Shown here: in pieces, positions 1 through 38,992 of the stretch
Layout of the letters: every line of letters starts with the position of its first letter
Position numbering within the stretch: the stretch's first letter is position 1
Origin: Acidimicrobiales bacterium
GTDB taxonomy: Bacteria; Actinomycetota; Acidimicrobiia; Acidimicrobiales; GCA-2861595
Reading direction: 5' to 3'
DNA length: 38,992 bases
NCBI GenBank assembly: GCA_030448025.1
Contig: JAUJNQ010000004.1
Coordinates: 338,712 to 377,703, forward strand
Position numbers and translations under genes: made by a program
The notes under the pieces: generated by a model
Database searches by the model: none
The model's input: the letters and a program-made list of their open reading frames with translations, nothing else
Told to the model about the DNA's origin: nothing

Positions 1-555
1 CAGCCCCAGGTCGTCGAGGCGATGGCGCAGGGCGTCGGCGCTGGTGCCGAACAGAAGGGCGAGGGCCCGTACGTCCTCGCCGCGGATGGTGATGATGCGG
101 CCGTTGAAATCTTGGCGCTGGACCTCGATCATGCTCAGGTATCGACGAAGCAGCTCGGTCTCCGGACCGGTGCTGGTCTCGAGCGTCGTGAGGTCGACGG
201 TGACCCGATCGTCGCGGTCGCCGGCCGACGCCACGCCGACGAACGCCTCGTCGTCGTTCGGTCCGGCGCCCTCGTTGGCCACCGCTCCTCGGGCCGCGAG
301 GGCCCCGGTGACGTCCCGGGGGAGGAGCTGGTCGACGGGCACGTTGTAGAAGTCGGCCAGACGCTGGAGCCGCGGCACGGAGATGGCCCGCTCGCCCCGC
401 TCATAAGCGCCGAGCACGGAGGCCTTGAACTCCTGCTCCGACGCCGCTTCCACGCCCTGGAGCGACAGGTTCTTCTGCTTGCGAACGGCGCGCAAGCGTT
501 CACCAACCTTCTCCGCGTAGTTGCTCCACATGTCTTCATCGCTGGCCACCGGCAC
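1..555 (-). CDS. bldD: BldD-like developmental regulator, c-di-GMP-responsive (3' end outside window)
   Basis: Reading leftward from a GTG at 549 (or 555) gives an open frame of 183 codons that runs off the window edge, so the C-terminus is missing. Residues about 10-75 form an XRE-type helix-turn-helix (GERLRAVRKQKNLSLQGVE, then GAYERGERAISVPRLQRLADFYNVPV), closely resembling actinobacterial BldD. A linker at about 80-115, rich in Ala, Gly and Asp, is longer than in Streptomyces BldD. The C-terminal domain contains RQD-x8-RGED (R145, D147, R156, D159), which matches the BldD c-di-GMP signature RxD-x8-RxxD. In Streptomyces, c-di-GMP dimerises BldD through this motif to repress developmental genes. 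Two BldD-box-like sites lie just upstream, which suggests autoregulation. The BldD call is confident; its role in this organism is inferred. Confidence 0.85.
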   Translation of the reverse strand, partial: MPVASDEDMWSNYAEKVGERLRAVRKQKNLSLQGVEAASEQEFKASVLGAYERGERAISVPRLQRLADFYNVPVDQLLPRDVTGALAARGAVANEGAGPNDDEAFVGVASAGDRDDRVTVDLTTLETSTGPETELLRRYLSMIEVQRQDFNGRIITIRGEDVRALALLFGTSADALRHRLDDLGL

Positions 556-578
556 ACCCCCGCTTGGTTGCAAAGGAT

Positions 579-584
579 ATCTTA
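579..584 (-). promoter_or_regulatory. Putative -10 element of bldD
   Basis: On the minus strand the hexamer TAAGAT precedes the bldD start by about 25-30 bases and is preceded by TG-rich sequence. No good -35 is visible. The upstream BldD-like box at 608-616 would cover the expected -35 region. Confidence 0.35.
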
Positions 585-607
585 CCACAATACGACGTGG
601 TGGGACC

Positions 608-647
608 ACTCAGAGTGGTCAACCCGGACAACCGGGTCACTCAGTGG
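608..647. promoter_or_regulatory. Pair of BldD-box-like sites upstream of bldD
   Basis: ACTCAGAGT at 608-616 matches the core of the published BldD box (ACnC[A/T]GnGT) and sits in a perfect 7-bp inverted repeat (604-620 region). A second site, ACTCAGTGG at 639-647, has one core mismatch but the preceding T of the full consensus. The centres are 31 bp apart, about three helical turns, on the upstream side of the bldD -10. The second site overlaps the rsmE stop codon. The inverted repeats could also act as an rsmE terminator, although no T-run follows. Confidence 0.5.
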
Positions 648-1396
648 CGCTTCTCCCCCACCAGCCCGGCCCGGAGTGAGCACAGCAGCACCCCCGCAGC
701 CACGGCCGCCGACTCGGTGCGCAGCACCCCCGGACCGAGGTCCACGGTGGGAGGGCCTGAGTCCAGCTCCTCGGGTGCCCACCCCCCCTCGGGGCCCACC
801 AGCACCACCGGCCTCAGCAGTGACGGAGGATCACCACCGGGCTCAGCCAAGCTGACTCCGCGACTCGCCACGTCACCCACCAGATTGAGCTCGACATCGG
901 CCAGGGACAGCACGCCCGCCACCTCGGGCAGCACCGTCCGGCGGCTCTGCATGGCCGCCCCCCGGGCCACCCGTCGCCAGCGCCGCACTCGCCGGTCGGC
1001 GGCGTCGGCGTCGAGACGCACCACCGAGCGGGTCGTCACCAGGCCCAGGATGCGGTCCACGCCGACCTCGGTGAGCTTCTGCACCGCCCAGTCGGGGCGC
1101 TCGCCCTTGGTGAGGGCAAAGCCCACGGTCACCGGGGGCGATGGCGCCGGGGCCGAGATCACGTCTCCCGCCGGCTCCAGCTCACCATCGGCCCGCCACG
1201 TGCAGCACCGCCAGCCACCGGCCCCGTCGGCCACGGTGACCGCCTGCCCGGGCCGGAGGCGAAGCACCCGCTCGAGGTGGTGGTGGTCCTCGTCCTCCAA
1301 CGCCGGGGCCGCCAGGTCGGCGACGAAGGCGTGCGCCGCGGCCGAGCGCAGGGCCGGCAATGACCCCGGGCTACATGGCCCCGGGTTACTCGGCAC
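641..1396 (-). CDS. rsmE: 16S rRNA m3U1498 methyltransferase RsmE
   Basis: This is a SPOUT-class methyltransferase that methylates N3 of U1498 in 16S rRNA in the cytoplasm. It is 251 aa from the GTG at 1396, or 239 aa from a TTG at 1360 that is preceded by a GGGG stretch; the start is unresolved. Family motifs are clear: an N-terminal PUA-like part with HAFVADL and HHLERVLRLRPGQ, then KGERPDWAVQKLTEVGVD, TTRSVVRLD, VLVGPEGGWAPEEL (the SAM knot loop) and LRTESAAVAAG near the C-terminus. It follows dnaJ on the same strand after a few bases, in the order hrcA-dnaJ-rsmE, which is common in Gram-positive bacteria. A small CCCGGG-rich imperfect repeat sits at the dnaJ/rsmE junction (about 1364-1400). 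Confidence 0.9.
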   Translation of the reverse strand: MPSNPGPCSPGSLPALRSAAAHAFVADLAAPALEDEDHHHLERVLRLRPGQAVTVADGAGGWRCCTWRADGELEPAGDVISAPAPSPPVTVGFALTKGERPDWAVQKLTEVGVDRILGLVTTRSVVRLDADAADRRVRRWRRVARGAAMQSRRTVLPEVAGVLSLADVELNLVGDVASRGVSLAEPGGDPPSLLRPVVLVGPEGGWAPEELDSGPPTVDLGPGVLRTESAAVAAGVLLCSLRAGLVGEKRH

Positions 1397-1400
1397 CGGG

Positions 1401-2534
1401 CTACTTGAAGGCGCTGCGGATCCTCGACAGCATCCCGGTGTCGGGGGGGGTCACGTCCTCGCCTCGGTCGGCGGCGAACTGGCGCATCAACGCCTCCTGG
1501 TCCTCGGTGAGGCCGGCGGGCGTGTCCACCACCACCTGGACCAGCAGGTCCCCCCGGCCCCGGCCGTCCACGTGGGGCACACCCCGGCCCCGCAGGCGGA
1601 AGGTGCGGCCAGTCTGGGTGCCCTGGGGGATCACGAGGTCCTCGGTCCCGTCCAGGGTCTCGAAGGTGAGCGACGCTCCGAGGGCGGCCTGGGTGACCGG
1701 AAGGTGCAGCTCGTGGACGAGGTCGTAGCCTTGGCGTTGGAAGCGTGGGTGGGGGCGCACCCGCAGGTGCACGTACAAGTCGCCGGGGGGACCACCCCTC
1801 GGCCCCGCCGCTCCCCGGCCCGTGAGCCGTAGCGTGATGCCGTCGTCCACGCCGGCCGGAACCTCCACCATGAGGGTCCGCTCCTCCATCACCAGACCGT
1901 CGCCGTGGCACGTGGAGCAGGGTGAGGTGACCTCCTGGCCGAGGCCTCCGCATCGCCCGCAGGGCTGGGTGGTGACCATCTGACCCAGGAGGGACTGGCG
2001 GACCCGGCTCACCTCACCGGCGCCCCCGCACTGCGAGCAGGTCGTGGCATGGGTGCCGGACTTGGCGCCGGTGCCCTTGCAGGTCTCGCACGCCGTCGGC
2101 AGGCGGACGCCCACCTCCTCCTCGGTGCCGAACACCGCGGCGCGGAACTCGATGTCGAGGGCCACCTCGGCATCCGAGCCACGCGGCGGACCGGAGCGCC
2201 GGCCCCGCCCGCCACCGCCGAAGGGGCTGGCACCGCCGAAGACGGCGTCGAACAGATCCCCGAGGCCGCCGCCACCTCCGAAGCCGCCGAAGGGGTCACC
2301 ACCGCCACCGGCCCGGCCACCTTCGGGGCCGAACGTGTCGTAGCGGCGGCGCCGCTCGGGATCGCGGAGGGTCTCATAGGCGACGGTGACCTCCTTGAAG
2401 CGCTCGGAGGCAGCGGCATTGTCGGGGTTGGTGTCGGGGTGCAGCTCCCGGGCCAGGCGGCGGTACGCCTTCTTTATCTCGTCGTCGGTGGCGCTCTGGG
2501 ACACGCCCAGGGCCGCGTAGTAGTCGTCAGGCAG
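1401..2534 (-). CDS. dnaJ: Chaperone protein DnaJ (type I), probable CTG start
   Basis: This is the Hsp40 co-chaperone of DnaK. It has a J domain with DDYYAALGV and the HPD tripeptide (RELHPDTNP), a Gly/Phe-rich linker (GGGGDPFGGFGGGGGLGDLF), and four zinc-binding CxxCxGxG repeats (CETCKGTG, CSQCGGAG, CGRCGGLG, CSTCHGDG), followed by the substrate-binding C-terminal domains. The first canonical start in frame (GTG at 2504) would remove the conserved DYYAALG helix. The only codon between the hrcA stop (2538-2540, same frame) and that motif that could serve is CTG at 2534. It has a GAGGG Shine-Dalgarno 7 bases upstream, inside the hrcA 3' end, so I start there (377 aa). This implies translation coupled to hrcA. 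Confidence 0.9.
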   Translation of the reverse strand: MPDDYYAALGVSQSATDDEIKKAYRRLARELHPDTNPDNAAASERFKEVTVAYETLRDPERRRRYDTFGPEGGRAGGGGDPFGGFGGGGGLGDLFDAVFGGASPFGGGGRGRRSGPPRGSDAEVALDIEFRAAVFGTEEEVGVRLPTACETCKGTGAKSGTHATTCSQCGGAGEVSRVRQSLLGQMVTTQPCGRCGGLGQEVTSPCSTCHGDGLVMEERTLMVEVPAGVDDGITLRLTGRGAAGPRGGPPGDLYVHLRVRPHPRFQRQGYDLVHELHLPVTQAALGASLTFETLDGTEDLVIPQGTQTGRTFRLRGRGVPHVDGRGRGDLLVQVVVDTPAGLTEDQEALMRQFAADRGEDVTPPDTGMLSRIRSAFK

Positions 2535-2537
2535 CGC

Positions 2538-3542
2538 TCAGCCCTCGTTCAGGTAACGGCCGAGGCGCTGGCTCACCAGGGTCACGGCCGCCAGGGCGTG
2601 GGGGTAGTTCATGCGGGTGGGGCCCACCACGCCCACCGTGCCGCCGCCGTCGCCCAGCTGGTAGGGCGCCACCACCACGGCGCACTCGGAGAGTGACTGG
2701 TTGCCGTGCTCGGCGCCGATGGCCACCGACAGGCCCTTGTCGATGACGTCCTTCAGCAGGGTGACCACCACCAGCTGCTGCTCGAGGATGGCCAGCACGC
2801 CCCGTACCGTCTCCACGGCGTCGAAGGCGGCGGCCATGCGCGACGCCCCGCCCACGAACACGTGGTCGATCTCGTCGTCGTGGCGCCCTCCGAGCGACGC
2901 CAGGCCGGCAGCCACCACGGCGTCGGTGTGCACGTCACCGGTGGGAGGCAGCGCCTCGAGGTCGCCAATGGAGCTGAGGGTGTGGCCCACCAGCTGGGTG
3001 GACAGATGGATGGTGACAGCGGCCAGGCGTTCGTCGTCGGCCTGGTGGACCAGTTCCAGGGTGCGCTTCTCCACCACGCCGTTGGACAGGACTACCACCA
3101 CCAGAGCCACATGGGGAGCCAGGCCGACCACCTGCACCGAGCGCACGTCGGCGGCCTGGTGGGGTGGGCCCACCACCACGGCCGCGCAGTCGGTGAGGGT
3201 GGAGAGGAAGCGGGACGTGTCGTGCAGCATCTGCTCCAGCTCGCCGTGGGCGGCGGCGAAGAAGGCCCGGACCTGTCGCAGCTTGGCCGGCTGGAGGGTG
3301 CCCGCCGTGAGGTGGTCGACGAAGAAGCGGTATCCCCGGTCGGTGGGCACCCGGCCGGCGCTGGTGTGGGGCTGGGTGAGGTAGCCGTCGCGCTCCAGGA
3401 TGGCCATCTCGTTGCGCACCGTGGCCGCCGAGGCGCGCACGCTGGCCGCCTTCACCACGTGGCCGGACCCCACGGGCTGGGCCGTCTCTATGTACTCCTC
3501 GACCACCGTCCGCAGGATGGCGGCTTTGCGTTCGTCGAGCAT
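2538..3542 (-). CDS. hrcA: Heat-inducible transcription repressor HrcA
   Basis: This is the winged-helix repressor of class I heat-shock genes, which binds CIRCE operators and is stabilised by GroEL. It is about 334 aa from the ATG at 3542, with a GTG at 3548 as an alternative. The N-terminus is typical: MLDERKAAILRTVVEEYIET, PVGSGHV, then ATVRNEMAILERDGYLTQPH, TSAGRVPTDRGYRFFVDHL. The C-terminus keeps IGPTRMNY-like VGPTRMNYPHALAAVTLVSQRL. It lies directly upstream of dnaJ and is probably in one operon with dnaJ and rsmE. A CIRCE-like element lies 33-59 bases upstream of the start, indicating autoregulation. Confidence 0.93.
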   Translation of the reverse strand: MLDERKAAILRTVVEEYIETAQPVGSGHVVKAASVRASAATVRNEMAILERDGYLTQPHTSAGRVPTDRGYRFFVDHLTAGTLQPAKLRQVRAFFAAAHGELEQMLHDTSRFLSTLTDCAAVVVGPPHQAADVRSVQVVGLAPHVALVVVVLSNGVVEKRTLELVHQADDERLAAVTIHLSTQLVGHTLSSIGDLEALPPTGDVHTDAVVAAGLASLGGRHDDEIDHVFVGGASRMAAAFDAVETVRGVLAILEQQLVVVTLLKDVIDKGLSVAIGAEHGNQSLSECAVVVAPYQLGDGGGTVGVVGPTRMNYPHALAAVTLVSQRLGRYLNEG

Positions 3543-3574
3543 CGGCACTCTCCGGCACCGCCCGGTGGCAGCAC

Positions 3575-3601
3575 CTGGCAGTCGAGTCTACCGAGTGCTA
3601 A
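3575..3601. promoter_or_regulatory. CIRCE-like HrcA operator
   Basis: On the minus strand, TTAGCACTC (a perfect CIRCE half-site) is followed by a 9-base spacer and GACTGCCAG, which matches the second half GAGTGCTAA at 6 of 9 positions. The spacing fits the CIRCE consensus exactly. It lies just upstream of hrcA and overlaps the stop codon of the preceding gene. A TAGACT hexamer inside the spacer could be the -10. Confidence 0.8.
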
Positions 3602-4637
3602 GCGATCGCAGCTTCTCCTGCCACCCTGAGCGGTTGAGCCGGGTCTGGACCGTGGAGGCCAGGCTGTTGAGCTGGGTGCGCAACCCTGACCCGGACTCGA
3701 CATCCGGGGCGGCGGAGGGGGCGCCGCCGCGGGCATCGACCAGCTCGGAGGCTGTGGGCTCGCCGAGGGGGGCGGCGGCGGGCCGTTGAGGTTCAGGCGG
3801 CCGCTCGCCCGAATCGCCGCGCTCCGGGCCGGTGGGGTGGCGGAGGTCGATCATCACTTCCTCCACGGCGGAGATCCAGTCCCGCTCCGGCGGCGGCCAA
3901 TGCTCTTCGGCGGTGACCGCGAGCGGCGTCAGCTCCGGCTCGGGGCCCGGCGCTGTCCCTGAGCCCTTCCCCAGCCCGACGCCCTCCCCTAGTTCGGCGA
4001 CCTGCTCCGCCTCGGCGGCCAACGAGCGCCTCCCGGCGGTGACCGCCTCCTGCACGGCGGCACCGATGCGTTCGGGAAGAGCGTCGGCCAGCTCCGAGAG
4101 ACGCCCGGCTGCCGCATGGGAGTCGGACATCTCGGCCAGAGCCTGCTGCTGGCGGCTCAGATTGTCGGACAGCACTCGCAGTTGGGAGTTGAGACCCTCG
4201 AAGGAGTCCTGCAACCACTCGAAGATCTGCCCTCGCGCCCCCTTGGTGGCCGGCCCCACTGGCGCAGCCTCGGCGGCCGGGACCTCGACAACGGTCTGCA
4301 CCTGCTCCGCCACCGTCCCCACCTGCTCATCAGCAGGAGGAGGAGACACCTTCAGCCATATCCCCTCCTGGGCGTCTGTCAAAGGCCATGCCGTCTGCAC
4401 CGAGCGGGCGAGGTCGCTCGACGCCGATGCCGGGGCCAGAACCTGCTCATCAGCTCGAGCCTCGGGCCGCACGAGGACGACCGCGCGGGGGCCGGCGGCC
4501 CACACCGTGGCGCAGCCCTTGAACTGGCCCTCGCAGACGATGCCGCAACGGGGGCACTCGCATGCCGCTTCCCCCGCCGCCATGGGATGCCCACACCCCT
4601 CGCGTACCGTCACCCCGAACTCGTGGCACCAGCCCAT
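3588..4637 (-). CDS. Hypothetical protein with N-terminal Cys/His cluster and coiled-coil-prone middle
   Basis: This is a 349-aa product I do not recognise. Residues 1-45 hold a zinc-ribbon-like cluster: WCHEFG, REGCGHPM, then CECPRCGIVCEGQFKGC. Residues about 130-215 are rich in Gln, Glu, Leu and Ala and look helical or coiled-coil (DNLSRQQQALAEMSDSHAAA and on). The rest is low-complexity and rich in Pro, Glu and Ala, and the tail is Arg-rich (LRTQLNSLASTVQTRLNRSG). There is no signal peptide or membrane segment. It ends inside the CIRCE-like operator of hrcA on the same strand, so it could feed transcription into hrcA. The zinc-binding proposal is inferred only from Cys spacing. Confidence 0.7.
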   Translation of the reverse strand: MGWCHEFGVTVREGCGHPMAAGEAACECPRCGIVCEGQFKGCATVWAAGPRAVVLVRPEARADEQVLAPASASSDLARSVQTAWPLTDAQEGIWLKVSPPPADEQVGTVAEQVQTVVEVPAAEAAPVGPATKGARGQIFEWLQDSFEGLNSQLRVLSDNLSRQQQALAEMSDSHAAAGRLSELADALPERIGAAVQEAVTAGRRSLAAEAEQVAELGEGVGLGKGSGTAPGPEPELTPLAVTAEEHWPPPERDWISAVEEVMIDLRHPTGPERGDSGERPPEPQRPAAAPLGEPTASELVDARGGAPSAAPDVESGSGLRTQLNSLASTVQTRLNRSGWQEKLRSLSTR

Positions 4638-4702
4638 GGGCCGCCATCCTACGGGGCTCTCGCTCCCCCTGTCTGCAGCCGGCGGCCACTAGCCTGGCCC
4701 CG

Positions 4703-4924
4703 GTGCGCAAACCCCGCTGGGCCTACGTGCTCATGCTCCTGGTGGGCGTGGGGCTCGGCGTGGCCATCGCCGGTGTGCCCAGCACGGCCAAGGACCCGCC
4801 GCTTCGGGTGCAGACGGAGACCGAGCCCACCACCATCGCTCCCGCACCGACCACCACCACGACGACGACGCCGCCACCGCCACCCACCACAGCTCGCACC
4901 ACCTCCACCACTCGGCGGCGCTGA
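4703..4924 (+). CDS. Small single-pass membrane protein with Thr/Pro-rich tail
   Basis: This is a 73-aa product from a GTG at 4703. It has a short basic N-terminus (RKPRW), one hydrophobic segment (residues about 7-25, AYVLMLLVGVGLGVAIAGV), and a tail made almost entirely of Thr, Pro and Ala ending in Arg residues. This looks like a membrane anchor with an extended extracytoplasmic stalk, a common actinobacterial layout. It is divergent from the gene at 3588-4637. I recognise no family. It is short and low-complexity, so moderately certain. Confidence 0.5.
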   Translation: MRKPRWAYVLMLLVGVGLGVAIAGVPSTAKDPPLRVQTETEPTTIAPAPTTTTTTTPPPPPTTARTTSTTRRR

Positions 4925-4942
4925 CAACCGCCGGCGGCAGAC

Positions 4943-4958
4943 CTCGCCGGACGGCGAG
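4943..4958. terminator. Hairpin between convergent genes
   Basis: CTCGCCG-GA-CGGCGAG forms a perfect 7-bp stem between the convergent genes ending at 4924 and 4977. There is no T-run, so its role as a bidirectional terminator is only suggested by its position. Confidence 0.4.
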
Positions 4959-4976
4959 AAGCTCGCCGGCGGGCCG

Positions 4977-5306
4977 CTACTTCTTCTTGGCCGCCGAGGC
5001 CTTCTTGGCCGGAGCGGTCTTCTTGGTCGCCGGGGCCTTCTTGGCAGTGGTGGACTCCCTCACCGGGAACTGGTGGTCGTGGTCGTGGGCCTCGCTCTGG
5101 TGCTCCCGATCGAAGTCCTCGTGGGGATGATGGGCGTGCTCCAGGTCGGCATGGTCATGGTCGTGCTCGTGCTCGGAGCTCAGGTGGTCGAACCCGCCGG
5201 CGATGCGATTGTGGTTGTGGGTCACGTGGTAGTGGCGGTGTGCGTGCACCATCGCCTCGTGGCGGTGCGTCTCCCACTGGTCGTGCTGCTCGTGTCCTTC
5301 GGCCAT
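4977..5306 (-). CDS. Histidine-rich protein with lysine/alanine tail
   Basis: This is a 109-aa product from the ATG at 5306, chosen because GAGGAGG lies at good spacing upstream. The body is dominated by His with Glu and Asp (HRHEAMVHAHRHYHVTHNHN, then SSEHEHDHDHADLEHAHHPH and HDHDHQFPV). The last 30 residues switch to a histone-H1-like run of Lys, Ala, Thr and Pro (KKAPATKKTAPAKKASAAKK). There is no signal peptide. The His clusters suggest metal (Zn, Ni or Co) binding or buffering, and the basic tail suggests nucleic-acid or polyanion association; both are inferences. It resembles short His-rich proteins I associate with other actinobacteria but cannot name. Confidence 0.7.
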   Translation of the reverse strand: MAEGHEQHDQWETHRHEAMVHAHRHYHVTHNHNRIAGGFDHLSSEHEHDHDHADLEHAHHPHEDFDREHQSEAHDHDHQFPVRESTTAKKAPATKKTAPAKKASAAKKK

Positions 5307-5415
5307 GCCCGCCTCCTCGGTTCGTGATGCGGACGTTAGCGGGTTGGGCCAAAATCTTCGTTGGTCATCCCGAGGGCGCTGCGGGAGCCCCGGCTGCCAG
5401 GCGTTCCCCGCCGAG

Positions 5416-5581
5416 TCAGCGAGCGAACGACTCCACGGTGGCGGCATGGCCCGACGAGTGGGCCAGGCGGTGGTCGGAGGTCATGAGCGGAAGGCCCAGC
5501 GACTCGCTCAAGGCCACGTAGGCGGCATCGCAGTCGCTCGAGGAGCACGTCGACGAGCGCCGAGGCATCGACCACGGCCAC
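5416..5581 (-). pseudogene. Remnant of a VapC-type PIN toxin
   Basis: From a GTG at 5581 the frame reads MAVVDASALVDVLL, a typical PIN start with the first acidic residue. It then changes frame to CDAAYVALSESLGLPLMTSDHRLA, a typical PIN C-terminus, ending at 5416. The central part of the roughly 130-residue domain is missing and the two parts are out of frame, so the toxin should be inactive. It overlaps or abuts the decayed antitoxin upstream. Confidence 0.7.
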
Positions 5582-5587
5582 GACCGC

Positions 5588-5830
5588 TCAGCGCCGGTCG
5601 TCGTCACGCAGCCGGCGAAGCGCCTCGACGGCTCGGCCCGGGGGCACGCCCCATTCGCGCTCCGATGCCCGCTTCAGCACATCGGCCACAGGGGCCGGGA
5701 AGCGATGGGGGTCGCCTCTCGCAGGAGGTACTCCGACACCACCTGGCGGAGCGCGCCAGGGGCTCGAGGTCTGGGCCATGCGTTCGCTCCGCAGCGACAC
5801 TGAGGTACTGGTGACGGGCTTGAACGTTCG
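5588..5830 (-). pseudogene. Remnant of a FitA/VapB-type antitoxin
   Basis: One frame holds VVSEYLLREATPIASRP, the characteristic second helix of FitA/VapB-like ribbon-helix-helix antitoxins. Another frame holds the C-terminal part, PVADVLKRASEREWGVPPGR to RRLRDDDRR, ending with TGA at 5588. The N-terminal strand is unrecognisable, so there is at least one frameshift plus a deletion. It sits a few bases upstream of the decayed PIN gene, forming a dead TA pair. Confidence 0.6.
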
Positions 5831-5925
5831 GGGCTCGGCGGCTCTCCAAGCCTTCCGGCCAAGCCTGCGCGGCCAAGCTTCTCGGCAAGCCTCCGGGGGT
5901 GAGCCAGGGCCATGCCTGGCTCCAC

Positions 5926-6309
5926 CTACCACTGCGCTTCGTAGGGGGGCGTGACGTCGGCGAACATCGGGAAGTGGCGCACGTTCACAGTTGCCACATC
6001 GAGCTCGAGGGCCCGGGCCGTGGCTGCCACGATGAGGTCGGCGGTGTCGATGGCCGAGTGACTGCGGCGCCACTGTCGTCCCAGCTCACCGGCGTCCTGT
6101 GCGATGTCGGAGCTCACCGGCACCCAGTTGAGAAGGGCGAACAGGCGCCGGGCCCGGGTGCGCTCAGGAGAGCGAAGACCCCGGACGACTTCCACACGGG
6201 TGATCTCGGAGCATGTGGGCTGGCGGGACAGCGAGCCGACGTAGGAGACCGCAGAGGCCAGCCCGCGGAGGTGGTCGATCACGACGGTGGTGTCCAGGAC
6301 GACGCTCAC
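5926..6309 (-). CDS. vapC: VapC-family PIN-domain ribonuclease toxin
   Basis: This is a 127-aa PIN-domain protein. VapC toxins are Mg-dependent RNases that cut tRNA or rRNA and are neutralised by VapB. Visible acidic residues at the expected places are D6 (VVLDTTVVIDHL), E40 (CSEITRVEVVRG) and D88/D91 (AIDTADLIVAATA), with an Asn (TVNVRHFP) at the fourth position as in many VapCs. It starts with a GTG that overlaps the antitoxin stop by 4 bases (GTGA), so translation is coupled. It is full-length and probably functional, unlike the decayed pair immediately downstream. Confidence 0.9.
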   Translation of the reverse strand: MSVVLDTTVVIDHLRGLASAVSYVGSLSRQPTCSEITRVEVVRGLRSPERTRARRLFALLNWVPVSSDIAQDAGELGRQWRRSHSAIDTADLIVAATARALELDVATVNVRHFPMFADVTPPYEAQW

Positions 6310-6569
6310 CGAGCGGAGCGCCGGCGACGCTCCTCGGCCCTCATCTCATCGACGTAGACGGTGCCTTCGGGCAGGTAGGGGGCGATGCCTGCGGTGGCCG
6401 CAACCGCCTGGCGCCACCCAGACCGCCATTGCTCGTCCGGCTCGGCCTGGTCCAGAACGTCGTCGATGGCGCCGCGGATGAGCTGCGAGACGGTGATGCC
6501 CGCAGCCGCGGCTCGGCGAGCGAGCTCCGCATGTTGCTCCTCACCGAGGTAGATCTGGGTCCGGCGCAT
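6306..6569 (-). CDS. vapB: VapB-type ribbon-helix-helix antitoxin
   Basis: This is an 87-aa antitoxin for the overlapping VapC. The N-terminus MRRTQIYLGEEQHAELARRA followed by GITVSQLIRGAIDDVL is a classic ribbon-helix-helix DNA-binding fold. The C-terminal half (GTVYVDEMRAEERRRR) would occupy the toxin. The ATG at 6569 is chosen because the fold starts there; an in-frame ATG at 6587 is possible. A TATGCT hexamer on the minus strand ends 10-11 bases before the ATG, so the transcript would have almost no leader. Autorepression is expected for the family. Confidence 0.88.
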   Translation of the reverse strand: MRRTQIYLGEEQHAELARRAAAAGITVSQLIRGAIDDVLDQAEPDEQWRSGWRQAVAATAGIAPYLPEGTVYVDEMRAEERRRRSAR

Positions 6570-6658
6570 GGTGTACAGAGCATACATCGCTGACTGAAGG
6601 TGGAGACCCCTTTGACTGGTCACTCCTCTGGCCACTGCGACACGGACCACATTTCCGG

Positions 6659-7492
6659 CTATTCCTGGTAGTACTGGCCATACCACTCCACGAAGCGGCC
6701 GATGCCGACCTCGATCGGCGTGGCCGGCGAGAACTCGACGTCACGAACCAGATCGTCGACATCGGCGTAGGTGGCGGTCACGTCGCCGGGTTGCATGGGC
6801 AGGAGGTTGAGCTCGGCGCGCCGGCCGAGGGCTTGCTCGAGCGCCCCGATGAACGCCATGAGCTCGACCGGGCTGTTGTTGCCGATGTTGTAGAGCCGGT
6901 AGGGGGCGGTGCTGGTGGCGGGATCGGGCGAATCACCGGACCACGACGGGTTCGGGGAGGCCACGTTGTCCAGCACCCGCACCACACCCTCGACGATGTC
7001 GTCGATGTAGGTGAAGTCGCGGCGCATCCTGCCCTCGTTGAACACGTCGATGGGCCGGCCCTCGAGGATGGCCTTGGTGAAGAGGAACAGGGCCATGTCG
7101 GGCCTTCCCCAGGGTCCGTACACGGTGAAGAACCGCAATCCGGTCGTCGGGATGGCGTAGAGGTGGCTGTAGGTGTGGGCCATCAGCTCGGTGGCCTTCT
7201 TGGTGGCGGCATAGAGGCTCACGGGGTGGTCCACGTTGTGGTGCACCGAGAAGGGCATGGTCGTGTTGGCGCCGTAGACCGAGCTGGAGGAGGCGTAGAC
7301 AAGGTGGTCGGTGCCCCGGTGCCGGCAGGCTTCGAGAACGTTGAGCGTGCCAACGATGTTCGAGTCCACGTAGGCGTGGGGTTCTTCAACGAGTAGCGCA
7401 CGCCGGCCTGGGCGGCCAGGTGCACCACCCGGTCGGGGGAACGATCGAACGCAGCGTCGACGGTCGCTCGGTCGATGAGGTCGCCCGAATTT
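6659..7492 (-). pseudogene. Nucleotide-sugar epimerase (UDP-glucuronate 4-epimerase-like), 5'-truncated and frameshifted
   Basis: This is an extended short-chain dehydrogenase/reductase. From about 7384 leftward one frame reads [30 protein letters not shown], the catalytic YAATKKATE (YxxxK), [38 protein letters not shown] and ends [14 protein letters not shown]. The preceding part ([35 protein letters not shown]) is in another frame: one C is missing from the Asn-Pro-His codons near 7385. The first roughly 60 residues, with the GxxGxxG NAD site, are replaced by unrelated sequence from about 7493. Two further fragments lie at 15150-15741 and 21193-21474. As it stands it cannot bind NAD and is presumably dead. 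Confidence 0.85.
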
Positions 7493-7625
7493 CTGAGACC
7501 ACCTCCGGCTGTGACTGAGAGGCCCGCGCCGACGGCGATGGGACGTCGGCAATAAATTCACCCATCGTGTTACTCAAGTACTCACAGTGGTCGCCCGATC
7601 ATGAGTACAGCAACCAAGACCGATC

Positions 7626-7718
7626 CCACGAAACGGCAAACCCGGGGAAACCCGGAACACGCAAAGCCACGGGCCTGTAGGAGCACCTCGCTCCCAAGGC
7701 AGCCGAGCTACCGAATGG
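7626..7718 (+). ncRNA. Cyclic di-GMP-I (GEMM) riboswitch aptamer
   Basis: The 5' region of the CAP-protein gene contains the GEMM-I signature in order: CGGCAAACC, a GAAA-type tetraloop in CCGGGGAAACCCGG, ACGCAAAGCCACGGGCCT, a hairpin GGAGCACCTCGCTCC, and AGGCAGCCGAGCTACCGA. Both helices and the conserved A-rich and G-rich junction bases match the aptamer as known from Vibrio Vc2 and actinobacterial examples. It binds c-di-GMP and controls the gene starting at 7764. Confidence 0.9.
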
Positions 7719-7763
7719 GGGCCTCGCCCTCCGTGGGTCTTACCAACCTGGAGGGAAAGAGCC
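7717..7763 (+). promoter_or_regulatory. Riboswitch expression platform with sequestrable Shine-Dalgarno
   Basis: The Shine-Dalgarno GGAGGG (7750-7755) is perfectly complementary to CCCTCC at 7727-7732. That same stretch can instead pair with GGGGGC at 7717-7722 directly after the aptamer. This gives two exclusive hairpins, one hiding and one freeing the ribosome site, which suggests translational control. Which state ligand binding favours cannot be read from sequence alone. Confidence 0.6.
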
Positions 7764-8450
7764 ATGAACACCAACAAGAAGTTTCGCATTGCCATGGGAG
7801 CAGGCCTGGCATCGGTGATGGCGCTCAGCGTGGTCCCCGCCCCCGCCTTCGCCGACACCGGCTCGGATGAGTCGAGCTTCGTGAACAAGCTCAACGGCCT
7901 GCGGGCCTCGAAGGGGCTTCGTCCCCTCGGTGTCCACGGGGGCCTGGTGAACATGGCCCGTGGCTGGTCGTCCCAGATGGCCTCCAGGGGCTCCATCTCA
8001 CACAACCCCAACATGGCAGCTCAGGCTCCGGGCAACTGGGCCCGCCTGGGTGAGAACGTGGGCATGGGCCCAAGCGTGGACTCGCTGCACAACGCCTTCG
8101 TGGCCAGCCCCTCCCACTACGCCAACATCGTCAACGGCCACTACGACTCGGTGGGCGTGGGTGTGGTGCAGTCGGGCAGCACCATGTTCGTGACCTTCAA
8201 CTTCATGGCCACCCAAGCGGCCCCCGCCCCCGCTCCCGTGGCCGTTGCCCACCACTACTTCGCCCCCCCGCCCCCGCCGGCACCCGCCGCTCCGGCAGCT
8301 CGCAGGGTGTGTCGCAAGGTCCGCAGGCGGACGGTCTGTCGGGTAGTCAAGGCTCGCGCCGTCAAGGGACGCGCCGTCAAGGGACGCAAGGCCACCAAGG
8401 GACGCAAGGCCGTCAAGGCTCGCCGCACGGTGCGCCGGGGTCGCCGCTGA
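7764..8450 (+). CDS. Secreted CAP-domain (SCP-like) protein with basic C-terminal tail
   Basis: This is a 228-aa protein with a Sec signal peptide (residues 1-30; NKKFRIAMGAGLASVMALSV, cleavage after AFA). The CAP domain spans about 35-150: FVNKLNGLRASKGLRPLGVH, RGSISHNPNM, RLGENVGMGP, VGVGVVQSG and FVTFNFM match family motifs, including the His and Glu of the CAP cavity. A Pro/Ala linker (about 152-178) leads to a strongly basic tail with a short disulfide candidate (VCRKVRRRTVC) and repeated KGRAVKGRKATKGRK-like units, which could bind anionic wall polymers or nucleic acids. Bacterial CAP proteins are extracellular, with largely undefined roles at the cell surface. The upstream GEMM riboswitch ties expression to c-di-GMP. 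Confidence 0.88.
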   Translation: MNTNKKFRIAMGAGLASVMALSVVPAPAFADTGSDESSFVNKLNGLRASKGLRPLGVHGGLVNMARGWSSQMASRGSISHNPNMAAQAPGNWARLGENVGMGPSVDSLHNAFVASPSHYANIVNGHYDSVGVGVVQSGSTMFVTFNFMATQAAPAPAPVAVAHHYFAPPPPPAPAAPAARRVCRKVRRRTVCRVVKARAVKGRAVKGRKATKGRKAVKARRTVRRGRR

Positions 8451-8471
8451 CCCTCCAGCGGACAGGCGACC

Positions 8472-8495
8472 AAGCGGGGCCTTCGGGCCCCGCTT
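8472..8495 (+). terminator. Intrinsic terminator after the CAP-protein gene
   Basis: AAGCGGGGCC-TTCG-GGCCCCGCTT is a perfect 10-bp stem with a stable TTCG tetraloop, followed by TCTTCG, 21 bases after the stop codon. Confidence 0.85.
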
Positions 8496-8497
8496 CT

Positions 8498-8877
8498 TCG
8501 CGTCCGCCTTCAACGGGGCGCCGGCAGGGCCAGTCATGTGACGACCCCAGCTCGACAGGTTGCTTTGGTCGTTCGGTGTCATTGGGCGGTGTTTCGACTT
8601 GCCTCGCGCGGGTACGCCTCAAGTGGACGGTCCCGGAGCTCGGGCACATCGACCTTTGAGAGGACTGGCTCGTGGAAGTGGCACCGGGTAGAGCTGAACA
8701 GAAGCGCTATCGACAGCGGATGCATACGTGGTCGGCGACGCTGCTGTCATCGGGGGCACAACGGCGACATCCCCGCCCGAAGGAGCGCTCCGCCACGTCA
8801 GCGATGACCAACCAGAGCGAAGGGTGGTCTGGTGTCCAAAGCTCGGCAGTCGGCCTCCACCGATCCGAGGGCGGTTG
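8498..8877. other. Intergenic stretch upstream of the hybrid kinase, no gene seen
   Basis: No open frame here shows family features. One frame leading into the kinase gene stays open back to 8728, but its translation has no recognisable domain, and a better ribosome site (GAGGG) precedes the GTG at 8878. No convincing promoter or RNA was found. Confidence 0.4.
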
Positions 8878-11521
<2,644 letters not shown>

Positions 11522-11522
<1 letters not shown>

Positions 11523-11785
11523 AGGGCCGTGGCTGGCGGTGGCGTGGCGGCCAGCTCGGCCTCGGCGTGGGCGGGGCGTGCGGCACACCACGGCCACCTG
11601 CTCCTCGCGCAGGGCGCCGGAGTGGAAGGCCGAGGCGGTGTGGGGCAGCTCGGGCAGCTGGCGGGCCATGGCCACCAGCCGGTGGGCCCGACCGCGTGAC
11701 ACGCCGCACTTTCAAGCCACCCATTGCTCGGACGAGTGGATGCCCGCGCCCTCGAAGGCTTCCGTGTCGAGCTGGGCGTCATCGG
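11522..11785 (-). pseudogene. Fragment of a DUF222/HNH (13E12-type) gene
   Basis: Read leftward, this matches residues about 46-130 of the intact gene at 16444-17685: TEAFEGAGIHSSEQWVA, KCGVSRGRAHRLVAMARQLP, ALREEQVAVVCR and HATASHGPL. There is an in-frame TGA where the intact copy has Trp (WVAW), and a frameshift after VVCR. The HNH nuclease part is absent. It abuts the toxin gene of duplication copy A. Confidence 0.85.
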
Positions 11786-12207
11786 CGCACGGGGTTGATC
11801 CATGTGATGTCGATGAAGCGGGCGAAGTCGGAGTCGGCGCTCACGATCTGCAGCCCGTGCTCGATGCCCAAAGCGGCGAGAGCGGCATCGGTGACGAGGT
11901 TCCCTCGCAAGTCGAGGTCCCGGACAAGACGTCCGAGGATTCCGCGGTGCGACCGGCCAGGGACGGGTACCCACGCCGCCGGCGCGTCGAGCCACTCCTC
12001 GACGAAGCGCCAGGCGTCATCGGGCGCCAGGGGCTCGCGTAACGCCCGAGGGTGCGTGGCGATCCGGACGAAGGCGGTCAGCGACATCCATGGCAGGCCA
12101 ACCCGCTGCGTGCCGTTCAACGCCTCCTCGAGCCAGAGCCGCCCGGCGTCGTGGAACGGGCTTTCCTCGTCGACCGCATAGAGCAGGACGTTGGCGTCAA
12201 CGAGCAT
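11779..12207 (-). CDS. vapC: VapC-family PIN toxin (copy A, first module)
   Basis: This is a 142-aa PIN-domain toxin of the type whose N-terminus reads MLVDANVLLYAVDEESPFHD. The first catalytic Asp is D4. LPWMSLTAFVRIATHP and a C-terminal set of acids (NLVTDAALAALGIEHGLQIV, SADSDFARF) complete the PIN signature. The ATG directly follows the antitoxin stop (TAG then ATG). It is full-length. The C-terminal third (LAALGIEHG onward, left of 11882) is outside the duplicated segment, and copy B has a different sequence there. The 3' end overlaps the DUF222 fragment by a few bases. Confidence 0.88.
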   Translation of the reverse strand: MLVDANVLLYAVDEESPFHDAGRLWLEEALNGTQRVGLPWMSLTAFVRIATHPRALREPLAPDDAWRFVEEWLDAPAAWVPVPGRSHRGILGRLVRDLDLRGNLVTDAALAALGIEHGLQIVSADSDFARFIDITWINPVRR

Positions 12208-12438
12208 CTACCGCGCCTCGACCCCCTCGAGGGCTTCGAGCGCGCCCGCCACATCGGAGACGTCGATCTTCACGCCCAGCCGGCGCGTCCGTTGCTCGAA
12301 CCGCTGAACGTCTCTGCGAGGGAGCAAGCCGCGGCGGATCAGCTCGTTCACTGCCCCGCTCACACCAAGTCCGCTCTCTCGGCGCAACTCCTCGATCGCC
12401 TTGGCCGTGTCATCGTCGAATTCGATGGTCGTGCGCAT
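12208..12438 (-). CDS. vapB: VapB-type antitoxin (copy A, first module)
   Basis: This is a 76-aa antitoxin partner of the adjacent VapC. The N-terminus MRTTIEFDDDTAKAIEELRR and GVSGAVNELIRRGL form a ribbon-helix-helix DNA-binding part. The tail (RRLGVKIDVSDVAGALEALE) would bind the toxin. A minus-strand TAACTT hexamer ends 7 bases before the ATG, so the message is probably leaderless. The equivalent gene in copy B lost 101 bp, including the start of the toxin-binding tail. Confidence 0.87.
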   Translation of the reverse strand: MRTTIEFDDDTAKAIEELRRESGLGVSGAVNELIRRGLLPRRDVQRFEQRTRRLGVKIDVSDVAGALEALEGVEAR

Positions 12439-12572
12439 GCGCCCAAGTTACCACGTGTGTGCTAGCCTTATCGCATGTCCGTGCGACGGCCCTGGGCGCT
12501 GTCGTGCTGCAGCCTGTGATAGCTGCCGAGGTCCCGAGGTCGCTGACGGCGGCGCCTCGGAACCCGATATGT

Positions 12573-12806
12573 ATGCTGGTGACCATCAGACGTATACAGC
12601 TTCACCTCGACGAGGACCTCGATGAGGCATTGGCCATTCAGGCCGCCGAGCTGGGCTTGCCCAAGGCGGCCCTCATTCGCCGGTACCTGGCCGAGCACGT
12701 CTCGGTGCGGTCCCGTGGTGACGACCCCAGCGCGGCCCTGATCGGCGTCTATCAGGGGACCCCCGACGAAAGCGGCGACATCGACGAGACCGTTTACCGG
12801 CCGTGA
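12573..12806 (+). CDS. Antitoxin of a VapBC-type pair (copy A, second module)
   Basis: This product is up to 77 aa. The core IRRIQLHLDEDLDEALAIQA and GLPKAALIRRYLAEHV is a ribbon-helix-helix. The acidic tail (DDPSAALIGVYQGTPDESGD) is typical for toxin binding. The start is unclear: ATG at 12573, GTG at 12579, or, by alignment to the vapB at 6306-6569 whose promoter-start region is similar (TGTATGCT, then CC-ATG-CGC-CGG), the homologous codon here is ATC. It overlaps the downstream toxin start by 4 bases. It is transcribed away from the first vapB, with a shared intergenic region of 134 bp. Confidence 0.82.
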   Translation: MLVTIRRIQLHLDEDLDEALAIQAAELGLPKAALIRRYLAEHVSVRSRGDDPSAALIGVYQGTPDESGDIDETVYRP

Positions 12807-13195
12807 GGCTGGCAGACACCAGCTTCTGGGTGGCGCTGGCGGCCGCAAGAGACCGGCACCACGGCGATGCTGTCCTGCTCTGGACCGCACAACGCGAGCC
12901 GGTCGTGGTCACCAATCATGTGGCAGGCGAGACGTGGACCTACCTTCGCCGGCGGGCAGGCCATGGTCCCGCCATGGCCGCGCTGGCCGTGTTCCGCTCA
13001 GCGAGGGTCCGCCTGGTGCACGTCGAGGGGGCGGTGGAGAGCGAAGCGTGGAGTTGGCTGGCTCGCCATGACGAGCGCGAGTACTCCTTCGTCGACGCCA
13101 CGAGCTTCGCCCTCATGCGACGCCTGCGCGTCCGAGAGGCCCTCGCCTTCGACGGCGACTTCTCGGCCGCCGGCTACCTCGAACTACGCCCCTGA
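12803..13195 (+). CDS. vapC: PIN-domain VapC-type toxin (copy A, second module)
   Basis: This is a 130-aa PIN protein starting at the GTG of a GTGA overlap with its antitoxin. Catalytic acids fit the family: D5 (RLADTSFWVALAA), E in NHVAGETWTYLRR, D in SFVDATSFALMRR, and the final pair in ALAFDGDFSAAGY. It is full-length and presumed an RNase. The gene is repeated with an identical predicted protein at 18846-19238. Confidence 0.9.
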   Translation: MRLADTSFWVALAAARDRHHGDAVLLWTAQREPVVVTNHVAGETWTYLRRRAGHGPAMAALAVFRSARVRLVHVEGAVESEAWSWLARHDEREYSFVDATSFALMRRLRVREALAFDGDFSAAGYLELRP

Positions 13196-13235
13196 AGCGG
13201 ATCCGCCAGGAAGCGGCCATGCTGTCATGACATGG

Positions 13236-13580
13236 TCAAAGGCCGAGCAGAAGGCGCAACCGCTCCTCAACGGCGGTGAGCACCGAAGTCGACACCGAGC
13301 CCCATGCTCCTTCGATCAGCCGCTCAACGGAGACCGAACGCAAGTCCTCGCACTTCACGAAGCTCTGCATGCGCACGCCGCCATCGGGGGGCTCGATGGC
13401 GACATGGGTTGGGATACCCCGCTGACGAGTCGTCATTGGCACCACCATGACCAGTCCGGACAGACCACGGTTGAAGCGGTCGACGGAGATGACGAGGGCC
13501 GGCCGCCTCCCCGCTTGCTCGTGCCCCCGGGTGGGGCTGAAGTCTACCAGCCAGACCTCGCCGCGAGCCGGGTTTGCCAA
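13236..13580 (-). CDS. mazF: MazF/PemK-family endoribonuclease toxin (copy A)
   Basis: This is a 114-aa protein of the MazF fold, a ribosome-independent mRNA interferase. Motifs are RGEVWLVDFSPTRGHEQAGR, RPALVISVDRFN, VVPMTTRQRGIPTHVAI and SFVKCEDLRSVSVERL. The start is a TTG at 13580 immediately after the antitoxin TAA, so coupling is likely. It converges with the vapC ending at 13195. An identical protein is encoded at 19279-19623. Confidence 0.9.
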   Translation of the reverse strand: MANPARGEVWLVDFSPTRGHEQAGRRPALVISVDRFNRGLSGLVMVVPMTTRQRGIPTHVAIEPPDGGVRMQSFVKCEDLRSVSVERLIEGAWGSVSTSVLTAVEERLRLLLGL

Positions 13581-13829
13581 TTACGCCTCGCCCAGGTCGT
13601 CACCCAGGGTGCCCTCGAGGTCCGCTCGCTCCTGGAGCTCCTCGGCCCATCCCTCGGGGTCGGCTCGGAGCGAGGCGTAGGCGGCATCCAGCTCTGTGAA
13701 GAACCGAGCACGCCGGTAGGAGTCGACCGCCCGCTCCAGCACGCGGTGCATTGGCTCGCCCGTGGCCGCCGCCAGTTCCCTCAGCGTGACTCTGGTCTCT
13801 TCGCTGATCCGTACTGTCGTGCTGCCCAC
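13581..13829 (-). CDS. Ribbon-helix-helix antitoxin of the MazF module (copy A)
   Basis: This is an 82-aa product from a GTG at 13829 with GGAGGG seven bases upstream. MGSTTVRISEETRVTLRELA and EPMHRVLERAVDSYRRARFF make a ribbon-helix-helix. The acidic tail (WAEELQERADLEGTLGDDLG) would fill the MazF RNA-binding groove. It lies directly upstream of mazF. The inverted repeat at 13846-13863 is a candidate operator. Confidence 0.85.
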   Translation of the reverse strand: MGSTTVRISEETRVTLRELAAATGEPMHRVLERAVDSYRRARFFTELDAAYASLRADPEGWAEELQERADLEGTLGDDLGEA

Positions 13830-13845
13830 AGCCAGTCCCTCCGGT

Positions 13846-13863
13846 GTAGACGTTGCAGTCTAC
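13846..13863. promoter_or_regulatory. Inverted repeat upstream of the MazF module
   Basis: GTAGAC-GTTGCA-GTCTAC is a perfect 6-bp inverted repeat 17 bases upstream of the antitoxin start. The minus-strand hexamer TAGACT inside it could be the -10. This is the expected position of an autorepression site. It is repeated at 19889-19906. Confidence 0.55.
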
Positions 13864-13930
13864 TACTTGGGCTACAGCGGATCACGCCGCAGCACGGTCG
13901 CAGAGCCGCACCAATCCGCCACGAAGCGGC

Positions 13931-14446
13931 CATGTGTGGCACTACTTCGAGTGGGCGTGGAGCTTCGTCGGACATCCCGATCGGGGCTTGGCCTCGGAGG
14001 AGTTCCGCCGCCTCTGGCGCTCCTGGGGGGATGGCACCCAATTCGGCCGGTGGGACTCCTGGTCGCCGTACGTCGTGTCGCTGCGGGCCTGGACCCGCTG
14101 CGGTCTGTTCGGGCCGCTGGTGGCCAGCACCGACGATGAAGCCGACTTCCTCGCCGGCATCGCACTCCACGCCGGCTTCGTGCGGGCCAACCTCGAGCTC
14201 AACGTCGGCGGCAACCACTTTCTCGAGAACCTGAAGGCCGAACCCACCGGACTGCGACCGGCCATCGAGGCCATGCGGACGTGGCTGGGAGCGGTGCTCC
14301 TGCCCGACGGCGAGGTGCCCCTGTTCAACGACTGCACCGCCCGGTTGGAGCGGGCGGCGAAGAACGCCGACGAGGTGGTGGTCACCGCCTCCCACGACGG
14401 CGCCGCCCTCAGCCTGCTCACCACGGTTGCCCCACCGGGCGGCTGA
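13931..14446 (+). pseudogene. Heparinase II/III-like gene fragment (copy A)
   Basis: The frame reads WHYFEWAWSFVG, FRRLWRSWGDGTQFGRWDSW, LAGIALHAGFVRANLELNVG, GNHFLENLKA, then jumps to AIEAMRTWLGAVLLPDGEVP and LFNDC. These are successive blocks of the N-terminal domain of heparinase II/III-family proteins, which act on acidic polysaccharides. Roughly 70 residues between NLKA and AIEAMRTWLG appear deleted in frame, and the catalytic C-terminal domain is missing, so this is a remnant. It is repeated with an identical translation in copy B. Such genes commonly sit in exopolysaccharide loci, matching the epimerase fragments nearby. Confidence 0.7.
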
Positions 14447-14497
14447 TGCCGGTCGTTACCCAAGCACCAACCTTCCCCGCCTGCTGCCCTACCTAGT

Positions 14498-14511
14498 ACC
14501 CTACGTAGGGT
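14498..14511. promoter_or_regulatory. Palindromic operator overlapping the vapB start
   Basis: ACCCTACGTAGGGT is a perfect 14-bp palindrome that ends within the GTG start of the next vapB. A TACCCT hexamer (14497-14502) seven bases before the GTG is a good -10, so transcription would begin at the start codon and repressor binding would block it. It is repeated at 20541-20554. Confidence 0.65.
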
Positions 14512-14737
14512 GCGAAAGACCAGCGTCTATCTGAGCGAGGTGCAGGCGGAGCGCTTGGCCCGCCTGTCGAAGCAACAACGGCGTCCCCAGGCGGAGATCA
14601 TCCGCGACGCCATCGCCGCCTACGCTGCCCCACGCCCGGAGGAACGACGCTTCAGCCTTGACGGCGTGGTCGTGGGCGACGGAGCCACGATCGCCGACGT
14701 CGACGAGGACGAGTTGCTTCGCGGCTTCGGAGAGTGA
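14510..14737 (+). CDS. vapB: VapB-type antitoxin (copy A, third module)
   Basis: This is a 75-aa product from a GTG inside the palindrome. MRKTSVYLSEVQAERLARLS and QRRPQAEIIRDAIAAYA are a ribbon-helix-helix. The tail FSLDGVVVGDGATIADVDED is the toxin-binding part. It overlaps the toxin gene by 4 bases (GTGA). A leaderless transcript is inferred from the -10 position. Confidence 0.88.
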   Translation: MRKTSVYLSEVQAERLARLSKQQRRPQAEIIRDAIAAYAAPRPEERRFSLDGVVVGDGATIADVDEDELLRGFGE

Positions 14738-15159
14738 CCCTCGTCGTCGACGCTGCTCCGCTCATCGCCCTGGCCGACAGGGCGGATCCCCGGCGCGAGG
14801 CAGTCCAGGCGCTCTTCTACCAAGAGGACGGCGAGCTGATCGTTCCCGCCCAGGTCACGGCCGAGGTCGACTACTTGCTTGGGTCTCGGCACGGCTCCGT
14901 CGCTCGACGGGCCTTCCTCGACGACCTGTCGTCCGGGCGATTCGTGGTGCCGTGCCTGCAGCAAGAGGACTATGCCGTGGTTGTGGACCTGGAGCGGTCC
15001 TACCACGATCTCGACCTCGGCCTCGCCGACTGCTCGATCGTGGTTCTGGCCCACCGCTACCGCACCACGCGCGTGGCGACGTTCGACCAGCGCCACTTCG
15101 GCGCCGTGAGGCCCCTCCAAGGCGGCATCTTCCAGCTCCTACCGGCGCCGCCTTGGTGA
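14734..15159 (+). CDS. vapC: VapC-type PIN toxin (copy A, third module), 3' end at a recombination junction
   Basis: This is a 141-aa PIN protein: [15 protein letters not shown] (D6), [28 protein letters not shown] and [14 protein letters not shown] give the catalytic acids. The last residues (PAPPW) and stop codon lie at or across the join to the epimerase fragment. GCCTTGGTGA, which ends the gene, is also the antisense start of the homologous epimerase stretch. The original C-terminus may therefore have been slightly different, though the PIN core is complete. An identical copy lies at 20777-21202. Confidence 0.88.
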
Positions 15160-15741
15160 AGAGGAACAGGGCCATGTCGGGCCTTCCCCAGGGTCCGTAC
15201 ACGGTGAAGAACCGCAATCCGGTCGTCGGGATGGCGTACAGGTGGCTGTAGGTGTGGGCCAACAGCTCGGTGGCCTTCTTGGTGGCGGCGTAGAGGCTGA
15301 CGGGGTGGTCCACGTTGTGGTGCACCGAGAAGGGCATGGTCGTGTTGGCGCCGTAGACCGAGCTGGAGGAGGCGTAGACAAGGTGGTCGGTGCCCCGGTG
15401 CCGGCAGGCTTCGAGAACGTTGAGCGTGCCAACGATGTTCGAGTCCACGTAGGCGCGGGGTTCTTCAACGAGTAGCGCACGCCGGCCTGGGCGGCCAGGT
15501 GCACCACCCGGTCGGGGGAACGATCGAACGCAGCGTCGACGGTCGCTCGGTCGATGAGGTCGCCTCGAACGAGCCCGAAGCCGCCCCGCGGCTCCAGCCA
15601 GGCGAGCCGAGCCTCCTTCAAGGTGGGGTCGTAGTAGTCGTTGACGTTGTCCAGACCCACGACCTCGTCGCCCCGGTCCAGCAACGCCGCGCTCACATGG
15701 GCGCCGATGAACCCCGCAGCGCCAGTGACGAGGACCTTCAC
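15150..15741 (-). pseudogene. Nucleotide-sugar epimerase N-terminal fragment (copy A)
   Basis: From a GTG at 15741 this encodes the NAD-binding start missing from the 6.7-7.5 kb copy ([40 protein letters not shown]), then [20 protein letters not shown] and [13 protein letters not shown]. Here the frame shifts, as in the first copy, and continues [19 protein letters not shown] to FLFTKA. It stops at the junction with vapC (15150), losing the C-terminal substrate domain. Both copies lack one C at the same place, though a neighbouring base differs (CAC versus CGC after repair). It is not functional. Confidence 0.88.
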
Positions 15742-15930
15742 GCCCGAAGGCTACGGCTGCGCTTCGTGGGCTGGCGGGATGCCGGTGAACATCGCGGGGT
15801 CCCGCTGGCCAGCGCGGCGCCATTGGGTGCAGCGCTCCGTGCACTACCAACATCCCGCGGTCGGTGAGGCGGTCGACCCCGCACCAGTCCGGGGACCACC
15901 CCGGTCGTGGAAGCGTCCGTCTCGCCCTCT

Positions 15931-16137
15931 TCAGTCGATACTGACAGCCGCCAGCACCAGGCCGGCGAAGCCGAACATGCTCGCCACGTTGGCGAAGTGA
16001 CGTGGCAGCATGCCGCGCATGCCGCGCATGTCGCTCCGCAGCTCGGCCATCTCGCCCCGCACCTCGGCCACGTCGGGCCCGCCGGAGTGGGCGGCCCACT
16101 CGTGTACCAGGCGTCGGGTGCTCTCATCAACAGCCAT
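15931..16137 (-). CDS. Small coiled-coil protein with C-terminal membrane segment (short form)
   Basis: This is a 68-aa product from the ATG at 16137. The N-terminus [20 protein letters not shown] is followed by few heptad-like units ([14 protein letters not shown]) and a C-terminal hydrophobic segment ([17 protein letters not shown]). It is the short form of the 153-aa protein at 21665-22126; both ends are nearly identical but most of the heptads are absent. I recognise no characterised family. The topology suggests a tail-anchored protein with a cytoplasmic coiled coil. About 60 bases upstream are conserved between the two copies. Confidence 0.65.
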
Positions 16138-16443
16138 TGCCGGCTCCTGTGCGTCGTGTTGGCAACAAGGGGGAAGCCGAGGAGAATATGGGCGAAACTG
16201 GGCCCCGGTTGCGAACTGTGTTCCCTTCCGACGGGGTTCCACGTGCCGGGAGGCGCTGTGAGAGCTCAGCGTTCCCGCTCGGCTCTGACCAGCTCTTCGG
16301 GAGGCGCGCTCAGCCGGTACCTGGCGGTCACTGCGCGACGCTGACCGACGGCGGGCGGCCGCAACCAAGCTTCGGAGCAGCTCCACGGGCATGGGAGCGT
16401 GGTGGAGTGATTCACCCCAGCCGCGAGAACCCAGCCGATGTGT
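16138..16443. other. Intergenic stretch between two minus-strand genes, no gene seen
   Basis: The first 60 bases (to about 16195) match the region upstream of the paralogue at 22126 and probably hold its promoter. Beyond that I see no gene-like frame or structured RNA. Confidence 0.4.
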
Positions 16444-17685
16444 TCAGGTGACTGATGTCGGCTCGTTGAAGTGGAGCCAGCGGGGGTCGAGGCGCTCACC
16501 GCTGGGGTGAGACCAGGCCCCGGTGAAGGTGAGATCGCCGGGCGGGGCCGGACGCCCGGACCCGGTGAGTCGCCTGCCCGCGGAATCGGTGAAGACCATC
16601 CCGTCCGGGTCGTCGGCGTTTCCGGTGATATCCAACCGTCCTAGGTGATGGAGGCGATGATGCACGGAGCACAGAGCGGCGAGGTTGGCGGTGTCGGTGG
16701 CCCCGCCGTCCTCCCAGTGGATGATGTGGTGGACCTGCAGCCAGCGGCTGCGCTCACAGCCCGGGACTCGACAAGCCCCGTCGCGTTGTTCGATCACCAG
16801 GCGGGTGCGCTCGGGGACGATGCGCTGTGTTCGCCCCACGCTCAGGGCCACCCCGCACACCTCGCGCACCGGGCGGACCCGCCCGTCGCAGCCCAGCAGG
16901 CGCCGGAGCGCATCGGGCAGGGGCGGGCCCAGGTGGAGGTTGGCCACCGGGCCGTGCTCGCCGTCGCGCAGGTGGACCACGACCAGATGGCGATCCGAGG
17001 AGGGGCGGGCAGCGGCGGCGCCGAGGGAGCGGTCGGCCATGGCCAGGAGTGCATCGGCCCAGGTGGGTTGGTCCTTCACCCCATCGTCGATCAGACCCCG
17101 GCGGGCGACGTCGAGGGCCCGCTCGATGAGAGCTCCCTCGTCGGGAGGCAGCAGGGCGGAGAGCCGCCACGCCCCCTCCTCGGTGGTACCGAAGTCCACC
17201 CGTCGCGCCTCGGTCTCTTCGGGCTGACCGGCTTCCTTCTCCTCCTCCTCGTCCGGCTCGGGGGGCCAGGCGTAGCGGCGCAGGGTGCGGGTCAACTGCG
17301 ACACCGTGGCGTGGCGGGCCAGGGTGGCGGCCTCGGCGTCGGCATAGGTGGGGACGTAGCGACACAGCACCGCCACCTGGTCCTCGCACAGCTCGCCCGC
17401 CTCGAAGGCCAATTCGGTGCTCGGCAGTTCGGACAGGCGCCGGGCCATGGCCACAAGCCGGCGGGCCCGACCTGGTGACACGCCGCACTTCCAGGCCACC
17501 CACTGCTCGGGCGAGTGGATGCCGGCGCCTGCGAAAGCCTCGGTCTCGAGCGCCTTCCCCACCAGGGACACCAGCCGGGCGGTGGTGGCATTCAGCGCTC
17601 CGCACACCTGGGCCAGCTCATCTTCGATGTCAGCCGCCGATGCCACACGCTCCTCGCAGTGCTGCACTTCGGCCACCATCGCCAT
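16444..17685 (-). CDS. DUF222/HNH endonuclease domain protein (13E12 repeat family)
   Basis: This is an intact 413-aa protein. The N-terminal DUF222 part includes ALETEAFAGAGIHSPEQWVA, WKCGVSPGRARRLVAMARRL and LARHATVSQLTRTLRR. The C-terminal HNH motif is complete: CRVPGCERSRWLQVHHIIHW, then DGGATDTANLAALCSVHHRL. The family is multicopy in actinobacteria (for example the 13E12 repeats of mycobacteria); its function is uncertain, with a nuclease or mobile-element role suspected. The ATG at 17685 has TAGGAT ending 7 bases upstream, so a leaderless message is likely, and a LexA-type box lies just upstream. It sits exactly between the two copies of the duplicated TA segment. Confidence 0.92.
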   Translation of the reverse strand: MAMVAEVQHCEERVASAADIEDELAQVCGALNATTARLVSLVGKALETEAFAGAGIHSPEQWVAWKCGVSPGRARRLVAMARRLSELPSTELAFEAGELCEDQVAVLCRYVPTYADAEAATLARHATVSQLTRTLRRYAWPPEPDEEEEKEAGQPEETEARRVDFGTTEEGAWRLSALLPPDEGALIERALDVARRGLIDDGVKDQPTWADALLAMADRSLGAAAARPSSDRHLVVVHLRDGEHGPVANLHLGPPLPDALRRLLGCDGRVRPVREVCGVALSVGRTQRIVPERTRLVIEQRDGACRVPGCERSRWLQVHHIIHWEDGGATDTANLAALCSVHHRLHHLGRLDITGNADDPDGMVFTDSAGRRLTGSGRPAPPGDLTFTGAWSHPSGERLDPRWLHFNEPTSVT

Positions 17686-17698
17686 CGTCCCATCCTAG

Positions 17699-17712
17699 CG
17701 AACGCCTGTTCG
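17699..17712. promoter_or_regulatory. LexA (SOS) box upstream of the DUF222/HNH gene
   Basis: CGAAC-GCCT-GTTCG is a perfect inverted repeat matching the Gram-positive/actinobacterial LexA consensus CGAAC-N4-GTTCG. It lies 2 bases upstream of the -10 hexamer TAGGAT (minus strand, 17697-17692) and 14 bases before the start codon, an ideal position for repression. Confidence 0.8.
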
Positions 17713-17808
17713 ATGAAGGTGGATACCGCTCACTCAAGACCGCTCGTATTCCCCCGTCGAGCGGAGCGCCTACGACAGTTCCCACTCCGCTCTCACGAGC
17801 TCATCGGG

Positions 17809-18351
17809 TCAGGCGAAGCGAGCGGCGGCCAACACCAGACCGGCTACGCCGATCATGCCGGCCACGTGGGCGACGTAAAGGCGGGGCAGCATGGCGCGCA
17901 TCTCGCCCCGGACTCCAGCCATGTCTCCGCGGAGCCCAGCCTCCATCCGTTCCATGTCTCCGGGGACGCCACTCCTCGGCCAGGCGGCGGTGGGCGTTGA
18001 TGAGAGGTATCCCGAGGGGGGCGGTGCGGCATCGGTGACGAGGTTCCCTCGCAAGTCGAGGTCCCGGACAAGACGTCCGAGGATTCCGCGGTGCGACCGG
18101 CCAGGCACGGGCACCCACGCCGCCGGCGCGCCGAGCCACTCCTCGACGAAGCGCCAGGCGTCATCGGGCGCCAGGGGCTCGCGTAACGCCCGAGGGTGCG
18201 TGGCGATCCGGACGAAGGCGGTCAGCGACATCCATGGCAGGCCAACCCGCTGCGTGCCGTTCAACGCCTCCTCGAGCCAGAGCCGCCCGGCGTCGTGGAA
18301 CGGGCTTTCCTCGTCGACCGCATAGAGCAGGACGTTGGCGTCAACGAGCAT
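17809..18351 (-). pseudogene. Chimeric ORF: truncated VapC joined to a coiled-coil membrane protein tail (copy B)
   Basis: The frame is open for 180 codons. Residues 1-109 equal the first-module VapC of copy A, with an Asp-to-Gly change in EEWLGAPAAW, up to GNLVTDAA. It then continues PPPSGYLSSTPTAAWPRSGV and into ERMEAGLRGDMAGVRGEM, RAMLPRLYVAHVAGMIGVAG and LVLAAARFA, the C-terminal half of the small coiled-coil membrane family. The PIN fold loses its last acidic residues, so RNase activity is unlikely. The fusion is in frame and could make a membrane-tethered antitoxin-binding decoy, but recombination debris is the simpler explanation. Confidence 0.8.
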
Positions 18352-18481
18352 CTACCGCGCCTCGACCCCCTCGAGGGCGGATCAGCTCGTTCACTGCCCC
18401 GCTCACACCAAGTCCGCTCTCTCGGCGCAACTCCTCGATCGCCTTGGCCGTGTCATCGTCGAATTCGATGGTCGTGCGCAT
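18341..18481 (-). pseudogene. VapB antitoxin truncated by a 101-bp deletion (copy B)
   Basis: This is identical to the copy A vapB through GVSGAVNELIR, then a 101-bp deletion with GGC microhomology joins it out of frame to the 3' end. The product would be 46 aa ending RGGRGAVDAR, with the stop inside the chimeric VapC ORF. The DNA-binding half remains and the toxin-binding tail is gone. Confidence 0.85.
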
Positions 18482-18615
18482 GCGCCCAAGTTACCACGTG
18501 TGTGCTAGCCTTATCGCATGTCCGTGCGACGGCCCTGGGCGCTGTCGTGCTGCAGCCTGTGATAGCTGCCGAGGTCCCGAGGTCGCTGACGGCGGCGCCT
18601 CGGAACCCGATATGT

Positions 18616-18849
18616 ATGCTGGTGACCATCAGACGTATACAGCTTCACCTCGACGAGGACCTCGATGAGGCATTGGCCATTCAGGCCGCCGAGCTGGGCT
18701 TGCCCAAGGCGGCCCTCATTCGCCGGTACCTGGCCGAGCACGTCTCGGTGCGGTCCCGTGGTGACGACCCCAGCGCGGCCCTGATCGGCGTCTATCAGGG
18801 GACCCCCGACGAAAGCGGCGACATCGACGAGACCGTTTACCGGCCGTGA
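18616..18849 (+). CDS. Antitoxin of a VapBC-type pair (copy B, second module)
   Basis: The predicted protein is identical to that at 12573-12806 (ribbon-helix-helix IRRIQLHLDEDLDEALAIQA plus acidic tail). Start ambiguity is the same (ATG 18616, GTG 18622, or the homologous ATC). It overlaps its toxin by 4 bases. Because both copies make the same antitoxin and toxin, loss of one pair would be buffered by the other. Confidence 0.82.
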   Translation: MLVTIRRIQLHLDEDLDEALAIQAAELGLPKAALIRRYLAEHVSVRSRGDDPSAALIGVYQGTPDESGDIDETVYRP

Positions 18850-19238
18850 GGCTGGCAGACACCAGCTTCTGGGTGGCGCTGGCGGCCGCAAGAGACCGGC
18901 ACCACGGCGATGCTGTCCTGCTCTGGACCGCACAACGCGAGCCGGTCGTGGTCACCAATCATGTGGCAGGCGAGACGTGGACCTACCTTCGCCGGCGGGC
19001 AGGCCATGGTCCCGCCATGGCCGCGCTGGCCGTGTTCCGCTCAGCGAGGGTCCGCCTGGTGCACGTCGAGGGGGCGGTGGAGAGCGAAGCGTGGAGTTGG
19101 CTGGCTCGCCATGACGAGCGCGAGTACTCCTTCGTCGACGCCACGAGCTTCGCCCTCATGCGACGCCTGCGCGTCCGAGAGGCCCTCGCCTTCGACGGCG
19201 ACTTCTCGGCCGCCGGCTACCTCGAACTACGCCCCTGA
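18846..19238 (+). CDS. vapC: PIN-domain VapC-type toxin (copy B, second module)
   Basis: This is a 130-aa protein identical in translation to the copy at 12803-13195, with all PIN acids retained (RLADTSFWVALAA, SFVDATSFALMRR, ALAFDGDFSAAGY). GTGA overlap with the antitoxin. Functional by inspection. Confidence 0.9.
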   Translation: MRLADTSFWVALAAARDRHHGDAVLLWTAQREPVVVTNHVAGETWTYLRRRAGHGPAMAALAVFRSARVRLVHVEGAVESEAWSWLARHDEREYSFVDATSFALMRRLRVREALAFDGDFSAAGYLELRP

Positions 19239-19278
19239 AGCGGATCCGCCAGGAAGCGGCCATGCTGTCATGACATGG

Positions 19279-19623
19279 TCAAAGGCCGAGCAGAAGGCGC
19301 AACCGCTCCTCAACGGCGGTGAGCACCGAAGTCGACACCGAGCCCCATGCTCCTTCGATCAGCCGCTCAACGGAGACCGAACGCAAGTCCTCGCACTTCA
19401 CGAAGCTCTGCATGCGCACGCCGCCATCGGGGGGCTCGATGGCGACATGGGTTGGGATACCCCGCTGACGAGTCGTCATTGGCACCACCATGACCAGTCC
19501 GGACAGACCACGGTTGAAGCGGTCGACGGAGATGACGAGGGCCGGCCGCCTCCCCGCTTGCTCGTGCCCCCGGGTGGGGCTGAAGTCTACCAGCCAGACC
19601 TCGCCGCGAGCCGGGTTTGCCAA
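19279..19623 (-). CDS. mazF: MazF/PemK-family toxin (copy B)
   Basis: This is a 114-aa protein identical in translation to 13236-13580, including RGEVWLVDFSPTRGHEQAGR and VVPMTTRQRGIPTHVAI. TTG start directly after the antitoxin stop. It converges with the vapC ending at 19238, as in copy A. Confidence 0.9.
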   Translation of the reverse strand: MANPARGEVWLVDFSPTRGHEQAGRRPALVISVDRFNRGLSGLVMVVPMTTRQRGIPTHVAIEPPDGGVRMQSFVKCEDLRSVSVERLIEGAWGSVSTSVLTAVEERLRLLLGL

Positions 19624-19872
19624 TTACGCCTCGCCCAGGTCGTCACCCAGGGTGCCCTCGAGGTCCGCTCGCTCCTGGAGCTCCTCGGCCCATCCCTCGG
19701 GGTCGGCTCGGAGCGAGGCGTAGGCGGCATCCAGCTCTGTGAAGAACCGAGCACGCCGGTAGGAGTCGACCGCCCGCTCCAGCACGCGGTGCATTGGCTC
19801 GCCCGTGGCCGCCGCCAGTTCCCTCAGCGTGACTCTGGTCTCTTCGCTGATCCGTACTGTCGTGCTGCCCAC
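19624..19872 (-). CDS. Ribbon-helix-helix antitoxin of the MazF module (copy B)
   Basis: This is an 82-aa protein identical to 13581-13829, with the same GTG start, GGAGGG ribosome site and upstream inverted repeat (19889-19906). The two copies would repress each other's promoters as well as their own. Confidence 0.85.
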   Translation of the reverse strand: MGSTTVRISEETRVTLRELAAATGEPMHRVLERAVDSYRRARFFTELDAAYASLRADPEGWAEELQERADLEGTLGDDLGEA

Positions 19873-19888
19873 AGCCAGTCCCTCCGGT

Positions 19889-19906
19889 GTAGACGTTGCA
19901 GTCTAC
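19889..19906. promoter_or_regulatory. Inverted repeat upstream of the MazF module (copy B)
   Basis: GTAGAC-GTTGCA-GTCTAC, identical to the site at 13846-13863 and in the same position relative to the antitoxin start. Confidence 0.55.
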
Positions 19907-19973
19907 TACTTGGGCTACAGCGGATCACGCCGCAGCACGGTCGCAGAGCCGCACCAATCCGCCACGAAGCGGC

Positions 19974-20489
19974 CATGTGTGGCACTACTTCGAGTGGGCG
20001 TGGAGCTTCGTCGGACATCCCGATCGGGGCTTGGCCTCGGAGGAGTTCCGCCGCCTCTGGCGCTCCTGGGGGGATGGCACCCAATTCGGCCGGTGGGACT
20101 CCTGGTCGCCGTACGTCGTGTCGCTGCGGGCCTGGACCCGCTGCGGTCTGTTCGGGCCGCTGGTGGCCAGCACCGACGATGAAGCCGACTTCCTCGCCGG
20201 CATCGCACTCCACGCCGGCTTCGTGCGGGCCAACCTCGAGCTCAACGTCGGCGGCAACCACTTTCTCGAGAACCTGAAGGCCGAACCCACCGGACTGCGA
20301 CCGGCCATCGAGGCCATGCGGACGTGGCTGGGAGCGGTGCTCCTGCCCGACGGCGAGGTGCCCCTGTTCAACGACTGCACCGCCCGGTTGGAGCGGGCGG
20401 CGAAGAACGCCGACGAGGTGGTGGTCACCGCCTCCCACGACGGCGCCGCCCTCAGCCTGCTCACCACGGTTGCCCCACCGGGCGGCTGA
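19974..20489 (+). pseudogene. Heparinase II/III-like gene fragment (copy B)
   Basis: The translation is identical to the fragment at 13931-14446, including the internal join between GNHFLENLKA and AIEAMRTWLG. The shared deletion shows that the fragment was already broken before the segment was duplicated. Confidence 0.7.
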
Positions 20490-20540
20490 TGCCGGTCGTT
20501 ACCCAAGCACCAACCTTCCCCGCCTGCTGCCCTACCTAGT

Positions 20541-20554
20541 ACCCTACGTAGGGT
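20541..20554. promoter_or_regulatory. Palindromic operator overlapping the vapB start (copy B)
   Basis: ACCCTACGTAGGGT, identical to the site at 14498-14511, again ending in the GTG start codon with TACCCT as the putative -10. Confidence 0.65.
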
Positions 20555-20780
20555 GCGAAAGACCAGCGTCTATCTGAGCGAGGTGCAGGCGGAGCGCTTG
20601 GCCCGCCTGTCGAAGCAACAACGGCGTCCCCAGGCGGAGATCATCCGCGACGCCATCGCCGCCTACGCTGCCCCACGCCCGGAGGAACGACGCTTCAGCC
20701 TTGACGGCGTGGTCGTGGGCGACGGAGCCACGATCGCCGACGTCGACGAGGACGAGTTGCTTCGCGGCTTCGGAGAGTGA
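20553..20780 (+). CDS. vapB: VapB-type antitoxin (copy B, third module)
   Basis: This is a 75-aa protein identical to 14510-14737 (MRKTSVYLSEVQAERLARLS and FSLDGVVVGDGATIADVDED). GTG start within the palindrome and 4-base overlap with vapC, as in copy A. Confidence 0.88.
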   Translation: MRKTSVYLSEVQAERLARLSKQQRRPQAEIIRDAIAAYAAPRPEERRFSLDGVVVGDGATIADVDEDELLRGFGE

Positions 20781-21202
20781 CCCTCGTCGTCGACGCTGCT
20801 CCGCTCATCGCCCTGGCCGACAGGGCGGATCCCCGGCGCGAGGCAGTCCAGGCGCTCTTCTACCAAGAGGACGGCGAGCTGATCGTTCCCGCCCAGGTCA
20901 CGGCCGAGGTCGACTACTTGCTTGGGTCTCGGCACGGCTCCGTCGCTCGACGGGCCTTCCTCGACGACCTGTCGTCCGGGCGATTCGTGGTGCCGTGCCT
21001 GCAGCAAGAGGACTATGCCGTGGTTGTGGACCTGGAGCGGTCCTACCACGATCTCGACCTCGGCCTCGCCGACTGCTCGATCGTGGTTCTGGCCCACCGC
21101 TACCGCACCACGCGCGTGGCGACGTTCGACCAGCGCCACTTCGGCGCCGTGAGGCCCCTCCAAGGCGGCATCTTCCAGCTCCTACCGGCGCCGCCTTGGT
21201 GA
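20777..21202 (+). CDS. vapC: VapC-type PIN toxin (copy B, third module)
   Basis: This is a 141-aa protein identical to 14734-15159, including the C-terminal PAPPW created at the join to the epimerase sequence. The same junction in both copies shows the toxin-epimerase join predates the duplication. Confidence 0.88.
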
Positions 21203-21474
21203 AGAGGAACAGGGCCATGTCGGGCCTTCCCCAGGGTCCGTACACGGTGAAGAACCGCAATCCGGTCGTCGGGATGGCGTACAGGTGGCTGTAGGTGTGG
21301 GCCAACAGCTCGGTGGCCTTCTTGGTGGCGGCGTAGAGGCTGACGGGGTGGTCCACGTTGTGGTGCACCGAGAAGGACGTTGTCCAACCCCACGACCTCG
21401 TCGCCCCGGTCCAGCAACGCCGCGCTCACATGGGCGCCGATGAAACCCGCAGCGCCAGTGACCAGGACCTTCAC
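21193..21474 (-). pseudogene. Epimerase fragment with internal deletion (copy B)
   Basis: It starts like copy A ([20 protein letters not shown] to GLDNV), then a 310-bp deletion relative to copy A (15334-15643) joins it out of frame to the part encoding [20 protein letters not shown] and [20 protein letters not shown]. It retains the antisense join to vapC. It is clearly dead and a later decay stage than copy A. Confidence 0.87.
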
Positions 21475-21664
21475 GCCTGAAGGCTACGGCTGCGTTTCGT
21501 GGGCTGGCGGGATGCCGGCGAACGTCGCGGGGTCCCGCTGGCCAGCGCGGCGCCATGGGTGCAGCGCTCCGTGCACTACCAACATCGACGCCGCCGCATA
21601 AGGCGGTCGACCCTGCACCAGTCCGGGGACCACCCCGGTCGTGGAAGCGTCCGTCTCGCCCTCT

Positions 21665-22126
21665 TCAGTCGATACTGACGGCCGCCAGCACCAGGCCGGC
21701 GACGCCGAACATGCTCGCCACGTTGGCGAAGTAGAGACGTGGCAGCATGCCGCGCATGTCGCCCCGCAGCTCAGTCGTCTCGGCCCGCACCTCAGCCCGC
21801 AGCTCGGCCATCTCGCCGCGCAGCTCGGCCCGCAACTCGGCCATCTCGCCCCGGACCTCGGCCATCTCGCCCCGGACCTCCGCCATCTCACCCCGGACTC
21901 CGGCCATGTCACCCCGGACCTCAGCCATGTCACCGCGGAGGCCGGACTCCATCCGCTCCATGTCACCGCGGAGGCCGGACTCCATCCGCTCCATGTCAGC
22001 GCGGGTGGCCAGGTCGCCGGCGGGGACCGGGGGCAGCATGGCCATCAAGGCATCGGCCACATCGGGCCCGCCGGAGTGGGCGGCCCACTCGTGTACCAGG
22101 CGTCGGGTGCTCTCATCAACAGCCAT
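21665..22126 (-). CDS. Coiled-coil protein with C-terminal membrane segment (long form)
   Basis: This is a 153-aa product from the ATG at 22126. The N-terminus [20 protein letters not shown] is followed by DALMAMLPPVPAGDLATRAD, about 14 heptad-like units around (R)[14 protein letters not shown] and GDMERMES, and a C-terminal hydrophobic segment [17 protein letters not shown]. The heptads are encoded by near-repetitive 21-bp units (for example CGGACCTCGGCCATCTCGCC-like blocks at about 21785-21990). The expected form is a tail-anchored coiled coil; the layout resembles DUF1640- or XhlA-like membrane coiled coils, but I cannot assign it. Paralogues are the 68-aa form at 15931-16137 and a fragment at 17809-17960. 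Confidence 0.75.
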   Translation of the reverse strand: MAVDESTRRLVHEWAAHSGGPDVADALMAMLPPVPAGDLATRADMERMESGLRGDMERMESGLRGDMAEVRGDMAGVRGEMAEVRGEMAEVRGEMAELRAELRGEMAELRAEVRAETTELRGDMRGMLPRLYFANVASMFGVAGLVLAAVSID

Positions 22127-22388
22127 TGTCGGCTCCTGTGCGTCGTGTTGGCAACAGGGGGGAAGCCGGAGGCGAGTATATGGCCGAACAGAACAGGGCT
22201 CGGGAACTAAGAATTTCGGGCGCTTTGGTGGCCAAGAAGGGTGTCGGGCCTGACGACCTCCACCGAGGACCCGGGGTAATCCCGTCAGGTTGGCGCGGAC
22301 AGGCCCGGACCCGGTGAAATAAGGCCGGAAACCGGTCATGGTGCTGGCGACCACGCCAGGTCACTGTCCGGGCGAAGGTGAACTCTCT

Positions 22389-24305
22389 ATGATTGCGCGG
22401 CTGCGACGGGGAACCGTCGCATTCATTCGCCGGCGGCGGGAGATCCAAGAGCAGATGCAGATGGTGCCCTGGCGGGCAAAGAGCGCTCTGGTGCGGCGCC
22501 TGGCCAGCCGCCGCGTGGTGGTGCATGCCGTCATCGACGCCGGCGCCTGGATCCTTGCCCTGAGCTTGGCCACGCTGCTGCGCTTCGACTTCCACCTGAG
22601 CCTCATCAACGTGGCCGGGGTGGCAGTCCTGCTGCCGGTGGCCATCGAGGCCCAGTTGGTGTCCGGTTACGCCTTTGGTCTCTACAAGGGGCGCTGGCGC
22701 TTCGGCAGCTTCGACGAGATCCGGGCCCTGGTGCAGGCCGTGACACTGACCACCGCCCTGGTATTCGCCCTCGACTTCGCCCTCGTCCGTGACCGCTCCA
22801 TCCCGCTCAGCGCGGTAATCGCCGCCGGCCCGGTGGCCCTGGTGCTCATGGCCGGCGCTCGTTACGCCTGGAGGCTTCGCCTCGACCGCAGGATGCGGCC
22901 CACCGGGATCGACGGAACACGCCTCCTGGTCTTCGGCGCCGGCGAGGGTGGAGCCCAGGTCATCACCGCCATGATGCGCGACCCCGAGAGCCCCTACTAC
23001 CCGGTGGGCCTGCTCGACGACGACCCCGAGAAGCGCAACCTCTCCATCGTGGGCGTACCGGTGCTGGGCACCCGCCGGCAGATGGCCGAGATGGCCGAGC
23101 GCTACCAGGCCGAGGCGCTGCTGGTGGCCATACCGAGCGCGGATGCCCCGCTGCTCTCCGACCTGGCCGAGCTGGCCGAGGAGGCCAAGCTGGCGGTCAA
23201 GGTGCTCCCTCCGGTCAAGGACCTCTTGGGCGCCGGGGTGGGCCTGGCTGACATCCGAGACATCGACGTCAAGGACCTCCTCGGTCGCCACCAGGTGGAG
23301 ACCGACGTGGCGTCCATCGCCGGCTACCTCACCGCCAAGCGCGTCCTCGTCACCGGCGCCGGCGGCTCCATCGGCTCCGAGCTGTGCCGCCAGATCTCCA
23401 GGTTCGGGCCCACCGAGCTCATCATGTTGGACCGCAACGAGAGCGGTCTGCACGCCGTGCAGCTGTCCATCGACGGACGGGCCATGCTCGACTCGGACAG
23501 CCTCGTCCTCGGCGACATCAGGGACGTTGAGTTCCTGGGTCGCCTGTTCACCCAGCGCCGGCCCCAGGTGGTGTTCCATGCCGCTGCACTCAAGCACCTG
23601 CCGCTGCTCGAACGTGCTCCGGGCGAGGCCATCAAGACCAACGTGTGGGGCACCCTAAGTGTGCTGGAGGCGGCCGCCGACGCAGGGGTGGAGCGCTTCG
23701 TGAACATCTCCACCGACAAGGCCGCCGACCCGGCGAGCGTGCTCGGCTACTCCAAGCGCATCGCCGAGCGCCTCACCGCCAGCTTCGCCCAGCAGGGTCA
23801 GCGAGCCTTCCTCAGCGTGCGCTTCGGCAACGTGTTGGCCAGCAGCGGGTCGGTGCTCACCACCTTCCAGGAGCAGCTCAAGGCGGGCGGTCCCCTCACC
23901 GTCACCCACCGCGACGTGACTCGCTACTTCATGACAGTCGAGGAGGCGTGCGAGCTGGTCATCCAGGCCGGGGCCATCGGGCGGCCGGGCGAGGCCCTTG
24001 TGCTCGACATGGGAGCGCCGGTGCGCATCGCCGAGGTGGCCGAGCGGATGGTGTCCCACGCCAAGCGGCCGGTACGGGTGGTGTTCACCGGGCTCCGCAA
24101 GGGCGAGAAGATGCACGAGGTCCTGCTCAGCGCCCACGAGGTCGACGAACGCCCCATCCACCCCTCCATCTCCCAGGTCCCGGTCCCGCCCCTCGACCCC
24201 CTGGAGGTACGCGCCCTTGACCCATGGGCGGCGAATGAAGCGGTCGTGGAGGCCATGACCCATCTCTGTCTCAGCGACACCGTTTCCTCACCTCGCTCCA
24301 CCTGA
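22389..24305 (+). CDS. Membrane nucleotide-sugar 4,6-dehydratase (CapD/PglF/WbpM-like)
   Basis: This is 638 aa from the ATG at 22389, which has GAAGGTGA upstream; an ATG at 22338 is an alternative. Four N-terminal membrane segments (about residues 40-145; for example VVVHAVIDAGAWILALSLAT) precede a Rossmann CoA-binding-like domain (LLVFGAGEGGAQVITAMMRD, VGLLDDDPEKRN). A long SDR domain follows: RVLVTGAGGSIGSELCRQIS, FHAAALKHLPLLE, NISTDKAADPASVLGYSKRI and RFGNVLASSGSVLTTFQEQL. Such enzymes convert UDP-GlcNAc to the 4-keto-6-deoxy sugar at the inner membrane face. Together with the DegT aminotransferase and formyltransferase at 34.9-38.5 kb it starts a 4-amino-4,6-dideoxy sugar pathway. The exact substrate is not readable. 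Confidence 0.92.
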   Translation: MIARLRRGTVAFIRRRREIQEQMQMVPWRAKSALVRRLASRRVVVHAVIDAGAWILALSLATLLRFDFHLSLINVAGVAVLLPVAIEAQLVSGYAFGLYKGRWRFGSFDEIRALVQAVTLTTALVFALDFALVRDRSIPLSAVIAAGPVALVLMAGARYAWRLRLDRRMRPTGIDGTRLLVFGAGEGGAQVITAMMRDPESPYYPVGLLDDDPEKRNLSIVGVPVLGTRRQMAEMAERYQAEALLVAIPSADAPLLSDLAELAEEAKLAVKVLPPVKDLLGAGVGLADIRDIDVKDLLGRHQVETDVASIAGYLTAKRVLVTGAGGSIGSELCRQISRFGPTELIMLDRNESGLHAVQLSIDGRAMLDSDSLVLGDIRDVEFLGRLFTQRRPQVVFHAAALKHLPLLERAPGEAIKTNVWGTLSVLEAAADAGVERFVNISTDKAADPASVLGYSKRIAERLTASFAQQGQRAFLSVRFGNVLASSGSVLTTFQEQLKAGGPLTVTHRDVTRYFMTVEEACELVIQAGAIGRPGEALVLDMGAPVRIAEVAERMVSHAKRPVRVVFTGLRKGEKMHEVLLSAHEVDERPIHPSISQVPVPPLDPLEVRALDPWAANEAVVEAMTHLCLSDTVSSPRST

Positions 24306-24541
24306 GAGAGAGCTCGACGGGCCTAGCAGCGGGCGACGTCGGCCATAGGCGTGCTGCGGCACGGGTGAAGACCAGCGGCTAGCTGTGTACGTTGATGCCA
24401 TGACCGGAGGTACGCTCCTATCGACAAACCTTGGCCGCCGGTTCCTGCGACCGACTTTCAAGTCCTTGAGGTCATTTGAGTCACCGGTGCGCCCTAGGTT
24501 CAGAAGTTCAGCCCCATTTCGCCACGATATGAGAGTTCTGC

Positions 24542-25498
24542 GTGCGAGTATCAGTCTTGGTTAGAGCGTCAAGGCGTGTGCTTCCGTGGCTCCAAGCGAC
24601 AGTCCCTAAGCTTCTCAAGGAGATCACGCGGCGGACCTTCCCGATCTGGGAACGACTGGGACTACACGTCACGCCGGTTCACTTCTACGAGCCGATCCCG
24701 GATACACGGAGCTTGTCGGATGAGGTGTGGACGGCGCCGTCGGAACTAGTCGGCATCGACATGAACAATGAGAATCAGCTGGCAATGCTTGACGATTTTG
24801 CCACTCGGTTCAAGGGCGAGTACGACGCGTTTCCGAGAGCGGCAACATCGGACCCACGCCAGTATCACCTCGAGAACGGCATGTTCGGGAATGTAGACGG
24901 CGAGATTCTGTATTGCATGATCCGGTCATTCAAGCCTCGTCGGATCATCGAGATCGGTTCCGGGTTTTCCACCCTAGTCGCCGCTCAAGCCATACTGGCC
25001 AACGCCAGGGCCGACCCCGCCTACACGTGCGAGCTCCGCTCTGTGGAGCCGTTTCCATCCGAGACGATTCGCCGGGGTATTCCGGGGCTCTCTGCCCAGT
25101 TGCGTGTCCCGGTGCAGGACGTGCCGCTCTCTGAGTTCCTCCAGCTCGAGGAGAACGACATCCTATTCATCGACTCCAGTCACGTTCTAAAAACCGGGGG
25201 GGACGTCCAGTACGAGTTCTTGGAAATCATCCCTCGCCTGGCCGGTAGAGTCCTGGTGCACGTCCACGACATCTTCCTGCCCGCTGAGTATCCCCGCTCA
25301 TGGGTCATCGAGAAGCACCGGTTCTGGACCGAACAGTACCTCTTGCAGGCCTTCCTAACCTACAACTCAGCATTCGAGGTTCTGTGGGGAGGGAGCTTCA
25401 TGCACCTTAACCATCCGGACGAATTGCAACGCGCCTTCTCCTCCTACGAGGGGGGTCAATGCCGGCCAGGCAGCTTCTGGATGAGACGACGTTCGTAA
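24542..25498 (+). CDS. Class I SAM-dependent methyltransferase family protein
   Basis: This is 318 aa from a GTG. The SAM-binding motif is RRIIEIGSGFSTLVAAQAIL (about residues 130-150), with acidic motif II in CELRSVEPFPSE and ENDILFIDSSHVLKTGGDVQ before VLVHVHDIFLPAEYPRSWV, as in Methyltransf_24-like proteins found in glycan loci. The C-terminal half (YLLQAFLTYNSAFEVLWGG) is typical of that group. The target is probably a sugar or glycan hydroxyl, which is inferred from context. The codon usage and GC are visibly lower than upstream of 24.3 kb. It is a stand-alone gene with 236 bases of non-coding DNA before it. Confidence 0.8.
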   Translation: MRVSVLVRASRRVLPWLQATVPKLLKEITRRTFPIWERLGLHVTPVHFYEPIPDTRSLSDEVWTAPSELVGIDMNNENQLAMLDDFATRFKGEYDAFPRAATSDPRQYHLENGMFGNVDGEILYCMIRSFKPRRIIEIGSGFSTLVAAQAILANARADPAYTCELRSVEPFPSETIRRGIPGLSAQLRVPVQDVPLSEFLQLEENDILFIDSSHVLKTGGDVQYEFLEIIPRLAGRVLVHVHDIFLPAEYPRSWVIEKHRFWTEQYLLQAFLTYNSAFEVLWGGSFMHLNHPDELQRAFSSYEGGQCRPGSFWMRRRS

Positions 25499-25499
25499 G

Positions 25500-25951
25500 G
25501 ACCTTCCGGATCGGCACGGTGGTGCGATTTCGACCGATTGGCCACGACGTGGAGATTTCGGCTCTCCTAACCCTCCTGTGGGCGGGTCGCGACACTCTTC
25601 CCTTGTGATGGTTGGCTGAGAGGACGCTTTCGGGGATCCGCGCGACGCGCACGGACCGCAGCCAAGGTTCACGGCTTCCACACCGAGGGTCCATCGGCGC
25701 CCGCTCCAGGATCTCGGGCTCCTTCCATGGCCTTCGCCAAATCCACACAGGCTCCGGCTCCCTCTCGTTCCTGCTCTCTCGCAGGAGCCCTTCACGACGC
25801 TGCAGACTTCGCTTCACGCTGCGGACCGGCCAGTTGCTCCACCTCGCTTCGACCCCGGCCTCTCAACCGAAGCCGGCGGCTTCACTACCGGGGACCCTGG
25901 CGTCTCCCCGGACCGGACTCTCACCGGCTGGCTATCGAGGGCTTGTCGCTC
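25500..25951 (-). mobile_element. Possible 5' fragment of a group II intron (ribozyme part only)
   Basis: On the minus strand, starting near GAGCGACAAG (about 25951), the sequence runs through GCCAGCCGGTGAGAGTCCGG (25913-25932), a stretch I associate with the 5' domain I of bacterial group II introns. Purine-rich paired segments follow (GGTTGAGAGGCCGGGGTCGA, GTGGAGCAACTGGCCGG). No reverse transcriptase or domain V is visible before the methyltransferase gene, so it would be a truncated remnant. No coding frame here is credible. The assignment is tentative. Confidence 0.35.
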
Positions 25952-26084
25952 GGTTAGGTCATGGCCGCTCCTTCGCAGTGATGGCGTCCGAGCTGCTGGA
26001 CGCACGTGGATCGAGGCTTAAGTTAAGTCGTCGACGGTGAGTATGAGATGCTGTCGTCAACCGGAAAGGGTCTCTCGGCCAGCT

Positions 26085-26906
26085 CTACTGCGCCGCCCGG
26101 GAAAGGATGACGTGGTCCTGGTAACCCGTCGTCTCTGCAGCTCCGCTCCACCAGCCCCTGTCCACACGGGGGATGAGCCCATGCTCCCGGCACCGCGCTG
26201 TCACCCAGCTCTCTTCGTACGCGATGGCCTGCTCAGGTACGGCAGGGTTCTCCACGGCGAACGTGCCATTGCTCGTACCGAACCGGGGAGCCGACGAAGC
26301 CGCCGTGCCGTGCGCAACACGGTGGGCAGCTGCTGGGGTGAGCAGGAACCAGGAGGTGAACGTGCAGCCATCGCGGGACAGAATCCGGGCGATCTCGGAT
26401 AGGTAGTGGTCGACGTCGTTTGGCAGCATGTGGGTAAAGACGGACGTGACGATCACGAAGTCCGCTTCGGCGTCCGCTACCGGCAAGCGCGTGTCACATG
26501 GACGAATGGATCCTCCCGGGTTGTATTGTCCATTGAAGACATCGATATGCTTGAATTTGAAGTGCGGGAACCGAGGTGTGATGGTTTTCGCGCACCACTC
26601 GATGCCGACTTTCACGGGATCGAGTCCCAGGTATGTCCCGGTCGTGAGGTAGCGCGTTAGGGCGACAGCTTTGCGTCCGTCCCCGCTTCCGATGTCGACG
26701 ACGCAGTCGGTCGGACGCAAACCGGCGACGTTGATGAAGTACTCGAGATACTCGCGTCCATTGTTGCGGAACGTCGTGGGGCTTGGGCTTCCCCCATACA
26801 TCATCGAACGTGTCGGCATCATCGGCTCCCGTCGACCCGAAAGGTGTTCCGCCACGTCAAGCAGACGCCGCCCCGCTAGCCGTATTCGTCGCTTCACCGT
26901 TGCCAT
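26085..26906 (-). CDS. Class I SAM-dependent methyltransferase
   Basis: This is 273 aa. Motif I is DCVVDIGSGDGRKAVALTRY (about residues 67-86), followed by YLGLDPVKVGIEWCAKTI, a DADFVIVTSVFTHML-like motif (AEADFVIVTSVFTHMLPNDV) and YLSEIARILSRDGCTFTSWF, as in Methyltransf_11/25 enzymes. The N-terminal basic segment (VKRRIRLAGRRLLDVAEHL) could associate with membrane lipid. It lies opposite to its neighbours between a possible intron remnant and an IS remnant, so it may have been brought in or isolated by them. Substrate unknown; the glycan-locus context suggests sugar modification. Confidence 0.82.
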   Translation of the reverse strand: MATVKRRIRLAGRRLLDVAEHLSGRREPMMPTRSMMYGGSPSPTTFRNNGREYLEYFINVAGLRPTDCVVDIGSGDGRKAVALTRYLTTGTYLGLDPVKVGIEWCAKTITPRFPHFKFKHIDVFNGQYNPGGSIRPCDTRLPVADAEADFVIVTSVFTHMLPNDVDHYLSEIARILSRDGCTFTSWFLLTPAAAHRVAHGTAASSAPRFGTSNGTFAVENPAVPEQAIAYEESWVTARCREHGLIPRVDRGWWSGAAETTGYQDHVILSRAAQ

Positions 26907-27040
26907 GACAGCAGTCCAGCGCGTGCTGCAGCCAGTCGCAAGTGAGGTCCCTCACCTGACCGGTCACCTCGAATAGGAGGTAAGGGCTCGGGCAGCAACT
27001 AGCCGCGCGTAGAGGTGTTGCCGTGGCGTAGTGTTCCTGC

Positions 27041-27487
27041 GTGGAGGTGAGCGAGGAATCGCTGGAGGACTTCTTCTCGTTCATGCTCCCGATCCTCAAT
27101 GAGCGCCAGCGGCGTCTGCTCGCCGGTGCCACCGCGCGCATGTTCGGGCGGGGCGGGGCCACGGTGGTGGCGAGGGCGTCGGGGATGAGTCGCAACACCG
27201 TGATCAACGGCACCAAGGCGGTGAATGCCGGTGAGGGCGCTTCAGAGCGGGTGCGGCGCGAGGGCGGCGGCCGTCCCCGCCTCGTCGACGCTGACCCTGA
27301 GCTGTTGTCCAACCTTGGCGAGACCCTCATCGCCACCGACACCTTGCGTCGGCGCTACCTGCGAACTCCCGGGCGCCTCACCAGATCGGCTCGCAAGCCC
27401 ACCCTGCACCTTCTGAGGCGCTGGCCCTGGGCCGAGCGCTTCAACGCCGCGCTGGCCAAGCTGCGCTCCGTGGTGCTCGCCATCTGA
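27041..27487 (+). pseudogene. ISAzo13-type transposase N-terminal remnant
   Basis: The first roughly 90 residues match the N-terminal DNA-binding part of ISAzo13-family DDE transposases: LNERQRRLLAGATARMFGRG, GATVVARASGMSRNTVINGT, RVRREGGGRPRLVDADPELL. After about 27320 the similarity stops, and the rest (RRRYLRTPGRLTRSARK and on) does not look like the expected RWTCKSTRKLA continuation in this frame. The DDE catalytic domain is absent, so it is dead. It separates two parts of the glycan locus. Confidence 0.7.
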
Positions 27488-28004
27488 CGAAGTGGAGAGG
27501 ACGGCGGCCACCAAGGTCGACCCGTTGAAGACCACCAGCGCCAGAGTCACCCGAAGGCCTTGACTGCCTCCGCCCGCTCAGCGGCTCGAGCTGGTCGTTG
27601 TTGCCCTCTCCGCTGTCGTCACCCATTCGGGATCAGTTGCGTCCCAACACGGCGGTCGGTCGAACCCGATCGGTGGATTCGGGCTAAGGCCACCACCGTG
27701 TATGAATGCGACAGCTGCGGCGTGCGCTCCATCGGCCACCAGAGATGTGACGACTGCAACACCTGGTGTCGGCGCATCGGCCGCGGCGTTCCTGCCCCAG
27801 CTGTGATGAGCCCGTGGCCGTGGCCGACATCACCAGCAACGACCAACTTGTGGGGGGCACCCACCGGTGACCATCCACCGACTACCTTGCCGACCACTAA
27901 CCCAAACCTCCACGGTTTGGGGGGAAGCCCAGTTCGGCGACCGCAAGCCGTATTTCGGAGGTCCGGCATCCATCACGCCGGCCTCCCCTGACCTTAAGGA
28001 AACA
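27488..28004 (+). other. Decayed region with a zinc-ribbon coding remnant
   Basis: Within this gap, 27671-27836 reads RWIRAKATTVYECDSCGVRS, IGHQRCDDCNTWCRRIGRGV, then in another frame CPSCDEPVAVADI. Three CxxC pairs suggest a zinc ribbon. It resembles the C-terminal zinc ribbon of some transposon or plasmid proteins, but I cannot name the family. One frameshift lies in the CCTGCCCC stretch near 27795. The last 120 bases lead into the polymerase gene with AAGGAA as its ribosome site. Confidence 0.5.
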
Positions 28005-29231
28005 ATGTCCGTAGCTGTCGACAGCTCCTTGCGCACGACCGCCCCATACTCGCCCAGCGTAGCGAACTGGATCCGAGCAGCCGTGCTCGGTTCGGCACTA
28101 CTGGTGCCTTCGCTGCCAGCAGGAATCGCCTCATTCGATCCGTTTCTCGCCGTTTTCTGCATGGTCGCCATCACCAGAGTCCTACCGCGCCATCCGCTTG
28201 GTCCTCGTATCGTGCGTACCACCCTCCCTTGGATCTGGCTGGTGACCCTTGCCTCGCTCGCTGCGGGTTCACTCTTTGGCCTAGGGCTTCCCGCATGGAC
28301 CCTGACAACGCTCCTCAGAGATGCCTTCTTGCTACTACTTTTCTTCGCCGTGTTCGGCGCTTCCTTGGTGTATCAACCCCGAGTGCGCGGGACAGTTCAT
28401 CTCGTAATTACGGTTTCCGCTTTAGTAATTCTTATACAGGGCGGTTATCGGCCGTCTGGATGGTTCGGAAATACCAATATCGCTGCGCATTTCTTCGCTA
28501 CGGGTGCGCTCAGTCTGCTGCTCACTAGTTCTCGGACCAGATCCGCTGACCTCCTTACCATGCTGCTAGCCACCGCTGCTATCCTGCGTACCGGTTCGTT
28601 CGGATCTATGGCCATGCTGTCCGCAGGGTTTGTGTACTTCTTTCTCCAGCGCGTTCGCGTTTCGAGAGACTGGGCTCTGCGAGTGCTCTTGGCGCTCGCG
28701 GTCGCATCTCTCTTGGTTCTGGGCTGGTTCTCGTACGAGAAGGTCGACATCAGTGGCGGCAATCAAGAGAACAACGCCCAGCGGTTCGAGAGAAGTGGAA
28801 GCCTGCGAACCGAAATCTGGACGTCCTCCCTAAAACTTGTCCCTGAGCACCCCTTTGGTGTCGGACCGTACGGGGTGGTAAGCCGACAATTATCAGCCGA
28901 CGGGCTAGAGGTTCATAATGACTACTTGGGCTATCTTGTGGAGCGTGGAGCGTTAGGTCTCCTGGGTCTGCTCGGTCTGGGGGCGACGTTTTGGCGCCGT
29001 GCACCTCCCGGCGGAGCTACGCGCGGTCTCCTCTGTGCAATTGCGGTTGGTGGCGTGTTCCGCGAAACACTGCACTTTCGGCACCTCTGGATCTTCTTGG
29101 CGCTCTGCTTGGCGTGGGACCTCAGCCGTGGCGATCGATTCGGCCCCCTTCAATCACACACCACCCGTCAGGGTAGTGAGACTGTTGGGGTCTTCGGCAT
29201 AAAACAGTCACTCGAAATTCGCTCATCGTGA
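28005..29231 (+). CDS. O-antigen ligase/polymerase family membrane protein (Wzy/WaaL-like)
   Basis: This is 408 aa from the ATG at 28005, chosen for the AAGGAA just upstream and because earlier in-frame residues look non-coding. It has ten or more hydrophobic segments from about residue 20 (WIRAAVLGSALLVPSLPAGI) to the C-terminus. The large periplasmic loop is followed by LVPEHPFGVGPYGVVSRQLS and VHNDYLGYLVERGALGLLGL, the Wzy_C signature (HNxxLxxxxExG). It polymerises or ligates lipid-linked glycan repeat units at the outer membrane face of the cytoplasmic membrane. Next to Wzx and a later Wzz start it fits a Wzy polymerase better than a ligase, but sequence alone cannot decide. Confidence 0.88.
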   Translation: MSVAVDSSLRTTAPYSPSVANWIRAAVLGSALLVPSLPAGIASFDPFLAVFCMVAITRVLPRHPLGPRIVRTTLPWIWLVTLASLAAGSLFGLGLPAWTLTTLLRDAFLLLLFFAVFGASLVYQPRVRGTVHLVITVSALVILIQGGYRPSGWFGNTNIAAHFFATGALSLLLTSSRTRSADLLTMLLATAAILRTGSFGSMAMLSAGFVYFFLQRVRVSRDWALRVLLALAVASLLVLGWFSYEKVDISGGNQENNAQRFERSGSLRTEIWTSSLKLVPEHPFGVGPYGVVSRQLSADGLEVHNDYLGYLVERGALGLLGLLGLGATFWRRAPPGGATRGLLCAIAVGGVFRETLHFRHLWIFLALCLAWDLSRGDRFGPLQSHTTRQGSETVGVFGIKQSLEIRSS

Positions 29232-29504
29232 TCGCCTGCCCTTGCTCATACTCCAGCTCGAAGAGGCCGACTCCCTTGAACCGGAGCCTCGGTAGGCTCC
29301 GAAGGCCACTGCTGACACCGCGGAGTTCGGAGCTACCAATCAAAGAACGGACTGCAGACCGGCGCCAAGATCGACCGATCAAGGATAACTAAATGTGCGG
29401 GCAAGCAAGTGACCGGTTTGAGAGAGAGGTTGATGGTAGGGCCGGGATGATGGGGAGCGGACGGACGGTCGGATGCTTGCTTCCGAGAGAAGAGACTGCA
29501 CAGG

Positions 29505-30890
29505 GTGACAATGGCCCGTAGACGCAGCAATGGCACGCCAGATCGCGACCTTGGATATGTGCGCCGCCGAGCACGTCAAGACCTGTTCTTTGCGTTCTCG
29601 GCACAGGTGACTACCTCAGTCTTGACGCTCCCTGCCGCGATCTTGATCGCTCGGCTGGCGGGCCCCGCGGGTAAGGGAGTGCTCGCTACAGTCACGACCG
29701 TAGCGAATTATGCCGTCCTCCTGACGGCGATCGGTCTCGACACGGCTCTCGTACATTTTGCGGCCCGCCGCTTATTCACACCAAGTGTGCTCACTCGAAC
29801 GGGACTTATCTGGTCGGGTACTGCCGGCGTCGCCGCGTACTTCGCCAGCATTGCTGCATATGCGGTGGGCTTTGACAGTGGAGGCCTCCTTATTTGGATA
29901 GCCATAGCACTGGCTCAGATCCCTATTCTCTTGGCTTCAAGTCTCCTCTTGGCCGTGATGCGCGGGGTAGGCAGAATCCGGGAGGCGTCAGCCGTGACGG
30001 CGGCGGGCGGCGCCGTTCGGTTGCTCTTGGCCATAATCGCGGTTGCTTTCCGAGCTGAGCTACCCCTCCTCTTGATATTCAATCTCCTGGGCGTTCTGGG
30101 GCTCGGCCTCGGCTCCTGGTTGGTCGTCCGACGGGCCGGGCTCACCAGGCATGTCGAGGGTGTCCGCTGTTCGGCCCTTCCCTCGCTTCTCCGCTTCGGA
30201 GCGCGCGTGCAAGTTGGCGGTATCCTCCAAGGCTTCAACTACCGTCTGGATTTGCTGTTGGTCGCGGCGATGCTCGGGGCAAGTTCTGTGGGCCAGTACT
30301 CGACCGCAGTTCTCGTAGCAGAGTTTCTCTGGATTGCGCCGGCAGTAACCGGAGCAGTTTTGCAGGAACGGATCGCCGCTGAGCCGAATGCTGGCCGCTC
30401 ACTCACACCGACGGCGGCTCGGATCACATCATTCCTCTTGGGGTGCGCCGTAGCAGCCCTCTTTCTTGTCAGCGAGCCACTGGTCGTCCTCCTCTTCGGA
30501 CCGGCCTTCCGACCGGCGGCGGAGGCCATCCGCGGGTTGCTTCCGGGTATCTGGGCGTTGGGCCTCTGGAAGGTTCTCATCAACGATCTCATCGGGCGCG
30601 GGTTTCCTGGGGCGCAAACCCTGTCAGCCGGTGCGGCAGCCGCTGCGACCGTGTTACTCGATATCCTGCTAATCCCCAAGCACGGCATCGTGGGGGCCTC
30701 ACTTGCTTCGTCACTCGCGTATATGTGTGCTCTGTTGGTAGCGCTCAGTGCCTATAGTCGCTTGGTTGGTGTTGGTGCGAGGGAATTGCTTGTACCTCGA
30801 CTCGGCGATCTTTTTATATTTCTTCTTGAGCTTAGGCAGATGTGGGGGAAGACGGATGGTTATAGCACCGGACCCCCGGGGTCGGAATGA
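29505..30890 (+). CDS. Wzx-type polysaccharide flippase (MATE/MOP superfamily)
   Basis: This is 461 aa from a GTG at 29505 (ATG two codons later). About 12-14 hydrophobic segments start with FFAFSAQVTTSVLTLPAAIL and include ARLAGPAGKGVLATVTTVAN, FGARVQVGGILQGFNYRLDL, GASSVGQYSTAVLVAEFLWI and PKHGIVGASLASSLAYMCAL. This pattern is typical of polysaccharide biosynthesis exporters that flip undecaprenyl-linked oligosaccharides. The stop overlaps the next gene start by 4 bases (ATGA), so the two are co-translated. The 273 bases upstream (29232-29504) show no gene. Confidence 0.9.
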   Translation: MTMARRRSNGTPDRDLGYVRRRARQDLFFAFSAQVTTSVLTLPAAILIARLAGPAGKGVLATVTTVANYAVLLTAIGLDTALVHFAARRLFTPSVLTRTGLIWSGTAGVAAYFASIAAYAVGFDSGGLLIWIAIALAQIPILLASSLLLAVMRGVGRIREASAVTAAGGAVRLLLAIIAVAFRAELPLLLIFNLLGVLGLGLGSWLVVRRAGLTRHVEGVRCSALPSLLRFGARVQVGGILQGFNYRLDLLLVAAMLGASSVGQYSTAVLVAEFLWIAPAVTGAVLQERIAAEPNAGRSLTPTAARITSFLLGCAVAALFLVSEPLVVLLFGPAFRPAAEAIRGLLPGIWALGLWKVLINDLIGRGFPGAQTLSAGAAAAATVLLDILLIPKHGIVGASLASSLAYMCALLVALSAYSRLVGVGARELLVPRLGDLFIFLLELRQMWGKTDGYSTGPPGSE

Positions 30891-31690
30891 GGCGCAACCT
30901 CCACGATACTCTTAGTTCCTCCCGGACTTTGGTCGTAGTTCCAATCGCGACTGGACTACTAGCTCTTATAGCTGAGATAGACGTGTTACGGCCGATCCTT
31001 CTTCCGATCCTAGTGGCGATAGCGACTGGGCTGTTGCTAGCTGTTTACCGGCAGGCCAGTGCGACCCATCAAGAGGCCGTCCGGCTCCACCGCGATGTTA
31101 CCCACCTATGGTGCCTCACCCCACTCGTCTCCAATGAGTACACGCCACTACCTGCGCTTGGAGGGGCGGCTCTCAGTCCGGCCGCCGCCCACCAACTTAT
31201 TACGGCCTACATGACCTATCGGCCAACCACGTTGGTCGAACTGGGACCGGGCGCATCAACAATCCTACTAGTCGTCGCTTGCCGCCGTGCTTGCTTGTCC
31301 ACGCGCTTCTATGGGGTTGAGCACGACGAGCGCTACTTAACTGCCCTGCGGCAAGTACTTCACCGTTTGGACGCTTCAAACGTTCATCTTGTGCACGCTC
31401 CGCTTTCCGATGGCGGCTGGTATGACGAAAAGATCGTGGCGGCCGAAGTTCCAGACCAGGTCGACTTTCTCGTAGTGGATGGTCCGCCCAACGTTCAGGG
31501 ACGAGGAGCAAGAAGGCGGGGCTTCTCTTCCCTGCAACACCGACTCGCCCCCGGCGCCATCGTCCTTGTCGACGATACCAACCGCCGTGACGAACGGGCG
31601 ATGGTCGAGGGTTGGCTCTCTACCGAGGCCGACTTGAGACTCGTGTTCGATGGCGGAGATTTCATGCTTCTCCGACTATTGCGTCACTGA
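30887..31690 (+). CDS. Membrane-anchored class I SAM methyltransferase-like protein
   Basis: This is 267 aa. Two N-terminal hydrophobic segments (TLVVVPIATGLLALIAEIDV and ILLPILVAIATGLLLAVY) anchor it, then PTTLVELGPGASTILLVVAC (SAM motif I, about residues 110-130), FYGVEHDERYLTALRQVLHR, DQVDFLVVDGPPNVQGRGAR and GAIVLVDDTNRRDERAMVEG follow. This resembles class I methyltransferases of glycan loci. Coupling to Wzx by a 4-base overlap suggests it modifies the lipid-linked unit at the membrane. Its last 7 bases overlap the convergent glycosyltransferase gene. Confidence 0.78.
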   Translation: MRRNLHDTLSSSRTLVVVPIATGLLALIAEIDVLRPILLPILVAIATGLLLAVYRQASATHQEAVRLHRDVTHLWCLTPLVSNEYTPLPALGGAALSPAAAHQLITAYMTYRPTTLVELGPGASTILLVVACRRACLSTRFYGVEHDERYLTALRQVLHRLDASNVHLVHAPLSDGGWYDEKIVAAEVPDQVDFLVVDGPPNVQGRGARRRGFSSLQHRLAPGAIVLVDDTNRRDERAMVEGWLSTEADLRLVFDGGDFMLLRLLRH

Positions 31691-32748
31691 CCCAGCACCC
31701 AGTTCCACCATCGCCTAGCCGCTCGTTCCGGATCGAAGTTCTCGAGCGCCAGTCGGCGGATGCGCGTCTGGTCGGTCCGAAATGGATGCCTGATGTCCGA
31801 GACGACTCGGTCCATCTCACGCGCCAAAGCCACGGTGTCGAAAGGCCGAACCATCACTCCTGACAGCCTCAACACTGTGTCCCGATACCCGTCGTGATCC
31901 CAAGCGATGGTTCCCATACCCGCCAGGGCTGCCTCAACGACGGTTCGACCAAACGGTTCGCTTCTCGAAAGACCCAGGAGAACGTCTCCATAGCGCTCGA
32001 GCTTGCTTGGGAGGTCCTCTACTCGGCCTAGTCTTAAGATCTTCGCGTCTTCGCGCCGCCCGATGCGCGCACCTAGGATCACGAGCCGTGCCAGGTCCCG
32101 TTGCCGCATTCTCTGAAAGGCTTCCTCAGCGAGATCCTCGCCCTTCACAAGACCGCCGCCTGCGACGAGGAACCTGATCTCGTCACCAGTCGCCGGCACG
32201 ACGGAAGGAATCGCTCGGGCGACGATGTTGTCGAAGCGGTCGACTTGGCACCTAAGCGCAGACGACCATTGCCCAGCCTGCTGCGTCCCCACACAGGCGA
32301 GCCTCCCACCACGCTTGACGATGGCGAGCAGGAGAAGGCGACGGACCATTCCCCGAAACCCACTGAGCCAAGAGAAGGGTTCACGGATAATGACTCGAAC
32401 GGGGCCCGGCCATACAGCGGCGCGGCCCAAGCCAGCCTCATGTTCGCTGCTATTGACGAGCAGAATCGACGTTGCCTCACCCGCGGTTGCTCCCCAGGTG
32501 TTCACCGCGAGCCTAAGCTCTTCAGTCAGGCGCCGCATATTGAGCCCCCGCGTCGAAGGACCAGGGATCACGCGGAGGCAGTCACTCGCCTCTCTATAGG
32601 CGTCGACGAGAGGACCGCCCCCGATTAGTAAGACATCAGCCCTCACGCTCGTAGGTCGATGCTCAAGTAGGGCCAGTAGCGACCGGGGTGCGCCAGTGGC
32701 GTGGGCACCGTTGCCGACCGCTATGATATGCGGGCTTCTCTTAGCCAT
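31684..32748 (-). CDS. GT4-type glycosyltransferase
   Basis: This is 354 aa with the GT-B layout. An N-terminal domain (HIIAVGNGAHATGAPRSLLA, LLIGGGPLVDAYREAS) precedes a C-terminal nucleotide-sugar domain with FLVAGGGLVKGEDLAEEAF, LVILGARIGRREDAKIL and YGDVLLGLSRSEPFGRTVVE, containing the family EPFGRTVVEAxxxG donor-binding motif. It is a retaining glycosyltransferase in glycan repeat-unit assembly; donor and acceptor are not readable. The start overlaps the end of the GT2 gene by 28 bases, so the two form a minus-strand pair. Confidence 0.85.
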   Translation of the reverse strand: MAKRSPHIIAVGNGAHATGAPRSLLALLEHRPTSVRADVLLIGGGPLVDAYREASDCLRVIPGPSTRGLNMRRLTEELRLAVNTWGATAGEATSILLVNSSEHEAGLGRAAVWPGPVRVIIREPFSWLSGFRGMVRRLLLLAIVKRGGRLACVGTQQAGQWSSALRCQVDRFDNIVARAIPSVVPATGDEIRFLVAGGGLVKGEDLAEEAFQRMRQRDLARLVILGARIGRREDAKILRLGRVEDLPSKLERYGDVLLGLSRSEPFGRTVVEAALAGMGTIAWDHDGYRDTVLRLSGVMVRPFDTVALAREMDRVVSDIRHPFRTDQTRIRRLALENFDPERAARRWWNWVLGQ

Positions 32749-33653
32749 AAGAGCGCTGCTTCGTCCCGAGCAATCTGTGATTGTTGTTTCGCTAGCCGGG
32801 CCACGCTGAGGCGGAGACGCAACACGATAGGCAGGAGGCGCACATACCGTCTGGCGGTTCGCAGATCGCGATGCTTCTCCAATAGAAGGGCGTGAGCTCG
32901 CCGCGCCTCGCGGCCCTTTATCCGGAGAACTTCGTTCGGAGGGCTGTCACCACCGCTTCCACGGCCGCTTCGGTGGGTTACGGACACCTCCGGGGTGTAC
33001 ACGAGTTCGCAACCGGCCTGGCGGAGTCTGAGGCTCAGATCCACGTCTTCACCATAGAGAAAGAATTGCTCATCAAATCCGCCGATCGCCCAAAACATCC
33101 TTCGAGGAACGAGAACACAGGCTCCGGACAGAATCTCCACCCGCTCTGCCGAGACGGGCAGGCAGCGCGCCCCCAGCCCCAGCAAGCGGCCGACGTGAAG
33201 TTCCCGAAGGAGCAGGGTAGCTGCGGAAAGATACGTATCCATCTTCACGGACTGCTCCGGCAGTCCGTCGGGCAGCTGCACCGCCGGGCCAACGGCCCGT
33301 GACGGGCCAGCGAAACGGACGAGCTGCTCGACGAGATCGTTCGGACAGCAGATGTCCGGATTGACGAAAAGCAGATACTGCGTCGTTGCTCGCACGGCGC
33401 CAGCGTTGCAAGCCGCCGCAAACCCCCGATTGCCGCCCAAGTGGAGGATCGACGCTCCGGTCTCCCCAATCCCCTCTGCAACCGTATCGGGAATCGGCGA
33501 GTTGGCTACGACGACCGTCTCCACCGAGGGTACTGTCTGCGCAGCCAACGAACGTACACAATCAAGGATCGTCGCGGACGATTCGTGGTAGACGATGACA
33601 GCGGCGACGGAGGGAGGCACCCACGACTCCTGAACGCATTCAGGATCGACCAT
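32721..33653 (-). CDS. GT2-family glycosyltransferase (WbbL/rhamnosyltransferase-like)
   Basis: This is about 310 aa from the ATG at 33653; an ATG at 33749 would extend it by 32 residues into the divergent gene. GT-A motifs are VAAVIVYHESSATILDCVRS, VETVVVANSPIPD, LGGNRGFAAACNAGAVRATT, LLFVNPDICCPNDLVEQLV (DxD-like NPD), FDEQFFLYGEDVDLSLRLRQ and TPEVSVTHRSGRGSGG. This set is typical of inverting rhamnosyl- or galactofuranosyltransferase-like enzymes. The C-terminal basic helix may touch the membrane. It is translated just ahead of the GT4 gene. Confidence 0.88.
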   Translation of the reverse strand: MVDPECVQESWVPPSVAAVIVYHESSATILDCVRSLAAQTVPSVETVVVANSPIPDTVAEGIGETGASILHLGGNRGFAAACNAGAVRATTQYLLFVNPDICCPNDLVEQLVRFAGPSRAVGPAVQLPDGLPEQSVKMDTYLSAATLLLRELHVGRLLGLGARCLPVSAERVEILSGACVLVPRRMFWAIGGFDEQFFLYGEDVDLSLRLRQAGCELVYTPEVSVTHRSGRGSGGDSPPNEVLRIKGREARRAHALLLEKHRDLRTARRYVRLLPIVLRLRLSVARLAKQQSQIARDEAALLWLREARIS

Positions 33654-33747
33654 GTCGCGGTGCCGGGACAAGCGGTCAGGGTAGCCTACGCGGAGCTCGG
33701 CGGGCCGAAGGCAAAGATGGCTCTCGCCCGCCTTTCCAAGCGACCCC

Positions 33748-34863
33748 ATGACTCCACACCGAATGCGGCTCCTGTGCGTCGTGAACTACCGACTCCCAGA
33801 GTCGGATTATCGAGTTCGTTACGCCGAATTAAGCGACGTCTGTGATGTTTTCCTTGCGCTTCCAGTGCAACCCCACGCATTCTCTCCCGATCGATTCGTC
33901 GAGGTGGGGTTCGGCGAGGGCGTGGAATGGCGAGACCTAAACCATTTTATGCATCTTGCCATTGTCCTGTTCCAAAGGCGCCACCGCCTTGACTGCGTAC
34001 ACTTCTTTTCTACCAAGCTCGTACTCATCGGACCGATGGTCGCTCGACTGGCCGGCATCCGAAGCCTGGTTACGGTAACGGGGCTTGGTCGCACTTTCTC
34101 CAACGCGTCATTGCGCTACCGTCTACTACGTGGTCCTTACCACCTCTTGTTAGCCACGGCAATCCGTCTGAGTCGGGGCGCACTTTTTCAGAACTATGGT
34201 GACTTGGAGACAACACGCGAGGAGTTCCCATGGGCACGTTCAAAATGTTGGTTTATTGGTAGCGGAACTCAGGTCGGACCAGCGGTGGCTCGGAAAGCGA
34301 CCCTTCCGCTGCGTGTGCTACTTGTTTCGCGGCTCCTTGAATCGAAGGGAGTTAACGACTTCGTCGAGGTGGCTCGCTCCTTCTTCGGCGATAACCGCAT
34401 TCACTTCACCTTAATCGGGCCAGCTTCTCGTTCAGAGCCGGAGTTACGGGATAGTGTCCTTGCCGCGGCTGCGAAGGGCGAGTTGACCTACCTCGGCCAG
34501 CAAGATGCGGCTCGAGTTCAACAGGCCTACCGGGTCCACGATATCCTGTATTTTCCGTCGCGGTCAGAGGGGATGTCCCGGGTCCTTCTAGAAGCCGGCG
34601 CCGCCGCTATGTGCCCTATCGCTTACGATATCCCTGGGAACCGAGACGTCGTCCGCCCCGGTTGCGGATTTTTGCTGCCCTTGGCATCGACTTCATCCGC
34701 AACCGAAACGATACGTGCCCTTATCACGTCCCCGCATCAAGTAACACAATTTGGCAGAGGATTCCGCCACTTTATCCAAACAGGTTATAGCGACGCAGCC
34801 TACGCTCGGCGCATGGATGGCCTGGTTCGAGACCTGCTCCTTGAACCGGAGATTACGCGGTAG
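33748..34863 (+). CDS. GT4-type glycosyltransferase
   Basis: This is 371 aa from the ATG at 33748, or five codons later at MRLLCVVNYRLPES. GT-B fold: the N-domain has HRLDCVHFFSTKLVLIGPMV, RLAGIRSLVTVTGLGRTFSN; the C-domain has PLRVLLVSRLLESKGVNDFV, ELTYLGQQDAARVQQAYRVH and DILYFPSRSEGMSRVLLEAG, then PIAYDIPGNRDVVRPGCGFL. These match family 4 enzymes of the RfaB/WcaL kind, often using UDP-GlcNAc, UDP-GalNAc-type or deoxyamino-sugar donors. It is followed after 2 bases by the formyltransferase-like gene, suggesting that the two act on the same sugar. Confidence 0.88.
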   Translation: MTPHRMRLLCVVNYRLPESDYRVRYAELSDVCDVFLALPVQPHAFSPDRFVEVGFGEGVEWRDLNHFMHLAIVLFQRRHRLDCVHFFSTKLVLIGPMVARLAGIRSLVTVTGLGRTFSNASLRYRLLRGPYHLLLATAIRLSRGALFQNYGDLETTREEFPWARSKCWFIGSGTQVGPAVARKATLPLRVLLVSRLLESKGVNDFVEVARSFFGDNRIHFTLIGPASRSEPELRDSVLAAAAKGELTYLGQQDAARVQQAYRVHDILYFPSRSEGMSRVLLEAGAAAMCPIAYDIPGNRDVVRPGCGFLLPLASTSSATETIRALITSPHQVTQFGRGFRHFIQTGYSDAAYARRMDGLVRDLLLEPEITR

Positions 34864-34865
34864 AC

Positions 34866-35723
34866 ATGACGGACGGAACAGAAGAAGGCCCGCCGCGCGT
34901 GGCATTCGTCACGAATGGCAATTGGTTTTCAAACGTCGGGCTGGCCCCCATCCTGCATTCTCTATCGGCGGCCCGTCTTCCCACGCTTGTCTTTCTGACC
35001 ACGGGCTTGCGTCGTCAGGGTAGAAGCCGTGTCCTAGAGGGAATCAGACTTGCCCGGACGTGGGGTGTCCGGCTATTAATGCTAAAACTCCTCGGGACCG
35101 TCGTAGCAACAGTGATGGGTGTGCTGACGCGGCGGCCTCTCACGGTCAGTCAGACCTGCCGGGAAGTAGGTATCACGGTAGCGCACACAAGGAACCTGAA
35201 CGTCGGTGAAGGATTCGCCGCCCTTGAAGCGTTCCAGCCCGCCGTACTCGTCTCCTTTTCATGTCCGTATCGGCTCACCGCCAGCGTGCTTGGGCAACCG
35301 AGCATCGGTGCCCTCAATGCCCACTCATCGCTACTTCCGGAATACGCTGGCGTCTCTACTTATGTCCACGTTCTTGCCGAGGGTCGTTGCTCCACGGGGT
35401 TCACAGTTCACGAGATGGTCGAAAAGTTCGACGCCGGACGGATACTGGCTCAATCGGAAAGTGTCATTCCTGAGCGAACTTCAGTTTTCGCCCTTTTCCA
35501 TGAGCTGTGCGTCCGCGGTGGCGCACTCCTCGAGGCTGTCGTCTGGGACGCTCTACGGTCAGGAACCCTGAGCGGCAAGCCTCAAGAACTTTCCAAGCGA
35601 AGCTACCGCGGCGAGCCAACATCGAAGCAGGTTCGCCAGCTGAAGGCCAGAGGTCATGCGGTAATCCGTCTGAATGACTTTGTCGCGCTGCTCAGGCCGC
35701 CGCGACCAACTGACGGCTCCTAG
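34866..35723 (+). CDS. Formyltransferase-family protein, probable sugar N-formyltransferase
   Basis: This is 285 aa. The methionyl-tRNA-formyltransferase-like core is clear: VLVSFSCPYRLTASVLG, then SIGALNAHSSLLPEYAGVST and STGFTVHEMVEKFDAGRIL. The catalytic triad is N151, H153 and D189 in their family positions. It lacks the long C-terminal tRNA-binding domain, so a tRNA substrate is unlikely. In a locus with a 4,6-dehydratase and a DegT aminotransferase the likely substrate is a dTDP- or UDP-4-amino-4,6-dideoxyhexose and the donor N10-formyl-tetrahydrofolate; this is inferred. Its last 4 bases overlap the convergent GT2 gene. Confidence 0.82.
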   Translation: MTDGTEEGPPRVAFVTNGNWFSNVGLAPILHSLSAARLPTLVFLTTGLRRQGRSRVLEGIRLARTWGVRLLMLKLLGTVVATVMGVLTRRPLTVSQTCREVGITVAHTRNLNVGEGFAALEAFQPAVLVSFSCPYRLTASVLGQPSIGALNAHSSLLPEYAGVSTYVHVLAEGRCSTGFTVHEMVEKFDAGRILAQSESVIPERTSVFALFHELCVRGGALLEAVVWDALRSGTLSGKPQELSKRSYRGEPTSKQVRQLKARGHAVIRLNDFVALLRPPRPTDGS

Positions 35724-36631
35724 GTTGTCCCTCGGTCGCGTGCCGGCTCGTGCACGCCTTTGGGGGTCAGAAGTGCAAGTGAGGCCCAGGCCAACTCAGC
35801 TACCCATGGACGAAAGAAGTGGCGCCGTGTTCTGGCGCGTGTAGCCGTTACGCCGACGGCGAAGAGCACCAGAAGGTAGTGGAAAGCGTCTCGCCGCGTC
35901 TTCGCGTACCGACGAGCGAACCTACTGTATCGGTTCAGCCGAGCCACCGAGATCTCCGTCGGTGCCCGATTCTCTCCGCTGCCATAAACGGTGTTCAACG
36001 CCCGCACAGAAGGACAAACGCCCAGCACGGCGCGGCGGGATATACAGAACGACAGTTCAAAGTCCTCTCCCCACGTGTAACCCGAGTACCGCTCAAGCAC
36101 ATGAGAGCAGCGCTCATAGTTCTCCCTTCGCAGAACAACGAGGCCGCCGCTGAGGACCGGTGACGGAACGTAATCCTTCTTGCTCAGCAGCGCCAGTGGC
36201 CGCGGGTCCCGGAAAATACCCCGATACAGGAGTTGTCTGAGCCTTAACTCGATGAGGGGCGCTGGCGAGTTCGTAATGACCCCGCTGGCTCCAGCGAGCT
36301 CTCGCTCATCGCAGAGTAGCGCCAGCGATGACATTGACCCGTCTGTGAGCACGACGTCGTCGTCTATGAAACCCACGAACGGCTCACTTCCGGCCGCGCT
36401 ACCGATATGGCGGGCGCGCGCCGCCCCGGCGCGCTCAGGGAGCTGAATCTCATGAAGGAGGACTCCAGCGCTCCGAGCGTGCTTCTCTAGCGCTGCGAGG
36501 AAGGGCAACTCGGTCTCTTGGGAAACCACGGTGATCCGCGCGACCCGCGGTTCTCGCTCGACAAGGCGTCGTACTACTGATTCGCACGCCCCTCGGCCAA
36601 TGGTCGGCACGACGACATGCAGATCACGCAT
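35720..36631 (-). CDS. GT2-family glycosyltransferase
   Basis: This is 303 aa. GT-A motifs are LHVVVPTIGRGACESVVRRL, ITVVSQETELPFLAALEKH, RAGAARARHIGSAAGSEPFV, GFIDDDVVLTDGSMSSLALL (DDD metal site) and SGGLVVLRRENYERC followed by GYTWGEDFELSFCISRR (the ED acid-base motif). A C-terminal hydrophobic stretch (FHYLLVLFAVGVTATRAR) may anchor it. It is downstream of the initiating sugar transferase on the same strand with an 8-base overlap, so it probably adds the second or third sugar. Confidence 0.87.
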   Translation of the reverse strand: MRDLHVVVPTIGRGACESVVRRLVEREPRVARITVVSQETELPFLAALEKHARSAGVLLHEIQLPERAGAARARHIGSAAGSEPFVGFIDDDVVLTDGSMSSLALLCDERELAGASGVITNSPAPLIELRLRQLLYRGIFRDPRPLALLSKKDYVPSPVLSGGLVVLRRENYERCSHVLERYSGYTWGEDFELSFCISRRAVLGVCPSVRALNTVYGSGENRAPTEISVARLNRYSRFARRYAKTRRDAFHYLLVLFAVGVTATRARTRRHFFRPWVAELAWASLALLTPKGVHEPARDRGTT

Positions 36632-37349
36632 CTCTTAGCCGAGTTGTGGCGCAGTGTCGAAACCATGGTCTCGAACTTAGTGTCGGTGTTCGGTGCTCTA
36701 TCCACCGGTGCAATGCGGTTCTTTGCTGGCGAAGCACGAGGCGCTGTATCACTGCCAACCCGACCACCACATCTAGTGGCAGTGATGCATTGCTGATGTA
36801 CCATTCGTCGACTTCTAGCTTGAGGGGGAGCACCTCTTCGAGGTAGATGGCCGCGCCCCCGGCGGCGAGTTGCTCGAGTTCCCAATCGTGTGTAAGGACT
36901 TGGGTCGGACCGGCCACCCCCGGCTCAACCGCAAGGACCCTGGCCCAAATCGGTGAATCGGTTACGTACTCTGGGGCTTCTGGGCGCGGTCCCAAAAGCG
37001 ACATCTGTCCACCCAGGACGTTGAGGAGCTGCGGAAGCTCGTCGAGCCGGAAACTGCGGAGGATCCGCCCGAGGCGCGTAACTCTCACATCACCCAGCGC
37101 AGCCAACGATGGTCCATGCGCTAAGCCACTTGGAGCTGCCGAACGCATTGTCCGCACCTTCCACATCCCGAACTCACGCCCACCCCTGCCGACACGGTTA
37201 ACTCGGACGAACGCAGGTCGCCCATCGGCGAGCCAGGTGACCGCACCTGCTGCTGCGAGAAGGGGGCCTACCATCAGGAGTAGGAGCGCCGCCGCGGGAC
37301 GGTCGAGCAGGCGGCGGCGTCTAAGCCAACCCTTAGCGACGCAGGGCAT
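36624..37349 (-). CDS. Initiating phosphoglycosyltransferase (PglC/WcaJ family)
   Basis: This is about 241 aa from the ATG at 37349. It has a membrane re-entrant N-terminal helix (RPAAALLLLMVGPLLAAAGA), then FVRVNRVGRGGREFGMWKVR, TMRSAA, RLGRILRSFRLDELPQLLNV and LGGQMSLLGPRPEAPEYVTD, the defining motifs of bacterial sugar transferases. It transfers a sugar-1-phosphate to undecaprenyl phosphate to start the repeat unit, probably the locus's own diNAc-bacillosamine-like or related sugar. The C-terminus is longer than in minimal PglC, with a basic extension. It overlaps the upstream aminotransferase stop by 17 bases. Confidence 0.9.
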   Translation of the reverse strand: MPCVAKGWLRRRRLLDRPAAALLLLMVGPLLAAAGAVTWLADGRPAFVRVNRVGRGGREFGMWKVRTMRSAAPSGLAHGPSLAALGDVRVTRLGRILRSFRLDELPQLLNVLGGQMSLLGPRPEAPEYVTDSPIWARVLAVEPGVAGPTQVLTHDWELEQLAAGGAAIYLEEVLPLKLEVDEWYISNASLPLDVVVGLAVIQRLVLRQQRTALHRWIEHRTPTLSSRPWFRHCATTRLRDA

Positions 37350-38463
37350 CGAGCAATACATCACAAACACGGTCCACCTCTTGGCCCTTCAGGCTTGGCC
37401 TGAGCGGCAGACTCAAGACACGATCCGCCAGGCGCTCTGAAACTGTTACGTCAGCTACACGAACAGCGGCACTTTCGCGGAACCAAGAGTAACGATGCAA
37501 AGGCGTGAAGTGAACGCTGTAACCGATGCGCTCGGCGGAGAAGGCTTGGATTACACGTTCACGCGCAACCTTGTCCGGCAAGATGACCACCATCAAGTGG
37601 TGCGCAGAACCGGGTGAAGGCGCCGAGGGGACCAAGCGAACGGAGTCGTGGTGACCCAGCCGTAACCGGTAGCGAGCGACGAGCTTTGCTCGTCGCTCCT
37701 GCATATCCTCGAAACGTCGCAATTGCGAACGCCCGAGGGCAGCGCTTACGTCGGACATATTGCCCTTGATCCCTGGAGCCACGACATCATAAATGGGAGA
37801 CGCTCCCTGCCCGTAGCGCTTCCATGCATCCCGGCTAAGGCCATGAAGACGGAAGGACCGACAGAAGTTAGCTAGCTCGGCGTTGTCGGTGGCGAGGGCG
37901 CCGCCTTCCACGGTAGTAATGTTCTTCGTCGCGTAAAAGGAGAAACAGGCGACGGAGGACCCTCCGCCACCAATTTTGCCTCGATCGTCCGTCGCACCTA
38001 GGGCGTGAGCAGCGTCCTCGATCAGCGGCACTCCAAATGATCTGCACGCGTCGTGTACCGCAGGGGAAAGTGGTGTTCCCGCAAAATGGACTCCGACCAC
38101 GGCTTGCAGTCCGGCCCGCAGCCCAGCTTCAAGCGAAGGTACGCCCAAGTTCAGGGTATCCGGGTCGACATCAAGCAACACGGCCTGAAGACCGAGGCGA
38201 ACAGCCACAAGAGCCGTGGACGGAAACGTCCATGTCGGAATGCCAACTGGTGCCCCTGACTGCAATCGGAGCCCCGCCAGCGCTGTCTCCAAGGCAGCGG
38301 TACACGAAGAAAAGGTAACGACCTCTGGACAACCCAGATAGGCGCTCAACTCGCTCTCAAGTAGCGCACATTCCTCGCCAGTCGTGATCCAGCCGTTCCT
38401 CAGGACGCGAGTGACCTCGGCAATATCGTCCTGAGAGATCTCAGGGCGAGCGAAATCAATCAC
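37333..38463 (-). CDS. DegT/DnrJ/EryC1/StrS sugar aminotransferase
   Basis: This is 376 aa and full-length for the family. PLP-enzyme motifs are ISQDDIAEVTRVLRNGWITT, FSSCTAALETALAGLRL, VGIPTWTFPSTALVAVR, VPLIEDAAHALGA (PLP-ring Asp) and the Schiff-base Lys K180 in ACFSFYATKNITTVEGGALA, then GNMSDVSAALGRSQLRRFED. The enzyme transaminates a 4-keto-6-deoxy nucleotide sugar using glutamate, like PglE, WecE or ArnB. It leads a minus-strand run aminotransferase, initiating transferase, GT2, all overlapping. It complements the dehydratase at 22.4-24.3 kb and the formyltransferase at 34.9 kb. Confidence 0.92.
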   Translation of the reverse strand: MIDFARPEISQDDIAEVTRVLRNGWITTGEECALLESELSAYLGCPEVVTFSSCTAALETALAGLRLQSGAPVGIPTWTFPSTALVAVRLGLQAVLLDVDPDTLNLGVPSLEAGLRAGLQAVVGVHFAGTPLSPAVHDACRSFGVPLIEDAAHALGATDDRGKIGGGGSSVACFSFYATKNITTVEGGALATDNAELANFCRSFRLHGLSRDAWKRYGQGASPIYDVVAPGIKGNMSDVSAALGRSQLRRFEDMQERRAKLVARYRLRLGHHDSVRLVPSAPSPGSAHHLMVVILPDKVARERVIQAFSAERIGYSVHFTPLHRYSWFRESAAVRVADVTVSERLADRVLSLPLRPSLKGQEVDRVCDVLLDALRR

Positions 38464-38917
38464 CTCTGTGGCAGGAACCTAGGCGATGCAAATGATGGCA
38501 CGCTGTCTCCAAACCTTGAACGACAGCTAGTATCCTGAGGAAGCCGGCTAATTTGACCGCTTCCCACTCGCCTATCGCATAGGGAATGTCGTGTATTAGG
38601 AACCAAGACTAACCCAACCGCCATTTCTTCTGAAGCAGTACAAGAACTGCTTAAGGAGTGCCGTCACCACCGCACATTCCAGCCCTGACTAGCTGGGGAG
38701 CTGAGCGAGGAGATCCCACTACTTCATCATGCTGCCCCCACCCGACTCTTGGCACCCACCCTGGTTCTCATGGTGTGGCCTCTGTCGCCTGCACGATCGA
38801 GCCGCACGGTACTTCCCTTGGATTGCGACTTCCCTTGGATTGCGGCGCGCCAACCCCATCCTGGTCCACGCGCATCTCGCCCGTGACTTTCGGATGCACA
38901 CACTACACTAGGCGGCA
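38464..38917. other. Divergent intergenic region with a 17-bp tandem duplication
   Basis: 454 bases between the aminotransferase and the Wzz-like start. No gene-like frame is seen. A perfect tandem duplication of ACTTCCCTTGGATTGCG occupies 38811-38844. It probably contains promoters for both sides; none is clear enough to call. Confidence 0.5.
38811..38844 (+). repeat. 17-bp perfect tandem duplication
   Basis: ACTTCCCTTGGATTGCG occurs twice in direct succession, upstream of the Wzz-like gene. Confidence 0.95.
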
Positions 38918-38992
38918 ATGTTCGCTCAAGAAGGTTCAACGGAACTAGGGCTGCGGGAGTACTTGCGTGTGCTGCAGCGCAAGCGAAGCCTC
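38918..38992 (+). CDS. N-terminus of a Wzz-like chain-length regulator (cut by window edge)
   Basis: From the ATG at 38918, with AGGCGG upstream, 25 codons are open to the window end: MFAQEGSTELGLREYLRVLQ then RKRSL. LREYLRVLQRKR resembles the cytoplasmic start just before the first membrane helix of Wzz/polysaccharide co-polymerase proteins. This fits the Wzx/Wzy locus, but only 25 residues are visible. Confidence 0.55.
   Translation, partial: MFAQEGSTELGLREYLRVLQRKRSL

Follow-up and report, generated by a model that had tools for sequence, protein, structure and literature searches.

The window, by which we mean the whole stretch of 38,992 nucleotides that was analysed, encodes on its minus strand a protein of 413 amino acids (16444-17685) with matches to the Pfam families DUF222 (E = 4.7e-16; 59.4 bits, cut-off 24.4) and HNH (E = 2e-7; 31.5 bits, cut-off 21.4). 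The 5' end of this gene reads, on the minus strand, CGAACAGGCGTTCG - C - TAGGAT - GGGACG - ATG. CGAACAGGCGTTCG (17699-17712) is a LexA (SOS) box with perfect palindromic half-sites; the predicted -10 element TAGGAT (17692-17697) begins one base beyond it, and the ATG start codon (17683-17685), the predicted first codon of a leaderless mRNA, follows after another six nucleotides. The CGAAC-N4-GTTCG palindrome touches or overlaps the promoter of the gene. A TANNNT element with this spacing recurs in boxed DUF222 genes, as does the spacing to the start codon in relatives. The exact box and the six-base spacer had already been recognised in the first-pass annotation, whose gap of two bases between box and TAGGAT has to be corrected to one. 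When the whole window was scanned, this box was the single match to CGAACNNNNGTTCG without mismatches; matches with up to two mismatches were at background level (31 found vs 26 expected).

Throughout the 2.70-Mb assembly, exact CGAACNNNNGTTCG was found 19 times, compared with once for the reversed control pattern. Both lexA (HMM match at C9:433716; box at C9:433614-433627) and recA (HMM match at C4:724135; box at C4:723985-723998) carry an exact box upstream; the first-pass annotation had named this comparison as one on which its proposal could fail. Exact boxes were also found upstream of ruvC and of a PHP/PolIII-alpha gene (dnaE2-like), and six of the 19 are located at the 5' ends of DUF222 genes. 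The presence of one exact sequence at lexA, recA, ruvC, the dnaE2-like gene and six DUF222 genes identifies it as the LexA box of this organism. The regulon resembles the LexA/SOS regulon of Actinomycetota, in which CGAAC-N4-GTTCG is found at lexA, recA, ruvC and dnaE2-type genes, but differs from the usual one in the share of exact boxes that serve DUF222-HNH genes. It departs further in that exact boxes precede a LysM gene divergent from lexA and genes for an Eco57I-type methylase, an endonuclease VII-like protein and a SocA/Panacea-domain protein. The methylase and endonuclease VII-like genes (L009 and L013) begin directly after their boxes and are unusual SOS targets. A boxed intein-carrying gene and a boxed imuA'-like gene were named from their translations, without a family match.

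Inteins were observed at two of the SOS-linked loci. In recA (G000:C4:724135-726000; L053, L054), an intein-like insertion within a single frame of 774 amino acids splits the RecA profile into segments 1-198 and 193-262. The boxed gene L001, downstream of the box at G000:C4:369152, resembles the Rv2578c-type radical SAM protein and carries an intein (Pfam Intein_splicing, E = 1.9e-5). The genome thus holds two SOS-linked genes with inteins.

DUF222 gave 14 HMM matches in this genome, of which 11 represent full or near-full genes. All 11 have a LexA box with at most one mismatch: six are exact and the other five, all at near-full genes, have a single mismatch giving the half-site GTACG. For the phylum, 124 DUF222 genes taken from 57 genomes were searched at their 5' ends, up to 300 bp upstream of the domain. 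A box with no more than one mismatch was present at 85 of the 124 genes (69%, which is no census figure, since the sampling favours strong HMM matches), compared with 2/124 for the reversed pattern and 2.3% for dinucleotide shuffles, and at least one boxed DUF222 gene was found in 43 of the 57 genomes. Across the phylum, box positions cluster at roughly -70 to -120 bp relative to the start of the DUF222 domain. No near-match was found at 39 of the surveyed genes, and 14 of the 57 genomes (e.g. G011 and G017) had none at any sampled DUF222 gene; some of these unboxed lineages may rely on a different box or regulator. The box was also present at nine of nine DUF222 loci from the metagenome-assembled genomes Actinomycetes nzgw85, Actinobacteria YU_71_112 and Acidimicrobiales YX3bin29, four of which come from genomes within the survey; only the five YX3bin29 loci enlarge the count. 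The earlier suggestion that SOS control of the family is old and general draws support from these numbers.

The geometry downstream of the box is also recurrent. In 57 of the 85 boxed DUF222 genes, TANNNT precedes an in-frame ATG or GTG by 5-8 nt (6-7 in nearly all cases) with no intervening stop allowed, against 10.7% in a null of shuffled downstream regions. In nearly all 57, the box abuts or overlaps the -10 element or start region, an arrangement compatible with LexA acting by direct occlusion. One subgroup uses the right half-site itself as the -10 element (CGAACNNNNG-TACGAT), and in other boxed DUF222 genes the -10 element lies directly upstream of the box. The spacing suggests leaderless transcription. 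We conclude that 17692-17712 very probably represents a LexA operator set against the core promoter of the DUF222-HNH gene and places this gene under LexA control; LexA binding and induction by damage are predicted for it. Both the organism's SOS regulon and the phylum survey lend strong support to the combination of LexA/SOS control with a leaderless promoter, as originally proposed.

In the window protein, the HNH motif is intact (C305..C310..HH319-320..N334..C339..HH342-343), and R301, C305, C310 and H320 are invariant in an alignment of 50 members. Profile searches of the PDB matched the C-terminal domain to IscB (E = 6e-6) and McrA (E = 1.8e-5), HNH nucleases with which it has in common the metal-finger module and the paired Cys-x4-Cys / Cys-x2-HH positions. 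Neither the base-modification reader of McrA nor the RuvC and RNA-guide parts of IscB were found in the window protein; the NCBIfam IscB match was far below cut-off (22.8 vs 175 bits), and PHROGs and NCBIfam returned generic HNH matches only.

The N-terminal region gave a different relationship. When residues 1-165 were modelled with AlphaFold2 (pLDDT 90), the fold matched the DNA-binding domain found in Noc, ParB, Spo0J and KorB. These proteins filled the first 13 rows returned by VIA-align (Z = 10.3-7.0, ~100 residues), the next unrelated fold scoring 6.1, and the full-length model agreed with this ParB-type match of the isolated domain. Profile searches of the PDB with the N-terminal region likewise placed three ParB/Spo0J sequences first, at weak E-values of 0.028-0.077, the alignment falling on the L-x-x-L-P...G-E-L-S segment. 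Pfam HTH_ParB was matched in one of the 50 members (E = 0.11). What the window protein has in common with ParB, Noc and KorB is the predicted fold of residues 27-141 and the signature L-x-x-L-P...G-x-L/I-(S/T), a likeness that is weak by sequence and concerns a helical domain, of a kind that matches by chance more easily. Fold and profile together, neither conclusive alone, make a ParB-type DNA reader at the DUF222 N-terminus likely. Unlike in ParB, Noc and KorB, this putative reader is linked to a C-terminal HNH nuclease domain, and a ParB CTPase domain was not detected in a profile scan of DUF222 members. Fusions of ParB, CTPase and HNH domains have been surveyed, in an account from which DUF222 is absent (PMC12704722). 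The predicted activity of the DUF222-HNH protein is probably that of a site-directed nuclease; we infer both the nuclease activity and its DNA target.

Several of the DUF222 copies have the appearance of discrete units. The copies of one group (group A; C7:111658, C4:673749, C4:16969, C4:694382 and C7:305147, plus a piece at a contig end) are 83-95% identical at the DNA level over ~1.23 kb, with common edges and no similarity beyond them, and the shared unit takes in the LexA box. Hairpins at the 3' ends were considered as a general cassette feature and dropped, being present in only part of group A. Empty sites were found in relatives at two loci. At the truB-ribF junction (both genes named from translations, without a family scan), 81 bp separate the flanks in G002 and G003, compared with ~1.31 kb here; at L020, the corresponding distances are 57 and 37 bp in G002 and G003 compared with 1.94 kb here. 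These empty sites are compatible with losses as well as gains. No target-site duplication was seen; the intergenic flanks are too diverged to align. The window gene itself has two relatives in the genome (L025 and L027), to which its similarity starts at or near the box; its own empty site was sought in relatives and not found, the flanks not being conserved there. Searches for related loci started from divergent paralogues showed no conserved stretch, and those started from two paralogues returned nothing. Between DUF222 paralogues dN/dS was 0.20-0.46, indicating that the proteins are maintained.

A palindrome, CCTTGTGNCACAAGG or a near copy of it, is centred 28-30 bp before the LexA box at several loci within the genus (L019-L021, L023, L024, L077 and L122). 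Upstream of DUF222 genes it is a possible operator or nuclease target. In G000, CCTTGTGNCACAAGG seemed enriched (18 vs 2), but the cluster at L173 consists of coding repeats (NALWHKA in a repeat protein) and hence of false matches. At L173 and L174 (G000:C10:176800-178600 and 198800-200600), the copies lie ~135 bp apart; given this shared spacing, those at L174 presumably represent coding repeats as well. The palindrome decays at the order level, and only copies upstream of DUF222 genes count.

The window gene is situated between two copies of an island of ~3 kb. The left copy (12333-15341), which includes a PIN-domain gene, and the right copy (18376-21384) are 99.9% identical, indicating a recent duplication. 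A degenerate DUF222 fragment (11527-11772, minus strand; HMM match with an internal TGA), 79% identical to 17304-17551, is located beside the left copy. The first-pass annotation had proposed that the induced DUF222 gene could promote rearrangement of the flanking island. Nothing direct speaks for this: the gene stands outside the repeat, and only the old 79% fragment adjoins the left copy. Further repeats were observed in the window. A 420-bp repeat (98.6%) at 7071-7489 and 15150-15569, with a third, partial copy at 21193-21384, links the island to a distant site in the window, and overlapping short direct repeats at 8940-9198 apparently form a tandem array of ~21-bp units.

The following course of events is proposed. 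In the undamaged cell, LexA on the box would block the adjoining TAGGAT element and the start site. Upon damage, RecA filaments on the damaged DNA would bring about self-cleavage of LexA, the promoter would open, and a leaderless mRNA starting at or beside the ATG would be produced. Its product would be a DNA nuclease that reads its site by a ParB/Noc-like helix-turn-helix and cuts by a McrA/IscB-like HNH domain. The operator would move with the gene, as several paralogues look like small cassettes that begin shortly before the box and end near the stop codon. The operator, the promoter geometry, their conservation, the cassette edges and the two empty sites are visible at the level of sequence; how the cassette would move is presumed. 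In our view, the most likely role is that of a mobile gene whose HNH nuclease is timed to act upon DNA damage, at a probability of roughly 0.45.

Other explanations have to be weighed against this one. The box might be a chance palindrome and the gene outside LexA control, as the background level of near-matches in the window could be taken to hint; however, the 19-fold excess of exact boxes over the control genome-wide, the near-match at 11 of 11 full or near-full DUF222 genes of this organism and the clustering of box positions across the phylum make such a coincidence highly improbable. A second explanation accepts LexA control and holds that the DUF222-HNH proteins are ordinary host nucleases of SOS repair or recombination, amplified by duplication and not mobile. 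Membership in the same regulon as recA, ruvC and the dnaE2-like gene would be natural for such proteins, as would the purifying selection between paralogues, and a repair role has been proposed for 13E12 proteins (PMC4181829). However, synteny would be expected of a core repair gene, whereas the number of DUF222 matches per genome varies from none to 17 among relatives, broken copies and fragments are present, and sharp common edges and two empty sites were observed. We regard a pure host-repair function as possible but doubtful.

Alternatively, the damage-induced nucleases might kill the cell or destroy invading DNA, in the manner of abortive-infection or suicide systems. The alignment of the HNH domain with McrA-type restriction enzymes and the PIN and Panacea toxin/antitoxin-type genes near some copies are consistent with such a function. 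The HNH nuclease MSMEG_1275 of M. smegmatis, which may or may not be a DUF222 protein, degrades DNA and is lethal on overexpression, but lethality was seen in only one of five HNH genes overexpressed (PMC9416677). With as many as 17 matches per genome, lethality of every one would come at a high cost. Furthermore, no cognate immunity gene was seen, and four members gave no match in PADLOC, a library of known systems in which a defence role of another type would go unmatched. A suicide or defence role appears unlikely, and the damage-timed mobile nuclease gene is the reading that we prefer.

The regulatory part of this reading has a real precedent in mycobacteria, as the first-pass annotation had pointed out. 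The 13E12 genes of M. tuberculosis are under LexA control and have been noted for mobile-element characteristics (PMC5005354, citing Davis et al. 2002; see also PMC4181829), and five putative HNH endonucleases were induced RecA-dependently after mitomycin C (PMC8151990). The 13E12 repeats are hotspots of gene conversion, with frequent conversion between copies, and DUF222/13E12 genes rank with the most highly repeated and most frequently recombining loci of M. tuberculosis (PMC13061034). Like the window family, the 13E12/REP13E12 genes of that species (Rv0515, Rv1702c, Rv3074 and Rv3776) combine DUF222 with HNH, are multicopy and have members in the LexA regulon. The genes described here differ in that they belong to another lineage, have the box fused to a leaderless core promoter and form single-gene cassettes with empty sites in relatives. 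LexA control of 13E12 in M. tuberculosis is thus already known. Its spread through the phylum, with the count that documents it, is an addition, judged against openly licensed papers; so are the fixed geometry of the promoter, the ParB-like domain and, in an uncultured lineage, the empty sites. As far as could be found among such papers, the ParB-like domain and apparently mobile ~1.2-kb cassettes that include the LexA box are new, and the literature on DUF222 gave no mechanism.

That the family has kept an SOS operator throughout the phylum, in many cases joined to a leaderless promoter, is an argument for damage timing as part of its role. As a tentative generalisation, DUF222-HNH genes may be phylum-wide, SOS-timed mobile cassettes of ~1.2 kb, each supplying its own leaderless promoter under LexA control and encoding a nuclease fitted with a ParB-type reader. 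In one subgroup, the site read might be CCTTGTGNCACAAGG, which is situated at the 5' cassette edge ~30 bp ahead of the box, and cutting by the nuclease might drive copying of the gene in the course of recombinational repair. A ParB-like reader joined to an HNH cutter offers a concrete, testable activity for the DUF222 family, and the empty sites offer a testable mode of spread for its cassettes.
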